Below are positions 1 to 64,000 of a stretch of DNA of 64,000 bases, piece after piece. The stretch is from positions 1 to 64,000 of the forward strand of contig SHBP01000004.1 in assembly GCA_004211905.1 (NCBI GenBank), written 5' to 3'. Source of the stretch: SAR92 clade bacterium (GTDB lineage: Bacteria > Pseudomonadota > Gammaproteobacteria > Pseudomonadales > Porticoccaceae). The stretch's first letter is position 1. The number at the start of each line of letters is the position of its first letter. Position numbers and translations under genes: made by a program. The notes under the pieces are model-generated. The model was given only the letters and a program-made list of their open reading frames with translations, had not been told where the DNA came from and made no database searches.

Positions 1-1
1 T

Positions 2-148
2 TTAGTTGAAAATCTGTCATTGTCAGACTTCAACCTGACCGATGAGGAAATGGACGCCATTTCAGCACTTAATCAAAACCGCCGGTTTAATGATCCTGGC
101 AAGTTCTGTGAAAGCGCGTTTGGTACGTTCCACTCAATTTACGACTAA
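2..148 (+). CDS. Aldo/keto reductase, C-terminal fragment (cut by window edge)
   Basis: An open frame enters from the left edge and stops at TAA 146-148, giving the last 48 residues of a protein. The sequence has the LTDEEMDAISALNQNRR pattern followed by a short tail, typical of the end of aldo/keto reductases (NADPH-dependent carbonyl reduction, TIM barrel). The catalytic Tyr, Lys and His would lie upstream of the window, so the substrate cannot be judged. The next gene starts only three bases after the stop, which suggests co-transcription. The family call rests on the C-terminal motif alone. Confidence 0.7.
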   Translation, partial: LVENLSLSDFNLTDEEMDAISALNQNRRFNDPGKFCESAFGTFHSIYD

Positions 149-151
149 TGG

Positions 152-1144
152 ATGAGTGATTATTTAATGGATGCAATTAGGGTAGAAAAGATCAGTTTTG
201 CTGGACAACAAAAGTATCAAGAAAGTGTATTTCCACTTGTTTATGTGGGGCAGTCTGTTGAAGGTATGATGTCTGTTACTGACTGGATTGAAAGTCATAG
301 AAAACAGTTGGAAGAGGAGCTAGCAACTCATGGGGCTATATTGTTTCGCGATTTAGGGGTTTCAGATGACAAAGAATTTGATCGCTTTATTCGTGCTTTT
401 GATTTTCCAAGTTTTACCTATGAGGAGTCCCTCTCGAACGCAGTTAGGCACAATCGAACGGATCTAGTTTTTACAGCAAATGAAGCGCCTCCGTCGGTAT
501 CAATCTTTCTTCACCATGAAATGGCGCAAACCCCCATCTACCCGTCGAAATTATTTTTCTTTTGTGAGCAGGCACCTGAGTCTGGCGGTGCAACGCCTAT
601 TTGTCGTTCAGATATCTTGCTGGAGCATCTAAATCGAGAAATCCCTAGATTTGTAGAAGTTTGTGAAGCAAAGGGAATACGTTACTCTCAGACTATGCCA
701 GCTGAAAATGATTTAGCATCAGGGCAAGGGCGCAGTTGGCGAAGTACATTGAGTGCCGAAACGATTGAAGAGGCTGAGACTAAGCTTAGTCGGCTAGATT
801 ACCAGTGGGAGTGGCGTGAGGATGGTGCGCTTAATGTAACTACACCCGTTCTTCCCGCAATACGGAAAGCAAAGGATGGGCGTAAAGTTTTTTTCAATCA
901 GTTAATTGCGGCATTTCGAGGTTGGCAAGATGCTAGAAATGTTGGCGAAAAATCAATTTGCTTTGGTGATTATTCGACTATTAGCAACGATGATATGGCT
1001 GTGGTGATCAGACTTTCTGATTTATTGACCTTTGACATCCCCTGGCAAACAGGTGATGTGGTTTTGGTCGATAATTTTTTAGCTATGCATGGTCGACGTC
1101 CGTTTCAAGGCCAGCGAAGGGTTTTAGCTTCGCTCGTTGCTTGA
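152..1144 (+). CDS. TauD/TfdA-family Fe(II)/2-oxoglutarate dioxygenase
   Basis: This 330-residue protein has the TauD/TfdA layout. An HxE metal pair sits in the FLHHEMAQTPIYPSK stretch near residue 120, and a distal His and Arg lie in LVDNFLAMHGRRPF near residue 310. The family uses Fe(II), O2 and 2-oxoglutarate to hydroxylate small acids. The SGGATPICRS segment is usual in the SyrP/TauD-like branch, so the substrate need not be taurine. It starts 3 nt after the aldo/keto reductase stop and is probably in the same operon. A second ATG at 167, with a weak GGATGAG upstream, is an alternative start. The substrate is unknown. Confidence 0.8.
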   Translation: MSDYLMDAIRVEKISFAGQQKYQESVFPLVYVGQSVEGMMSVTDWIESHRKQLEEELATHGAILFRDLGVSDDKEFDRFIRAFDFPSFTYEESLSNAVRHNRTDLVFTANEAPPSVSIFLHHEMAQTPIYPSKLFFFCEQAPESGGATPICRSDILLEHLNREIPRFVEVCEAKGIRYSQTMPAENDLASGQGRSWRSTLSAETIEEAETKLSRLDYQWEWREDGALNVTTPVLPAIRKAKDGRKVFFNQLIAAFRGWQDARNVGEKSICFGDYSTISNDDMAVVIRLSDLLTFDIPWQTGDVVLVDNFLAMHGRRPFQGQRRVLASLVA

Positions 1145-1268
1145 TGGTGCTCCCAGTTAGTCCGTTTAACCTTGAATAGGGGTGTTTGGGCTCTTTATGC
1201 AGAAGTGAAAGGGCTTTAAAATATAAATTAGTTTCGTAACTTAATTTTTCCAATATAGGACTCGTTTT

Positions 1269-3236
1269 ATGTACCTAAAAATTTCATTAGTCTTTTTAGT
1301 TATGTGTTTGTCAGCATGTGGTGGCGGGGGTTCTTCTCCGATACCCAATCCAGTGCCCAATCCAGCGTCCAACCCGGCGCCAGACCCAACGATTACACAG
1401 TTTACTTTAGTTCCTGCAAACAACACGGGTATAGATGCTGAGATTATCTTTTCATTAGATGATAATTATGAGTTCTCTGGTCGAATTCCAACTAATACTG
1501 AAGTAAGTAAACTAAAGGCAAGCTTTGAGTTTACTGGTACTAGTGTCTCTATCGGAGACGTCGCCCAGGAAAGTGGTACTACTGAGAATGATTTTACTAA
1601 TAAGCTCACTTATACAGTGACTAATGAAGATGGCGATACCCAAGACTATGTGGTGGACTTAACCAAATTTACAGGCCTACCAATTGTGTACCTCAAGACA
1701 GATGACGCCGCAGCTATAGACTCAAAAGATGACTACGTACGGGGCGATACCTCTGTGGATGGCGGCAGAAATTTTGACGATTTTGCTGAAGTGAGCATGA
1801 AAATTCGTGGCCGTGGTAACTCGACCTGGGGGCTTCACCCGAAAAAGCCTTTTCAAATGAAACTAGATGACAAGGCTGAGTTTTTAGGAATGCCCAACGA
1901 CAAAAAGTGGTTATTCCTCGCCGAATATTCAGACAAAACTATGTTGAGAAATAAAATATCATTCGAAATGGGCTATTTGAGTAACCTAGACTGGACCCCG
2001 CAAGGGCGTTTTGCCGAGGTCTACATAAATGATGAGTATAACGGCACATATAACATTACGCAGAAGGTTGAAGAGAGCGATAATCGAGTCCCACTGGGTG
2101 ATGTTGGTTATTTACTTGAGCTTGATCAGGAGTCGCGGCTAGATCCTGATGATGTCTACTTTGATAGTGTTATCACCGATAAATTCATAGTTAACATTAA
2201 AGAGCCGAATCTCGAGCCTAATAGCCCTGAGTATGTTTATGCTAAGACGTTGATTAATGATTTTGAAAATTCGATATCGGATTCCAGTTTCATGACATCT
2301 TACTTTGTTGTGGAGGAGACAGTCTCTGAGAATGTTTGGGACGTCAACTTGAGCCAGTCCATGACGTTGATCCCTGATTCTAATTACACGGTGTCCTTTA
2401 AAGCAAGGTCATCGATTGATCGTACTATCATAGCAGGTCTTGGTTTGTACCATGACCCATGGACTAACGCAGGAGAGCCTGTAGACCTCACAACTGCTTG
2501 GCAAACATTTACATTGATTCAGACTACTACTGGCTTTGGAGATGATCAAAGTCGCATTTTGTTTGATATGGGTGGGGATCAAGGCGGACAGGTATGGATC
2601 GGTGATGTCAGCGTTCTTACCTCGGATGGGACAGAGCTTGTCACTAATGGGGATTTTCAAAGTGGTGTGGCGGGCTGGGAGGGCGGTGCGGCCACTGCAG
2701 AAAATATTAAAACCCATCCTATTGGGACAGAAGGTTACGCAGAATACATCGATGTTGATAGCTTTGTAGATTGGTTTTTGATTAGCGAAATAACTAAAAA
2801 TGTTGATTCGATGTTTTTCTCTAGTATGTTCTTAAATGTGATGCCGGGTGAGAAAATCAAGATGGGACCTTTATGGGACTTTGATCTGTCTTTTGGCAAT
2901 GTAGATTATGCGGACAGTCGCTATGCAGAGGGTTGGTGGGTAAAGTATCATCCTTGGTACGAACGCCTTTTTCAAGATCCTGCTTTTGTTGAAGAGGTAA
3001 AAGTTAGATTTGCTTTTTTTAAGGGTAACCAGGATTTTATTCTCAACAAAATAGACGCCTATGCCGAACAGTTGCAATGGGCGCAGCAAGAGAATAATGA
3101 CAAATGGCAAACCATAGGCCAGTATGTTTGGCCAAATCCGGTGGTTTTTGATACCTATCAAGAAGAGGTGGATCACATGAAAGAATGGTATGTAAATCGG
3201 ATGAATTGGCTAGACTCGGCTCTGGATAGTCTATAA
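1269..3236 (+). CDS. CotH-kinase-family lipoprotein with internal carbohydrate-binding-like module
   Basis: The 655-residue protein starts with a lipoprotein signal (lipobox LSAC, Cys17), then a Pro/Asn-rich linker (about 22-40) and a beta-rich domain of DUF5018-like appearance (41-131). CotH-type kinase sequence follows at 138-335, including KIRGRGNSTWG and the KKPFQMKLD segment. It resumes at about 488-650 with the catalytic-type GPLWDFDLSFGN motif (533-544). Between the two halves, residues about 340-485 resemble a CBM4/9 beta-sandwich (SNYTVSFKARS, then WQTFTL, then GGQVWIGDVSV, then LVTNGDFQSG). CotH proteins are known as atypical protein or polysaccharide kinases in spores and secreted proteins. 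Here it is likely an outer-membrane or periplasmic lipoprotein; its target is unknown. The RBS-like AGGA lies 8 nt before the ATG. Confidence 0.82.
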   Translation: MYLKISLVFLVMCLSACGGGGSSPIPNPVPNPASNPAPDPTITQFTLVPANNTGIDAEIIFSLDDNYEFSGRIPTNTEVSKLKASFEFTGTSVSIGDVAQESGTTENDFTNKLTYTVTNEDGDTQDYVVDLTKFTGLPIVYLKTDDAAAIDSKDDYVRGDTSVDGGRNFDDFAEVSMKIRGRGNSTWGLHPKKPFQMKLDDKAEFLGMPNDKKWLFLAEYSDKTMLRNKISFEMGYLSNLDWTPQGRFAEVYINDEYNGTYNITQKVEESDNRVPLGDVGYLLELDQESRLDPDDVYFDSVITDKFIVNIKEPNLEPNSPEYVYAKTLINDFENSISDSSFMTSYFVVEETVSENVWDVNLSQSMTLIPDSNYTVSFKARSSIDRTIIAGLGLYHDPWTNAGEPVDLTTAWQTFTLIQTTTGFGDDQSRILFDMGGDQGGQVWIGDVSVLTSDGTELVTNGDFQSGVAGWEGGAATAENIKTHPIGTEGYAEYIDVDSFVDWFLISEITKNVDSMFFSSMFLNVMPGEKIKMGPLWDFDLSFGNVDYADSRYAEGWWVKYHPWYERLFQDPAFVEEVKVRFAFFKGNQDFILNKIDAYAEQLQWAQQENNDKWQTIGQYVWPNPVVFDTYQEEVDHMKEWYVNRMNWLDSALDSL

Positions 3237-3270
3237 TTAAAAGAAGTTTCAACTTAAATGGAGTTAGCAA

Positions 3271-4311
3271 TTGAAATTTTGGATTTTACTGTGTTCTTTT
3301 CTACTTAGTGCCTCTCTTATCTCTCAGGAACCCTCTCTTTCAAGAGCCGATAATATAAAAACATTTAATGAAGCCCAATCTTGCTACAAAGAAGCTGCAA
3401 AGAATGGACTTAGAAAACCCAGGACGAAGAGGTGTGCTCAAACCTCGCTAGAGATTGGTAAGGCTCTTTTTGAGCCTGATAGCAAAAACATTGCCATGCT
3501 AACCTACAACTATGGCAAAACGCTGTATGGAAAAGAGCGTGAGTCAGTCCTTAAAAATGCAATAAAGTTATATGAATCCATTCATGGTAAAGATTCCCCC
3601 GAGCTAATTGATCTATTGATAGATGCCGAGAAACCCAATAGAGCTTTAAGTATCGCAGAAGCAAGCTTTGGGAAAGAATCTATTCCTTATGCTGATACGT
3701 TGTTGGACGCAGGAATAGGAATGAGTGATCTCACCAGGCTAAGCTCTAAATCTCGATATTTAAAGGAGGCTCTTAAAGTCTATAACAATGAGGCAGAACG
3801 CCCCGAGTCGTGGGGGGCGTCACTAGCGAATTTTCAGTTAGGCAAAATCAAGATGGCTCAAGGAAAATATAAGTCATCAATCCCCTTTTTTCTTGAGGCT
3901 ACCAAGAATCCCTCACTCGCAAGTTATGCTCACGCGTTTCTAGTTGAGGCCTACGATCGCACGAATCAGCAAGACAAAGCTACTGAGCACGTGCTGATCA
4001 TGGCAAAGCAACCAAACAAAGTTAACACTGAGGATCGAGACTATATCCCTTTATTTGTGAAGACACCTGAGTATCCTTTAAAAGCGCAGAAGAAGGGTAG
4101 GGAAGGTTATGCGGTGATTTCGTTAACAGTTTCGAAAGAGGGATTGGCGCTTAACCCCACCGTGATAGAAGAAAAGCCAAAAGGGCAAAAATTTGGGAAA
4201 GCTGCCCTAAAAGCAGCCGGTTCTTTAAGATATGTGCCCCGTCTTATAGACGGAGAACCAGTGGAAGTGCCAGGTGTGCTCTATAAATACACTTTTAACA
4301 TGGCTCGCTAG
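3271..4311 (+). CDS. Secreted TPR-like protein with TonB C-terminal domain
   Basis: The 346-residue protein has a hydrophobic N-terminus (about 1-19, signal peptide or short anchor), a helical repeat region of TPR character (about 30-250; for example ASLANFQLGKIKMAQGKYKS) and a TonB C-terminal fold at about 262-346 (PEYPLKAQKKGREGYAVISL, later GSLRYVPRLIDGEPVEVPGV). TonB C-terminal domains contact TonB boxes of outer-membrane transporters. There is no proline-rich spacer and no clear membrane-anchoring helix of the TonB kind, so a role in energy transduction is doubtful. The start is TTG, supported by GGAG at 3260-3263, 7 nt upstream. It follows the CotH gene by 34 nt and is probably co-transcribed. 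Its stop overlaps the stop of the convergent ligase gene by 4 nt. Confidence 0.78.
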   Translation: MKFWILLCSFLLSASLISQEPSLSRADNIKTFNEAQSCYKEAAKNGLRKPRTKRCAQTSLEIGKALFEPDSKNIAMLTYNYGKTLYGKERESVLKNAIKLYESIHGKDSPELIDLLIDAEKPNRALSIAEASFGKESIPYADTLLDAGIGMSDLTRLSSKSRYLKEALKVYNNEAERPESWGASLANFQLGKIKMAQGKYKSSIPFFLEATKNPSLASYAHAFLVEAYDRTNQQDKATEHVLIMAKQPNKVNTEDRDYIPLFVKTPEYPLKAQKKGREGYAVISLTVSKEGLALNPTVIEEKPKGQKFGKAALKAAGSLRYVPRLIDGEPVEVPGVLYKYTFNMAR

Positions 4312-5876
4312 TTTATTTGACGCTCTTTGCCCTGCCAGTAGGGCTCTCTTAGTTCGCGCTTGAGAAGTTTACCTGTTGGGTTTCTTGGTAACACATCTGT
4401 AAAATCTATACTCTTAGGGACTTTATAACCAGCGATTTTCGTCCTGGAATAGGCAATAATCTCATCCTCGGTGGCCGCCATACCAGGTTTCAGTACGATA
4501 ACAGCTTTCACAGCCTCACCCCATTTCTCATCAGGGACTCCAATCACCGCCACATCGCCAACAGCCTCATGGTCAAAGAGAGCGTTTTCAACCTCCGCGG
4601 GATACACGTTTTCACCACCAGAGACGACCATGTCTTTGATTCTGTCATGTATGTAAAGATAGCCATCTTCATCTAAATAGCCTGCATCACCAGTATGGAA
4701 CCAGCCATTTTGTATCGCTTTAGCGGTGGCCTCATCGTTTCTCCAGTAACCTTTCATCAAGGCCTTAGACTGGTAGATGATTTCACCAACCTCATTAGCG
4801 GGAAGAGTCTGACCTTGCTCACCGATAATACGTACTTCTGCTGTTGGTGCTGCTTTGCCGCAGGAGCGCAGTTTCCCCAAAGATGGGTCATGATCCTCTG
4901 GCTGCAAAATAGTGCCTGCACCGCAGGTTTCAGTGAGCCCATACACCTGACAGAAGTTACATTTAAAAATATCCTTAGCGGTGAGTAGCACGTCCTCAGA
5001 AATCGGGCTGGCTCCGTATAACAAAAAGTCTAAATTTGAAAAGTCTCTATCGCGTACGCCTGGAATAGAGTTCAAAAACAAGATAACTGCAGGAACAAAA
5101 AAGGCATACTTCACACGGTATTTTTCAAGCAAATCTAGTATGACCGCAGGATCGACATCTTTAAGAATGACGTTGGTAAGCCCTTGGCACAGGCCGACCA
5201 CTCCAACATTAACCCCAGCGACATGAAAGATTGGCATGGCCACAATACTGGCTTCGCCTTCATCCCAATCACCCCATCCGCCATTGGCAGCTTGATCCAA
5301 GACATCAAGATAATTGCCATTTGTTAGTTGAACGCCTTTTGGGTGTCCAGTGGTACCGCTGGTATATAGTTGCATGACATCATCATCTAGAGAAGCAGGC
5401 AACATTGGATCTGTTGAATCTTGAGTATCACGCCATGAGCCGTAGTCGGGCCATTCACTATGATCGCCATCGATGGCAATAAATTGGCGTATATTTCCTA
5501 TATTAGGCATTAATTGCTCAACAACATCGTAGAATTCTGCTCCTACAAACAGTATGTCAATACAGGCATTGTTGAGAATATATTCGATTTCCGGTGGTGC
5601 TAATCGCCAATTAACACCTGTAATAACCAGATTAGCTTTAGCCGTACCGGACATGACTTCAAAGAAATAATCACTGTTCTTACCCAGGTAGCCAATGCGT
5701 GTATTGGGCTTACAACCAGCGGCGATAAGCCCATTAGCAACTTGACTGGCCCTATGATCTAAGGCGGTATAGGTCGTTTCTCTGCCTTCAAAGATTTGAG
5801 CGACTCGGTGCCCGTTAATTTTAGATTGATAACGAGTTATATCGGCTACGCAGCTGAGTTGGTCAAGTGCAATCAT
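4308..5876 (-). CDS. Acyl-CoA synthetase (AMP-binding, class I adenylate-forming)
   Basis: A 522-residue ANL-superfamily ligase that activates a carboxylic acid to its acyl-CoA through an acyl-adenylate. The P-loop YTSGTTGHPKG lies at 171-181. The YGLTETCG motif, the YLYIHDRIKDMVVSGGEN hinge and the C-terminal catalytic lysine in PRNPTGKLLKREL are all present. Length and motifs fit medium/long-chain fatty-acid or aromatic-acid CoA ligases of the FadD/FadK type. It is divergent from two acyl-CoA dehydrogenase genes, which suggests a shared beta-oxidation task. Substrate chain length cannot be read from the sequence. Confidence 0.88.
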   Translation of the reverse strand: MIALDQLSCVADITRYQSKINGHRVAQIFEGRETTYTALDHRASQVANGLIAAGCKPNTRIGYLGKNSDYFFEVMSGTAKANLVITGVNWRLAPPEIEYILNNACIDILFVGAEFYDVVEQLMPNIGNIRQFIAIDGDHSEWPDYGSWRDTQDSTDPMLPASLDDDVMQLYTSGTTGHPKGVQLTNGNYLDVLDQAANGGWGDWDEGEASIVAMPIFHVAGVNVGVVGLCQGLTNVILKDVDPAVILDLLEKYRVKYAFFVPAVILFLNSIPGVRDRDFSNLDFLLYGASPISEDVLLTAKDIFKCNFCQVYGLTETCGAGTILQPEDHDPSLGKLRSCGKAAPTAEVRIIGEQGQTLPANEVGEIIYQSKALMKGYWRNDEATAKAIQNGWFHTGDAGYLDEDGYLYIHDRIKDMVVSGGENVYPAEVENALFDHEAVGDVAVIGVPDEKWGEAVKAVIVLKPGMAATEDEIIAYSRTKIAGYKVPKSIDFTDVLPRNPTGKLLKRELREPYWQGKERQIN

Positions 5877-6043
5877 CGGATTTCCCTCTAGAACGTCTGT
5901 AATGTTATTTATTTTGTTATGTCCTAGTTTAATGACAAGGCTGAAGCGTGCAACAAAAATTGACTTGTAAGCTAGCGGGCTTGTTTGTTAGTAAAAATAA
6001 TGGAACGCTCTTTCCGGTGGACGCTAGGTCACGACAAATTAAG

Positions 6044-6064
6044 CCTAAAACGCCCTGTTTTAGG
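6044..6064. promoter_or_regulatory. Inverted repeat, candidate operator upstream of acyl-CoA dehydrogenase
   Basis: A perfect 8-bp inverted repeat, CCTAAAAC (6044-6051) and GTTTTAGG (6057-6064), is separated by 5 bp. It lies in the 297-bp space between the divergent ligase and dehydrogenase genes. Length and spacing fit a dimeric repressor operator, for example of the TetR type; no regulator gene is adjacent. This is inference from symmetry only. Confidence 0.35.
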
Positions 6065-6173
6065 TACAATAAAGAGGAAGGTTTGATTATTTGGTGGGTC
6101 TAGAAGCATAGATCCCGGTGGTTCTCTGAGGCTAGATAGGTGAAAAATTTTAATTAACAAAGAGGGAAGAGTT

Positions 6174-7973
6174 ATGTCAATGATTGTCAATCGGCGGGAT
6201 CTTGATTTCGTACTTTATGAAACACTTGGTTTAGATAAAATATTAGAGTCAGATCGTTATGCTGATTATGATCGGGAGTCTCTCGATGCAATCATGGATT
6301 TGTGTCAAACCATTGCGGAAGACCAGTTTTTGCCCTGTGCTGCAAAGCTGGATGCGAATGAACCCAAGTTTGTCGATGGAAAGGTCGAGACTATCTCCGA
6401 GTTAAAAGAGGCCATTGCTGCATATCAAGAAGCGGGACTCTGCGCTTCTGCCTACGACTCAGATGTCGGCGGTATGCAACTTCCCTGGATGATGGATCAG
6501 GCGCTCAATGGCATGTTTGTCTGCGCAAACAATCCAGCACATATCTATTTGTTCTTAACTCAAGGTGTCGCCAATATGCTTAACGCATGTGGCTCTGATG
6601 AGTTAAAGAGAAAATATCTACCAGATTTGGTGGACGGAAATTGGTTTGGAACCATGTGTTTATCAGAACCCCAAGCCGGTTCCTCACTGGCTGACATAAG
6701 AACAAAAGCTGACTTAAACGCTGATGGATCGTATTCGATTAGTGGCACTAAGATGTGGATATCAGGTGGTGAACAGGACATCACTGAGAATATCATTCAC
6801 ATGGTGCTTGCTAAGATCCCCGGTTCACCTCCGGGAGTTAAAGGGATATCGTTGTTCCTAGTGCCTAAAAACCGAGTTAATGATGATGGCAGTATTGGTG
6901 ACTTTAACAACATAGCTCTTGCAGGGCTTAACCATAAGATGGGATGTCGAGGAGCGACTAATTGCCTGCTTAATTTCGGCGAATCCGGTGACTCTATAGG
7001 TTACCTCGTTGGCGAGCCCAATCAAGGACTGGCCAACATGTTTCATATGATGAACGAGGCTCGTATTTCGGTGGGTATGTCTGCCGTAATGACCGGTCTA
7101 GGTGGCTATTTGTACTCATTGGACTACGCTAGAAATCGTCCTCAAGGAAGACCCTTGGTTAATCGTAATCCAGAAGATCCACAGATCATGATCAGTGAGC
7201 ATGCTGATATTAAACGCATGTTGATGACTCAAAAGGCTTTCATTGAGGGCGCCCAAACTCTAATTTACTACTGTGCGGAATTGATTGATACCAAGAAACT
7301 TTCAGATGACAAGGACCAGCATCAACGTATCGATCTGTTGTTGGATTTACTAACGCCTATTTGTAAATCATGGCCCTCAGAATATTGCTTAGAAGCGAAC
7401 AAACTTGCGATTCAGGTGTTGGGAGGGTACGGCTATACAAGAGAATATCCGGTTGAAAGGCTCTACCGCGATAACCGATTGAATCATATTCATGAGGGTA
7501 CGTGGGGCATTCAGGGGCTAGATATTTTAGGGCGTAAAGTCCGTATGCACGGTGGTGCGGCAGTATCCATCCTTCGCCAAGAAATTCAGGGAACGATAGA
7601 TTCCGCCAGCTCGCATTCTGAGCTTGTCTCATTTTGTGAGCAGCTTGGAAGCTCTCTGTTATTGGTAGAGGAAACTATTGATGCGGTTGGCAAGGCAGAC
7701 GATCCTTCGCTTGCTTTGGCAAATGCAACTATATTTTTGGATGCAATGGGGCATCTTGTTATTGCTTGGATGTGGTTAAAGCAGGCCGTTGCTGCTCTGG
7801 AGGGAAAACAAAAGGGGAATACAGCGGACGACGCTTTCTATGAAGGTAAGGTTTCTGCGATGAAGTTTTTCTTCAATTATGAGTTGCCCAAAATAAAGCC
7901 CAATCTTGAGTTGGTCGCTCAATTAGACAGTACTTGTTACGACCTAACTGCAGAGCAGTTCTTGGGGGTTTAA
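6174..7973 (+). CDS. Acyl-CoA dehydrogenase, long (~600 aa) type
   Basis: A 599-residue FAD-dependent acyl-CoA dehydrogenase, catalysing the first oxidation step of acyl-CoA beta-oxidation. It has the long architecture with an extra C-terminal helical domain (about 470-599). The FAD/substrate segment MCLSEPQAGSSLADI lies at 161-175. The catalytic Glu is expected at E441 in HEGTWGIQ; the Trp where Asn is usual (EGTNGIQ) is a small oddity. The strong RBS AGAGGGA precedes the ATG. It stands in tandem with a paralogue at 8149 and divergent from a CoA ligase. Chain-length preference is unknown. Confidence 0.9.
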   Translation: MSMIVNRRDLDFVLYETLGLDKILESDRYADYDRESLDAIMDLCQTIAEDQFLPCAAKLDANEPKFVDGKVETISELKEAIAAYQEAGLCASAYDSDVGGMQLPWMMDQALNGMFVCANNPAHIYLFLTQGVANMLNACGSDELKRKYLPDLVDGNWFGTMCLSEPQAGSSLADIRTKADLNADGSYSISGTKMWISGGEQDITENIIHMVLAKIPGSPPGVKGISLFLVPKNRVNDDGSIGDFNNIALAGLNHKMGCRGATNCLLNFGESGDSIGYLVGEPNQGLANMFHMMNEARISVGMSAVMTGLGGYLYSLDYARNRPQGRPLVNRNPEDPQIMISEHADIKRMLMTQKAFIEGAQTLIYYCAELIDTKKLSDDKDQHQRIDLLLDLLTPICKSWPSEYCLEANKLAIQVLGGYGYTREYPVERLYRDNRLNHIHEGTWGIQGLDILGRKVRMHGGAAVSILRQEIQGTIDSASSHSELVSFCEQLGSSLLLVEETIDAVGKADDPSLALANATIFLDAMGHLVIAWMWLKQAVAALEGKQKGNTADDAFYEGKVSAMKFFFNYELPKIKPNLELVAQLDSTCYDLTAEQFLGV

Positions 7974-8148
7974 TCAGTTTAATTAGATCACCCCTTTGAT
8001 GGGGTGAGAGCTAGAAGCGCAACAACGGATAGACTAGTTAGTCATCGTTTTAGGTTTACAGCGAAAGGCTCAATCTAGACACTTGCGCATTAATTTGGCG
8101 GTGCTAACTGTCTGGGAGATGTTAGCCGATACACTGAGGTTATTAGAG

Positions 8149-9927
8149 ATGACTACTTACAAAGCCCCTGTTCAAGAGTTTTCCTTTATTCTTGAGGAAC
8201 TTGTTGATTATAGCGAATTAAGCCAAAGACCGGGCTATCAAGATGTCGGTGTAGATATGATTCAGGCCATCCTACCTGAAGCAGCGAAGTTCTTTGAAGA
8301 AGTTGTAGCCCCAACAAACTCCATAGCCGATAGCCAAAAAACTCACATTGATGATGGTCACGTAATTACAGCCCCTGCCATAGAGGGGATTAATCAAAAA
8401 ATGGTGGAGGCTGGATGGAGTGGTCTTAGTGGGGCTGTCGAATACGGTGGTTCAGGCTTTCCGAGCGTAGTTGATGTTGCTGTTCAAGAAATGTTGCAGT
8501 CAGCAAACATGGGTCTAAGCTTATTGCCTTTACTAACTCGAGGAGTCATCCATTCGTTGCATCTCTATGGCTCAGAGGAGCAGAAAAGCACCTACTTGGC
8601 GAATCTAGCCAGTGGGGCGTGGTCAGGGACAATGAACCTAACTGAACCGCAAGCAGGTTCTGATCTATCTGCGGTTCAATGTAAAGCCGTCCCTAATGGA
8701 GATCATTATTTGGTCTCAGGTCAGAAGATCTATATTACTTGGGGCGATCATGAGCAGACTGAAAATATTATCCATCTTGTGCTAGCTCGGTTGCCCGATG
8801 CACCTCTAGGAAATCATGGTATTTCACTATTTTTAGTGCCAAAGTTTTTGGTCAATGCCGACGGTAGTTTGGGAGAGCGAAATGATCTTCGGGCTGTAGG
8901 AGTGGAGCATAAACTGGGCATTCATTGCAGTCCCACCTGCACTATGGCATTTGGCGACAAGGGCGGAGCAGTGGGCTATCTCGTTGGGCCTCTGAATAAG
9001 GGCCTAATGTGTATGTTCAGTATGATGAACAACGCTAGATTAGGCGTAGGACATCAAGGGGTTGCTATTAGTGAACGGGCATATCAGCAAGCGGTGACTT
9101 ACGCTGCTGAGAGGGTGCAGGGGAAAGTAGTTGGTATCGACGGTCGAGCCCCAATTATTCATCACGGCGATGTAAAGAGGATGCTATTGCAAATGCGAGC
9201 GCTAACCGAAGGCGGACGAGCTCTCTCCATGTATGCTGTGGCAGCGGAGGATCGCAGTCATCACGCTCTTAGCGACGATTTTCGCAAGGCCGATGAATTG
9301 CTCGTGGAAATATTAACACCTCTTGTGAAGGGCTGGTGTACTGAGGTCTCAATGGAAGTTACCTCGCTAGGAGTGCAGGTTCACGGAGGCATGGGGTTCA
9401 TCGAAGAAACTGGGGCCGCCCAACATATGCGTGATGCCAGAATTTTGCCGATCTATGAAGGCACCAATGGCATTCAGGCTTTGGATTTTATTGGTCGAAA
9501 ATGTATGCGAGATGGTGGCGAAGGGCTAAGCTTGATTCTTGATAACATGAGCTCTACTGGAGACAGTAAAGCATCTAACTCTCCAGTAGTCGCAGAACTC
9601 CTTGATGCGCTGAAAGAAGCTATTTCGCAGTGCAAGACAGCGTTGGCTTATATCAAGCGTGAGCCAGCAAAATCACCATTTGTGGCATTCAACTTTATGA
9701 TGTTATTTGGTAACTCCATTAGTTACTGGTTGTTGGTGAAGTTAGCATTGGCAGCTCAAGCTCATGTTTCTGCGGGTAGTAACGATCGTTTTTATAAACA
9801 AAAAATCGCTACAACACATTTTTTTGCTTCGCAGATCCTGACTCGAAATGCAGCTTATTTGGGAGCTGTTACTGGTTCCACTGCGAGCTATGAGGAATTT
9901 GGTGTTGAGGACTTCTACCGCGGCTAG
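8149..9927 (+). CDS. Acyl-CoA dehydrogenase, long (~600 aa) type, paralogue
   Basis: The 592-residue product is a second long-type acyl-CoA dehydrogenase, with MNLTEPQAGSDLSAV (FAD loop), the PIYEGTNGIQALDFIGRK segment holding the catalytic Glu (E437), and the C-terminal extension. I chose the ATG at 8149 (MTTYKAPVQEF) over an in-frame start at 8083, because acyl-CoA dehydrogenases of this family commonly begin this way and GAGG/AGAG lies just upstream. It is 175 nt downstream of its paralogue and probably has a related but distinct substrate range. Confidence 0.9.
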   Translation: MTTYKAPVQEFSFILEELVDYSELSQRPGYQDVGVDMIQAILPEAAKFFEEVVAPTNSIADSQKTHIDDGHVITAPAIEGINQKMVEAGWSGLSGAVEYGGSGFPSVVDVAVQEMLQSANMGLSLLPLLTRGVIHSLHLYGSEEQKSTYLANLASGAWSGTMNLTEPQAGSDLSAVQCKAVPNGDHYLVSGQKIYITWGDHEQTENIIHLVLARLPDAPLGNHGISLFLVPKFLVNADGSLGERNDLRAVGVEHKLGIHCSPTCTMAFGDKGGAVGYLVGPLNKGLMCMFSMMNNARLGVGHQGVAISERAYQQAVTYAAERVQGKVVGIDGRAPIIHHGDVKRMLLQMRALTEGGRALSMYAVAAEDRSHHALSDDFRKADELLVEILTPLVKGWCTEVSMEVTSLGVQVHGGMGFIEETGAAQHMRDARILPIYEGTNGIQALDFIGRKCMRDGGEGLSLILDNMSSTGDSKASNSPVVAELLDALKEAISQCKTALAYIKREPAKSPFVAFNFMMLFGNSISYWLLVKLALAAQAHVSAGSNDRFYKQKIATTHFFASQILTRNAAYLGAVTGSTASYEEFGVEDFYRG

Positions 9928-9950
9928 TTTAGAGCTTAAATACCTTGCAG

Positions 9951-10172
9951 TCAGGCGTTCGCGCGACTAAGAACAAAGCCTACGACTAGAGCCACAGTGA
10001 CGATGAATAATATTGTGAAGACAAAGCCGCCAATAATGAATGTAAGAGGACTACCATTGGCAAAATCTCGTTCTCTGTTTTTATCACTCTGCACCCCTAT
10101 TGCTGCGGCAAGAATGCTCAGGATGATCGAGCCAAATCGAGGTTTTTGTTTGTTCGTTTCTTCCTGTTTCAC
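9951..10172 (-). CDS. DUF2970 family small membrane protein
   Basis: A 73-residue protein with a conserved-looking GVQSDKNRERDF segment followed by one strong transmembrane helix (about 45-69). This combination is characteristic of the DUF2970 family of short proteobacterial membrane proteins, whose function is not established. The gene is on the minus strand, divergent from nfuA and convergent with the acyl-CoA dehydrogenase, whose stop lies 24 nt away. Confidence 0.75.
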   Translation of the reverse strand: MKQEETNKQKPRFGSIILSILAAAIGVQSDKNRERDFANGSPLTFIIGGFVFTILFIVTVALVVGFVLSRANA

Positions 10173-10311
10173 TGGTGACTCCAGTTATTTAGGCCGGTAT
10201 GGGTATTGGTTGATATAATACTTTACTTATTAATCATTGATTGTGGTCAATTTTACAGTATTGGGTAAAATAGAGGTGTAGAAAATCTACTCAGATGTAT
10301 AGGATAAGGTC

Positions 10312-10893
10312 ATGGTAAACGTAACGATCACTAATTCGGCTCAAGATTATCTTGCAGGTCTGTTGGAAAAGCAGAATTGCGAGGGTATTGGTATTCGTAT
10401 GTTTGTATCTGACCCTGGAACTCCCAAGGCAGAGACCTGCATAGCTTACAGTCGCCCTGGCGAGCACAATGATGAGGATCTTGTGGTTGAGTACGGTAAA
10501 TTTAATGGTTATTACGAGCAGCGTAGCATTCCCTTTCTTGATGACGCGATGGTTGATTTTGCTGAAGATAAATTCGGGGGACAGTTAACGATCAGAGCGC
10601 CGAATTCACGCTTACCCAACATAACTGACGATAGCCCGGTAGAAGATAAAGTTAACTATGTGCTTTATAACGAAATTAATCCTGGGTTGGCTTCTCATGG
10701 TGGTGTTGTGTCTCTTTCAGAGATACATGATGGCTATGCCGTGCTTGAATTTGGTGGAGGCTGCCAAGGGTGCTCAGCGGTTGATTTAACACTGAAAGAA
10801 GGTGTTGAGAAAACTTTGCTGGATAAGATACCAGAGTTGCTCGGTGTAAAAGATGTCACAGACCACAGCGACACATCGAACGCGTACATGTAA
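10312..10893 (+). CDS. nfuA: Fe-S biogenesis protein NfuA
   Basis: The 193-residue protein has the NfuA architecture: an N-terminal degenerate A-type (IscA-like) domain (about 1-95) lacking the usual cysteines, and a C-terminal Nfu domain with the cluster-binding CxxC (C151, C154 in GGGCQGCS). NfuA carries [4Fe-4S] clusters as a dimer and delivers them to client enzymes. The neighbouring minus-strand acnB encodes a 4Fe-4S enzyme, a plausible client. The length matches E. coli NfuA (about 191). A terminator follows. Confidence 0.95.
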   Translation: MVNVTITNSAQDYLAGLLEKQNCEGIGIRMFVSDPGTPKAETCIAYSRPGEHNDEDLVVEYGKFNGYYEQRSIPFLDDAMVDFAEDKFGGQLTIRAPNSRLPNITDDSPVEDKVNYVLYNEINPGLASHGGVVSLSEIHDGYAVLEFGGGCQGCSAVDLTLKEGVEKTLLDKIPELLGVKDVTDHSDTSNAYM

Positions 10894-10910
10894 CCCTTTG
10901 CTTCATCGCT

Positions 10911-10936
10911 AAAAAACCCGCTTACGCGGGTTTTTT
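10911..10936. terminator. Bidirectional rho-independent terminator, nfuA / acnB
   Basis: The hairpin AAAAAACCCGC-TTAC-GCGGGTTTTTT has perfectly paired arms, an A run on one side and a T run on the other. It sits between the convergent ends of nfuA and acnB and can serve both. Confidence 0.9.
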
Positions 10937-10961
10937 AGTATCTAACTTGTCTTAATCGATG

Positions 10962-13577
10962 CTACCTAACCTCTACAATTTGTTCCGCGGCAATCAACTT
11001 GCCTTGCTCAGCAGATTTTTGGAAAGACTCTATTTGGTCAAAATTCATGTAGCTGTATACCTCGTCAGCCATAGAGTCAATTTTAGTCGCGTAATCCATA
11101 TATTCAGCTACTGTCGGTAGACGCCCTAAAATACCGCCCACGGAGGCTAACTCGGCACTGGTCAGGTAGACATTAGCACCATCGCCTAATCGATTGGGGA
11201 AGTTTCTAGTCGATGTTGAAAGCACGGTGGCTCCTGCTAGGACGCGAGCCTGATTACCCATACATAGAGAGCATCCAGGCATCTCTGTCCGAGCGCCAAC
11301 TTTTCCATAAATGTTGTAATAGCCTTCTTCCATAAGGGTATGAGCATCCATTCGTGTTGGTGGACAAATCCAGAATCTAGAATCTACGGTGCCAGCTTCA
11401 TCCAGTAATTTGCCCGCAGCGCGGAAATGACCAATATTAGTCATACAGGAGCCAATAAATATCTCATCTACATTGTCTCCAGCTACCTCTGAAAGCAGTT
11501 TTGCATCATCAGGATCATTCGGGCAACACACAATGGGTTCGACAATGTCTGCAAGGTCTATTTCGATAATAGCTGCATACTCGGCATCGGTATCAGCTTC
11601 CATCAGGACTGGATTTTCTAGCCATTCTTCCATCTTTCGAACTCTACGCTCTAGTGTTCTAACATCGCCATATCCCTCGGCAATCATCCAGCGCAGTAAA
11701 GTGATGTTGGATCGGAGATATTCAGCAACCGAGTCTTCGCTGAGTTTGATGGTGCAACCTGCCGCAGAACGCTCTGCAGAGGCATCTGAGAGTTCAAATG
11801 CCTGCTCAACCGTCAGGTTTTCGATACCTTCTCCTTCAATTTCCAAAATACGCCCACTAAAAAAGTTTTTCTTGCCTTTCTTCTCGACGGTCAATAGGCC
11901 TTCTTTAATGCCGTAATACGGGATGGCATGAACCAAGTCACGCAGAGTGATCCCGGGCTGCATTTCGCCTTTAAAACGCACTAGAACCGATTCAGGCATG
12001 TCCAGCGGCATAACACCGGTCGCTGCGGCAAAGGCTACGAGGCCAGATCCTCCCGGGAATGAAATACCCATAGGGAATCTTGTATGAGAATCACCGCCAG
12101 TTCCCACTGTGTCGGGCAATAACATACGATTTAGCCAGCTGTGGATAATGCCGTCACCCGGTCTCAGAGACACTCCGCCACGGTTCATTATAAAATCGGG
12201 AAGATTATGCTGAGTATCAATGTCCACCGGTTTAGGATAGGCAGCGGTGTGACAAAAGGACTGCATAACTAGATCAGTAGAAAAGCCAAGACAAGCAAGA
12301 TCTTTCAGCTCATCTCTTGTCATTGGGCCAGTGGTGTCTTGGGATCCCACAGTAGTCATCTTTGGTTCACAATACGTACCAGGCCTAATGCCGTCAGTAC
12401 CGCATGCTTTACCTACCATTTTTTGTGCGAGTGTAAAGCCAGCATCGCTTTGAATTGGCGGGGTTGGGTGACGGAATACTTCAGAAGGTGGCAGCCCCAT
12501 GTGCTCTCGTGCACGTTGAGTCAGACCGCGTCCGATAATGAGATTAATTCGCCCATCAGCCTGCACCTCATCAAGTATCACATCAGATTTGTGTTCAAAC
12601 TCTGAAATTACCTCGCCATTTTCGTTTAATATTTTGCCTTCGTAGGGGAAGATCTCAATCACATCACCGTTGTTAATATTGTCTACTGGGGCTTCAAAGA
12701 CCAATGCACCAGCATCCTCCATTGTGTTAAAGAAGATCGGAGCAACTTTGCTGCCAAAACAAATGCCACCGGAACGTTTGTTAGGTACTCCGGGCATGTC
12801 TTCGCCAAAGAACCATAGAACTGAATTAGTTGCGGATTTGCGCGATGAACCTGTACCCACAACATCGCCTATAAAAGCAACGGGAAGCCCTCGATCTTTG
12901 AGTTCTTCGATCTGGGTCATAGGGCCAATGACTCCATGCTCCTCCGGATGCATTCCTTCTCGAGTCATCTTGAACATGGCACGAGCGTGAAGCGGTATAT
13001 CAGGGCGTGACCAAGCATCTTGCGCAGGAGATAAATCATCGGTATTGATTTCGCCAGTAGCTTTGAAAACAGTAACCTTAATGCTCTGAGGAACGGCATC
13101 ATTGGTGGTGAACCATTCGGCGTCGGCCCATGACTGCATAACGGCCCTTGCATATTCGTTACCTGCATCGGATTTTTGAGCAACATCATGAAAAGCGTCA
13201 AACACGAGTAGGGTAGACTTGAGCTCTTCAGCTGCCAGGGTATTTAGTTCATCATCATCGAGAAGCTCGACCAAAGTGGAGACGTTATAGCCTCCGTGCA
13301 TGTTTCCTAACAGCTTTACCGCTGCCTTACGGTCTATAAGAGGTGAGGAGGCATCTCCGTTGACTAGTGCAGTCAAAAAACTCGCTTTCACATAGGCTGC
13401 TTCATCCACACCAGGTGGCACACGATTGGAGATTAGATCCAACAGAAAGGCTTCTTCGCCTGCAGGAGGGTTTTTTAACAATTCAACCAAAGCGGCGGTC
13501 CACTCTGGGTCCAGAGCTTTGGGGGGAATTCCCTGTAAATGACGTTCTTCTGCGTGAGTGCGATATGCTTCTAGCAC
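10962..13577 (-). CDS. acnB: Aconitate hydratase B / 2-methylisocitrate dehydratase
   Basis: AcnB isomerises citrate to isocitrate in the TCA cycle (4Fe-4S). I set the start at GTG 13577 (V-L-E-A-Y-R), because AcnB proteins start there and AAGGAGA lies 7 nt upstream; an in-frame ATG at 13625 would add 16 unrelated residues. The resulting 871 residues are close to the E. coli length of about 865. The cluster cysteines are at about C711 (GSCMTNIGHF) and C769/C772 (PGCSLCMGNQ). Domains: N-terminal HEAT-like domain, swivel domain 4, then the catalytic domains. It stands alone, away from the gltA-suc cluster. Confidence 0.97.
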   Translation of the reverse strand: MLEAYRTHAEERHLQGIPPKALDPEWTAALVELLKNPPAGEEAFLLDLISNRVPPGVDEAAYVKASFLTALVNGDASSPLIDRKAAVKLLGNMHGGYNVSTLVELLDDDELNTLAAEELKSTLLVFDAFHDVAQKSDAGNEYARAVMQSWADAEWFTTNDAVPQSIKVTVFKATGEINTDDLSPAQDAWSRPDIPLHARAMFKMTREGMHPEEHGVIGPMTQIEELKDRGLPVAFIGDVVGTGSSRKSATNSVLWFFGEDMPGVPNKRSGGICFGSKVAPIFFNTMEDAGALVFEAPVDNINNGDVIEIFPYEGKILNENGEVISEFEHKSDVILDEVQADGRINLIIGRGLTQRAREHMGLPPSEVFRHPTPPIQSDAGFTLAQKMVGKACGTDGIRPGTYCEPKMTTVGSQDTTGPMTRDELKDLACLGFSTDLVMQSFCHTAAYPKPVDIDTQHNLPDFIMNRGGVSLRPGDGIIHSWLNRMLLPDTVGTGGDSHTRFPMGISFPGGSGLVAFAAATGVMPLDMPESVLVRFKGEMQPGITLRDLVHAIPYYGIKEGLLTVEKKGKKNFFSGRILEIEGEGIENLTVEQAFELSDASAERSAAGCTIKLSEDSVAEYLRSNITLLRWMIAEGYGDVRTLERRVRKMEEWLENPVLMEADTDAEYAAIIEIDLADIVEPIVCCPNDPDDAKLLSEVAGDNVDEIFIGSCMTNIGHFRAAGKLLDEAGTVDSRFWICPPTRMDAHTLMEEGYYNIYGKVGARTEMPGCSLCMGNQARVLAGATVLSTSTRNFPNRLGDGANVYLTSAELASVGGILGRLPTVAEYMDYATKIDSMADEVYSYMNFDQIESFQKSAEQGKLIAAEQIVEVR

Positions 13578-13928
13578 GGTGTGCTTCTCCTTTTGTCTTA
13601 TTGATGTAGTCTTTGTAGGCCGCATACGGCTCTAGATTTCGGGCGAAATTATACGTTAACCGGTAGTTTATTTACAGGGACTTAAGGTATATAACCATTA
13701 TTAGTCTGAGTTGTTTCGGCGGTTATGAGGCATAGTTAATTCACATTGGCGTTACCCTTTCTTTCTGTTCTGCATATCGTTAAAACGCTCCGTATTCCGG
13801 TCTAAAACTAGTACACTTATGCGTAGTAATAGGTGTCGGAGCTAATACGGAGAAGACCGCTGTAAAAATATTACATAATGTTGAGGGCTAAAAATTTCTG
13901 ATTGAACATGAGATAAGAGCTATTGTAA
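13578..13928. other. Intergenic region acnB / trmK
   Basis: This 351-bp divergent space should hold both promoters. The clearest structure is a 9-bp inverted repeat, CTCCGTATT (13788-13796) and AATACGGAG (13844-13852), with a 47-nt loop. No ORF with a plausible start was seen. Confidence 0.4.
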
Positions 13929-14618
13929 ATGAGCAAGAATAAAAGACTATTAAGACCCGGTAGCAGACTTAGCCTGTTAGAGAATATGCTCGTGGAACCC
14001 TATAAAACGATTTGGGACTGTTGTTGTGATCATGGATTACTCGGTATGTCTTTGCTTAAAAGGTCACGGGCTGGCGAGGTCATTTTTGTTGATGTTCTTG
14101 AAGAGCAAATGAAAAAACTGGAAGCAACACTGAGAAGAAATTGTCCTCTGGATGAGTATAGTTGGAATGTCCATTGTGGTGATGTCAAAGATATTGTTGT
14201 TCCCAATAGCGACTCTCAGTTATTCATTATTGCTGGTGTTGGAGCCCGCCAAACTGTTGAATTCATCAACAGCCTGTGTTCATCTGCTCCTCGGACTCCA
14301 TTTGATCTGCTGATCTGTTCGGTCCACGGAAACTATGCAGTTCGAAACGCTCTAATTAGTAATGGATATAAGTTAAAAGGTGAGCAAATTATTTTTGAAA
14401 ATAATCGTTTCTATGAAGGCATTTATGTATCTAGAAGTGGCCATGAGGATATCGTTAACACAGGCTCTAAGATGTGGGATTGGTCGAATTCGGATCATCA
14501 GCAATATTGGAGACGGATCGTCGGCCACTATCGACAGAAAGCAAGAAAAGACCCCGAGCAGTACCAACCGATTATTGCAAATTATGAGGCGTTGCTAACC
14601 TCTAGCTGCAATATTTAA
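13929..14618 (+). CDS. trmK: tRNA (adenine-N1)-methyltransferase, TrmK family (COG2384)
   Basis: A 229-residue class I SAM-dependent methyltransferase. Motif I is WDCCCDHGLLGM (29-40), the variant G-loop of the TrmK/COG2384 family; the acidic motif II follows in EVIFVDVLEEQM, and a motif IV-like FIIAGVGARQT near residue 100. Characterised TrmK methylates N1 of A22 in tRNA. The target in gammaproteobacteria is less certain. The next gene encodes the tRNA-modifying MiaE, which fits a tRNA theme, though 209 nt separate them. Confidence 0.75.
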   Translation: MSKNKRLLRPGSRLSLLENMLVEPYKTIWDCCCDHGLLGMSLLKRSRAGEVIFVDVLEEQMKKLEATLRRNCPLDEYSWNVHCGDVKDIVVPNSDSQLFIIAGVGARQTVEFINSLCSSAPRTPFDLLICSVHGNYAVRNALISNGYKLKGEQIIFENNRFYEGIYVSRSGHEDIVNTGSKMWDWSNSDHQQYWRRIVGHYRQKARKDPEQYQPIIANYEALLTSSCNI

Positions 14619-14827
14619 AACTGCGATAGGGTTGTTTGACAATACACAAAACTCAGCCCTCAACGGGACGCAGCCTCAATAAAGTTTAGCGGATCGTGTG
14701 AGTCGTCCATAGACAGACTAAGATTATATTAATATACAACGCCATTTTTGTCTTAAGCATGGTAAAGTTCGAAAATTACAAACATTGCTGCAATCCAACT
14801 TTGTAAGCAGTTCAACAGGCAGGGATT

Positions 14828-15436
14828 ATGACAACGCCTTTACAAGACATTCAAAATTTTCTAACGTGTAAAACACCCGATCGTTGGTTAGAGAATGCTT
14901 TAGATAATCAGACATTGATGCTAATTGATCATGCTAATTGCGAGAAGAAAGCTGCTAGCACTGCTATGAATTTAATCTATCGCTACGTAGATAATTTCGA
15001 ATTGATTAATAAGATGTCTAGGTTGATTAGGGAGGAGATGCGGCATTTTGAACAAGTTATTGCAATTATGCGTCGGCGTGATATTTCCTATCAGCATATA
15101 ACAGCCTCCAGATATGCTTCGGGGTTGCGTGAACTAGCCAGAAATGACGATCCTGGTAAGCTTATCGATATACTAATTATAGGGGCTTTTATAGAGGCGA
15201 GGTCTTGTGAGCGCTTTGCTCGGCTAGCGCCTTATTTAGATTCCGAGTTAGAGGCTTTTTATTTGTCACTTCTAAAATCGGAAGGGCGGCATTTTAAAGA
15301 TTATTTGGATCTTGCTGAAAAAGCTGCTGGTGACCAAACCATTGAGGAACGGGTTGCTTTTTTTGCTAAGCGTGAGCAATACCTTATCGAGCAGCCTGAC
15401 GATGTCTTCCGTTTCCATTCTGGACCCATATCCTAG
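14828..15436 (+). CDS. miaE: tRNA-(ms2io6A37) hydroxylase MiaE
   Basis: A 202-residue ferritin-like diiron protein. Likely iron ligands are E39 (HANCEKKAA), the EExRH group (E69/E70, H73 in REEMRHFEQ), E123 (FIEARSCERF), and E152/H155 (KSEGRHFKDY). MiaE hydroxylates the isopentenyl group of ms2i6A at position 37 of tRNAs in an O2-dependent reaction, which fits an aerobic lifestyle. The motif set and length match the family. Confidence 0.93.
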   Translation: MTTPLQDIQNFLTCKTPDRWLENALDNQTLMLIDHANCEKKAASTAMNLIYRYVDNFELINKMSRLIREEMRHFEQVIAIMRRRDISYQHITASRYASGLRELARNDDPGKLIDILIIGAFIEARSCERFARLAPYLDSELEAFYLSLLKSEGRHFKDYLDLAEKAAGDQTIEERVAFFAKREQYLIEQPDDVFRFHSGPIS

Positions 15437-15559
15437 GTTAATTCCGGCTTTTAATTTGTATCTATCTGCCACTCCTATTATGTCAATTGATAGGATATTA
15501 TGGATCCGTGTTATCAATATTAGCTATAGCGCTGTGAATTTTATCGAGGCTTATAAAAC

Positions 15560-18500
15560 ATGATTAATAATAGACTCCGTTCTTTCATAATTTCCCTCTT
15601 GTGTTGTTTTGCTTTTGCCCCCGTATTTTCCTCGGATAGTATGGAGGAGTTGGCTGAGAACGAATGGGATGTAACGGAACCCAAGGGCGTGATGAAAACC
15701 ATCTCAATTGATACGACAGAAACAACCTGGTCAAACCTCAGTGTTAGTAAAGATGGTAAGACTCTTGTTTTTGATATGTTGGGCGATATATACACCATGC
15801 CCATTAGTGGCGGCGAAGCTAGCCCATTGGTGCAAGGGTTTGATTGGAATATGCAGCCCGCCTATAGCCCAAATGGGCAAAGCATAGCGTTTATCAGTGA
15901 TCGAGACGGTGCTTCTAATTTGTGGATTATGGATGCTAATGGTGACAACCCTCGGCAGATTAGTAGTGAAAAAACAGCGCTAATTCATACTCCTAGCTGG
16001 AGCCCTGATGGAGATTTCGTCGCAGTGACAAAAGGTTTTATGTCATCTCGCTCGATTCCCGCCGGAGAAATTTGGATGTACCACCGATCAGGTGGTGATG
16101 GTGTGATGGTCACAAAACGTGCATTTGGTCCTCATACTCAGAAAAATATGACGGACCCGGCGTTTTCTCCAGACGGTAAATATCTTTATTACACCGATGA
16201 TGTGACCCCAGGGCGTGTTTGGCAATACGGGAAAAACTCTACCACCGAATTATTTAACATCATGCGTCACGACCTTGAGACAGGTGAGTCCATTAGTTAC
16301 ATCGGCGGGGCAGGTGGTGCCATTGTTGCTACTCCTTCTCCGGATGGGGAACATATGGCCTATCTTAAGCGAGAAGACACAAAGACTGTGTTGTATTTGA
16401 AAAATCTAAAGTCCGGTATTGACCGAAGGTTGTCGACAGAGATGGAGAGGGATCATCAGGAAACTTTTGGCTCTGAGGGCAACTTTGCTTATTTTGACTG
16501 GACTCCCGATGGTCAGCATATAATCTATTGGACCGCAGGGAAATTTCACAAATTACATGTTGAAAGTTTGGACGTTACGGTTATTCCTATGCATGTAAAA
16601 ACTGAGAAGCAAGTGCAACAGGCGGTGCGATTCCCCGTAGATGTAGCGCCTGATACCTTTGATGTGAGAATGATTCGTTGGGCCAGCATGTCCCCGAAAG
16701 GAGATTCGGTTGTCTACCAAGCCTTGGGTAAATTGTATCGTCGAGACGTTAAAAGCGGTCGAGTGAAAAGGCTTACACGACAAAATGATCATGATGAATT
16801 TTATCCTAGCTTTTCACGAGATGGAAAATCAGTGGTCTACAGCACGTGGAATGATACTGATCTTGGGGCAGTAAAAGTAGTAAGCATCAATGGTGGCCAG
16901 GGAGCGACCATTACCACAGAGCCCGGTATTTATGTGGAGCCTAAGTTCTCACCAACCAAAGATAAGCTTGTCTTTCGTAGAGTCACAGGGGGTTATTTGT
17001 TGTCTCCGGAATGGTCTATGGAACCAGGTATCTACATAGCTAATATCAAAACAAATGAAATGGAGAAGGTCCTTGAAAGGGGTTTTAACGCCCACTTTGG
17101 AGCTGAAGAGGATCGTCTTTACTACACAAGTTATGTTCCTGACAGTAAGTACACGGAACTTGAGCTTCGCAGTGTTAATTTAGACGGGGAGGATGAGCGT
17201 AAGCTCCTCAAGGGAGATAAAGTTACGGAGTTTCAGTTGTCTCCTGATGGTAACTGGGTGGCTTATACCCACCAAAATAACGCTTTTGTTGCGCCTTTAC
17301 TCAATACAGGGGCTCAACAAGATCTCGGTACTGAAACCGGTGGATTGCCGGTGGCACAAGTCTCTGCGCGGGCAGGTGAATATCTAAGTTGGTCTGCTGA
17401 CAGTTCTCGCTTGAGCTGGTCTCATGCCGCAACCGTATTTGAACGAGAGCTTAATGAAGCCTTTAGTTTTCTTGATGGATCTCCTGAAGAATTGCCTGAA
17501 CCAGTAACCGAGGGCATTGACTTAGGATTTACTGAGACAGCAGATAAGCCCGACTCAATCATTGCCCTAGTTGGTGGTCAAATTATCACCATGCGCAATG
17601 CAGATAAGATTCAGGAAGTTATCAGTAATGGTGTTGTGTTGGTAGAGCACAATCGTATTGTTGCAGTGGGAAGTATTGATGATGTTGTTATTCCTTCTGA
17701 AGCGACTCGAGTTGACGTTACCGGTAAGACATTAATTCCCGGCTTAATCGATGGGCATGCCCACGGGTCACAAGCTAATGAGGAGATTATTCCTCAACAG
17801 AACTGGAAGAACCTGTCTAGTCTAGCCTTTGGTGTTACTACGATTCACGATCCTTCTAACGATAGTTCGGAAATATTTGCGGCCTCGGAAATGCAGCGCA
17901 ATGGGCAAATACTGGGACCTCGGATATTTTCCACAGGTACCATTGTGTATGGTGCTAATTCACCGACTGCTCACGCTAGAATTGATAGTTATGATGATGC
18001 GTTTTTTCATCTGCAGAGGCTCAAGGATATGGGAGCGGTCTCAGTTAAGAGCTACAATCAACCACGCAGAGAGCAGCGACAGCAGGTACTCAAAGCAGCG
18101 CGCGATTTAGGGTTAATGGTAGTGCCTGAAGGTGGCGGAAAGCTTTACCAAAATATGAGCATGATTTCTGATGGGCACACAACATTGGAGCATTCGCTGA
18201 ATATCGCCACCGGTTATGACGATCTTACTCAATACTGGAGCCAAACTGATATGGCATACAACCCGACATTGGTTGTCGCTTACGGTGGTCTAGAGGGTGA
18301 GAAGTACTGGTATGACCGGACTAATGTTTGGGAAAACACCCGATTAATGCGTTATGCGCCGAGATATATTGTTGAGCCACGGTCTATTCGGCGAGCCACC
18401 GCGCCAGATGACCACTACAACCACATAAAAGTTGCTAGTTACGCTAAGACGTTACGTGATGCCGGTGTACGTGTATTGATTGGCGCGCATGGTCAGCGAG

Positions 18501-18877
18501 AGGGTTTGGCCGCTCATTGGGAAATGTGGATGCTTAATCAAGGTGGCTTCACTCCTTGGGAAGCTCTTCGCAGCGGGAGTTATGATCCAGCGGTCGCTCT
18601 AGGTATGGATAACGATCTTGGTTCAATCGAGGTGGGTAAGCTCGCTGATATAGTCATTACAGACGGTGATGTTCTTGATGATATCCGTCGAAGCGAATTT
18701 ATATCTCATACCATGATTAATGGGCGTTTATATGATGTCAGTGATATGTCTGAAATAGTTAGTGGTAAATCGACCATAGACCCCCTATTTTTTGACCGGC
18801 TAGAGATCAATGCTATGCCTGCCGCCACAGCAAAATCAGTTGCTGAAAAAGCCAAAAGACATCATTGGGTGCATTGA
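15560..18877 (+). CDS. Periplasmic TolB-like beta-propeller/amidohydrolase fusion
   Basis: The 1105-residue protein has a signal peptide (about 1-25), then TolB/WD40-like PD40 repeats over about 50-640 (for example AYSPNGQSIAFISDRDG and AFSPDGKYLYYTDD), followed by an amidohydrolase domain to the C-terminus. The metal-binding HxH is in GLIDGHAHGS near residue 730, with later ligand candidates in TTLEHSL and GAHGQREG. Such fusions are annotated as periplasmic amidohydrolases or dipeptidase-like enzymes, and most have no proven substrate. A hairpin terminator follows. The gene stands alone. Confidence 0.85.
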   Translation: MINNRLRSFIISLLCCFAFAPVFSSDSMEELAENEWDVTEPKGVMKTISIDTTETTWSNLSVSKDGKTLVFDMLGDIYTMPISGGEASPLVQGFDWNMQPAYSPNGQSIAFISDRDGASNLWIMDANGDNPRQISSEKTALIHTPSWSPDGDFVAVTKGFMSSRSIPAGEIWMYHRSGGDGVMVTKRAFGPHTQKNMTDPAFSPDGKYLYYTDDVTPGRVWQYGKNSTTELFNIMRHDLETGESISYIGGAGGAIVATPSPDGEHMAYLKREDTKTVLYLKNLKSGIDRRLSTEMERDHQETFGSEGNFAYFDWTPDGQHIIYWTAGKFHKLHVESLDVTVIPMHVKTEKQVQQAVRFPVDVAPDTFDVRMIRWASMSPKGDSVVYQALGKLYRRDVKSGRVKRLTRQNDHDEFYPSFSRDGKSVVYSTWNDTDLGAVKVVSINGGQGATITTEPGIYVEPKFSPTKDKLVFRRVTGGYLLSPEWSMEPGIYIANIKTNEMEKVLERGFNAHFGAEEDRLYYTSYVPDSKYTELELRSVNLDGEDERKLLKGDKVTEFQLSPDGNWVAYTHQNNAFVAPLLNTGAQQDLGTETGGLPVAQVSARAGEYLSWSADSSRLSWSHAATVFERELNEAFSFLDGSPEELPEPVTEGIDLGFTETADKPDSIIALVGGQIITMRNADKIQEVISNGVVLVEHNRIVAVGSIDDVVIPSEATRVDVTGKTLIPGLIDGHAHGSQANEEIIPQQNWKNLSSLAFGVTTIHDPSNDSSEIFAASEMQRNGQILGPRIFSTGTIVYGANSPTAHARIDSYDDAFFHLQRLKDMGAVSVKSYNQPRREQRQQVLKAARDLGLMVVPEGGGKLYQNMSMISDGHTTLEHSLNIATGYDDLTQYWSQTDMAYNPTLVVAYGGLEGEKYWYDRTNVWENTRLMRYAPRYIVEPRSIRRATAPDDHYNHIKVASYAKTLRDAGVRVLIGAHGQREGLAAHWEMWMLNQGGFTPWEALRSGSYDPAVALGMDNDLGSIEVGKLADIVITDGDVLDDIRRSEFISHTMINGRLYDVSDMSEIVSGKSTIDPLFFDRLEINAMPAATAKSVAEKAKRHHWVH

Positions 18878-18904
18878 TTTAACTGAAGATTAATGAGGAG
18901 TAAA

Positions 18905-18926
18905 AAAGGCAGCTAGGGCTGCCTTT
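18905..18926. terminator. Bidirectional hairpin terminator, amidohydrolase / gltA
   Basis: AAAGGCAGC (18905-18913) pairs with GCTGCCTTT (18918-18926) around a 4-nt loop. It lies between convergent genes with an A run to the left. The T tract is short. Confidence 0.75.
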
Positions 18927-18954
18927 CTAGGTTTATCTTGTTTCGAATGTCAGA

Positions 18955-20241
18955 TTAGCGATCTTCTACTGGAGTGTAATCCCTGACGTCAGCACCGGTG
19001 TACAATTGTCGGGGCCGTCCGATGCGATATGGATTAGTGATCATCTCGTTCCAGTGAGATATCCAACCTACTGTGCGTCCTGTGGCGAAAATAACGGTGA
19101 ACATTTCCACTGGAATACCCATAGCTTTTAAAATAATGCCTGAATAAAAGTCTACATTTGGATAAAGTTTCTTGCTCACGAAATACTCATCCTCCAAAGC
19201 GATTTTTTCTAGTTTTTTAGCCAACTTGAATAGTGGGTCGTTCTGGACGCCTAAGACCTCAAGCACTTCATCGCATGTCTGTCGCATAACTGTGGCCCGG
19301 GGGTCATAGTTTTTATACACCCGATGGCCAAAGCCCATGAGTCTGAAGGGGTCTTTTTTGTCTTTAGCCTTGCCAATATACTCTTCAATATTATCTTCAT
19401 GTCCAATTTCGTCTAGCATCCCAAGTACAGCTTCATTTGCTCCACCGTGCGCGGGTCCCCAAAGTGCAGCAATACCTGCAGCAATACAAGCAAAAGGGTT
19501 AGCCCCTGATGAACCAGCTAGTCGAACAGTTGAGGTTGAGGCGTTCTGCTCGTGGTCAGCATGGAGTAGGAATATACGATCCATTGCCTTAGCCAATGCG
19601 GGATGGCATTCATATTTCTCGCAGGGAGTGCCAAACATCATATGAAGAAAGTTTTCTGAATATGAAAGAGTATTATCGGGGTAAACGTAGGGTTGGCCTA
19701 CAAAGTGCTTGTAACACATTGCAGCAATGGTAGGCATTTTTGCAATAAGTCTGTGAGCAGAGATTGACCTGTGCTCTTGATCTGTGATGTCCAAAGAGTC
19801 GTGATAGAACGAGGACATAGCGCCTACAACACCGCAGAGCATTGCCATTGGATGAGCGTCATATCTGAAGCCACTGACAAATTGCTCAATTGAGCGGTTT
19901 ACCATGGTGTGATACTTGATTGTGTGCTCAAAACTTTGCTTCTGCTCGGCAGTGGGGAGAGCTCCCTCAAGAAGCAAGTAACAGGCTTCAATGTAGTCTG
20001 ATTTTTCGGCTAACACTTCGATTGGATATCCACGATGTAACAAAATACCTTTATCACCATCGATATAAGTGATGTCCGATTGACATGAGGCCGTAGCTGA
20101 GAATCCAGGATCATATGTAAAGAAACCGTGGCTGCCGAGGGTGCCTATATCTATTACGTCTTGGCCTCGGGTACCTGTTAAAATAGGCAACTCGATGGGC
20201 GCTTTTCCATCGATTGTCAGGGTCGCTTTGCGATCAGTCAT
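18955..20241 (-). CDS. gltA: Citrate synthase (type II, hexameric)
   Basis: A 428-residue citrate synthase that condenses oxaloacetate and acetyl-CoA to citrate. The catalytic residues are recognisable: H265 ([11 protein letters not shown]), H306 ([13 protein letters not shown]) and D364 (NVDFYSG). The length and an N-terminal beta domain (1-50) fit the NADH-sensitive Gram-negative type II enzyme. RBS AAGGA lies before the ATG. It is divergent from sdhC, the arrangement found in Pseudomonas and E. coli. Confidence 0.97.
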
Positions 20242-20713
20242 GATTTTTCCTTAGAATTGTTACAATGGATGGCTGAAAATCTGGAAAACAACTATAGATG
20301 TTCAGCGAAAATTGTCAATACGATGTTAATGATACTAGAGGTCCCTTAGTAACCTAAGAGTCCTCCTCCGGGCGCTTGTTAGCAGTAAATCGGTCATAGT
20401 TTATCGTCTGGATTAGATGTTCACTATTCACTTACCGAATATTATCAGGCATCAATGCAATTTCGATGTGAACTAAATCAAGATTTTCTCTCTATTTAGC
20501 GGACAAGTGATTGAAAATGCTCCCCACAGATCAATTTGGTATATCAGTTTAGTATTTCGGAGAATCCTAATTGAATTTGAGTACCCTTATTATTATACTG
20601 CGTGCCCAACAAAAGGGAGCTCCGCATTCGCAGGAGGAACCCGAGACGATTTCATTTAAACAACATATTCATGGCGGAGTGGCTAACTTCGGCAAGTAAC
20701 TATGAGGTAGCGC
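20242..20713. other. Divergent control region gltA / sdhC
   Basis: A 472-bp space with no convincing ORF. It holds a good sigma-70 promoter toward sdhC (see 20571-20599). The expected transcript leader of about 108 nt contains a small hairpin, CTCCGC (20620-20625) with GC-A-GGAG (20630-20636), which would bury an AGGAGG sequence not followed by a start codon. The gltA promoter must also lie here but I could not assign it. Confidence 0.6.
20571..20599 (+). promoter_or_regulatory. Predicted sigma-70 promoter of the sdh-suc operon
   Basis: TTGAAT (20571-20576), a 17-bp spacer, and TATACT (20594-20599), with expected start of transcription near 20606. Both hexamers are close to consensus and spacing is optimal. 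Assigned by inspection only. Confidence 0.55.
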
Positions 20714-21100
20714 ATGACGAATAAGAAAAGACCTGTTAATTTGGATCTTGGGACGATAAGACTGCCTGTCACGTCTTATGTTTCAATTTTACATCGAATC
20801 TCTGGGGTGATTACTTTTTTTGGCTTGGCCGTCATGCTGTGGCTGCTTGATCTTAGCCTCGACTCTGAACAAAGTTTTAATATGCTCAAGGATTTAGTTG
20901 CTCATCCTGTGGCGAAGCTGTTGGTATGGGGTAGCCTTGCCGCGCTTGCCTATCACACGGTGGCTGGGATTAGACATTTGGTGATGGACTTTGGTTTAGG
21001 TGAAGAGAGTTTTAACAGTGGTCGCAATAGCGCCTGGACAGCAGTCGCTCTATCGCTTTTGATTATTGCAATTATTACCAGCTGGGTGGTCTCATGGTAG
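20714..21100 (+). CDS. sdhC: Succinate dehydrogenase cytochrome b556 subunit
   Basis: A 128-residue membrane anchor with three hydrophobic helices. The N-terminal RPVNLDLGTIRLPVTSYVSI and LHRISG segment carries the Ser and Arg of the quinone site. The heme-ligand His is expected in the AYHTVAGIRHLVMD segment. It is the first gene of sdhCDAB, with RBS GAGG 6 nt before ATG. Its end overlaps sdhD by 7 nt, indicating translational coupling. Confidence 0.95.
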   Translation: MTNKKRPVNLDLGTIRLPVTSYVSILHRISGVITFFGLAVMLWLLDLSLDSEQSFNMLKDLVAHPVAKLLVWGSLAALAYHTVAGIRHLVMDFGLGEESFNSGRNSAWTAVALSLLIIAIITSWVVSW

Positions 21101-21462
21101 GAATAGCCTCTAGTTTCAGTCAAAGTGGTGTGATTAATTGGTTGGTTCAGCGCGTTTCAGCTCTAGTTATGACTGCATATATCGTGTTTATCACTGTCTA
21201 CCTTTTGGCAAATCCAAACATCAGTTACGCTCAATGGTCTGAATTAAATAGTCTGCTATCGATGCGGTTGTTTAGCTTGTTGACGATGGCTTCCATCGCG
21301 TCCCACGCATGGATTGGGATTTGGTGTGTTCTTACAGATTATGTAACGGAGAGACTCCTTGGGCCAAAAGCTGACATTATCCGTAAGGTTTTACAAGTGT
21401 GCATGATTGCAGTGATATTGATTTATTTGGTTTGGGCTATCGACATTCTTTGGGGATTTTAA
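21094..21462 (+). CDS. sdhD: Succinate dehydrogenase membrane anchor subunit
   Basis: A 122-residue protein with three predicted membrane helices. The [14 protein letters not shown] segment carries the heme His and the Asp-Tyr pair that lines the ubiquinone pocket in E. coli SdhD. With SdhC it anchors the SdhAB catalytic dimer in the inner membrane. The start overlaps the sdhC end; sdhA follows after 4 nt. Confidence 0.94.
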
Positions 21463-21466
21463 GTAC

Positions 21467-23239
21467 ATGGCTAGTTTAAGAACAATGAGTTTTGACGCCG
21501 TTATTGTCGGCGGCGGCGGTTCCGGAATGCGTGCTGCACTTCAGCTAGCGCAGTCAGGTTATAAAACAGCAGTAATAACCAAGGTTTTTCCTACGCGCTC
21601 TCATACAGTTTCAGCACAGGGCGGAATCACCTGTGCAATTGCCAGCGATGATCCAGATGATCGGTGGCAGTGGCATATGTATGACACGGTTAAGGGTTCC
21701 GATTACATTGGTGATCAAGAAGCCATCGAATACATGTGTCAGACAGGCCCTGAGGCTGTCTTCGAGCTTGAGCACATGGGCCTTCCTTTCTCTCGAACAG
21801 AGGAGGGTCGTATTTATCAGCGGCCTTTTGGCGGCCAATCAAAAGATTACGGTGCTGGTGGTCAAGCAGCTAGAACCTGTGCGGCCGCAGACAGAACGGG
21901 CCACGCTCTCTTGCATACGTTGTATCAAGGGAATTTGAAGAACAAAACAGTTTTTCTCAACGAATGGTTTGCCGTAGATATAGTGAAGAACTCAGACAAT
22001 GCCGTTGTTGGCGTTGTAGCAATAAATATTGAAACCGGCGAGTGTGTGTACGTCAAATCAAAAGCCACTGTTTTTGCGACTGGCGGTGCGGGACGAATTT
22101 ATGCGTCAACTACCAATGCACATATTTGTACCGGTGATGGTGTTGGAATGGCTATACGGGCTGGTTTTCCGGTTCAGGATATTGAGATGTGGCAGTTTCA
22201 TCCCACCGGTATACACGGGGCTGGAACACTGGTTACTGAGGGTTGTCGTGGCGAAGGTGGCTATCTGATCAACAAAGATGGTGAACGGTTTATGGAGCGT
22301 TATGCTCCAAACGCAAAAGATCTGGCGGGCAGAGATGTGGTTGCTAGGTCGATGGTGCTTGAGATTCTGGAAGGGCGTGGGTGTGGCCCTGACGGAGACC
22401 ATGTGTTTCTCAAGTTAGATCACCTCGGAGAAGAGGCATTAAATGCGAAGCTTCCAGGGATTCTCGAACTTTCACGGACTTTTGCTCATGCAGACCCTGT
22501 TAAAGAGCCCATTCCGGTGGTTCCTACCTGCCATTATATGATGGGTGGCATTCCAACCAACGTTAACGGACAGGCTCTGACGATAGATAGAGAGGGCAAT
22601 GACCAAGTTATCGAAGGGTTCTATGCATGCGGTGAAGCTGCTTGCGTATCTGTCCATGGGGCTAATCGGTTAGGTGGAAATTCATTGCTTGATCTGGTCG
22701 TCTTTGGGCGTGCATCTGGAATTTTCATTGAAAATGAGCTCAGCAAAGGCATTGACCTTAAAGATGCGACGCAAGAGGATATTGATCGTGCAATGGCTGG
22801 TCTAAATCGTATAAATGCTTCCACCGAGGGAGAAAATGCGGCGGTCTTGCGAGCGGAATTGCAGACTATCATGCAAAACTTCTTTGGAGTATTCCGGCGT
22901 GGAGACTACATGCAGAAAGGCGTTAAGAAGCTGGATGAGCTTCGTCCTCGTATTGAAAATGTATACCTTGACGACAAAAGTAATTCATTCAATACCGCTC
23001 GAATTGAGGCGCTTGAATTGCAGAATTTGTTTGAAACTGCCTACGCTACGGCCATCGCAGCGGAGGGTAGGACTGAAAGTAGAGGCGCTCATGCAAGAGA
23101 AGATTTCCAAGAGCGAGATGATGAGAACTGGTTGTGTCATTCTATTTATTTCCCAGGAAGTAAGGAAATTGGTAAGCGCGCGGTGAATTTTACACTAAAA
23201 ACCCGTGAGCCCTTTGAGCCCAAAATTCGTACCTATTGA
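21467..23239 (+). CDS. sdhA: Succinate dehydrogenase flavoprotein subunit
   Basis: The 590-residue catalytic subunit oxidises succinate to fumarate. The FAD Rossmann motif [11 protein letters not shown] lies near residue 15. H46 in [11 protein letters not shown] is the expected covalent FAD attachment. Substrate and FAD segments [11 protein letters not shown] and [20 protein letters not shown] are intact. Length matches the E. coli subunit (588). The gene is tightly packed between sdhD and sdhB. Confidence 0.98.
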
Positions 23240-23264
23240 TCATGCGAGAAGAGATTTTAATTTT

Positions 23265-23969
23265 ATGCTAAATGTAAGTATTTATCGCTACAACCCTGAA
23301 GTTGATAACGAACCCTACATGCAGGATTTTCAGTTTGATACTCAGGGCAAAGACCTTATGGTTTTAGATGTTCTCGAGAAGTTAAAGATTGAGGATCCAT
23401 CCCTAGTGTTTAGGCGTTCTTGTCGAGAAGGTGTGTGCGGTTCTGATGGTGTAAATATCTCAGGAAAAAACGGGTTGGCTTGTATTACTCCGCTATCAGA
23501 GGCGGTGAAAGGTAATTCACTGATTATTCGTCCGCTACCTGGATTACCTGTTATTCGAGATCTTGTTATAGACATGTCTCAGTTCTATGCCCAGTATGAG
23601 AAGATCCAGCCGTACATGATCAACAATTCGCCAGCGCCTGCGATTGAGCGTTTACAGACCCCTGAAGAGCGCGCCAAGCTAGATGGGTTATATGAATGTA
23701 TTCTCTGCGCATGTTGTTCAACGGCTTGTCCTTCTTTCTGGTGGAATCCTGAGAAGTTTATTGGCCCCTCAGGACTTCTGCAGGCATATCGGTTTTTGGC
23801 CGATAGCAGGGACACAGCGACCGCAGAGAGATTATCTAAGCTAGATGACCCGTTCAGTGTGTTTCGATGTCATGGTATTATGAACTGCGTGCAAGTGTGT
23901 CCAAAAGGTTTAAACCCCACTAAGGCGATTGGTCATATTCGCAATATGTTGATGAGAAACCCAACTTAA
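23265..23969 (+). CDS. sdhB: Succinate dehydrogenase iron-sulfur subunit
   Basis: A 234-residue Fe-S subunit carrying electrons from FAD to ubiquinone. The cluster motifs appear in order: 2Fe-2S cysteines in SCREGVCGSDG plus a later Cys in NGLAC, then 4Fe-4S in CILCACCSTACPS, then 3Fe-4S in CHGIMNCVQVCPKGLNP. I set the start at ATG 23265 (MLNVSIYRYNPEVDNEPYM), which matches family N-termini. An in-frame ATG at 23205, inside sdhA, would add 20 non-homologous residues. Confidence 0.96.
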   Translation: MLNVSIYRYNPEVDNEPYMQDFQFDTQGKDLMVLDVLEKLKIEDPSLVFRRSCREGVCGSDGVNISGKNGLACITPLSEAVKGNSLIIRPLPGLPVIRDLVIDMSQFYAQYEKIQPYMINNSPAPAIERLQTPEERAKLDGLYECILCACCSTACPSFWWNPEKFIGPSGLLQAYRFLADSRDTATAERLSKLDDPFSVFRCHGIMNCVQVCPKGLNPTKAIGHIRNMLMRNPT

Positions 23970-24076
23970 TTTGGTTAATTTGGTGGAAAACGTCAATTTT
24001 CCTAAATATTACTAGCCGTAGGAGTACTACCCCTTTAAAATGGCGCCAAAATTTGCAGTCATAAGGACAAATAGCA

Positions 24077-26914
24077 ATGCCTGAGGGCCTAATGGAGCAA
24101 TTCCTCAGCTCCTCGCACTTTTCTGGTGGAAACGCCGCGTATATTGAAGGGCTCTATGAAACCTACTTGCACAGCCCCAACGCTGTGCCAGAAGAGTGGG
24201 GAAGCTTTTTTGACTCCCTTCCTCGGACCAATGGTTCGATTGCACCTGATATCTCTCACGACACAATTATCCAGCATTTTGAGCTGCTCGGAAGACGCCA
24301 AGCTCGTCCGACCCCTGCGCCAGGCTCCGGCGGAATCCACTTGGAGCATGAACGTAAGCAGGTAAAAGTTGTCCAGTTAATCAGTTCCTATCGATTCCGA
24401 GGCCACCAAAAAGCGAAGTTAGATCCATTAGGGCTCATGATTCGTGAAGACGTGGCTGATTTACAGCTCCATTTCCACGGTCTCACCGACGCTGACTTGG
24501 ATACTACATTTCAAACCAGCCCCCTTTATATCGGCAAGCCCGAGGCGACCCTAAGAGAGATAGTTGAAGTCCTAGAAGAGACCTATTGCGGTAACTTGGG
24601 TCCCGAATTCATGCACATAACCTCTTTCGCAGAAAAGCAGTGGTTAGCCCAGAGGTTTGAAAGTGTTAGGTCTAAGCCCACCTATGGCGAAGATGCTCGG
24701 ATTGATGTGCTTAACAGGTTGACGGCCGCAGAGGGTTTAGAAAAGCACCTTGACTCAAAGTACCCTGGTACCAAGCGTTTTGGGCTTGAGGGCGGTGAGA
24801 GTCTTATCCCGCTTCTTGACTGTTTGGTTAGGCGGTCGGGAGAATACGGCGCTAAAGAAATTGTGATGGCCATGGCTCACCGTGGGCGATTAAATGTTTT
24901 AGTCAACATCTTGGGCAAAAATCCTGCTGAAATGTTTGACGAGTTTGAAGGTAAGCGTCTGGTCAATACATCAGGGGATGTAAAATATCACCAAGGCTTC
25001 TCATCGAATGTCATGACTCCTGGTGGCGAAGTCCATATGGCGCTGGGTTTTAATCCATCGCATTTGGAGATTTCCTGTCCTGTGGTAGTAGGTTCAGGGC
25101 GAGCGCGCCAGGATCGACGCAATGACCCAACAGGGCAAAAGGTCGTGCCTATATTGATGCATGGCGATGCTGCGTTTGCGGGACAGGGAGTGGTTATGGA
25201 GACATTTCAGCTCTCCCAGACCAGAGCATATAAAACTGGCGGTACCATACATATTGTTATAAACAATCAGGTGGGGTTCACCACGAGTAGACAAGATGAC
25301 GCCCGATCTACTGAATACTGTACAGATATTGCCAAAATGGTTGGTGCGCCTATCTTGCATGTTAATGGCGATAACCCTGATGCAGTAATGTTCGCTGCGA
25401 TGCTAGCTACAGACTATCGATATGAATTTGGTAAAGATGTTGTTATTGATTTGGTTTGTTACCGCCGTCGAGGTCACAACGAAACCGATGAGCCATCTTC
25501 GACACAGCCGTTAATGTACGAAATTATCAAAAAGCATTCGACGACTCGAACTCTCTATGCTCAAAAATTAGTCACTGAAGGTATTATCGAGCAGACCCAG
25601 GCTAATGAAATGGCAAATGTTTACCGTTCTAGGCTTGATAAGGGCGAGTTTGTGGTACACAACTTAGTCAGAGAGCCTGATACTTCGTTGTTTGTTGATT
25701 GGAACCCCTACCTAGACCATGATTGGCGCACTGAAGGTGACACAGCAACCGATCTGCAAAAGTTACAGGAAGTAGCAACCAAAATTACTACGATTCCCGA
25801 TGGTATTAAGGTTCAGCGGCAGGTCTCTAAAATTTATGATGACCGTCGTAAGATGGCCGGAGGAGCGCTGCCTCTGAATTGGGGCATGGCAGAACTGCTG
25901 GCCTATGGCACCTTGCTGCGAGAGGGATACCCGATCCGCTTTACTGGACAAGATGTTCGCAGAGGTACGTTCTCTCATCGTCATGCCGTAGTGTTTAATC
26001 AGAACGATGGTGAAGCTTACCTGCCTCTGGCTAATATGTACGATGAGCAACCGCGATTTGATATCTATGACTCTGTGCTATCTGAGGAGGCTGTACTGGC
26101 CTTTGAATATGGATATGCAACTACAGCGCCCAAAGGCTTGATTATATGGGAAGCCCAGTTTGGCGATTTTGCGAACGGTGCTCAAGTAGTGATAGATCAG
26201 TTTATCGCTAGCGGAGAGCACAAGTGGGGCCGGCTGTGTGGTCTGACGATGATGTTGCCTCATGGTTTCGAAGGTCAAGGTCCTGAGCATTCCTCAGCTC
26301 GTCTTGAGCGGTTTTTACAGCTATGTGCTGAACACAATATGCAAATCTGTAACCCAACCAGTCCAGCACAAATATTCCATCTATTAAGACGCCAAGCAAT
26401 CAGGCCAATGCGACGTCCACTGGTTATCATGAGTCCCAAGTGGATTTTGCGGCATAAACTGGCGACTTCATCTCTTGAAGATTTGGCCAAGGGCCATTTT
26501 AGTAATGTTATTGACGATGGTAGTGTTGATGCGGCGGCGGTAAAGCGTATTATTCTCTGCTCAGGCAAGGTTTATTATCATCTTCTCGAGGAGCGAGATG
26601 AGCGAGGTATCAAGGATATAGCGATCGTCCGCTTGGAGCAGCTGTATCCTTTCCCTGACAAAGAGTTGGACGTGGTATTGGCGGCTTATCCTAAGTTAGA
26701 AAGTGTGGTGTGGTGTCAAGAGGAGCCTATGAATCAGGGCGCTTGGTACAGTAGTCAGCACCATATGCGCAATGCCATGCAGCGCCATGACTCAAGTTTG
26801 CAGTTGAGCTATGCGGGGCGTATTGGCTCAGCAGCACCGGCAAGTGGATATATGTCTGTCCATCTTGAAGAACAGAAACAATTTATTGATGAAGCTTTAA
26901 CTTTCGACTCTTAA
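24077..26914 (+). CDS. sucA: 2-oxoglutarate dehydrogenase E1 component
   Basis: The 945-residue thiamine-diphosphate enzyme decarboxylates 2-oxoglutarate and reductively succinylates the E2 lipoyl group. The N-terminal helix (SSSHFSGGNAAYIEGLYETY) is the E2-binding segment typical of SucA. The HRGRLN, GDAAFAGQGVV and RRRGHNETDEP segments form the ThDP/Mg site, and the transketolase-like C-terminal domains are complete. RBS AAGGA lies 9 nt before the first ATG. The 107-nt gap from sdhB suggests readthrough, possibly with an internal promoter. Confidence 0.98.
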   Translation: MPEGLMEQFLSSSHFSGGNAAYIEGLYETYLHSPNAVPEEWGSFFDSLPRTNGSIAPDISHDTIIQHFELLGRRQARPTPAPGSGGIHLEHERKQVKVVQLISSYRFRGHQKAKLDPLGLMIREDVADLQLHFHGLTDADLDTTFQTSPLYIGKPEATLREIVEVLEETYCGNLGPEFMHITSFAEKQWLAQRFESVRSKPTYGEDARIDVLNRLTAAEGLEKHLDSKYPGTKRFGLEGGESLIPLLDCLVRRSGEYGAKEIVMAMAHRGRLNVLVNILGKNPAEMFDEFEGKRLVNTSGDVKYHQGFSSNVMTPGGEVHMALGFNPSHLEISCPVVVGSGRARQDRRNDPTGQKVVPILMHGDAAFAGQGVVMETFQLSQTRAYKTGGTIHIVINNQVGFTTSRQDDARSTEYCTDIAKMVGAPILHVNGDNPDAVMFAAMLATDYRYEFGKDVVIDLVCYRRRGHNETDEPSSTQPLMYEIIKKHSTTRTLYAQKLVTEGIIEQTQANEMANVYRSRLDKGEFVVHNLVREPDTSLFVDWNPYLDHDWRTEGDTATDLQKLQEVATKITTIPDGIKVQRQVSKIYDDRRKMAGGALPLNWGMAELLAYGTLLREGYPIRFTGQDVRRGTFSHRHAVVFNQNDGEAYLPLANMYDEQPRFDIYDSVLSEEAVLAFEYGYATTAPKGLIIWEAQFGDFANGAQVVIDQFIASGEHKWGRLCGLTMMLPHGFEGQGPEHSSARLERFLQLCAEHNMQICNPTSPAQIFHLLRRQAIRPMRRPLVIMSPKWILRHKLATSSLEDLAKGHFSNVIDDGSVDAAAVKRIILCSGKVYYHLLEERDERGIKDIAIVRLEQLYPFPDKELDVVLAAYPKLESVVWCQEEPMNQGAWYSSQHHMRNAMQRHDSSLQLSYAGRIGSAAPASGYMSVHLEEQKQFIDEALTFDS

Positions 26915-26929
26915 ACTAGGAATAGATTA

Positions 26930-28126
26930 ATGGCCATAGAAATCAAGGCACCTACATATCCAGAATCAGTCCAAGAGGGCACTTTGGCGACCTGGCATAA
27001 ACAAGCAGGAGACACTATTAGTCGCGATGAGCTGATTGTGGACATAGAGACTGACAAGGTTGTATTGGAAGTTGTTGCTCCCGCCTCAGGTACTCTTGTT
27101 GAAGTCCTGAAGGCAGAGGGCGACATCGTTTTAAGCAATGAAGTACTTGCGCGGATTGAAGAGGGCGCTGTTGCAGAGCCTACTCCGGTGTTAGCAGCAT
27201 CCAAAGTTGAGCCAGATGCAGAGGTGGGGGGGTCCTTAGTTAATCCCGCCGCAAAGAAACTTGCAGATGAGCGAGATATTGACCTTTCTCAGGTTACCGG
27301 CACAGGAAAGGGTGGGCGAATCACCAAAGAAGATGTGGTTAATTATACTCCAGAGCCAACCGCAACCACCGTGGAGGCACCAAAAGTCGCTGCTGAGGCA
27401 GAAGCTATACTGCAAGGTGGTGAGCGGGTCGAGCGGCGCGTAGCGATGACTAGAATGCGCTCGCGTATTGCAGAGCGCTTACTTAGCGTGACTCAGACTA
27501 CTGCGATGCTAACGACTTTTAACGAAGTTGATATGACCGCAATGATGGGTCTGCGTAAACAGTACCAAGATGAGTTTACCAAGATGCATAACGGTACTCG
27601 CTTAGGATTTATGGGAATGTTCGTCAAAGCGGCTGTCGAGGCGCTGAAGCGCTACCCATTGGTCAATGCATCGATAGATGGCACTGACATCGTGTATCAC
27701 GGTTATCAGGATATCGGTGTGGCGGTTTCTACTGACAGAGGTCTCGTGGTTCCGGTATTGCGTAATGCAGAAAATATGAGTATCGCGACTGTTGAAAATG
27801 CGATTAGTACCTACGCAGGCAAGGCGCGGGACGGTAAGTTAACGATTGAAGAGATGACCGGTGGTACCTTCACCATCACCAATGGCGGTGTTTATGGGTC
27901 TCTGCTTTCAACACCGATACTCAACCCACCGCAGTCTGCGATATTGGGAATGCACAAGATTCAACAGCGTCCAATGGCGGTAAACGGGGAAGTGGTCATT
28001 CGGCCCATGATGAATCTAGCATTGTCCTATGATCATCGTCTGATCGATGGTAAGGACGCTGTTCAATTTCTAGTGGCCATTAAAGAGCTGATAGAAGATC
28101 CAGCTAAGATATTGCTCGAGATTTAA
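26930..28126 (+). CDS. sucB: Dihydrolipoyl succinyltransferase (E2 of 2-OGDH)
   Basis: The 398-residue E2 has one lipoyl domain (1-77; lipoylated K43 in [11 protein letters not shown]), a peripheral-subunit-binding domain (about 104-140, with [16 protein letters not shown] and [13 protein letters not shown]), a short linker and the catalytic acyltransferase domain (about 165-398) ending in [17 protein letters not shown] with the catalytic His and Asp. It forms the core of the complex with SucA and the following Lpd. Spacing to sucA is 15 nt. Confidence 0.98.
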
Positions 28127-28156
28127 TTCATAAGTAATTGATATATAGGTAAATAA

Positions 28157-29596
<1,440 letters not shown>

Positions 29597-29679
29597 AAAG
29601 ACTTTAAACTTTTTGCGCTTCGGGCTGTTTTATTGGCAGCGCGGGGCGCAATACAACTACAACTAACAGGAAATGAAGT

Positions 29680-30846
29680 ATGAACCTGCATGAATATCAA
29701 GGTAAGCAACTGTTTGCCGAATATGGACTACCTGTTTCTAAAGGTGTTGCGGCAGAAACAGTTCAAGAAGCCATAGCGGCCGCTGACATCATTGGTGGTG
29801 ATCGATGGGTTGTTAAGGCTCAAGTCCACGCGGGTGGCCGCGGAAAGGCCGGCGGCGTTAAACTTGTTAGCTCTAAAACAGAAATCGAAGAGTTTTCGCG
29901 TCATTGGCTCGGTAAAAACTTAGTTACCTACCAAACAGACGCCAATGGCCAGCCAGTAAGCCGTATTCTGGTTGAAACCTGCACAGATATAGATCAAGAA
30001 CTTTATTTGGGCGCTGTGGTAGACCGTGGAACTCGTCGAATCATCTTTATGGCCTCTACCGAGGGCGGTGTTGAGATTGAAAAGGTTGCGCACGAAACCC
30101 CAGAAAAGATCCTAAAAGCCGTTATAGACCCTCTAACGGGTGCTCAACCCTATCAGGGACGTGACCTTGCGTTTAAATTAGGGCTCAAAGGGGTTCAAGT
30201 TAAGCAATTTGTCAGCATTTTTATGGGTTTGGCTAAATTGTTTAAAGAGAAAGACCTTGAGCTATTAGAAGTGAACCCACTGGTTATCACTGACGAAGGA
30301 AACCTTCACTGCCTAGATGCCAAAGTTATTATTGATGGTAACGCGCTGTATCGTCAGCCGCAGATTAAAGAAATGCATGATCCTTCTCAGGAGGATGCTC
30401 GTGAAGCCCATGCATCAGCCTGGGATTTAAATTACGTAGCACTTGATGGTGACATTGGTTGCATGGTCAATGGTGCTGGTTTAGCCATGGGCACTATGGA
30501 CATTGTTAATCTTCATGGTGGATCCCCAGCTAACTTCCTCGATGTTGGGGGCGGAGCGACCAAAGAGCGTGTAGTTGAAGCGTTCAAAATTATTCTTTCA
30601 GACACCAACGTTAAAGCCGTACTGATCAACATCTTTGGCGGTATCGTTCGCTGTGATTTGATTGCCGAAGGCGTAATTGGCGCGGTAGAAGAGGTTGGTG
30701 TAACTATTCCGGTGGTTGTGCGTTTAGAGGGCAACAATGCAGAGCTAGGAACTAAAAAATTGGCCGAATCTGGTCTTGCTATCATTGCTGCTACTAGTTT
30801 GACTGATGCAGCACAACAGGTTGTTAAAGCCGCAGGGGGTAACTAA
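29680..30846 (+). CDS. sucC: Succinyl-CoA synthetase beta subunit
   Basis: The 388-residue ATP-grasp subunit begins [20 protein letters not shown], as in the family. It has the nucleotide-binding [18 protein letters not shown] segment and the [14 protein letters not shown] loop at the alpha-subunit interface. With SucD it makes succinate and ATP or GTP from succinyl-CoA. The length equals that of E. coli SucC (388). It follows lpdA after 83 nt, and sucD begins 2 nt after its stop. Confidence 0.98.
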
Positions 30847-30848
30847 AC

Positions 30849-31721
30849 ATGTCTATCTTAATTAACAGCGACACAAAAGTTATCTGCCAGGGCTTTACTG
30901 GTGGGCAGGGCACTTTCCACTCAGAGCAAGCTATCGAATACGGCACAAAAATGGTTGGCGGTGTTACACCGGGTAAAGGTGGTACAACACACCTTGGGCT
31001 TCCTGTGTTCAATACTGTAGCGGAGGCTGTTGCAGAAACAGGGGCAGAAGCCTCAGTTATCTACGTTCCAGCGCCATTTTGTAAAGATTCTATTCTCGAA
31101 GCTGCATATTCAGGTCTCAAGCTAGTAGTTTGTATTACCGAAGGTATACCCACACAAGATATGCTCGACTGCAAAGTGGTATGTGACTCCTTGGGAGTTA
31201 CTTTAATAGGGCCTAACTGCCCGGGTGTTATTACCCCCGGTGAATGTAAAATCGGCATTATGCCTGGACACATTCATCTGCCGGGCAAAGTCGGTATCGT
31301 ATCTCGCTCTGGTACATTGACCTATGAAGCAGTTAAGCAAACCACAGATTACGGCTTTGGCCAGTCTACCTGTGTGGGTATTGGCGGCGATCCAATCCCC
31401 GGATCAAGTTTTATCGATATCTTAGAGCTGTTTGAAAAAGATCCAGCCACTGAGGCCATCGTTATGATCGGCGAAATTGGTGGCACTGCAGAAGAAGAAG
31501 CGGCGGCTTACATCAAAGCCAATGTCACCAAGCCTGTTGTTTCTTATATTGCTGGTGTAACAGCCCCAGCAGGCAAGCGCATGGGCCATGCTGGTGCGAT
31601 CGTTTCAGGTGGTAAAGGTACAGCAGATGAGAAGTTTGCGGCCCTTGAAGATGCTGGTGTTAAAACCGTGCGTAGTCTTGCTGAGATTGGCAATGGTCTG
31701 AAAGAGATCACTGGCTGGTAG
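30849..31721 (+). CDS. sucD: Succinyl-CoA synthetase alpha subunit
   Basis: The 290-residue subunit binds CoA through its N-terminal Rossmann domain ([19 protein letters not shown]) and carries the phosphorylated His (H247 in [16 protein letters not shown]). Length matches E. coli SucD (289). It is the last gene of the sdh-suc operon, and a terminator follows. Confidence 0.98.
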
Positions 31722-31746
31722 GGTTTTGCCCACATGAGTGTTGCTT

Positions 31747-31777
31747 AAAAAAAGTGGCCAAAGGGCTGCTTTTTTTT
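31747..31777. terminator. Rho-independent terminator after sucD
   Basis: A7-GTGGCC (31747-31759) pairs with GGCTGC-T8 (31764-31777), with two G-U pairs and a 4-nt AAAG loop. It lies between sucD and a convergent minus-strand gene and can act both ways. Confidence 0.8.
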
Positions 31778-31810
31778 GTCCAGTGTTTTCTATTTATTAC
31801 TTTTGTTTAT

Positions 31811-32635
31811 TTAATTTTCATTTATCTGCGCGCATATCTCTGGGGCAGCTAAGGTTAGACAAGTGAAGTGCGACGCACCTTTGATTATTTTCGGACTCGA
31901 GCAATTAGGTATATTGTTTGCAAGATGGTGCGCCATACTAATGGGTGACCAGTTATCTTGGTCTCCGTGCCACAAATAAACATTGGTTTTGCAATCGCGA
32001 ACAGCTGATTGCCATGGTGTTACATACTGTTTAATGTCCCTCATATAACCGGTCAAATTACGTTTAAAACAGTCGGCTAGTATGGGAGTAAAGTTTGCTT
32101 TAAAGTCTATAGTTTCTGAGAGTGTTTTATCTTTTCCTGTGGCACTAGCAAACAAGATTCTGTAAAGCATATTAGGTGCTAGCTTTGCCATCAGGTTCTG
32201 CCAGTACGATATCAAATTGAAAACGATTGGTGACTTGATTGCAGCAGAGAAAAGAAATTTACCTGCCATATCATCTATAAATACCCCTGCATCAAGTGGG
32301 GCTGCCGCAGAGATTAGATATAAATTTCGGACGTTCTCATTCATATAGTTGCTAGTTTCAATAGCTGTGTGACAACCTATAGAAAATCCGATCAAATCAA
32401 TGGGCTTGCCATTTGTTTTTTGCTTAATAGTATCAGCAATGAATTGATAGTAGCGCGCGGCTGTCAGAGAGGAGTCAATGGAGAAGCGATCGAAGGACAT
32501 AATGTTTAGATTATAAATTTTAGCATGGGCGTCAAATAGAGAGCATTCCTCGGGCGCGCCTGGTGCGCCGTGGAAATAGACAACGGGTGTTCCGTTGGGG
32601 TTACCGTACTCTACGAAGTGTAAATTAGTTTCCAT
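31811..32635 (-). CDS. Alpha/beta-hydrolase fold protein
   Basis: A 274-residue alpha/beta hydrolase. The oxyanion-type HGAPGAP motif lies near residue 22, the nucleophile elbow GFSIG at 83-87 (S85), the acid Asp in WHGDQDNWS and the catalytic His in KGASHFTC. The substrate is not recognisable. It starts 19 nt downstream of a metal-efflux permease gene on the same strand and is probably transcribed with it, although no known partner role in metal resistance is apparent. Confidence 0.8.
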   Translation of the reverse strand: METNLHFVEYGNPNGTPVVYFHGAPGAPEECSLFDAHAKIYNLNIMSFDRFSIDSSLTAARYYQFIADTIKQKTNGKPIDLIGFSIGCHTAIETSNYMNENVRNLYLISAAAPLDAGVFIDDMAGKFLFSAAIKSPIVFNLISYWQNLMAKLAPNMLYRILFASATGKDKTLSETIDFKANFTPILADCFKRNLTGYMRDIKQYVTPWQSAVRDCKTNVYLWHGDQDNWSPISMAHHLANNIPNCSSPKIIKGASHFTCLTLAAPEICAQINEN

Positions 32636-32654
32636 TGTTTGGTTTGTCCACTTA

Positions 32655-33752
32655 CTAAGCAGATGCAGGTTTTACGAACAAATATTTTGTTACGAGAGCA
32701 TAAGTCATTAAAGCGCCTAATATAATAGCGGACATTGAAGCAATTGGTGTGTTGGTCATCATGTGTGTGTGTTGGGTTTGAGCTAGAAAATCGATACTCC
32801 ATTGAGTTACTAAATAGTTGGTGAGATAACCAAATCCAAATCCCACGCCAACAACACTTCCAAGATAGGCAACCAAGGCGCGCGTGCCTAGCTCATTTCT
32901 AACCAAGCCGATTGTGGCTATATTGGTCGCAGGCCCCACCAGCATAAACACTAATGTTGCACCTGGAGATACTCCTGAAAACAGAAGACCTGCAGCAATG
33001 GGTGTGGAGGCTAGGGCGCATATGTACATGGGTACACCAATTAGCGCCATAACTACAAAGGCCATAAAGCCATCACCCCACTGGGTTAAAAACTCGGTGG
33101 GCACATAAGTTTTCACCACGGCTGCAATTCCAAGACCGATCATTAGCCACAGACTGATATCCCTAATAAGATCTACAAAGGTGAATTTCATGCTATCTCT
33201 GAGCCGATTACCAATGCTATCAGCAGCGCTGTTCTCTTCACTTACTTTACTACAACAGCTCTCTGCGGATGCAGGTTCAGGGTCAGGTGCAGGTTCAGCA
33301 GTTTTGCTGGCGCAGCAGGACTGAACTGGCTCTGAACTCTGTGGAGCATGATCGTTTTTATCAGGGCCTACTAGCAAGCCTGCAGTTATAGCGGTAGAAA
33401 TGGCCGCAATTGGTCTAATTATAGCCATAAAGGGCCCCATCATCGCGTAGGATACCGTAACCGAGTCTACACCAGTCTCTGGTGTAGATATTAAAAAAGA
33501 CGTTGTGGCAGCCTTAGAGGCGCCGCTGCGTCTTAAACCGAGTGCTGCAGGAATGACACCACAGGAGCACAAGGGCAGGGGTGCACCCAAAAGAGCGGCT
33601 TTAATGGTGGCCAAAAGCCCCGGCTCTCCTAAATGTTTGGCCAATACTTGGCTAGGCACAAATGCCTTCATAAGGCCAGCCACACTAAAGCCCATTAGTA
33701 GCCAAGGAGCTGACTCAATAAATAGACCGATAAAATGTTGAGTAAAAGACAT
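32655..33752 (-). CDS. SO_0444-type Cu/Zn efflux permease (DUF318/ArsP-like)
   Basis: A 365-residue integral membrane protein with two bundles of helices. PLCSCGVIPAALGLRRSG with the C62/C64 pair is the permease-family signature. A soluble central loop (about 130-180) has two CC pairs (C146-C147 and C166-C167), as expected for binding soft metals. The family is linked to Cu/Zn efflux. It lies 9 nt downstream of a MerR regulator gene and is preceded, through it, by a MerR-type promoter, which supports metal-induced expression. Metal specificity is not certain. Confidence 0.82.
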   Translation of the reverse strand: MSFTQHFIGLFIESAPWLLMGFSVAGLMKAFVPSQVLAKHLGEPGLLATIKAALLGAPLPLCSCGVIPAALGLRRSGASKAATTSFLISTPETGVDSVTVSYAMMGPFMAIIRPIAAISTAITAGLLVGPDKNDHAPQSSEPVQSCCASKTAEPAPDPEPASAESCCSKVSEENSAADSIGNRLRDSMKFTFVDLIRDISLWLMIGLGIAAVVKTYVPTEFLTQWGDGFMAFVVMALIGVPMYICALASTPIAAGLLFSGVSPGATLVFMLVGPATNIATIGLVRNELGTRALVAYLGSVVGVGFGFGYLTNYLVTQWSIDFLAQTQHTHMMTNTPIASMSAIILGALMTYALVTKYLFVKPASA

Positions 33753-33761
33753 GAGCTTATA

Positions 33762-34169
33762 TCACCTTGCTTGTTCGTTTAGTGCACCTAATATGGTGCA
33801 TTGGGTTGCGGGTTCATCACCACCGCAACAGGCATCACTCAAAGTTTGTAATGAGTGTTTTATTTTTTCTATTTCTAAAAGACGTTGATTAACGATAGTA
33901 ATCTTGTTGTCCACAAACTCTTTTACATCTTGGCAAGACTTTTTGTCTTTTGTGACTTCAAGCTCTAAGAGTTGATGAATTTCATTAAGAGTAAAGCCGA
34001 CTTCTTTGGCGCTCACAATAAAGCTTATGCGCTCAACGTCGATATTTGAATACAAACGATAGCCAGACTCTGTGCGCTGATTGGGTATGATCAGGCCGTG
34101 CTTTTCATAAAACCGTAGGGTGTCTCTCGAGACTCCCGCTAGAGAGGCTAATTCACCTATTTTTAACAT
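33762..34169 (-). CDS. MerR-family metal-responsive regulator (ZntR-like)
   Basis: A MerR regulator of about 135 residues with an N-terminal winged helix (IGELASLAGVSRDTLRFYEKHG), a coiled dimer helix and a C-terminal Cys-rich tail (CCGGDEPATQC) plus an earlier Cys in KSCQDVKEF. This pattern resembles ZntR and other divalent-metal sensors rather than the two-Cys CueR loop. I prefer the ATG at 34169 (MLKIGEL), because GGAG lies 9 nt upstream; the ATG at 34184 coincides with the expected transcription start. It regulates, by inference, its own operon with the permease. Confidence 0.85.
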   Translation of the reverse strand: MLKIGELASLAGVSRDTLRFYEKHGLIIPNQRTESGYRLYSNIDVERISFIVSAKEVGFTLNEIHQLLELEVTKDKKSCQDVKEFVDNKITIVNQRLLEIEKIKHSLQTLSDACCGGDEPATQCTILGALNEQAR

Positions 34170-34190
34170 TTTAAATGGCTCCATAGGAAT

Positions 34191-34222
34191 AGTATAAACC
34201 TTGGAGTATAGTCTAGAGTCAA
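34191..34222 (-). promoter_or_regulatory. MerR-type promoter with 20-bp spacer
   Basis: Reading the minus strand: TTGACT (34222-34217), a 20-bp spacer, then TATACT (34196-34191). The spacer carries an imperfect dyad, ACTCTAGAC with CTCCAAGGT. An overlong 19-20 bp spacer with an operator inside it is the hallmark of promoters twisted open by MerR-family activators. Confidence 0.8.
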
Positions 34223-34252
34223 GCCTTATAACAAACGGCTCAACGACAGCTG

Positions 34253-35743
34253 TTAGGCACTTTTCCGATTTAGAGTGTCTTTTGATGTAAATTGCAGAGC
34301 ACTATCTGTGCCGAGCGCCTGATTAAAGATTTTGCGGTCTCTTCTGAAGTCCTGAGTATTCACCCAAGGCTCTCGGTCCCCCTGCTTTGGAAAGAGGTGC
34401 ATGACGCGCTGCATATAGCCGGCAGGGAAGTCGTCAATCCAGTGTCGTGCTGGCATCTCCTTCAATTCGCTGGGCACTTCAGGCACCACGCTTGTTGTGT
34501 TGGTTTCATTCATATGGTTAAGAGCTTTGCATACCCACTCTGCAGTAAGGTCAGCTCGGAGGGTCCAGGAGGCATTAATATACCCAAAGGTTTGAACTAA
34601 ATTGGGTACGCTAGACACCATTAAGCCCTTGTAGGTCCAGAGTTTTGCAAAGTCGACAGATGCACCATCCACTGATATCTCTGCTCCTCCCATCATAATT
34701 AACTGTAAGCCAGTGGCGGTAACGATGATGTCGGCATCTAGGTGCTCACCCGATTTCAATTTAATGCCAGTTTCAGTGAAGGTGTCGATATGATCAGTAA
34801 CCACAGTGGCGCTGCCGTTATTTATAGAGCTGAACAGATCACTATCAGGCACAAGACACAAGCGTTGATCCCAAGGGTTGTAACTGGGAGTAAAATGTTT
34901 ATCGACATCATAGTCTGGACCAAGTTCTTTACGTACCATGTCCAGTAACGTCTTTTTAACCTTTTCTGGTCGTTTGCGTGTCTGTTTATAAAGTAGTTCT
35001 TGGAATCTTGTGTTGCGCAAGCGGGTTAGAGCATAAGCCCAGCGATGGGGTAACAGTTTACGCAATCCATTGGCAAACCAGTCCTCTGAGGGCCGTGAAA
35101 TAATATACGTGGGAGAGCGTTGGAGCATTGTCACGCTAGCGGCTTTTTCTGCCATTGAGGGTACTAGGGTAACTGCGGTTGCGCCCGACCCTATAACCAC
35201 TACTTTTTTGCCTTCGTAATTTAGGTCTTCTGGCCAAAATTGAGGATGCACAAGTGTACCCTTAAAAGTGTCGGTAGCTGGAAGGCCAGGATCATGGGCT
35301 TGATCATAACTATAATAGCCAGAACACATGTATAAAAAATTACAGGTAATTTCTATGGCTTCATCAGTGTTAGCCATTGCGATGGATAGTGTCCATCGAT
35401 GGGTTTCGCTGTCCCAGTTTGCGCTTGTTAATTTATGGTTAAACCGGATTTTATCTGCAAATTTATTTTCAGTTGCAGTTTTGCGCACGTAGTCAAGAAT
35501 AGAAGGCCCGTCAGCTATAGCTTTGGCGCTTTCCCAAGGCTTGAAGCTGTAACCAAGAGTGTGCATATCGCTATCAGAGCGAATACCAGGATAGCGAAAA
35601 AGATCCCATGTGCCACCAATAGCAGAACGCCCCTCAAGAATAAGAAATTCATGGTTAGGGCATTTTTCGCGGAGGTGGTAGGCTGCTCCAATACCTGACA
35701 AGCCTGCTCCTACGATGACAACATCGGTGTGCTCAACATTCAT
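34253..35743 (-). CDS. Flavin-containing / Baeyer-Villiger-type monooxygenase
   Basis: A 496-residue two-dinucleotide-domain flavoprotein: the FAD motif GAGLSG at 12-17, then GGTWDLFRYPGIRSDSD, the BVMO fingerprint FKGTLVHPQFWP at 160-171 (matching FxGxxxHxxxWP) and the NADPH motif GSGATA at 185-190. BVMOs convert ketones to esters or lactones. The length fits the short EtaA-like class. The start at ATG 35743 is chosen over one at 35803, because homologues begin just before the FAD strand and AAGGAC lies upstream. It is paired with an SDR gene 153 nt upstream on the same strand, a frequent alcohol-to-ketone-to-ester arrangement. The substrate is unknown. Confidence 0.88.
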   Translation of the reverse strand: MNVEHTDVVIVGAGLSGIGAAYHLREKCPNHEFLILEGRSAIGGTWDLFRYPGIRSDSDMHTLGYSFKPWESAKAIADGPSILDYVRKTATENKFADKIRFNHKLTSANWDSETHRWTLSIAMANTDEAIEITCNFLYMCSGYYSYDQAHDPGLPATDTFKGTLVHPQFWPEDLNYEGKKVVVIGSGATAVTLVPSMAEKAASVTMLQRSPTYIISRPSEDWFANGLRKLLPHRWAYALTRLRNTRFQELLYKQTRKRPEKVKKTLLDMVRKELGPDYDVDKHFTPSYNPWDQRLCLVPDSDLFSSINNGSATVVTDHIDTFTETGIKLKSGEHLDADIIVTATGLQLIMMGGAEISVDGASVDFAKLWTYKGLMVSSVPNLVQTFGYINASWTLRADLTAEWVCKALNHMNETNTTSVVPEVPSELKEMPARHWIDDFPAGYMQRVMHLFPKQGDREPWVNTQDFRRDRKIFNQALGTDSALQFTSKDTLNRKSA

Positions 35744-35896
35744 AGTCAATTTGTCCTTTTTATTAACGTTCTTGATGCGTCCAAGAAACATTGTAAATGA
35801 CATCTGTTGTGGACTTAGACTCTAATAACCTCAAGTACAGATTCATTTACAATCTTTAATAGGATTCTTTTACGGTCAAACATCAAAACCAGTGCG

Positions 35897-36787
35897 CTAA
35901 AAATTAAGAGGTTTTTTATTCCTCAGCAATGTTAGCGGCATGGTAAATAGCGGAAATACCTTGTCATAATGCATAGGGAATAGTCGCTGTGAAAGATCCA
36001 TCAGCTTAGCATCTGCGCCAACAAAGATTCGCTTTTTGTTTTTCAGTACACCATTAAGAATGATATTGGAGGCTCTACTTGGGTGCATGCCGTTATTGCG
36101 GAAGAAATCTGCCATTTCTTCTTGGGTGGAGCCTATTCCAATAAGCTTACCCATCATTTCTTGCAGTGGATTAACCGTGTCTTCACGGATGTTCATTCTT
36201 GCATTAGTGACAATATTGGTTCCAATGTGCCCAGGATGTACGCAATGAATCTGTACGTTACTCTCTTTTAGTTCTTTTGCTAAGCACTCGGTAAAGCCAC
36301 GAACCGCAAACTTTGCGACGTGATAAACCGATTGGTTGGGTACGGTAATCATGCCAAAAATTGAGGAAATATTGATTAGTGCAGCCTCGGGTCGCTTTTG
36401 TAAGTGCGGTAAAAATGCTCGAGTACCATTGATAACTCCATGGAGGTTTATGTTCATTACCCAGTCCCAATCGGTTTCAGACATGTCTTCAAAACTCGAG
36501 TCAACGGTAACCCCTGCGTTGTTAAAAATCATATCCACATGGCCGTGTTGTTCTATGACTCGCGCGGGTAGGGCATCAATGGCTGCTTTATTAGCCACGT
36601 CTAGCACATGACTAGAGACATTCACCGGATAGACTTTGACCATCTGTTCAGTCTCTGCCAATGTCGTCTGATTAATCTCACAGATTGCCACGTCGGCACC
36701 AGCTTTTGCTAACAGCACTGCAAGGTAGCGGCCCATGCCTGATCCAGCTCCGGTAATAACGGCGACTTTTTTGGAGAATGATTTCAT
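35897..36787 (-). CDS. Short-chain dehydrogenase/reductase (SDR)
   Basis: A 296-residue classical SDR: cofactor motif TGAGSGMG at 12-19, NNAG near residue 89, catalytic Ser at 141-142, and YxxxK at Y155/K159. The acidic residue after beta-strand 2 (CEINQ) suggests NAD(H) preference. An extended C-terminus (about 250-296) contains hydrophobic residues as in membrane-associated SDRs. It precedes the BVMO gene on the same strand and may supply its ketone substrate; this is inference. Confidence 0.87.
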   Translation of the reverse strand: MKSFSKKVAVITGAGSGMGRYLAVLLAKAGADVAICEINQTTLAETEQMVKVYPVNVSSHVLDVANKAAIDALPARVIEQHGHVDMIFNNAGVTVDSSFEDMSETDWDWVMNINLHGVINGTRAFLPHLQKRPEAALINISSIFGMITVPNQSVYHVAKFAVRGFTECLAKELKESNVQIHCVHPGHIGTNIVTNARMNIREDTVNPLQEMMGKLIGIGSTQEEMADFFRNNGMHPSRASNIILNGVLKNKKRIFVGADAKLMDLSQRLFPMHYDKVFPLFTMPLTLLRNKKPLNF

Positions 36788-36875
36788 AAATATTGACCCT
36801 AATAGAGGCTTCTAGTTGATTTTGACAATTTCTACTTTATGAGATGGCACTTATGGTGTCAATATATGTTCTTGT

Positions 36876-39800
36876 TCATCTGAAATTGCGTGATCTGATG
36901 TTAGTTTGATAAAGTAACTCGCTACAGTCGGTGAGTTCCTGTGCTATTACATGCACCACTGCTCCATCTGTTTCAATGACCCCTTTAACCATTAATAGTT
37001 GAGCTTTAAGAAGAGCTTGACGGCAACGTTCTTGAACGCTTTTCCAGATAACGATATTGCTGTTACCTGTTTCGTCTTCTAAGGTTAGAAAAACCACCCC
37101 TGATGCGGTTCCAGGGCGTTGTTTGCCAGTGACTATGCCGGCCATACGAACAAATCTTTGATGCCCCATTTCAGCCAAGTCTAGGTGGCGCTTACATCGC
37201 TGAAAAAAAGGAAACTGCTCTCGCAAAATACTCATAGGGTGACGGCCTAGACTTAGACCATTATTATTGTAATCGGCATAGACATCGTCACTTTCAGTGG
37301 GTGCTTCAAGAGTTATATTTGATTCAGTGCCTATGTTGTTTAGAAGAGGCGTTTCGTTATTAAAAGCCAATGTTTGCCAATGCGCTTGCCGGCGGTGATC
37401 AGTTATCGATTGCAGTGCGCCTGCACGACTTAACAGGCTTAAATCAGCTTTAGACAGCCCTGTGCGAATAGCCAAATCATTGAGTGTTGTGAAAGGCTTT
37501 TTGGTTTTGATAATACGCAGAGCCGACCTTTTGGAGAAGCCTTTTATAATTCTAAACCCTAATCTAATCATTGGTTTATTACTGTTTCTAATCTCATCGT
37601 CACTCTCAAGACTATGATCCCAAAAACTATGATTAACGTCGATAGGCCTAATTTTTATATTGTGACGCTGAGCATCTTGTATTAGCTGAGATGGTGAGTA
37701 AAAGCCCATGGGTTGACTGTTCATGATTGCACAGCAAAAAGCAGCTGGGTAGTGACACTTTAACCAAGCAGATACATAGGCAAGCAGGGCAAAGCTAGCA
37801 GAATGTGACTCGGGAAAACCATAGACTCCAAAACCTTGAATTTGACGAAAGAGACGCTGGGCAAAATCTAGGCTATAACCTTGTTTTAACATACCGTCGG
37901 TGAGCTTTTGCTCGAATTTGGACAGCTGATTGTTACCGCCACCCTTGCTACTCCAGCTTGCCATGGCTCGACGTAATTGATCTGCTTCTCCGCCAGAAAA
38001 GCCAGCGGCAACCATCGCGAGGCGAATAACCTGCTCTTGGAACACTGGGATACCCAGAGTCCGCTCTAATACAGCTTTAATCTCAGGACTAGGATAGTTG
38101 GCTACTTCAAGTCCCTGCCGGCGTTTTAGATAGGGATGAACCATGCCACCTTGAATAGGACCAGGCCTAACAATGGCAATTTCGATGACTAGATCGTAAA
38201 AACAGCGAGGCTTAAGGCGCGGTAGCATGGCCATTTGAGCACGAGACTCTATTTGAAATACTCCAACACTGTCAGCCTTGCAGAGCATGTCGTAGGTGGC
38301 GGTATCATTCTTAGGGATGCTTTGCATACTCAGTTGAACACCCTGTTGGTTTTGAATTAGGTTGAAGCAGCGGTGAATAGCGGTGAGCATACCCAATGCA
38401 AGAATATCTATTTTCAATAAACCCAGTGCCTCTATGTCGGTCTTATCCCATTGAATAACGGTTCGCTCAGGCATGCTGGCATTTTCGATAGGCACTAGTG
38501 TGCTGGTAGGACTGCGAGTGATGATAAATCCCCCTACATGTTGAGAGAGGTGGCGGGGGAAGCCCATGATTTCTTGAAGAAGTTGATAAAAATGGTCAAT
38601 AAGACGTTTGTCTGTGCTACTGCTCCCAGATTGACTATTTTGCTCATTAAACTGTTTCTCTAAATCAGCACGGCGATCCCACCAAGATAAAGACTGACTC
38701 AGTTGTTCTATAAACAATGGGTCTAAGCCAAGAGCTTTGCCCACATCACGTACTGCACTTCGTGGTTTGTAGGTGATAACAGTGGCAGCTATAGCGGCAC
38801 GCTCACGGCTATAGCGCTTGTAGATATATTGAATAACCTCTTCACGTCGCTCGTGTTCAAAGTCGACATCAATATCGGGAGGCTCGTTGCGTTCCTTTGA
38901 AATAAAACGCTCGAACAACAGTGAAATTTGGTCAGGAGATACCTCGGTGATAAATAAACAGTAGCAAACCACGGAGTTGGCCGCTGAACCGCGCCCTTGG
39001 CAAAGAATATTACGACTGCGGGCAAAAGCGACAATGTCATGCACAGTTAAAAAATAGCTTTCATAACCAAGCTCAGCTATCACTTTTAACTCATAGTTAA
39101 TTTGAGCAATAACGACTGCTGATGGCTGATCAGGCCAGCGCAGCTTAACACCTTCATCAACAAGGTATCGCAATTGTTCAGCAGGGGTTAAGTGGTCAGG
39201 TACAACCTCAGAGGGGTATTCATAGCGCAACTCTTCAAGTGAAAATTGACAGCGCTTAGCAATGACAATGGTTTCGGCTAGTAATGCAGGAGGGTAAAGT
39301 TTTTTAAGATAAGAAAGACTGCGTAGACGCCGTTCAGCATTGGCAAAGCGCCTTTTACCTAACTCCATAACAGAGCAATTGTGGTGTATGGCAGTGAGAG
39401 TATCCTGAAGATTTTGACGTTCCTTAACATGCATATGAACATCACCACAGGCAACCATTGGTATCTCCCACATAGCCGCTAGGTTACGAAAATAGTAATA
39501 CTGAGTAGATTCATTACCATCGAGTAAGTGTTCAATACCTAGCCATAGTCGACCACTAAACCAAGTGCTGAGTTGTTGCCCAATAGCATTGTCAGTTTCA
39601 GAGTTACCACAGGGTATCCAAATGACTAGAGCATTGTTCAAATTACACTCTAGGTCTTGCCACTCTAGGCGGTATTCACCTTTTTTACTGCGTCTTCTAG
39701 CCAGTGTAATTAATCCTGATAATTCAGAGTAAGATTGACGGTTTGTTACTAAGGCTATGATTTTATGGCCATCAATTTGAAACTCACTACCAATAATCAA

Positions 39801-39980
39801 TGGTAGCCCGCAATCTAGTGCAGCTACATGGGCTTTAACTACACCTGCTAAAGAGCACTCGTCGGTAATCGCAAGTGCTTGATAATCTAGTGATGACGCC
39901 GTATTAACCAATTCTTGCGGGTGAGATGCCCCGCGTAAAAAGGTAAAGTTACTCACGCAATGAAGTTCTGCATATTGCAT
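36876..39980 (-). CDS. dnaE2: Error-prone DNA polymerase DnaE2
   Basis: A 1034-residue C-family polymerase. The N-terminal PHP domain starts YAELHCVSNFTFLRGASHP, and palm-domain catalytic aspartates lie in PPDIDVDFEHERR (D369, D371). An HhH region and an OB fold (VRMAGIVTGKQRPGTA) close the protein. The length and absence of a tau-binding tail fit DnaE2, the translesion polymerase that works with ImuA and ImuB in SOS mutagenesis. I set the start at ATG 39980; a GTG at 39986 is also possible. A LexA box lies 20 bp upstream. imuA-imuB are 3.5 kb away instead of adjacent. Confidence 0.95.
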   Translation of the reverse strand: MQYAELHCVSNFTFLRGASHPQELVNTASSLDYQALAITDECSLAGVVKAHVAALDCGLPLIIGSEFQIDGHKIIALVTNRQSYSELSGLITLARRRSKKGEYRLEWQDLECNLNNALVIWIPCGNSETDNAIGQQLSTWFSGRLWLGIEHLLDGNESTQYYYFRNLAAMWEIPMVACGDVHMHVKERQNLQDTLTAIHHNCSVMELGKRRFANAERRLRSLSYLKKLYPPALLAETIVIAKRCQFSLEELRYEYPSEVVPDHLTPAEQLRYLVDEGVKLRWPDQPSAVVIAQINYELKVIAELGYESYFLTVHDIVAFARSRNILCQGRGSAANSVVCYCLFITEVSPDQISLLFERFISKERNEPPDIDVDFEHERREEVIQYIYKRYSRERAAIAATVITYKPRSAVRDVGKALGLDPLFIEQLSQSLSWWDRRADLEKQFNEQNSQSGSSSTDKRLIDHFYQLLQEIMGFPRHLSQHVGGFIITRSPTSTLVPIENASMPERTVIQWDKTDIEALGLLKIDILALGMLTAIHRCFNLIQNQQGVQLSMQSIPKNDTATYDMLCKADSVGVFQIESRAQMAMLPRLKPRCFYDLVIEIAIVRPGPIQGGMVHPYLKRRQGLEVANYPSPEIKAVLERTLGIPVFQEQVIRLAMVAAGFSGGEADQLRRAMASWSSKGGGNNQLSKFEQKLTDGMLKQGYSLDFAQRLFRQIQGFGVYGFPESHSASFALLAYVSAWLKCHYPAAFCCAIMNSQPMGFYSPSQLIQDAQRHNIKIRPIDVNHSFWDHSLESDDEIRNSNKPMIRLGFRIIKGFSKRSALRIIKTKKPFTTLNDLAIRTGLSKADLSLLSRAGALQSITDHRRQAHWQTLAFNNETPLLNNIGTESNITLEAPTESDDVYADYNNNGLSLGRHPMSILREQFPFFQRCKRHLDLAEMGHQRFVRMAGIVTGKQRPGTASGVVFLTLEDETGNSNIVIWKSVQERCRQALLKAQLLMVKGVIETDGAVVHVIAQELTDCSELLYQTNIRSRNFR

Positions 39981-39999
39981 AATCACTACAACTCAATAA

Positions 40000-40015
40000 C
40001 TGTATATATATACAG
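40000..40015. promoter_or_regulatory. LexA (SOS) box of dnaE2
   Basis: CTGTATATATATACAG is a perfect CTG-N10-CAG SOS box, a fully symmetric palindrome. It lies 20 bp upstream of dnaE2, and on the other side about 140 bp upstream of the small lipoprotein gene. Confidence 0.9.
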
Positions 40016-40156
40016 TATTAAAGAGTAATTTGATTTAACAGTAAAGCTAAAATTAAAGCTTTTAAAATGCACTAATACCGAAGATATATTTTGATTTGGG
40101 CTATTAAATAAACTTTTAAAAAGGGATAATTGGAGAAGACGTTAAAGGATTATTAA

Positions 40157-40342
40157 ATGAAAAAATTATTTGTTATTTTAATGCTATGTTTATCTCAATC
40201 AGGTTGCTTAGCTGTGGCAGTTGTTGAAGGTGTTACTGATGTGGCTATAGCGGTTGTTACGGCACCTATCAAGGTGGGTACAGCAGTTGTTGATGCAGTG
40301 AGCGGAGAGGATGATGACGAGGATTCTGGAGATCTTGAATAG
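40157..40342 (+). CDS. Small NF038104-type lipoprotein
   Basis: A 61-residue protein with a lipoprotein signal (LSQSGC lipobox, Cys17), a short Val/Ala-rich segment with VAIAVVTAPIKVGTAVVDA and an acidic tail (DDDEDSGD). The pattern matches the small NF038104 family of proteobacterial lipoproteins, which has no known function. It is divergent from dnaE2 and followed by a terminator. Confidence 0.75.
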   Translation: MKKLFVILMLCLSQSGCLAVAVVEGVTDVAIAVVTAPIKVGTAVVDAVSGEDDDEDSGDLE

Positions 40343-40370
40343 CAAAATTATTGTTTAAAGCTCGCACATA

Positions 40371-40398
40371 AAAAATGGCACCCTGAGGTGCCATTTTT
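40371..40398. terminator. Bidirectional terminator, lipoprotein / metY
   Basis: AAAAATGGCACC (40371-40382) pairs perfectly with GGTGCCATTTTT (40387-40398) around a CTGA loop, between convergent genes. Confidence 0.9.
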
Positions 40399-40419
40399 GT
40401 TTTATATTACCTGCTTTTA

Positions 40420-41691
40420 TTAACCTGCTGCAGCTAGTGCCTGCTCAATGTCTGCAATAATGTCATCGATGTGCTCGATGCCAACAGAGATACGAACCAT
40501 TTCTCGGCTGGTGCCGGCAGCTATAAGTTCTTCGTCATTTAACTGTCGATGTGTGGTACTAGCAGGGTGGCATGCTAGAGATTTGGCATCGCCAATATTA
40601 ACTAGACGTTTAATGAGCTGGAGTGCGTCGATAAACTTAGCTCCGTTAGCTTCTCCGCCTTTAATACCAAAGCTTAAGATTCCTGATGGCTTGCCACTCA
40701 CTACTTTCTTTGCCAATTCATGGTACTTATCATTCTCAAGGCCGGCGTAGTTAACCCATTCGACAGCATCGTGTGATGATAGGTATTGAGCAACAGCTAG
40801 AGCATTTTCAGTATGTCGCTCCATACGCAGTGCTAATGTTTCTAAGCCCTGCAGAATTAAGAATGAGTTAAAGGGTGAAATGGCTGCACCCATATTGCGT
40901 AAAGGAACTACGCGAGCACGACCAATAAAGGCAGCTTCTCCTAAAGCCTCAGCATACACAACACCATGATAGGAAGGATCTGGCTCATTGAAGGCCGCAA
41001 AGCGAGGATTATCTTTCCACGGGAATTTACCTGAATCAACGATAATTCCACCAACAGAGGTACCATGACCACCAATATATTTAGTCAGTGAGTGAACAAC
41101 AATATCTGCTCCTTGCTCAAAAGGTCGGCAAAGAATCGGGGTAGCTACGGTGTTATCGACAATTACTGGAACGCCATGTTTATGAGCCATATCTGAAAGT
41201 GCTTGAATATCAACAATGTTACCTGCTGGATTACCAATCGACTCACAGAATAGGGCTTTTGTGTTGTCATCAATCAATGCTTCCAATGCGTCGATATCAT
41301 CGCCAGAGGCCATGCGTACTTCAATACCTTGATTTGGCAGAGAGTGAGCAAAGAAGTTGTAGGTACCGCCGTAAAGCTGGCTAACACTCACAATATTGTC
41401 TCCAGCACGCGCAACTGTCTGAATTGCAGCGGTGATCGCCGCCATGCCTGATGCCATCGCCAAAGCGCCAATGCCGCCTTCGAGTTGAGCGACACGCTGT
41501 TCCAGTACATCGTTGGTAGGATTCATGATGCGCGTGTAAATATTGCCAGGCTCCGCTAAATTAAATAGATCCGCGCCATGCTGTGTGTCGCGAAAGCTGT
41601 ATGAGGTCGTCTGGTAAATAGGTACTGCAACTGCATTGGTTGCAGGATCATCATTAAATCCAGCATGAATTGCTTGAGTTTCGAATTTCAT
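40420..41691 (-). CDS. metY: O-acetylhomoserine sulfhydrylase (aminocarboxypropyltransferase)
   Basis: A 423-residue Cys/Met-metabolism PLP enzyme. The N-terminus FETQAIHAGFNDDPATNAVA and SYSFRDTQHGADLF region is MetY-type rather than MetB/MetZ, and the PLP lysine is K204 (HSLTKYIGGHG). It makes homocysteine from O-acetylhomoserine and sulfide. The gene stands alone between dnaE2 and the CoA-ligase gene. I saw no SAM or other riboswitch in the 280-bp region upstream. Confidence 0.92.
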   Translation of the reverse strand: MKFETQAIHAGFNDDPATNAVAVPIYQTTSYSFRDTQHGADLFNLAEPGNIYTRIMNPTNDVLEQRVAQLEGGIGALAMASGMAAITAAIQTVARAGDNIVSVSQLYGGTYNFFAHSLPNQGIEVRMASGDDIDALEALIDDNTKALFCESIGNPAGNIVDIQALSDMAHKHGVPVIVDNTVATPILCRPFEQGADIVVHSLTKYIGGHGTSVGGIIVDSGKFPWKDNPRFAAFNEPDPSYHGVVYAEALGEAAFIGRARVVPLRNMGAAISPFNSFLILQGLETLALRMERHTENALAVAQYLSSHDAVEWVNYAGLENDKYHELAKKVVSGKPSGILSFGIKGGEANGAKFIDALQLIKRLVNIGDAKSLACHPASTTHRQLNDEELIAAGTSREMVRISVGIEHIDDIIADIEQALAAAG

Positions 41692-41846
41692 AAATTGATT
41701 TCCATATTTTCGTATTTAACTGGTAATTATAGATTACTGATAGGAACTGGTGGAGAGTCAACTTAGAATTATTTATTATAACGTTAAGTATAATTGTCAA
41801 ACCTACTATTCTCTCGACTAGACATTGATAGGCGAATATGATTTTC

Positions 41847-41913
41847 TGGCATTTATTCCGAATAAAATGGCACCATTCGCCTTGTTCGTTTTCTAAACTC
41901 TGTCTAGCATTAT
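41847..41913 (+). promoter_or_regulatory. AraC-type promoter element, copy A (ligase gene)
   Basis: A 67-bp element nearly identical to the one at 47030-47096 (59 of 67 bases). It carries TGGC half-sites at 41847 and 41868, 21 bp apart (TGGCATTTATTCC and TGGCACCATTCGCC), then TTGTTC (41882-41887), a 17-bp spacer and TAGCAT (41905-41910). Two-helical-turn direct repeats next to the -35 are typical of AraC-family activation. The start codon lies 60 bp beyond. Confidence 0.7.
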
Positions 41914-41973
41914 TGGGCAGGACTGGGGTGCAGCGGAAGGTTGTATTCATTAAAAAATATTAAGGGCACATTT

Positions 41974-43506
41974 ATGTCATCGTCACAATCAGCAGAAATT
42001 GGTTTAGGTCACACTATTCTTCGTAGAGCCTCGCTTACTCCTAACGCAAGAGCTCTCACTTTTGAGGGACAAACTTGGACCTGCGCCGAACTGGGCGACA
42101 GAGTTCGTCGGTTGGCAACGATATTGCTCGATGGCGGAGTGTCTCGCGGAGATCGAATTGGTTATATAGGGCTTAATCACCCTGCCTTTTTGGAGCTGTT
42201 ATATGCCTGTGGTTGTGTTGGTGCGGTCTTTGTACCATTAAATTTCCGATTAACTGGACCTGAGGTGCGGTTTATCGGCAATGATTCAGATATTACTGTC
42301 ATGTTTGCTGATGACATGTTGCGGCCACTGATCGAGAGTGAAAAATCAAACCTTAACTGTTCTCGCTACTTAACTATTGAATCAGATGCAGAGGGTTGGG
42401 AGCCATTAGCGCCCTTAATGGAGAGTGCGTCAGCGCTCGCAGAGAGTGAGCATGTGGATGCTGATGAAGTTGCTTTTATCATGTATACCTCAGGTACTAC
42501 TGGGCTTCCGAAGGGAGCGATGCTGACCCATGGCAATATTTTTTGGAACAGTATTAACGTTTGCTTTGGTGAAGACACCATGACCACCACCACTCTAACC
42601 TGTGCGCCACTATTTCATATAGGTGGCCTAAACGTCACGACGCTACTTTCCTTGGCAAAAGGTGTAGAAGTCGTTCTGCTACGGAGTTTTGAGCCAGGAG
42701 AGGTGTTGAGGCTAATCGAGGAACATAAAGTTGGCAGTATGTTTGGTGCGCCTACTATGTTTTTAATGATGGCTCAGCATGAAAATTTTGAGAAAACTGA
42801 TCTTTCGACTATTAGTACGTTGATTTGTGGTGGAGCGCCAGTTCCGGTGCCATTAATTGAAACTTATGGAAAGAGAGATGTCAGTTTTTGCCAAGGCTAT
42901 GGCCTAACAGAAACTGCACCTTTTGCCAGTTTGCTTAGTAGTGACTTGGCTATGGTTAAAGTAGGTTCGGCGGGTAAGGCTCCGATGTTTACTGAGGTTC
43001 GAATTGTGGATGAAAATAATAATTCAGTAGCTGCCGGCGTCCATGGGGAGGTTTGTATCAAAGGGCCTAATGTGATGAAGGGGTATTGGAATCGACCAGA
43101 TGCGACAGCGGAGGCGATCGACGAACTTGGTTGGTTCCACAGTGGAGATATTGGCTATTTAGATGACGAGGATTTTCTGTATCTATGTGATCGAGTGAAA
43201 GATATGGTGATTACTGGTGGTGAAAACGTATACCCAGCTGAGATAGAGAGCATCTTATATGGCCATCCTGCGGTTCTCGAGGTGGCAGTTATCGGTTTAC
43301 CCGATGAGAAGTGGGGGGAGGCGGTAACGGCAGTCGCTGTTCTTGAGGATGGTGCAACGCTTGATCTTGAAGGGTTACGAGCTTTTGCGGGGGAGTCCCT
43401 CGCTCGCTATAAGCTGCCCAGCGAACTGCGTATTATTGACATACTGCCCCGCAACCCCGCGGGCAAGGTTCAGAAGTTTAAGTTAAAAGAGCAATTTGAC
43501 GTTTAA
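41974..43506 (+). CDS. Acyl-CoA synthetase (AMP-binding), regulon member
   Basis: A 510-residue ANL ligase: P-loop YTSGTTGLPKG at 171-181, YGLTETAPF, hinge YLCDRVKDMVITGGENVYP and the catalytic Lys in PRNPAGKVQKFK. The ATG at 41974 (MSSSQSAE) follows AAGGG; an upstream in-frame ATG at 41941 lacks a Shine-Dalgarno sequence. Its promoter element matches that of the acyl-CoA dehydrogenase at 47138, so it probably activates the acid whose CoA ester that enzyme oxidises, an AtuH-like role. It sits between metY and the imu genes, and its end overlaps the convergent imuB by 4 nt. Confidence 0.88.
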   Translation: MSSSQSAEIGLGHTILRRASLTPNARALTFEGQTWTCAELGDRVRRLATILLDGGVSRGDRIGYIGLNHPAFLELLYACGCVGAVFVPLNFRLTGPEVRFIGNDSDITVMFADDMLRPLIESEKSNLNCSRYLTIESDAEGWEPLAPLMESASALAESEHVDADEVAFIMYTSGTTGLPKGAMLTHGNIFWNSINVCFGEDTMTTTTLTCAPLFHIGGLNVTTLLSLAKGVEVVLLRSFEPGEVLRLIEEHKVGSMFGAPTMFLMMAQHENFEKTDLSTISTLICGGAPVPVPLIETYGKRDVSFCQGYGLTETAPFASLLSSDLAMVKVGSAGKAPMFTEVRIVDENNNSVAAGVHGEVCIKGPNVMKGYWNRPDATAEAIDELGWFHSGDIGYLDDEDFLYLCDRVKDMVITGGENVYPAEIESILYGHPAVLEVAVIGLPDEKWGEAVTAVAVLEDGATLDLEGLRAFAGESLARYKLPSELRIIDILPRNPAGKVQKFKLKEQFDV

Positions 43507-44999
43507 GAAAATAGACCATGGACAAACCAGCGTTTGTTTGTGGTCTCCCTAAATATCCAGTAGCGAGCGCCTTTACTATCACAAGCAAGATAGTAATCGC
43601 GCTGTTGCTCGGACTGCCACCAGTTACCGCAAAGACGCTCTGGGCCGCTAATAATCGTCAGTGGTCGTCTCCAGTAGAGTTTTTGGTTGCGCTCTTGTAT
43701 GGGTGTTGGTTCGTTTAATAACCATAATGGCTGAGGGGCTTTCGATGCTATATAGTTGGTTTTAGTGTTCTTGCTAGGAGGCTGAGTATTGCCGGCTAGT
43801 TCTGGCAAATATTCTTCGCTTGTAACAAGCTGTGATAGCGCATCGACACCTAGTCTGGCATATAGTTTATCGATTAACTCAGAAGCTTGATTGTCCAATA
43901 AAACCTGATTACCAAATAGATCAAAGTTAGATTCAGTTACATCTACGAACTGATTACAAGACAGTGATACTCGCTCAATACTTTGAGGTAGTTCTAAAGA
44001 CTCTAGCTGTAGGCGACTTAAAGTAAGTAGACTAGACCAATTATTCTTACTGCTAGACAAGTTTAGAGCCATAGTTTGGTGATCACCCAGTAGGGGTTCA
44101 AAACGCCAACTTAACTGAGAGCAGTGACACTGTCTTGCTATCAGATACTGAGAAAAGCGTTGTAATAACGTCTTCATCGGGAATAAAAGGCTTTCTTTAC
44201 TGTATAGGCCTTGAGTGTTCTGAATTTCATCATAAAATTCGGTAGAGGGTTTAAAGCGAGTTGAAGTGCAAGGTTTTTGCCCCTGTAGTAATTGGAGGGT
44301 AGTCATTAACTCGCTGCTAAAGCGCCGACTTAAAGCTGAACGTGGAAATTTGAGAAGATCTCCTATGGTTTTAAGGCCCAATTGCTTAAAGCTCTGTTGT
44401 TGTTTTAGTGTGCTTGGTAGCTTATCTATTCTTGTAGCGACCAAAGCGCACTGTATTTCATGGCTATTAGGCAAATGCTTGTGAAACTGACTGCCACAAA
44501 GTAATTTTGCTGCCAATGGGCTCTCTCCAACCCCAGTAACTATAAAGGCTACTTGCATTAATAGTTTCGCTTGGAGTCTTTTTAACCATTCTTGATAGCT
44601 TTGGAAGAGCTGCTCGCAACCTGATAGGTTCAGCCATAATCCATTAGTATCTACTATAACTTCGGGACTGAAGCTGTAGCTAATCAGGGCTAACCGCTGA
44701 AGTAATCGCTCTTCTTGTCGTATGTTTTTTACTACTACCATTAGTTGAGGGCATATAGCTAAGGCAGTTGAAAGGGAGAGAGAAGGCTCAATACCCCAAG
44801 TTTTAGCAAGTTGGTTGCAGCAGACGATGCGTTGTGCATTTTTTTGCGGGCTTGATATGGCTATGGGCTTGTCTACAGGCAGTTTATCCATGTCTAAGAG
44901 TACAGCCTCAATTGCTAGTTCAGGAAAATGCACATATAGCCAAATGTTTTGCATATCTGGCTTAGAGCAACGCTGATGCTTTTTACTTTGTTTTTTCAC
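43503..44999 (-). CDS. imuB: ImuB, inactive Y-family polymerase-like mutasome protein
   Basis: A 498-residue Y-family-like protein. The N-terminal LYVHFPELAIEAVLLD lacks the usual catalytic DMDxFYA motif, as expected for ImuB, which is not a polymerase but bridges the beta clamp, ImuA and DnaE2. The C-terminal YYLACDSKGARYWIFRE segment is typical of ImuB. GTG at 44999 lies 3 nt after the imuA stop and suggests coupling; ATG at 44954 (MQNIWLYVHFPE) is a fair alternative. It is co-transcribed with imuA from a LexA-controlled promoter. Confidence 0.9.
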   Translation of the reverse strand: MKKQSKKHQRCSKPDMQNIWLYVHFPELAIEAVLLDMDKLPVDKPIAISSPQKNAQRIVCCNQLAKTWGIEPSLSLSTALAICPQLMVVVKNIRQEERLLQRLALISYSFSPEVIVDTNGLWLNLSGCEQLFQSYQEWLKRLQAKLLMQVAFIVTGVGESPLAAKLLCGSQFHKHLPNSHEIQCALVATRIDKLPSTLKQQQSFKQLGLKTIGDLLKFPRSALSRRFSSELMTTLQLLQGQKPCTSTRFKPSTEFYDEIQNTQGLYSKESLLFPMKTLLQRFSQYLIARQCHCSQLSWRFEPLLGDHQTMALNLSSSKNNWSSLLTLSRLQLESLELPQSIERVSLSCNQFVDVTESNFDLFGNQVLLDNQASELIDKLYARLGVDALSQLVTSEEYLPELAGNTQPPSKNTKTNYIASKAPQPLWLLNEPTPIQERNQKLYWRRPLTIISGPERLCGNWWQSEQQRDYYLACDSKGARYWIFRETTNKRWFVHGLFS

Positions 45000-45002
45000 A
45001 GC

Positions 45003-45740
45003 CTAGGCATTCAGATGTTGAGATTCATCATTTTGTAGCAATTGATAGGTTGATGGTTCTTTCGGTGGGTAACTAATATTAACTGGCAGCTGTTCTAGTT
45101 GAGTGCGCTCTGTCTGTAAGTTATTAAGTATGACCTCTGTTTTTGCCCCTGGATTTTTCCCTTTTAGTTTGTGTAATGTGACTGAAAGAACGTTAGCTTT
45201 ATGAGTCTGAAGCCCAATACGCAAACGTGCTGGAGAGGGCGCCTTAAGAGAGTTCTCTGTACTAAACAAAAATGCAGGAGAATAGCTTTCTACCGCAGCG
45301 AGCTGTAATTTACGCAATTCAGCATAGCGTGGCCGAGAGTTATTAGTCCATGCAAATAGAATGGCATTGCTACGAATAGACTGTTCCGCTGCCCATAGCC
45401 ACTCTTTGCTATTTTTACTACGGACGACCAATAACTGCTCCAAAGGTATTTCTGCGTTCACTAAACTGGGCGCGTAAGGTTGATAAGGAGGGTCTAACCA
45501 AACACATAATGTATCTCTACAGGCATAATGCTTCATGGTTGGCAGTAGTAAACTTAGCTCACCTATACCATCTTGTTGGCTCACTAATTCAGTAAGAGCT
45601 GACACCGGCCACCCACCCAGTAGTAGATTGTCTAGATTTTTATCTCCGGTACTTATGGTGTGTTTTCGCAGTGATCGGTTACGACCCTGCCAAGTATCTT
45701 GCCTTAGAAATAATGCATTAAGTAAATTTTTGCTAGACAT
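45003..45740 (-). CDS. imuA: ImuA, SulA/RecA-like mutasome protein
   Basis: A 245-residue protein with the RecA-like fold of ImuA: ISTGDKNLDNLLLGGWPVSALTEL-type start, split here into ISTGDKNLDNLLLGGWP followed by VSALTELV, and LLPTMKHYACRDTLCVWLDPP. It works with ImuB and DnaE2 in damage-induced translesion synthesis. A LexA box lies 30 bp upstream and imuB follows at 3 nt. The cassette normally ends with dnaE2, but here dnaE2 is 3.5 kb downstream. Confidence 0.87.
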   Translation of the reverse strand: MSSKNLLNALFLRQDTWQGRNRSLRKHTISTGDKNLDNLLLGGWPVSALTELVSQQDGIGELSLLLPTMKHYACRDTLCVWLDPPYQPYAPSLVNAEIPLEQLLVVRSKNSKEWLWAAEQSIRSNAILFAWTNNSRPRYAELRKLQLAAVESYSPAFLFSTENSLKAPSPARLRIGLQTHKANVLSVTLHKLKGKNPGAKTEVILNNLQTERTQLEQLPVNISYPPKEPSTYQLLQNDESQHLNA

Positions 45741-45769
45741 CGTAATAAGAGTTTGAGAGTTAATAAAAG

Positions 45770-45815
45770 CTGTATATACATACAGTATATTGACGTTTAT
45801 TAGTGTCTAAGTCAA
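45770..45815 (-). promoter_or_regulatory. LexA box and promoter of imuA-imuB
   Basis: CTGTATATACATACAG (45770-45785) is a CTG-N10-CAG SOS box. On the minus strand, TTGACT (45815-45810), 17 bp and CAATAT (45792-45787) form a promoter whose start site falls inside the box, a good geometry for repression. Confidence 0.88.
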
Positions 45816-45990
45816 TAAGTTTAGCTTCATGCATTAGCCGTGTGATGCTGTATTGTTTTTATCCAAGGTATGCCTCTTAGTGAGATCTCATCTTCTTGAG
45901 TTGAAAAACTGCTCGTCATTGTGAGATTTAAGATGGGGATGTTAGACTAAAGACCTTTTTTTACACTGTTGCAATCAAATTTAGCTATCT

Positions 45991-47019
45991 ATGACAGACT
46001 TCCCAGATCAGAGTATTAATTCCTCGTGGTCCGTTTATGCGGCCCCTCTGATCACTATTTTACAAATTGCTGAACAACTAGGCTTAAACCATAACAGTCT
46101 ACTTGTAGAAGTGGGTTTAGATGCAAAAGAGTTAAGTATCCCTGATCGTCGATTCCCAGTAATGATTTATTATCGCCTCTACGAGGCTGTTGCTAAAGAA
46201 TCCAATGATCCAGATATCGCCTTAAGTGTAGGGCGCATTAATTACCTTAAAGGGTTAAATTTCCAGTTATACATGTCAACGGTGTGTAAGTCGTTTCGGG
46301 ATTATCTCAATCTTATGCCTAGCACCTTAAAGCTACGTGGTGATTTAGGTGAAATTAGGGCTCATCGTGAAGGAGAACTAGTTGAGTTGTGCTGGGAGCC
46401 ACTTCTGCTGGGTACTCAACGGAAGCGTTTTTTAACAGATGAGATGTTGTCAGTCTCAGTCATGATTATTAATTCTATTTGTATCATGCCGGTTAAAGTC
46501 GTTAAGGTTCATTTTACTTACCCAAAACCCAAAAATTTAGTCAATTTAGAGATTCTATTCGGCACTAATCTCAGTTTTGACCAACCGAAGAGTAGTATTT
46601 TTTTTCATCGAGATTGTCTTGATTTCCCAATGTTACAGCAAGATTATCAGGGAGCACCTGACCATAGTCATCCTTTTCAAGCCTTTTTCGAGGATGAGGA
46701 TCCATCAGATGAATTGTTATTTAGCCTCAAACAATCAATAGCCCAATACCTACCTGAAGGGGACGTTACTATTGATAAATTGGCAAGTAAGTTAAATGTA
46801 TCTCGACGAACATTACAACGTCGCCTGTCAGAACGTAACACTAGCTTTTTAAATGTTTTGCAGGAGGTAAGATCTCAGGTAGCTTTGCGATACCTAGCGG
46901 ATGATCGTCTTGCCATTACTGAGATTGCTTTTCTTTTAGGCTATGCCGATCAAGGTTCATTCTCTAGTGCATTTAAAGGTTGGCATGGTGTTTCTCCAAG
47001 AGATTACCGCAGAAAATAG
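45991..47019 (+). CDS. AraC-family transcriptional regulator
   Basis: A 342-residue regulator with an N-terminal effector domain of the arabinose-binding-like type (about 20-210) and a C-terminal AraC double helix-turn-helix (about 255-342): KLASKLNVSRRTLQRRLSER, then ITEIAFLLGYADQGSFSSAF and HGVSPRDYRR. This architecture occurs in regulators of lipid, sterol or hydroxy-acid catabolism. The gene lies directly upstream of an acyl-CoA dehydrogenase gene whose promoter holds 21-bp-spaced TGGC repeats. I infer that it controls the four similar sites in this region. Its own upstream region lacks such a site. Confidence 0.88.
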   Translation: MTDFPDQSINSSWSVYAAPLITILQIAEQLGLNHNSLLVEVGLDAKELSIPDRRFPVMIYYRLYEAVAKESNDPDIALSVGRINYLKGLNFQLYMSTVCKSFRDYLNLMPSTLKLRGDLGEIRAHREGELVELCWEPLLLGTQRKRFLTDEMLSVSVMIINSICIMPVKVVKVHFTYPKPKNLVNLEILFGTNLSFDQPKSSIFFHRDCLDFPMLQQDYQGAPDHSHPFQAFFEDEDPSDELLFSLKQSIAQYLPEGDVTIDKLASKLNVSRRTLQRRLSERNTSFLNVLQEVRSQVALRYLADDRLAITEIAFLLGYADQGSFSSAFKGWHGVSPRDYRRK

Positions 47020-47029
47020 AAATTCTTAT

Positions 47030-47096
47030 TGGCATTTATTCCCAATAGAATGGCGCCATCCGCCTTGCTCGTTTTCCTAACTCTGTCTAGTATTAT
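47030..47096 (+). promoter_or_regulatory. AraC-type promoter element, copy B (acyl-CoA dehydrogenase gene)
   Basis: This element is 59/67 identical to copy A at 41847-41913. TGGC half-sites lie at 47030 and 47051 (21 bp apart), TTGCTC at 47065-47070, then 17 bp and TAGTAT (47088-47093). The element starts 11 bp after the araC gene ends and is 41 bp before the next start codon. Confidence 0.72.
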
Positions 47097-47137
47097 CATG
47101 CCTAAATTAACCGTTCATTGCTGAGTCGGAGAATATT

Positions 47138-48310
47138 ATGTCCTTAGATTTTGATAGCGCACGATTGCCCAACACTCGTTTAAAGCCTGAGCACCATGAG
47201 TGGAGAGCTCAGTTACGACGGTTTTTTGATCGTGAAGTCATCCCCTATGCCGACCAGTGGGATGAAGATGGGTGTATTCCCGATGAGCTTTGGCCTAAGT
47301 CAGCAGAGGTGGGTATATTAGGGTTAGGTTATCCAGAGGAATTTGGCGGCGTTTCGAAAGGAATTGATCTCTGGTACTCCATTATCCTTAATGAAGAAAT
47401 GTCGCGAGTTGCAGTGGGCGGTCTTGGGGCAACATTAATGGTACATGGGATTGGCTTACCGCCGGTTATCAATTTTGGCAGCGACGAGATTAAAAAGATG
47501 GTTGCGCCGCCAGTATTGGCCGGTACAAAGCGTATCTCACTAGCAATTACAGAGCCGGGCGCAGGATCTGATGTAGCTCACTTAACCACAACAGCGCGCT
47601 TGGATGACGATCACTATGTCGTCAATGGTTCTAAAACCTATATCACTGGGGGTATGAATGCTAACTGGTTCACAACAGCGGTTCGTACCGGCGGTGAAGG
47701 TGCAGGAGGAGTATCTACCTTATTGATACCTGCTGACGCAGAGGGTGTTTCAAGAACGGCCCTGGACAAAAAGCAAGGCTGGTGGTGTTCTGATACAGCA
47801 ACGATTTATTTTGACAATGTTTGTGTTCCTGTTGGCAATTTAATTGGTCAGGAAAATAAAGGTTTCAGCGTCATCATGAATAACTTTAATGCAGAAAGGC
47901 TGGCTATGTCTGCAGCGATGGAAGCTTTTTCAAGAGTCTGTCTTGAGGACGCCGTTGCCTGGGCTAGTGAACGCAAAACCTTTGGCAAGCGACTGGCTGA
48001 TCATCAGGTTATTCGCCATAAGATTGCCGATATGAAAATGCGCATCAATGCCACCCAAGCATACCTGCAGTTAGTATGTCAGCAAGTGCAGGATGGCCAA
48101 GAGAGTGCAGGAGACATTGCATTGCTAAAAGTTCAATGTAGTCAAACAATGGAGTTTTGTGCCCGCGAAGCGATGCAGATTCTTGGAGGTATAGGCTATA
48201 TGCGCGGCAATAGAGTTGAGCGTATCTATCGAGAGGTCAGAGTTAATGCAATTGGTGGTGGCTCAGAAGAGATTATGCGAGATTTAGCCACACGACAGTT
48301 TGGCCTTTGA
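47138..48310 (+). CDS. Acyl-CoA dehydrogenase (~390 aa type)
   Basis: A 390-residue FAD acyl-CoA dehydrogenase with LAITEPGAGSDVAHL, the SERKTFGKRLADHQ flavin-contact segment and C-terminal IGGGSEEIMRDLATRQFGL. The usual YEGT catalytic Glu position reads GGGS, so the base is probably on another helix, as in long-chain and isovaleryl-CoA dehydrogenases. The linked AraC gene and the promoter element shared with a CoA ligase suggest it oxidises a branched acyl-CoA, an AtuD-like role; this is inference. Confidence 0.9.
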   Translation: MSLDFDSARLPNTRLKPEHHEWRAQLRRFFDREVIPYADQWDEDGCIPDELWPKSAEVGILGLGYPEEFGGVSKGIDLWYSIILNEEMSRVAVGGLGATLMVHGIGLPPVINFGSDEIKKMVAPPVLAGTKRISLAITEPGAGSDVAHLTTTARLDDDHYVVNGSKTYITGGMNANWFTTAVRTGGEGAGGVSTLLIPADAEGVSRTALDKKQGWWCSDTATIYFDNVCVPVGNLIGQENKGFSVIMNNFNAERLAMSAAMEAFSRVCLEDAVAWASERKTFGKRLADHQVIRHKIADMKMRINATQAYLQLVCQQVQDGQESAGDIALLKVQCSQTMEFCAREAMQILGGIGYMRGNRVERIYREVRVNAIGGGSEEIMRDLATRQFGL

Positions 48311-48383
48311 GAATTATCAAGAGAGTTTGTGCGTTGAATATATTGTTAGACCTGTAAAAGAATGCAAAGAACAATCGCCTAAA

Positions 48384-48415
48384 GAATACCCCGATACAAA
48401 AACAGCGGGGCATTC
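48384..48415. terminator. Terminator-like hairpin between convergent genes
   Basis: GAATACCCCG pairs with CGGGGCATTC (one mismatch) around a 12-nt loop. There is no T tract, so it may be only an mRNA 3'-end structure. Confidence 0.35.
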
Positions 48416-48431
48416 TCTAGTAAAAAAGCGA

Positions 48432-48731
48432 TTAGGCCAAGATAGGGCCTAATTTCATTGCGATACTCATATCACCCTGTACCTTAAGCTTTCCAGACAT
48501 GAAGGCACCCATTCCATCAAGATTGCCTTCAGCCATCTCCATAAAGTTCTCAATACTAATCACCATGGTGCATTGGGCATCAGCATCTTCATTAGAGATC
48601 GTATTAGGTACTTGAGTGGCATCTAGAAAAAGCGCCCCATCGTCGCCAAAATCAAATTTTAAAGTTGCGCCTAAACCGCAATCTTCCCCAATTTTTTCTT
48701 TTAAACCTGCAGTGACAACATCTAAAGACAT
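48432..48731 (-). CDS. Stand-alone SCP2 sterol-carrier domain protein
   Basis: A 99-residue protein consisting of one SCP2 domain: KFDFGDDGALFLDATQ, AQCTMVISIENFMEMAEG and the C-terminal GAFMSGKLKVQGDMSIAMKL, which is the most conserved SCP2 stretch. Such domains bind lipids, fatty acyl-CoAs or sterols in a hydrophobic tunnel. Its place among acyl-CoA catabolic genes suggests a lipid or acyl-CoA binding role, not proven. Confidence 0.85.
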   Translation of the reverse strand: MSLDVVTAGLKEKIGEDCGLGATLKFDFGDDGALFLDATQVPNTISNEDADAQCTMVISIENFMEMAEGNLDGMGAFMSGKLKVQGDMSIAMKLGPILA

Positions 48732-49121
48732 GTGTTAAGCCCTCTATTCAAAATTAGTATCACACTGGCTTTATAGCAGTGCGTTGTTTATGACACAGGT
48801 ACTGTAAAAACCTCTAGCGTTAAAATCAACCTTCTAGTTTATTTCAAATCAATTATCTTTTTAGTTTTTAGGGTAAATACAGTGTACATATGGCAAAAAA
48901 GCCCATCAATTAATCGCGTTACGGCTTTTTAATTTTTTAAAGTTCTAGATATTTTGATGATGAGTTCATGTTGCTGTGCTGGGATTAAACGGTTGGCGCG
49001 ATTAGCTAGCAGGTTGGCATTGATAACGGTGAATAACGGGACTTAATTGATTACCCTAACGTGATGACGAGATATCTCATCTAAGTTAGACTCGCAGCAC
49101 GATAAAATAGGGAATATACAA
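48732..49121. other. Divergent control region SCP2 gene / MFS gene
   Basis: A 390-bp space without a convincing ORF. It holds a terminator-like hairpin, AAAAAGCC (48896-48903) with GGCTTTTT (48923-48930), and the AraC-type repeats at 48991-49018. The left 150 bp are AT-rich. Confidence 0.5.
48991..49057 (+). promoter_or_regulatory. AraC-type site C (MFS transporter gene)
   Basis: GGTTGGC occurs at 48991-48997 and again at 49012-49018, exactly 21 bp apart; the second continues GCATTGATAAC, like the TGGCATTTATTCC half-site of copies A and B. At the same offset from the second TGGC as in those copies (37 bp) stands TACCCT (49052-49057), a weak TAnnnT -10. No good -35 is seen, as in activator-dependent promoters. 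Confidence 0.5.
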
Positions 49122-50438
49122 ATGGACCAAATTAAGTCTACCCCCAAAGCAACGGGAATATTATTGTTTCTGTTGCTTCTAAACATTTTAAATATGGTAG
49201 ACAGAACACTTATTACCAGTTTTGGCTCTGCAATTATAAAAGACCTGAACTTGAGTGACTCCCAATTTGGGCTATTAACCGGGCCTATATTTGTGTTCTT
49301 TTACTCCATTATGGGTTTATTTATGGGGGCGCTAGCTGATCGAGTTCATCGTCCGCGTCTAATTGCTGCTGGCCTGCTGCTATGGAGTGCTTTAACAGCC
49401 GTGTCTGGCATGGCTAAAAACTTTGTTCAAATTGGCGTTGCTCGCCTATTTATTGGTGTTGGTGAGTCTGCCATGACACCCTCCGCCATATCGATGATTT
49501 CAGACCTTTTTCCGAAAGCAAGAAGAGGCACAGCCACAGGTATTTATTATCTTGGTGTCCCCTTAGGTGCAGGGGGTAGTTTTATAGTGGCCGGCATTCT
49601 CGGGCCTATGATTGGCTGGCGCAATTGCTTTTTCCTTCTAGGTGGAATTGGGGTGGTTTTGGCCTTGGGGCTGCTGTTTTTAAAAGACCCCAAGCGTGGT
49701 GCTATGGAGGAAAAAGAAGACTCCATGGCCCCAGAGCAGGAAGAAGCCTTGCTCGGTGGTGATTGGCGCAGGGTGATATCTGATGTCTTGCTAGTTGTGA
49801 GGTCTACCCGTGCCCTGGCATGGACAATGTTAGGAGCTGTTTTTCTTCACGTGCCGTTGGGCGCTGGGCAGTTTGCTATTGTTTGGTTAGAGCGAGAGCG
49901 TGGGTTCGGGCTTGGAGAAATCAGCGCAACCTACGGCCTTATTTACATAATATTTGGGACAGCGGGCACGTTTTTAGGAGGCATACTTAGTGACTGGTAT
50001 CAATCTCGCTTCAAAGGGGGCAGAGTTAGGTTTTTAGCTTACCTAATGCTTGGTGTTGCACCGCTGTTGGTATCATTCCGGTTTGTTTCCCCTTCGTCGC
50101 CATTATTTTACATTGGCATGGCCGCCGGTATGTTTAGTGTGAGTTCGTTTTATGGCCCTGCATTTTCAACGGTTCAAGATCTTACTCCCGTTCGCTTGCG
50201 AGGAGTCATGACAGGTTTGCTGTTGGTAGCCTGTAATTTGTTGGGCCTAGGAATAGGTGCAATGATGACGGGGTATCTTAGCGACATCTTTTCGGCTTAC
50301 TCGATATTTGAGCCTCTAACCAAAGCTTTATTAACCGCTGATATTGTCAGCTGGGCTGCTCCGGCAAGCTTTATTCTAGCGTCTATTTACCTTGAGAGAT
50401 CAAAAGAGCCGGGCTTAGCGTCCCATTTGCGTAACTAG
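49122..50438 (+). CDS. MFS transporter (spinster-like)
   Basis: A 438-residue major-facilitator permease with about 12 transmembrane helices. DRTLITSFGSAIIKDLNLSD after helix 1, the GALADRVHRPR loop 2-3 motif and GVGESAMTPSAISMISDLF place it near the spinster-like/organic-anion MFS group, common next to catabolic genes in marine gammaproteobacteria. A GGGA RBS precedes the ATG. It probably imports the substrate of the following operon; no specificity can be read from the sequence. Confidence 0.87.
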   Translation: MDQIKSTPKATGILLFLLLLNILNMVDRTLITSFGSAIIKDLNLSDSQFGLLTGPIFVFFYSIMGLFMGALADRVHRPRLIAAGLLLWSALTAVSGMAKNFVQIGVARLFIGVGESAMTPSAISMISDLFPKARRGTATGIYYLGVPLGAGGSFIVAGILGPMIGWRNCFFLLGGIGVVLALGLLFLKDPKRGAMEEKEDSMAPEQEEALLGGDWRRVISDVLLVVRSTRALAWTMLGAVFLHVPLGAGQFAIVWLERERGFGLGEISATYGLIYIIFGTAGTFLGGILSDWYQSRFKGGRVRFLAYLMLGVAPLLVSFRFVSPSSPLFYIGMAAGMFSVSSFYGPAFSTVQDLTPVRLRGVMTGLLLVACNLLGLGIGAMMTGYLSDIFSAYSIFEPLTKALLTADIVSWAAPASFILASIYLERSKEPGLASHLRN

Positions 50439-50442
50439 TTAT

Positions 50443-50506
50443 TGGCATGGGCTCTCATATTGATGGCATCTAATCCAAAGACGCGATAATCATCACAACG
50501 TACTAT
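50443..50506 (+). promoter_or_regulatory. AraC-type site D (atuA-like operon)
   Basis: TGGCAT occurs at 50443-50448 and 50464-50469, 21 bp apart; the second half-site TGGCATCTAATCC resembles TGGCATTTATTCC of copies A and B. TACTAT (50501-50506) stands at the conserved 37-bp offset. The start codon is 47 bp beyond. The -35 is poor. Confidence 0.55.
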
Positions 50507-50553
50507 CTGACATTGTGTAAATTTTGCAGGGTAAGATTCGAGGAGTGTTCAGG

Positions 50554-52374
50554 ATGAGTGGGGAAACGATTCGTATTGCAGGTGCTAGCGGCTTCTGGGG
50601 AGATGCAGCTCGCTCAACGCCTCAGCTATTAAAGGATGAAGATGTCGATTTCATTGTCTATGACTACTTAGCTGAGATCACTATGTCCATCATGGCTCGT
50701 GCAAGAGCCAAGAACCCTGACAATGGCTATGCGCTTGATTTTGTCAGCGCAGTGATGAAACCTAACCTAACAGAAATTGCCAGACAGAGTGTGCGAATTG
50801 TCTCAAATGCTGGGGGTGTGAACCCCCGTGCGTGTGCGGATGCACTGCGTAGTGTCATTGCTGATTTAAACCTTGATTTAAAGGTGGCCTGTGTTTTGGG
50901 TGATGACATGATAGGGCAGCGTGATGAAATTGCCGCGCAGGGCCATAAAGAAATGTTCTCGGGAGATGAGTTTCCCGATGTATCTAAGGTTGCCAGCATT
51001 AATGCCTATTTAGGTGCGTTTCCCGTGGCGAGAGCCTTGCAGGAAGGAGCGGATATTGTCATTACCGGGCGAAGTGTTGATAGTGCCGTCACATTGGGAG
51101 CCTGTATCGATGCATTCGGTTGGGGTCGTGGTGATTTAAACCAACTAGCCATGGGGTCTCTTGCAGGGCATATTTTAGAGTGCGGCCCTCAGGCGACAGG
51201 TGGTAATTTTACTGATTGGGAACTCTCTAATAATCTTGAGAATATCGGTTATCCAGTGGCTGAGATTAGACAAGATGGTAGTTTTCTCTGCTCAAAGCCC
51301 AAGGGCACCGGGGGGCTTGTTTCAGTGGGTACAATTGCTGAGCAGATGGTTTACGAGATTGGTGACCCTCAAGCTTACATTTTGCCCGATGTGGTTTGTG
51401 ATTTTTCCGAGGTTGAGCTGACTCAGATAGGCAAAGATTTAGTTGAAGTAAAGGGTGCAACTGGTTTGCCAGCACCGGATAGCTATAAGGTGTGCTGCAC
51501 CTACGCCGATGAGTTCCGTGGCGGAACCACCATGACTTTTTATGGCTTTGATGCTGATAAAAAAGCACACAAGCTTGCCGACGCGATCTTTGCTGCGTCT
51601 CGCAGTACACTCAAGAAGAAGGGTATGTCTGATTACAGCGAGACAAGCGTAGAGCTTATTGGCGCTGAAAGTCAGTATGGTATTAACGCAGCTGTGGCTT
51701 CTTGTCGCGAATTATCCATGAAGATAGCAGTCAAGCACTCAGACCCCGCGGGAATCGGCATATTGTTAAAAGAATGTGTTGGTTTGGGTCTTGCAACGCC
51801 ACCAGGGTTATCTGGCTTTCAAGGTGGGCGACCTAAGCCCTCGCCGGTAGTTCGATTATTTTCCTTTGTACAGCCCAAGGGTAGGGCCCGTATTCAAATT
51901 GAAATTGATGGCACTTATATTGAGTGTCCAGACTCAGAGGGCACCACCCTTGTTCGTGAAGACATTATTCGTCCTGCAGAGCCTCAGTTGCCAGAGGATG
52001 CAGAGATGGTGGAGGTCCCTTTGATCAAATTGGCCTGGGGACGCAGTGGTGATAAGGGAGATAAGGCTAATGTTGGCATTATTGCGCGCCAGCCTGAGTT
52101 TCTCCCCTATATTTATGCGGCCTTGAGCGAAGAGATTGTTGCTCAGCGATTCTCTCATTTTTTACCTGAGGACGCGCCCAATCACAGCGCGTGCTATGTC
52201 GAACGTTACTTAATGCCGGGTTGCAACGGAATTAACTTTCTACTCCACCAAGTCTTAGGTGGTGGCGGTATGGCAAGTATACGAAACGATGCTCAGGGCA
52301 AAGGGTTTGGGCAGTTGATGCTAGATGCGTCAATACCAGTAAGTGCAGAAATTGCAGATAAGATTAGTCAGTAG
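50554..52374 (+). CDS. AtuA-like protein (DUF1446 plus C-terminal ferredoxin-fold domain)
   Basis: A 606-residue protein: DUF1446 domain over about 1-450 (RIAGASGFWGDAARS at the start, then VRIVSNAGGVNPRACAD) and an AtuA-like C-terminal domain (KLAWGRSGDKGDKANVGI). AtuA is required for acyclic terpene (citronellol/geraniol) use in Pseudomonas, but its reaction is unknown. The start is ATG 50554, with GGAG 9 nt upstream; an in-frame TTG at 50524 is rejected. It is the first gene of an operon with carboxylase and hydratase genes, the same set that surrounds atuA in Pseudomonas. Confidence 0.85.
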   Translation: MSGETIRIAGASGFWGDAARSTPQLLKDEDVDFIVYDYLAEITMSIMARARAKNPDNGYALDFVSAVMKPNLTEIARQSVRIVSNAGGVNPRACADALRSVIADLNLDLKVACVLGDDMIGQRDEIAAQGHKEMFSGDEFPDVSKVASINAYLGAFPVARALQEGADIVITGRSVDSAVTLGACIDAFGWGRGDLNQLAMGSLAGHILECGPQATGGNFTDWELSNNLENIGYPVAEIRQDGSFLCSKPKGTGGLVSVGTIAEQMVYEIGDPQAYILPDVVCDFSEVELTQIGKDLVEVKGATGLPAPDSYKVCCTYADEFRGGTTMTFYGFDADKKAHKLADAIFAASRSTLKKKGMSDYSETSVELIGAESQYGINAAVASCRELSMKIAVKHSDPAGIGILLKECVGLGLATPPGLSGFQGGRPKPSPVVRLFSFVQPKGRARIQIEIDGTYIECPDSEGTTLVREDIIRPAEPQLPEDAEMVEVPLIKLAWGRSGDKGDKANVGIIARQPEFLPYIYAALSEEIVAQRFSHFLPEDAPNHSACYVERYLMPGCNGINFLLHQVLGGGGMASIRNDAQGKGFGQLMLDASIPVSAEIADKISQ

Positions 52375-52407
52375 AAATCATCACTTAAGATACATGGAGA
52401 GAGCCAT

Positions 52408-54030
52408 ATGGCGGTATTTACGTCGAAGATAAACACTAGTTCAGAGACTTTCTTACGTCAGCGAAAAGAGATGCTTGAGCTTGTTGATAGGCTTAATGAG
52501 CTAAATGGACGCGGTCGAGCTATATCTGAGAAGCGAAAGCCGCGCTTTGATGCCCGCGGACAGCTAACACCGCGTGAGCGTTTAGCCCGTCTGCTCGACC
52601 CAGGCATGCCTTTTTTAGAGATCGGCAACATTGCCGGTTATATGGTAGATACCAAGAAAGAAGAAAAATCTATTCCTGGGTCAACGGTTATTTCGGGTAT
52701 TGGCTTTATTTCCGGTGTGCGCTGTGTGGTTGTGGTTGATGATAGCGGTATTTTAGCTGGCTCCTTAACTACTGCGGGCGGTTATAGAATTCGTCGCGCT
52801 GAGCAAATCTCTCTGGAACAAAAATTACCCTTTGTTCATCTGGTAGAGAGTGCTGGTGGCGACCTGATGAACTACACCGTAGAAGGCTTCAGTGTTGGGG
52901 GAGCATTGTTTGGTTCTCTCGCACAGTTGAGTAAAGCCGGTATTCCGGTAATTTCTATACTGCATGGCTCGTCTACCGCAGGAGGGGCCTATATGCCGGG
53001 CCTTAGTGACTATGTTATTGCCGTTAAGGGTAGGGGGCGGGCTTTTTTAGCCGGGCCACCGCTGCTTAAGGCAGCTACAGGTGAAATAGCCACCGAAGAG
53101 GAGTTAGGCGGGGCAGAAATGCATGCGACTATCTCGGGCTTGGCTGAATACCTTGCCGAGAATGACGGTCAGGGGCTGCAAATATGCCGCGAAGTCGTCG
53201 ATCGCCTGCAGTGGAATGATAACTGCCCATTACCCCCCAAACGATCGTTTCTTGAGCCAATTTACGACCCCGATGAGCTAGCAGGAGTCATTCCTACAGA
53301 TTACCGCATACCTTATGACATGCGTGAGCTAGTCGCCCGAGTGGTTGATGGCTCGGACTTCCTAGATTTTAAACCGCGTTTTGGCGTCTCCACCGTCTGT
53401 ATACAGGCCGAAATTTTTGGTCAAGCAGTGGGTATTATTGGTAACAATGGCCCAATTGACCCTCAGGGTGCCAACAAGGTCACTCAGTTCTTGCAGTTAT
53501 TAGACCAGGCCAATATTCCTGCATTATTTTTTCAAAATACCACCGGCTACATTGTTGGCACCAAGTCTGAGCAAGCGGGCATGATTAAGCATGGATCGAA
53601 AATGATTCAGGCGGTGCGCAACATTGATGTGCCGCGCATTACCTTTATGACCGGTGCTAGCTTCGGAGCCGGTAATTACGGCATGTGTGGGCGCGGTTAC
53701 GATCCAGACTTCCTTTATACCTTCCCCAACGCCAAAATGGGTGTAATGGGCGGAGAGCAGGCTGCTAAGACCATGTCTATGGTCGCCCGTGGTAAAGCGA
53801 CCGCTATGGGCGTAGATGCAGACGAGGAAATGCTGGCTCAACAAGAAAAGATGCTTGCGCATATCTTCGACTCACAATCAGATGCTTTTTATACCTCCGG
53901 CCACATGATGGACGACGGTATGATTGATCCTCGAAACATGCGTAAAACCTTGGGAATGTTGCTAGAGACGGTGCGTGAAGGCCGTTGTAGAAAATTGCGT
54001 CCCAACAGCTTTGGTGTAGCCCGTCTGTAA
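52408..54030 (+). CDS. Acyl-CoA carboxylase beta subunit, geranyl-CoA carboxylase-like (AtuC-type)
   Basis: A 540-residue carboxyltransferase subunit of the methylcrotonyl/geranyl-CoA carboxylase family, with GSSTAGGAYMPGLSDY and NTTGYIVGTKSEQAGMIKHG motifs. With the biotin subunit encoded at 54940 it would carboxylate a 3-methyl-2-enoyl-CoA. From memory of published geranyl-CoA carboxylase work, a Gly replaces the acyl-pocket Phe of the methylcrotonyl enzyme; here that region reads SVGGALFG (162-169), with Gly at the position aligning to the Phe. This favours a longer acyl chain. No crotonyl-specific evidence was seen. Confidence 0.85.
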   Translation: MAVFTSKINTSSETFLRQRKEMLELVDRLNELNGRGRAISEKRKPRFDARGQLTPRERLARLLDPGMPFLEIGNIAGYMVDTKKEEKSIPGSTVISGIGFISGVRCVVVVDDSGILAGSLTTAGGYRIRRAEQISLEQKLPFVHLVESAGGDLMNYTVEGFSVGGALFGSLAQLSKAGIPVISILHGSSTAGGAYMPGLSDYVIAVKGRGRAFLAGPPLLKAATGEIATEEELGGAEMHATISGLAEYLAENDGQGLQICREVVDRLQWNDNCPLPPKRSFLEPIYDPDELAGVIPTDYRIPYDMRELVARVVDGSDFLDFKPRFGVSTVCIQAEIFGQAVGIIGNNGPIDPQGANKVTQFLQLLDQANIPALFFQNTTGYIVGTKSEQAGMIKHGSKMIQAVRNIDVPRITFMTGASFGAGNYGMCGRGYDPDFLYTFPNAKMGVMGGEQAAKTMSMVARGKATAMGVDADEEMLAQQEKMLAHIFDSQSDAFYTSGHMMDDGMIDPRNMRKTLGMLLETVREGRCRKLRPNSFGVARL

Positions 54031-54060
54031 TCTGATTAACTAAATAGCGGAGATAATCAC

Positions 54061-54882
54061 ATGAGTGATCTAGCTAAAACACAGTTACCCACAACGAACG
54101 CGCTGGTTTTAGAGCGCCAAGACTCTGTTCTAAAGGTCTGGTTTAATCGGCCTGAGGCTAAGAATGCCCTGAACACAGAAATGACTGATGAGCTCGTTAA
54201 CGTGCTCAGCTTGGTTAAAGACGACCGCAGTATTCGCACTATTGTGTTGCGTGGCAAAGGTGGCGTCTTCTGCGCAGGCGGGGACATCAAGGGCTTTAAG
54301 TCTGACATGCAGTCGGCTGATGCTGATGAAGTAGCCAAAGGTAATCGCTCCTTCGGTGACGTTATGATCATGCTTAACGAGCAACCTCAAGTCGTGATTA
54401 TCTTGGTGGAGGGTGCCGCCATCGGCGGAGGGCTAGGCCTTGCCTGTGTTGCTGATGTGACTTTGGTTACCGCAGATGCACGTTTCCGCCTAAGTGAGAC
54501 TAGTTTAGGCATCCCCCCTGCGCAGATTGCACCCTTTGTCACTGAGCGTGTCGGTCTTACCCAAGCTCGTCGTCTTATGCTTACCGGTGCGCGATTTAAG
54601 GGAGAAGAGGCGGTCAAGTTGGGCATTGCTCATGGGGTTGCCGACAATGTTGGAGATCTTGAGGCGCAATGCGAGGCTATTTTACAGCAAATTAATGCCT
54701 GTGCCCCCGGTGCCAATGCGGTAACTAAAGGCATTCTTTTTGAGACCTTACGCCGTCCGAGAGCAGAAGCATTGGATTTTGCATCGCGAGGTTTTGCCCA
54801 ATGCATGCTCAGTTCAGAGGGTATGGAGGGTGTCGCAGCTTTTGTAGAGAAACGTAAAGCTTATTGGAGCGAAGAAGCCTAG
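54061..54882 (+). CDS. Enoyl-CoA hydratase/isomerase, AtuE-like
   Basis: A 273-residue crotonase-fold protein: FNRPEAKNALNTEMTDEL, oxyanion segment GVFCAGGDIKGF and GAAIGGGLGLACVADV, then LSETSLGIPPAQIAPFV. In the carboxylase pathways this enzyme hydrates the 3-methylglutaconyl- or isohexenylglutaconyl-CoA made by the carboxylase. Its place between the two carboxylase subunit genes, as in atuC-E-F and liuB-C-D, supports this. Leucine and terpene versions cannot be separated with certainty by eye. Confidence 0.85.
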   Translation: MSDLAKTQLPTTNALVLERQDSVLKVWFNRPEAKNALNTEMTDELVNVLSLVKDDRSIRTIVLRGKGGVFCAGGDIKGFKSDMQSADADEVAKGNRSFGDVMIMLNEQPQVVIILVEGAAIGGGLGLACVADVTLVTADARFRLSETSLGIPPAQIAPFVTERVGLTQARRLMLTGARFKGEEAVKLGIAHGVADNVGDLEAQCEAILQQINACAPGANAVTKGILFETLRRPRAEALDFASRGFAQCMLSSEGMEGVAAFVEKRKAYWSEEA

Positions 54883-54939
54883 CGGCACTTGATTTACAGA
54901 TATAAACCATGCAAAACAGATATTTAGGTAAATATATTG

Positions 54940-56949
54940 ATGAACAACTTTAATAGCATATTAATTGCCAACCGCGGCGAAATAGCCTGTCGAGTTATCC
55001 GTACGGCTAAAAAGCTGGGCTACCGAACAGTGGCTGTTTACTCTGATGCTGACGCGGGTGCACCACATGTTAAGTTGGCAGATGATGCCGTGCGCATTGG
55101 TTCTGGACCTGTTGGCGAGTCTTACTTGGTTCCAGAGCTAATTTTGCAAGCAGCTGCTAGCAGTGGCGCTGAATCCATCCATCCTGGTTACGGTTTTCTT
55201 AGTGAAAATGCGGCCTTTGCTGAAGCAGTAGAGAGCGCAGGATTGGTGTTCATCGGGCCGACGCGCGAAGCTATTGATGTCATGGGTAATAAGGCGGAGT
55301 CTAAGCGGCGCATGATTGAAGCTGGGGTGCCCTGTGTGCCAGGTTATGAGGGCCATGACCAGAGTGACAAAACTCTGATCGCAGAGGGGCTTAAGATTGA
55401 TTTACCTCTTATGGTTAAGGCAGCCGCCGGTGGTGGCGGTCGCGGCATGCGGTTGGTCCACGACCAAGCTGATCTTGCTAATGCCATCAAATTAGCTCGT
55501 GCCGAAGCGGAAGGGGCCTTTGGTTCAAGCGAGCTTATCCTTGAAAAAGCCATTATTGAGCCTCGGCATGTCGAAATACAGGTATTCGCTGACACCTTCG
55601 GTAACACCGTGCATTTGGGCGAGCGTGATTGCTCGGTGCAACGGCGTCACCAGAAAGTCATTGAGGAAGCACCCTGTCCGATAATGACCCCAGAACTGCG
55701 TGAGAAAATGGGCCAGTCGGCCATTGATGCTGCTAAAAGTGTTAGTTATCGCGGTGCAGGAACGGTTGAGTTTTTACTTGACGATAGCGGCTTCTTTTAC
55801 TTTTTGGAAATGAACACTCGCCTCCAAGTTGAACATCCTGTGACCGAACTTATTACGGGTCTAGACCTAGTGGCGTTGCAAATCAGTGTTGCCCAAGGCG
55901 AGCCTCTTGATTTTAGCCAAGCCGATCTCGATTTAGAGGGTCACGCCATTGAAGTGCGCTTATACACGGAAGACCCAAGCCAAGATTTCTTGCCAGCCTC
56001 TGGCCCAGTGGACCTGTGGGCGCCAGCCTCTGGTGTTGGCGTGCGAATTGATGATGGTATTTCCACTGGGCAGGCCATTTCACCGTTTTATGATCCCATG
56101 GTGGCCAAAGTGATTGGCTACGGTCCAACTCGCGAAGCTGCGCGGTTGAGGTTGATTGGCGCGCTTAAAGAAACCGTTCTGTTTGGCACGCCAAGCAACA
56201 AAGACTTCTTGATTCAGTGTCTAGAAAAGCAGAGCTTTATTGATGGCGCAGCAACAACTGCCTTTATTGGTGAAGAGTTCTCCGCAGCTGACCTTGATGT
56301 AGCGCCGGTGAGCTTTTTGGATAGTGCAGTCGCAGCAACGCTAGAACTTTGTTTAGAGAATAAAGCCCATTTTCAACGCAGTCTGCTAGTGAGTTGTGAG
56401 CTTAAAAATTGGACTATTGCTAGTGCTATGGTGTCGCGCAAGCAATATCAATTCGTTGGTATTACTCATGACCTGTCAATATCACCCATTAATAGCAGCG
56501 CAGACACTTACCATGTCGCTGACACTGCAGCGGAGCAAAGTGCAGTGATACAGGTAATATCCATGCAGGACAACAAAGCTGTTGTGCTATTTGATGGGGT
56601 TAAGTTAGTCGCTCAGTTTATTCAGCGCCAGCGCGGCCAAATGTATTGCTCTATTCAGGGTCGCGGTGCCTTCTTTAAGGACCTCATCATCCTTGATGGG
56701 GTGGTGGATGACGCCGAGGGAGGAGGTCGAGTGATTGCTCCAATGCATGGACTCCTGCTTGAAGTTATGGTTAGCGCTGGTGATGACGTTGTTAAAGGGC
56801 AAACTCTAGCTGTGCTTGAAGCGATGAAAATGCACTATGAGATACTTGCAGAGGTGGATGGTAACGTAGAGGAGGTTAGTGCAGTGGCGGGTAGCCAAGT
56901 TGCAGTCGATGATGTATTAATTGAAATCAAAGAAAAAGATGATAGTTAA
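54940..56949 (+). CDS. Acyl-CoA carboxylase biotin carboxylase/BCCP alpha subunit (AtuF-type)
   Basis: A 669-residue fusion of biotin carboxylase (ILIANRGEIACRVIRTAKKL; ATP-grasp with AAAGGGGRGMR; EMNTRLQVEHPVTE) and a C-terminal biotinyl domain with VLEAMKMHYEI (biotinylated Lys at about 630), joined by a BT-like middle domain. It carboxylates its own biotin and passes CO2 to the beta subunit. The start is ATG 54940; a TTG just before it is less likely. Length is near that of AtuF and LiuD. Together with the beta subunit it forms the expected alpha6-beta6 enzyme. Confidence 0.88.
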   Translation: MNNFNSILIANRGEIACRVIRTAKKLGYRTVAVYSDADAGAPHVKLADDAVRIGSGPVGESYLVPELILQAAASSGAESIHPGYGFLSENAAFAEAVESAGLVFIGPTREAIDVMGNKAESKRRMIEAGVPCVPGYEGHDQSDKTLIAEGLKIDLPLMVKAAAGGGGRGMRLVHDQADLANAIKLARAEAEGAFGSSELILEKAIIEPRHVEIQVFADTFGNTVHLGERDCSVQRRHQKVIEEAPCPIMTPELREKMGQSAIDAAKSVSYRGAGTVEFLLDDSGFFYFLEMNTRLQVEHPVTELITGLDLVALQISVAQGEPLDFSQADLDLEGHAIEVRLYTEDPSQDFLPASGPVDLWAPASGVGVRIDDGISTGQAISPFYDPMVAKVIGYGPTREAARLRLIGALKETVLFGTPSNKDFLIQCLEKQSFIDGAATTAFIGEEFSAADLDVAPVSFLDSAVAATLELCLENKAHFQRSLLVSCELKNWTIASAMVSRKQYQFVGITHDLSISPINSSADTYHVADTAAEQSAVIQVISMQDNKAVVLFDGVKLVAQFIQRQRGQMYCSIQGRGAFFKDLIILDGVVDDAEGGGRVIAPMHGLLLEVMVSAGDDVVKGQTLAVLEAMKMHYEILAEVDGNVEEVSAVAGSQVAVDDVLIEIKEKDDS

Positions 56950-56969
56950 CTGTTAAAAAGGACGATGCA

Positions 56970-57599
56970 ATGAGTTTGAAACTTTGGCACTGCGCTGGAT
57001 CGCGTTCGGTCCGACCTCTATGGACTATGGAAGAAATGGGTCTTGATTATGAACTCGAAGTAATGCAATTCCCTCCTCGATTTCTTCACCCTGGGTACGC
57101 TGAAATTAACCCAATCGGAACAGTGCCTTATTTTGTGGACGATAAGGGCGGTCCAGATAATATTATTCAGATGACTGAGTCGGCCGGTATTAGTCAATAT
57201 CTTGTAGATCGCTATGGCCCAAGTACTCTTGCGGTTGAGCCGAGTGAGGTGGGCTATGGAGGTTATCTCAATTGGTTACATAGAAGTGATGCGACCCTCA
57301 CATTCCCTCAAACTTTAGTGCTTCGCTACACCCTCCTTGAGCCAGAAGCCACGCGGTTGCCCAAGGTAGCTGAAGACTATACAAAATGGTTTTACTCTCG
57401 TCTGCGTTCTGTTGATCTAGCCACAGCTGACAACGAATTTTTGGTAGCTAATCGTTTTACTATTGCAGATATTACAGTTGGGTACGCGCTCTACTTGGCA
57501 GACACTCTGGGCCTGGCTGAGGGCTTCAAGCCGAATACCAAGGCATATTATGAAAGACTTAAACAGCGTCCTGCATTCCAGAAGGCTATCTCTCTGTAA
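56970..57599 (+). CDS. Glutathione S-transferase family protein
   Basis: A 209-residue GST: N-terminal thioredoxin fold starting LWHCAGSRSVRPLWTMEEMG, with likely catalytic Ser/Cys near residues 9-13, the QMTESAGISQYLVDRYG element that binds the glutathione gamma-glutamyl part, and a C-terminal helical domain (about 90-209; NRFTIADITVGYALYL). It starts 20 nt after the carboxylase gene, so it is in the operon. A detoxifying or isomerising role on an unsaturated intermediate is inference. Confidence 0.85.
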   Translation: MSLKLWHCAGSRSVRPLWTMEEMGLDYELEVMQFPPRFLHPGYAEINPIGTVPYFVDDKGGPDNIIQMTESAGISQYLVDRYGPSTLAVEPSEVGYGGYLNWLHRSDATLTFPQTLVLRYTLLEPEATRLPKVAEDYTKWFYSRLRSVDLATADNEFLVANRFTIADITVGYALYLADTLGLAEGFKPNTKAYYERLKQRPAFQKAISL

Positions 57600-57622
57600 C
57601 TTTAATATGACACCTAAATTAG

Positions 57623-59665
<2,043 letters not shown>

Positions 59666-59866
59666 ATTTCGAATCTGATAGCTTAAGACTTACGTATCCT
59701 CCTCGTCTGCCAAGTGATGGTACAAATATGTTGTCTGATGCCATTTAATTACAGTGCCGAGCGTCGTGATTAGGGGTTTACAGCGTTGCATTTTGCGATC
59801 TTATACTCAACTCAAATTTCATCGTTAACATGACCGGCGGGACGCGTTTAAAGGTTGGCAAAACTA

Positions 59867-59895
59867 TTGACGTAATGTCTGCCATAACATACGAT
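59867..59895 (+). promoter_or_regulatory. Predicted sigma-70 promoter of acyl-CoA dehydrogenase pair
   Basis: TTGACG (59867-59872), 17-bp spacer, TACGAT (59890-59895), 35 bp before the GTG start. Just upstream, CGGC (59835) and TTGGCA with TGGC at 59856 are 21 bp apart, a weaker echo of the AraC-type repeat; the offset to -10 is 34 rather than 37 bp. Confidence 0.45.
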
Positions 59896-59929
59896 CATCG
59901 AAAATGTTTATTTCTAGGGAGTTAGGTAA

Positions 59930-61114
59930 GTGGATATCAAATTTTCAGCTGAAGACATCGCTTTTCGTGATGAGGTAAGGGCGTTTTTTGCAAAAGAATA
60001 TGACGCAACTGTTGCGGAGCAATTGAGCGGTAGCGCAGGTACTGACTATAAAAGCGCTATTGTGAACTGGCAAAAAAAGCTTCACGCAAAAGGCTGGATT
60101 GCGCCCGGTTGGCCAAAAGAATACGGAGGTACTGGCTGGACAAGCACGCAAAAATTTATCTACGAAACCGAACGAGGCCTAGCGGGTATTCCTGATGTTG
60201 TACCCTTTGGCCTGAAAATGGTCGCTCCAGTGATATACACATTTGGTAATGAAGAGCAAAAGGCGAGGTTTCTTCCGAGAATATTAGAGAGTGAAGATTG
60301 GTGGTGCCAGGGTTATTCAGAGCCGGGCGCCGGGTCAGACTTGGCGGCATTAAGCACATCAGCTGACTATGCTGGCGACAATTACATAGTTAACGGCCGT
60401 AAGATCTGGACTACTTTTGCGCAATACGCCGACTGGATTTTTTGCTTAGTGCGAACCTCTAAAGGTGTTCGTCGACAGGAAGGGATCAGTTTTCTTTTAA
60501 TTGATATGAAATCTCCTGGAATCACAGTTAAGCCAATAGTAACGATCGACGGCAAGCATAGTCTCAACGAGGTGTTATTTGAAGACGTAGCGGTGCCTAC
60601 TGAGAACCTTATTGGAGACCAGGACAAAGGGTGGACTTATGCCAAAGCGCTGCTAGCGCATGAGCGAACTGGCATGGCAGAGGTGGCAGATTCAAAGCGT
60701 ATGCTAGACGGCCTGAAAAAGCGCGCAGCAGCAGAAATCAATGGTGGTAAGCCGATGATAGAGGATCCAGTGTTTCAGATGCGTATGTCAGATATTGAAA
60801 TGGAGCTGATGGCCCTGGAGTATACAGAGCTTCGAGTGTTTGCGTCGATGGCTGCAGGTGGCATGCCTGGCCCTGAGTCTTCTCTACTAAAAATTAAGGG
60901 TACAGAGATAAGTCAGGCTATACACGAATTGCAATTGCAGTTAGCTGCAACCTATGGAGGAGCATTACCTAGTGAGCTTAGTAGCGATGAATTGGGTCAT
61001 GACTTTGCCGCAGAGGCCCGAGGAAAATACATGTATGGCCGTGCAGCAACGATTTATGGCGGCTCAAACGAAGTGCAGCGTAATGTTATTGCAAAAGCAG
61101 TTTTAGGCCTATAA
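59930..61114 (+). CDS. Acyl-CoA dehydrogenase, large-subunit type (PimC/FadE-like)
   Basis: A 394-residue acyl-CoA dehydrogenase: GYSEPGAGSDLAALS and WTTFAQYADWIFCLVR (FAD contacts), then IYGGSNEVQRNVIAKAVLGL at the C-terminus. The usual catalytic Glu of YEGT is replaced by Gly. The long helix insertion with FASMAAGGMPGPESSLLKIKG is seen in large subunits of heteromeric dehydrogenases. The start is GTG, with GGAG about 14 nt upstream. The partner-like gene follows after 42 nt. Members of this type act on dicarboxylic, steroid-side-chain or other bulky acyl-CoAs; the substrate here is unknown. Confidence 0.88.
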   Translation: MDIKFSAEDIAFRDEVRAFFAKEYDATVAEQLSGSAGTDYKSAIVNWQKKLHAKGWIAPGWPKEYGGTGWTSTQKFIYETERGLAGIPDVVPFGLKMVAPVIYTFGNEEQKARFLPRILESEDWWCQGYSEPGAGSDLAALSTSADYAGDNYIVNGRKIWTTFAQYADWIFCLVRTSKGVRRQEGISFLLIDMKSPGITVKPIVTIDGKHSLNEVLFEDVAVPTENLIGDQDKGWTYAKALLAHERTGMAEVADSKRMLDGLKKRAAAEINGGKPMIEDPVFQMRMSDIEMELMALEYTELRVFASMAAGGMPGPESSLLKIKGTEISQAIHELQLQLAATYGGALPSELSSDELGHDFAAEARGKYMYGRAATIYGGSNEVQRNVIAKAVLGL

Positions 61115-61156
61115 GACGGCTTTTACAGGCCATAAAGAGATTTCAGGAGTTAAAAA

Positions 61157-62314
61157 ATGAATTTTGAGTTTTCCGAAGAGCAGACAATGATAAAAGATAG
61201 TGTGACGCGATTTGTCCGCGAGCAGTACGATTTTGACACACGCCGCGGTATTGTTGAGTCCGCTGAGGGTATCAGTCGAGATTTTTGGTCGATGTTTGCA
61301 GAGCTTGGATGGTTGTCAGTACCGTTTGCAGAGGAGTACGGTGGTTTCGGTGGCAATGTCGTTGATATAGCGGTGGTAATGGAGGAGTTGGGTAAAGGCA
61401 TAGTAGTAGAGCCCTATGCATCTACAGTTGTCGTTTTTGGCGGCCTTCTGTCTGCGGCTACTAACGAAGATCTTAAAGCTTCCGTTATCCCCAGCATTAT
61501 CGAGGGGAACTGTTTAGGTTCATTTGCCTATATGGAGCCGCAATCTCGTTTTGAAATGGCCGATGTTACAACTACTGCTAAACCAGTCGACGGAGGTTAT
61601 ACGCTTAATGGCGTTAAAACTGTAGTTGCGAATGGCGGCACTGCTAATAGTTTTATTGTCAGTGCTCGTAGCAGTGGCGATCAGTTCGATCGTAATGGTA
61701 TCAGTTTGTTCCTAGTGGATTCGACGGCACCGGGTGTAGAGGTTAAGCCTTACAAAATGATGGATGGGCAAAGCGCTGCCACGGTGACTTTTAACAATGT
61801 GTCCGTTGATGATACTCACTTGTTAAATGCCCCAGGCGAAGCAATGGACCTCATTGATCAAGTAATGCCTCAAATTTTGATTGGTCTATCCGCTGAGGCG
61901 CTTGGCATTATGACAACACTCAATTCATTGACTGTCGATTACTCCAAAACTCGTCAGCAGTTCGGGACTCCAATTAGCTCATTTCAGGTATTACAACACC
62001 GTATGGTAGACACCTTTATGGCTTGTGAGCAGTCTAAATCAATGCTTTATCGAGGTCTTTGCGAGTCAAAAAGTGTTTCTGAAGGTGAAACTGACGGCTC
62101 AGCACTCGTCAAAACCGTTCATGCATTAAAGGCTACTGTAGCTCGGTATGGCAAAACCATTGGTGAAGAGGCCATTCAACTCCATGGCGGTATCGGTATG
62201 ACTGATGAGCTTAATATAGGCCACTATGTGAAGCGATTGATGATGATTAACACCGCATTTGGCGATGGGGACTATCATCAAAAGAAATTTAATCAGATTA
62301 GTTACATGAGCTAA
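61157..62314 (+). CDS. Acyl-CoA dehydrogenase, small-subunit type (PimD-like)
   Basis: A 385-residue dehydrogenase: N-terminal FEFSEEQTMIKDSVTRFVRE, the middle domain with GSFAYMEPQSRFEMADV instead of the TEPxAGSD loop, and EEAIQLHGGIGMTDELNIGHY near the C-terminus. The degenerate FAD loop and its position right after a large-subunit-type gene suggest an alpha2-beta2 heterotetramer, as reported for paired FadE proteins in Mycobacterium. That assembly is inferred from synteny. Confidence 0.87.
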   Translation: MNFEFSEEQTMIKDSVTRFVREQYDFDTRRGIVESAEGISRDFWSMFAELGWLSVPFAEEYGGFGGNVVDIAVVMEELGKGIVVEPYASTVVVFGGLLSAATNEDLKASVIPSIIEGNCLGSFAYMEPQSRFEMADVTTTAKPVDGGYTLNGVKTVVANGGTANSFIVSARSSGDQFDRNGISLFLVDSTAPGVEVKPYKMMDGQSAATVTFNNVSVDDTHLLNAPGEAMDLIDQVMPQILIGLSAEALGIMTTLNSLTVDYSKTRQQFGTPISSFQVLQHRMVDTFMACEQSKSMLYRGLCESKSVSEGETDGSALVKTVHALKATVARYGKTIGEEAIQLHGGIGMTDELNIGHYVKRLMMINTAFGDGDYHQKKFNQISYMS

Positions 62315-62316
62315 TC

Positions 62317-63390
62317 TTGAGTAGTCTGCTGCTTGGTGGGTCAGTTTTTATAATTGCAGTGGTTGCATATTTTTCGCTTAGAAAAGATACGCTATCACAG
62401 TATGATCTGCCGCTAGGGCAGCGCTTCGTCTCTACTGATCCATCGGTGGTAGAGCAATCTCAAAAAGCGTTACGTCGTATTAAAGCTAAAGTTAGGGCTG
62501 CTACCGGTCGTGGTGCGGCCCTGTCGGGCAAGAAGCGTATAGATCACATGCGTAATGTGATGGACAGCTTCTTTGCTCACGTTGAAGTAAAGAGCAAAAT
62601 TATTTCGACCACGGCAGGTACTGTTCCTGCAGAGTGGGTTATAGCTCCAAATGTCGATACTTCACATCGCCTGCTGTATATTCATGGCGGTGCCTTTTTC
62701 GCCGGCAGCCCGCGCAGCCATCGCGTTATTACTAGTAAGCTGTCGGAGATTGGTAATTGTGCAGTTTTGGCTATAGATTACCGACTAACCCCCGAATATA
62801 CTCGACTTGACTGCCTTAAGGACTGTCAGGACGGCTATGTCTGGATGTTGAACAATGGTCCAGAGGGCGGCTCGCAGGCTGTAAATGCCTATGTCGCAGG
62901 AGACTCTGCAGGGGGTAATTTGACTTTGTGCTTAACTGCCTGGGTAAGAGATACCGAGAAGCGAGCTCCCAATGCAGTAGTAGCTCTGTCCCCCATAACT
63001 GATAGTCGATTAGCAAGCCCGAGCATCAAGGCTAATTTGGAAACTGATGTCATCTTAAAATCCTTGGCAAAACAATTGTCTTGGGTGCCTAGTATGTTTA
63101 TCAGCCTCGTTGCGAGACGGTTGGCAAAACATGATACAAAGGATCCTAGAATTTCGCCCTTGCTAGGGGATTTGTCGAGGTTGCCTCCGATATTGGTGCA
63201 AGCTAGCGATAGTGAAATACTCAGAGACGATGGCAGGCGTTATGTTAACAAAGCAGTTGCCGCAGGCTCAAATGCAGTCTTGCAGCTTTGGGCCAATATG
63301 CCTCACGTTTGGCAAATTTTTGATCCAGAACTACCAGAGGCCAGTGAGGCCTTTGAAGAAATTAAGTTGTTTTTGGAACGTCACACCTAA
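62317..63390 (+). CDS. HSL-family alpha/beta hydrolase (esterase), membrane-anchored
   Basis: A 357-residue hydrolase with an N-terminal hydrophobic helix (about 3-19, signal-anchor). The hormone-sensitive-lipase type motif HGGAFFAGSPRSHR and nucleophile elbow GDSAGG are clear; the acid Asp is in ASDSEILRDDGRR and the His in NMPHVWQIF. It would cleave carboxyl esters or lactones, possibly releasing the acid used by this pathway or removing CoA-pathway esters. The TTG start, 2 nt after the preceding stop, suggests coupling; GAG lies 7 nt upstream. Confidence 0.85.
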   Translation: MSSLLLGGSVFIIAVVAYFSLRKDTLSQYDLPLGQRFVSTDPSVVEQSQKALRRIKAKVRAATGRGAALSGKKRIDHMRNVMDSFFAHVEVKSKIISTTAGTVPAEWVIAPNVDTSHRLLYIHGGAFFAGSPRSHRVITSKLSEIGNCAVLAIDYRLTPEYTRLDCLKDCQDGYVWMLNNGPEGGSQAVNAYVAGDSAGGNLTLCLTAWVRDTEKRAPNAVVALSPITDSRLASPSIKANLETDVILKSLAKQLSWVPSMFISLVARRLAKHDTKDPRISPLLGDLSRLPPILVQASDSEILRDDGRRYVNKAVAAGSNAVLQLWANMPHVWQIFDPELPEASEAFEEIKLFLERHT

Positions 63391-63467
63391 CTGCTGCTCG
63401 AGTCTTGGGTTACGAGTCTCGGTGTGGTACATTTTATACGAATTAGAATAAATCAAGGAGCAAGCAA

Positions 63468-63857
63468 ATGGAATGGCTAAAAAAATACGATAACTATTAT
63501 TTTGTGTTGGGTCGCACCTTACTGGGGCTTTATTTTATCGTTCCTGGTATGACTAAGGTAGCTGGTTATCAAGGGTATTTAGACTTAATGGCGAGTAAAG
63601 GCGTCCCTTTGGTTGAGATTTTACTGCCTTTGACCATTCTGATTCAGGTAGGAGCAGGTTTGTTCCTGATCGCGGGCAAGAACCTGCGAGTTTCGGCTCT
63701 GCTACTTTTTGGTCTGACTATTCTTATTAATCTCTTTATTCATAACTTTTGGGCTCTCGCTGGAGACCCAGGGCAAGCGCATGAGACACAGAATTTTGTC
63801 AAAAACCTGGCGATAGCAGCGGGGCTCCTAGTTCTTGCAACAAAAGATAAAAGCTAG
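63468..63857 (+). CDS. DoxX-family membrane protein
   Basis: A 129-residue protein with four hydrophobic helices and the DoxX pattern (LGRTLLGLYFIVPGMTKVAGY, then LPLTILIQVGAGLFLIAG). DoxX relatives occur as small subunits of quinone oxidoreductases or as membrane partners of redox enzymes; most are uncharacterised. AAGGAG lies 9 nt before ATG. It follows the esterase gene by 77 nt. Confidence 0.85.
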   Translation: MEWLKKYDNYYFVLGRTLLGLYFIVPGMTKVAGYQGYLDLMASKGVPLVEILLPLTILIQVGAGLFLIAGKNLRVSALLLFGLTILINLFIHNFWALAGDPGQAHETQNFVKNLAIAAGLLVLATKDKS

Positions 63858-63876
63858 AGTATTTTTCTGTCTAGCA

Positions 63877-64000
63877 TTAGTCTAGTAAGAGAGGGGCTAA
63901 AAGTTTTCGATGATGCTGTGGGTCGCCATATTGCTGCTGAGTCCATTGGGCTCGGCGTATATAAAGCATAGCATCGCAATCATAGGTAAAGCCCATGCCG
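63877..64000 (-). CDS. Unrecognised C-terminal ORF fragment at right edge
   Basis: An open frame on the minus strand enters from the right edge and ends at a TAA (63879-63877). Its last 40 residues include DAMLYIRRAQWTQQQYGDP. The tight 19-nt convergent spacing with the DoxX gene makes a real gene plausible. I do not recognise the family, and the fragment is too short for function. Confidence 0.35.
   Translation of the reverse strand, partial: GMGFTYDCDAMLYIRRAQWTQQQYGDPQHHRKLLAPLLLD

Follow-up and report, generated by a model that had tools for sequence, protein, structure and literature searches.

A predicted AraC-type regulon with a shared promoter geometry on an Atu-type gene cluster of a SAR92 clade bacterium

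Do the direct TGGC repeats that precede several genes of a catabolic cluster in this SAR92 clade genome belong to one regulon, and which protein would read them? We analysed a window of 64,000 nucleotides, the whole stretch of DNA under study, for which a first-pass annotation had proposed a four-promoter AraC regulon from pairs of TGGC at a 21-bp period. The TGGC positions given there for an MFS transporter gene (48994 and 49015) and an atuA-like operon (50443 and 50464) are correct, and TAnnnT does begin 37 bp from the start of the second TGGC in both cases (TACCCT at 49052 and TACTAT at 50501).

Geometry of the sites and the genes they precede

The pattern TGGC-N17-TGGC-N33-TAnnnT has exactly four matches on both strands of the 64-kb window (41847, 47030, 48994 and 50443), all on the plus strand and all upstream of genes of one cluster. 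Across 100 dinucleotide shuffles of the window, the full pattern occurred 0.06 times on average and once at most, and 0/100 shuffles reached the four matches seen, in line with the earlier view that the fixed geometry makes chance less likely. When 800 combinations of gap (8-39) and offset (20-44) were compared, only the 17/33 cell held three or more matches (four, with a cell mean of 0.066), and a 400-kb sample of the window's own genome held a single full-pattern match, which is a further conserved site, termed E below. The TGGC-N17-TGGC pair without the -10 is weak evidence in the window (six matches versus 2.22 expected, with 3/100 shuffles reaching six) and was set aside as evidence in its own right. 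It is the full geometry that is remarkable, not the TGGC pair alone.

Site A (41847..41910, plus strand; half-sites 41847-41863 and 41868-41884, -35 at 41882-41887, -10 at 41905-41910) is the predicted promoter of an acyl-CoA ligase gene (41941..43506, plus). Site B (47030..47093, plus; half-sites 47030-47046 and 47051-47067, -35 at 47065-47070, -10 at 47088-47093) precedes an acyl-CoA dehydrogenase gene, acd (47138..48310, plus), and site C (48994..49057, plus; half-sites 48994-49010 and 49015-49031, -10 at 49052-49057), the weakest member, precedes the MFS transporter gene (49122..50438, plus). Site D (50443..50506, plus; half-sites 50443-50459 and 50464-50480, weak -35 at 50478-50483, -10 at 50501-50506) stands before an operon that begins with the gene for an AtuA-family protein (50554..52374, plus; PF07287 and PF23544, start placed at ATG 50554) and continues with genes for an acyl-CoA carboxyltransferase subunit (52408..54030, plus), an enoyl-CoA hydratase (54061..54882, plus) and a biotin carboxylase plus biotin carrier subunit (54937..56949, plus). 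Site E, which has the exact geometry, lies 2.3 kb past the window on the minus strand (contig 66280-66343), at the putative promoter of another acyl-CoA dehydrogenase gene, acd4.

In site columns, the half-sites occupy 1-17 and 22-38, the -35 occupies 36-41 and the -10 occupies 59-64, leaving 17 bp between -35 and -10. The half-site consensus is roughly TGGCAYnnATTCCnAAG; the -35 is TTGCTC-like in B and a poor, AAGAC-like sequence in D and E. Column 38, the third base of the -35, is G in 42/43 aligned sites (alignment A2), a base that the selecting pattern did not ask for, with one of the 43 (L270) picked by a matrix covering that column. This arrangement, in which direct half-sites recur at about 21 bp and the proximal one overlaps a predicted -35 located 17 bp before a predicted -10, is that of a class II AraC-type promoter, and the 37-bp offset, as judged from these predicted elements, is the spacing of such a promoter.

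Conservation and history of the sites

We scanned the 2.28-Mb genome with model R1, built from 33 sites of relatives with no window site in training, and recovered D (E-value 5.5e-12), B (0.0023) and A (0.0068) with nothing else below an E-value of 0.1, so this model does not match random intergenic DNA equally often. Model R2, of the same type with the E sites of other genomes added, recovered D, E, A and B at E-values from 7.3e-10 to 0.0137 (3.1e-8 for site E); weak R2 matches also appeared at C1:192845 (0.087) and C23:102481 (0.17). In leave-one-promoter-out tests over both strands of the window and the 400-kb sample, each matrix was trained without any site of the promoter in question, A and B being omitted jointly and D along with A, and A, B, D and E each outscored every non-member position. 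Matrices trained without E still recovered E, and those trained without A and B still recovered A and B. A matrix from D sites alone did not place A or B among its 12 best positions, and the matrices therefore had to pool promoters. The shuffled-sequence test and the matrix scan of this genome and its relatives, both suggested by the first-pass annotation, support its reading of the sites. Its four-promoter regulon is well supported for A, B and D and moderately for C, but the count was too low, site E bringing the promoters to at least five. Upstream of araC itself, where a site would suggest autoregulation, none was among the best-scoring window positions listed.

To score conservation, we applied a matrix from the relatives' B and D sites to 450 bp upstream of each gene at p<0.01, counting the genome's own locus in every set and dropping three loci with too short an upstream stretch (L045, L088 and L203). 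Upstream of atuA, 28/29 loci scored at this level (the own locus, 20 training loci and 7 untrained relatives), the sole miss being G090, which lacks the AraC orthologue. Upstream of acd4, 29/30 loci did so, none of them used in training, with a miss in G025. Site B is exact in 21/29 relatives' loci that hold an araC orthologue, with a -10 offset one shorter in one. Among the other eight, CGGC replaces the distal TGGC in one, and the spacing, read by eye, is 20 bp in three (L027, L028 and L031). In G022 and G046 the site has been kept at an acd that is relocated, G044 gives an R1 match at 1.7 kb from its araC, and the stretch from G002 stops at a contig end. Some promoters, namely MFS promoters of relatives (L069, L070 and L179) and L265, carry three TGGC at 21-bp steps.

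Site A is identical to site B at 56/64 positions, compared with 18/60 and 16/60 positions outside the site, and the likeness is limited to the module of about 64 bp that runs from the activator half-sites to the -10, spacer included. Site A is evidently a copy of site B. The earlier description of the four sites as having unrelated flanks is right for C and D. It fails for A and B, and because these two are copies of each other the geometry amounts to three independent cases, not four. Upstream of the ligase gene, only 3/30 loci, own included, scored at p<0.01 and 27/30 fell below; a D-like site stands there in G024, G030 and G045, and the other relatives have none. Since relatives have a different site or none before the ligase, copy A would have arisen in this lineage.

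Site C is likely a real but labile member of the regulon. It was not found by R1 or R2 at E <= 10 in the genome-wide searches, its -10 (TACCCT) is poor, and only 4/29 MFS loci, own included, score at p<0.01, all of which would suit the idea that C matches the pattern by chance, within a spacer rich in A+T, and that the regulon consists of A, B, D and E only. We regard this idea as unlikely, because C-like sites with similar letters occupy the same place in G015 and in G023 (the latter a pair without a good -10), and G012 and G040 have C-like sites as well. In addition, a C-like site in G007 precedes an APH-family gene that itself stands before MFS, and G003 and G027 hold decayed C copies at the corresponding spot; in the window's genome the APH gene is absent and site C stands directly before MFS. 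Among 797,480 sampled positions, site E alone reaches the score of C, and when C was omitted from training a single position outscored it, contig 78924 in the candidate site before a TonB-dependent receptor gene. ORFs resembling the APH-family gene of G007 also occur in G003, G024 and G027, and in the 48310-49122 interval where this gene is missing here, a small SCP2-family ORF is left (48432-48731, minus strand).

The candidate before the TonB-dependent receptor gene (contig 78861-78924, minus; L191 14861-14924) ranked first among the non-members in each of the five leave-out tests, and 26 of its first 31 bases, counted by eye, are the same as in site E. Conservation scoring gave 1/13 TonB-receptor loci at p<0.01, own included, so that the site was not conserved in the 12 other loci scored. 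We keep it as a candidate sixth member, which looks like a partial copy of E.

Link of the sites to the AraC-family regulator

The gene at 45991..47019 (plus) encodes an AraC-family regulator of 342 aa, a probable activator, with a PF12625 N-domain and a C-terminal PF12833 double HTH domain that scores 79.0 bits versus a curated cut-off of 33.6 and places it in the AraC/XylS family. Judging from site architecture, conservation and co-occurrence with the gene, we consider it very probable that sites A-E are binding sites of this protein, acting as a class II activator. The regulator would bind the two direct half-sites 21 bp apart, one helical double turn, and since the proximal half-site ends on the -35, the bound protein would touch RNA polymerase and offset the poor -35. 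A branched or terpenoid acid, or the CoA ester of one, is the probable inducer, and the genes presumably switched on together would be the ligase (A), the dehydrogenase (B), the MFS transporter (C), the AtuA-carboxylase-hydratase operon (D) and acd4 (E).

Presence of the sites tracks presence of the regulator gene. An R1 match at E <= 1e-4 occurs in 32/35 genomes with the AraC orthologue (own included) versus 4/108 without it, a comparison inflated by kinship and by training sites shared from the same genomes. Of the four site-bearing genomes without an orthologue, G032 and G045 have paralogues only; araC fragments occur in G012, where a contig ends, and in G009, where a 3' fragment lies within a contig. 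In G090 and G061, both such genomes examined, atuA is present with neither the AraC orthologue nor the site. Besides a full-length araC, G027 carries a second one on contig 25 as a 3' fragment (L162 3888-4207), which is 90% identical to the one in the window and has its own B-like site.

The sites might instead be genuine AraC-type sites of which some or all, E and C above all, are bound by another AraC paralogue with a similar half-site. The genome holds six more AraC homologues, a similar motif is used by GliR of Pseudomonas, and G031, G047 and G049 (completeness 85, 76 and 80%) keep site E although no AraC orthologue, only distant AraC paralogues, were found in them. We nevertheless judge binding by a paralogue improbable. 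The best-scoring paralogue is 28% identical to the regulator (37% in the DNA-binding domain), the geometry is absent from the stretches around the six paralogue genes (L003-L008), and both the co-occurrence above and the recovery of E, A and B by leave-out matrices speak for a single protein. Moreover, in G133, a genome from another family whose AraC homologue is 37% identical, this homologue adjoins acd4, upstream of which three TGGC stand at 21-bp steps (read by eye); atuA of G133 lies on a different contig from araC and has a full site with TAGTAT.

Distant orthologues also favour binding by the regulator itself. A match to it at E <= 1e-60 occurs in 35/143 genomes and in 40/390 genomes of the order, own included in both, and we examined the surroundings in 20 of the 30 genomes outside the family, with G110 and G133 in addition. 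The distant orthologues share 45-51% identity with the regulator and come from four other families. An acd orthologue (66-73% identical) is on the fetched stretch in 13/20, just downstream of araC in 11; these 13 stretches also carry a glutathione transferase gene (12), carboxylase genes (6) and AtuA (5). A TGGC pair stands within 200 bp upstream of acd at 13/13 of these loci, a count inflated by close relatedness, as 8/13 come from one genus and the rest from three other families. The spacing is 21 bp in seven and 22 bp in six, the latter admitted after 21 failed at those six, whereas control 200-bp windows from the same loci hold pairs at 21 bp in 54/2494 and at 22 bp in 27/2494; for the seven loci at 21 bp alone, the chance is 3e-9 assuming independent loci. 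The half-sites of these distant loci are very clear, as in L310 (TGGCACCAATTCCC and TGGCACCAATTCCCAAG). Where acd stands apart from araC (G022, L309 and L316), the site stays with acd. The count leaves out the 7/20 stretches without acd (L303, L304, L306, L308, L315, L319 and L320), of which L320 has a pair with one mismatch upstream of the carboxyltransferase gene; the fetched stretch of G110, whose AraC is 43% identical, has no acd either. The acd promoters of G133, G127 and G061 showed no pair at 21-bp spacing, the spacing searched; the AraC orthologue is absent from G127 and G061 and present in G133. In 10/10 orthologues compared, identity to the regulator is higher in the DNA-binding domain (49-83%) than in the N-domain (31-64%).

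If the regulator binds these sites, it might repress rather than activate from them, given that a site overlapping the -35 could block polymerase and that AtuR, the established regulator of atu genes, acts as a repressor. This seems improbable to us, since XylS activates Pm from just this layout, a proximal half-site at the -35 and a direct repeat upstream of it, the layout also fits GliR, and the poor AAGAC -35 of D and E is as in activator-dependent promoters. That the likeness is simply inherited from copied promoters and has persisted by drift without function is hardly credible, for even though A was plainly copied from B, the half-sites, -35 and -10, which B, D and E have in common, are conserved over genera and families while the spacers, which those three sites do not share, have changed.

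Comparison with known regulators and pathways

At the XylS-dependent Pm promoter, the proximal half-site overlaps the -35. The direct repeats found here fit a class II activator promoter, as they do at Pm, but the half-site differs (TGGC/TCC.AAG versus TGCA/GGTA), the N-domain here is PF12625 and the pathway here is not aromatic. The Pm site is described, in the relevant part of one account, as two direct 15-bp repeats, each made of box A, 6 bp and box B and read by two HTH motifs (PMC5481539). The portion of a second paper that deals with GliR (PA3027), a related AraC-type activator of Pseudomonas aeruginosa, reports glycerolipid genes as targets and a motif from ChIP-seq that includes GTGGCGTTATTCGCC; one of the GliR sites overlaps the -35 (PMC8151288). 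The half-site here closely resembles the GliR motif YYGGCGHTDTYSGMC, and GliR is the regulator's second-best NCBIfam match; unlike the present sites, no 21-bp direct repeat is described for GliR in that portion of PMC8151288. The regulator scores below the NCBIfam equivalogue cut-offs of both GliR (144.9 versus 570) and QhpR (167.5 versus 250), and we assigned it to neither.

AtuA, geranyl-CoA carboxylase-like subunits and an AtuE-like hydratase occur here together, the gene set of an Atu-type pathway. The best solved relative of the carboxyltransferase is geranyl-CoA carboxylase beta (5ikl), and that of the hydratase is 4zu2, a putative isohexenylglutaconyl-CoA hydratase; because these are their closest solved relatives, the cluster is by sequence predicted to be of the Atu (geranyl-CoA carboxylase) type. 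The carboxyltransferase scores 607.6 bits to geranyl-CoA carboxylase beta versus 431.9 to methylcrotonyl-CoA carboxylase beta, and the best score of the biotin subunit is to methylcrotonyl-CoA carboxylase alpha (536.0 bits). The cluster thus resembles the Pseudomonas atu (acyclic terpene utilisation) cluster in its AtuA-family, geranyl-CoA carboxylase beta-like and isohexenylglutaconyl-CoA hydratase-like proteins, but its regulator is of AraC type and several of its promoters carry direct repeats. AtuR of the Pseudomonas cluster is described, in the section of the source concerned with it, as a TetR repressor binding two 13-bp inverted repeats (PMC9973270). Allowing two mismatches, these repeats have two matches in the 64 kb (31572 and 58935) versus 2.24 expected, none of them before atuA, and an AtuR-controlled atu cluster was rejected.

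What emerges is an AraC regulon on an Atu-type pathway, whose least expected part is the copied promoter module. The copying is unexpected because the ligase gene of the three relatives with a D-like site has that site, where here it has a copy of B with its spacer. Among the titles listed in searches of open-licence PubMed Central papers, none concerned this regulon. We tentatively suggest, with confidence falling just short of even, that an AraC-type activator present in several families of the order takes the place of the TetR-type AtuR, and that the regulon grows by copying whole 64-bp modules (A from B, with the TonB-receptor candidate resembling a partial E). The cluster genes resemble those that degrade branched, terpene-like acids. 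Catabolic clusters of this kind in marine bacteria, present in several families of the order, are poorly studied, and the locus supplies for them a regulator that can be tested, a sharply defined binding motif and a set of target genes, together with a clean case of a promoter module copied between genes of one regulon. Between the ligase gene and araC, here and in many relatives, lie ImuA and ImuB-like translesion genes (43503-45740, minus strand), which are apparently unrelated to the pathway.
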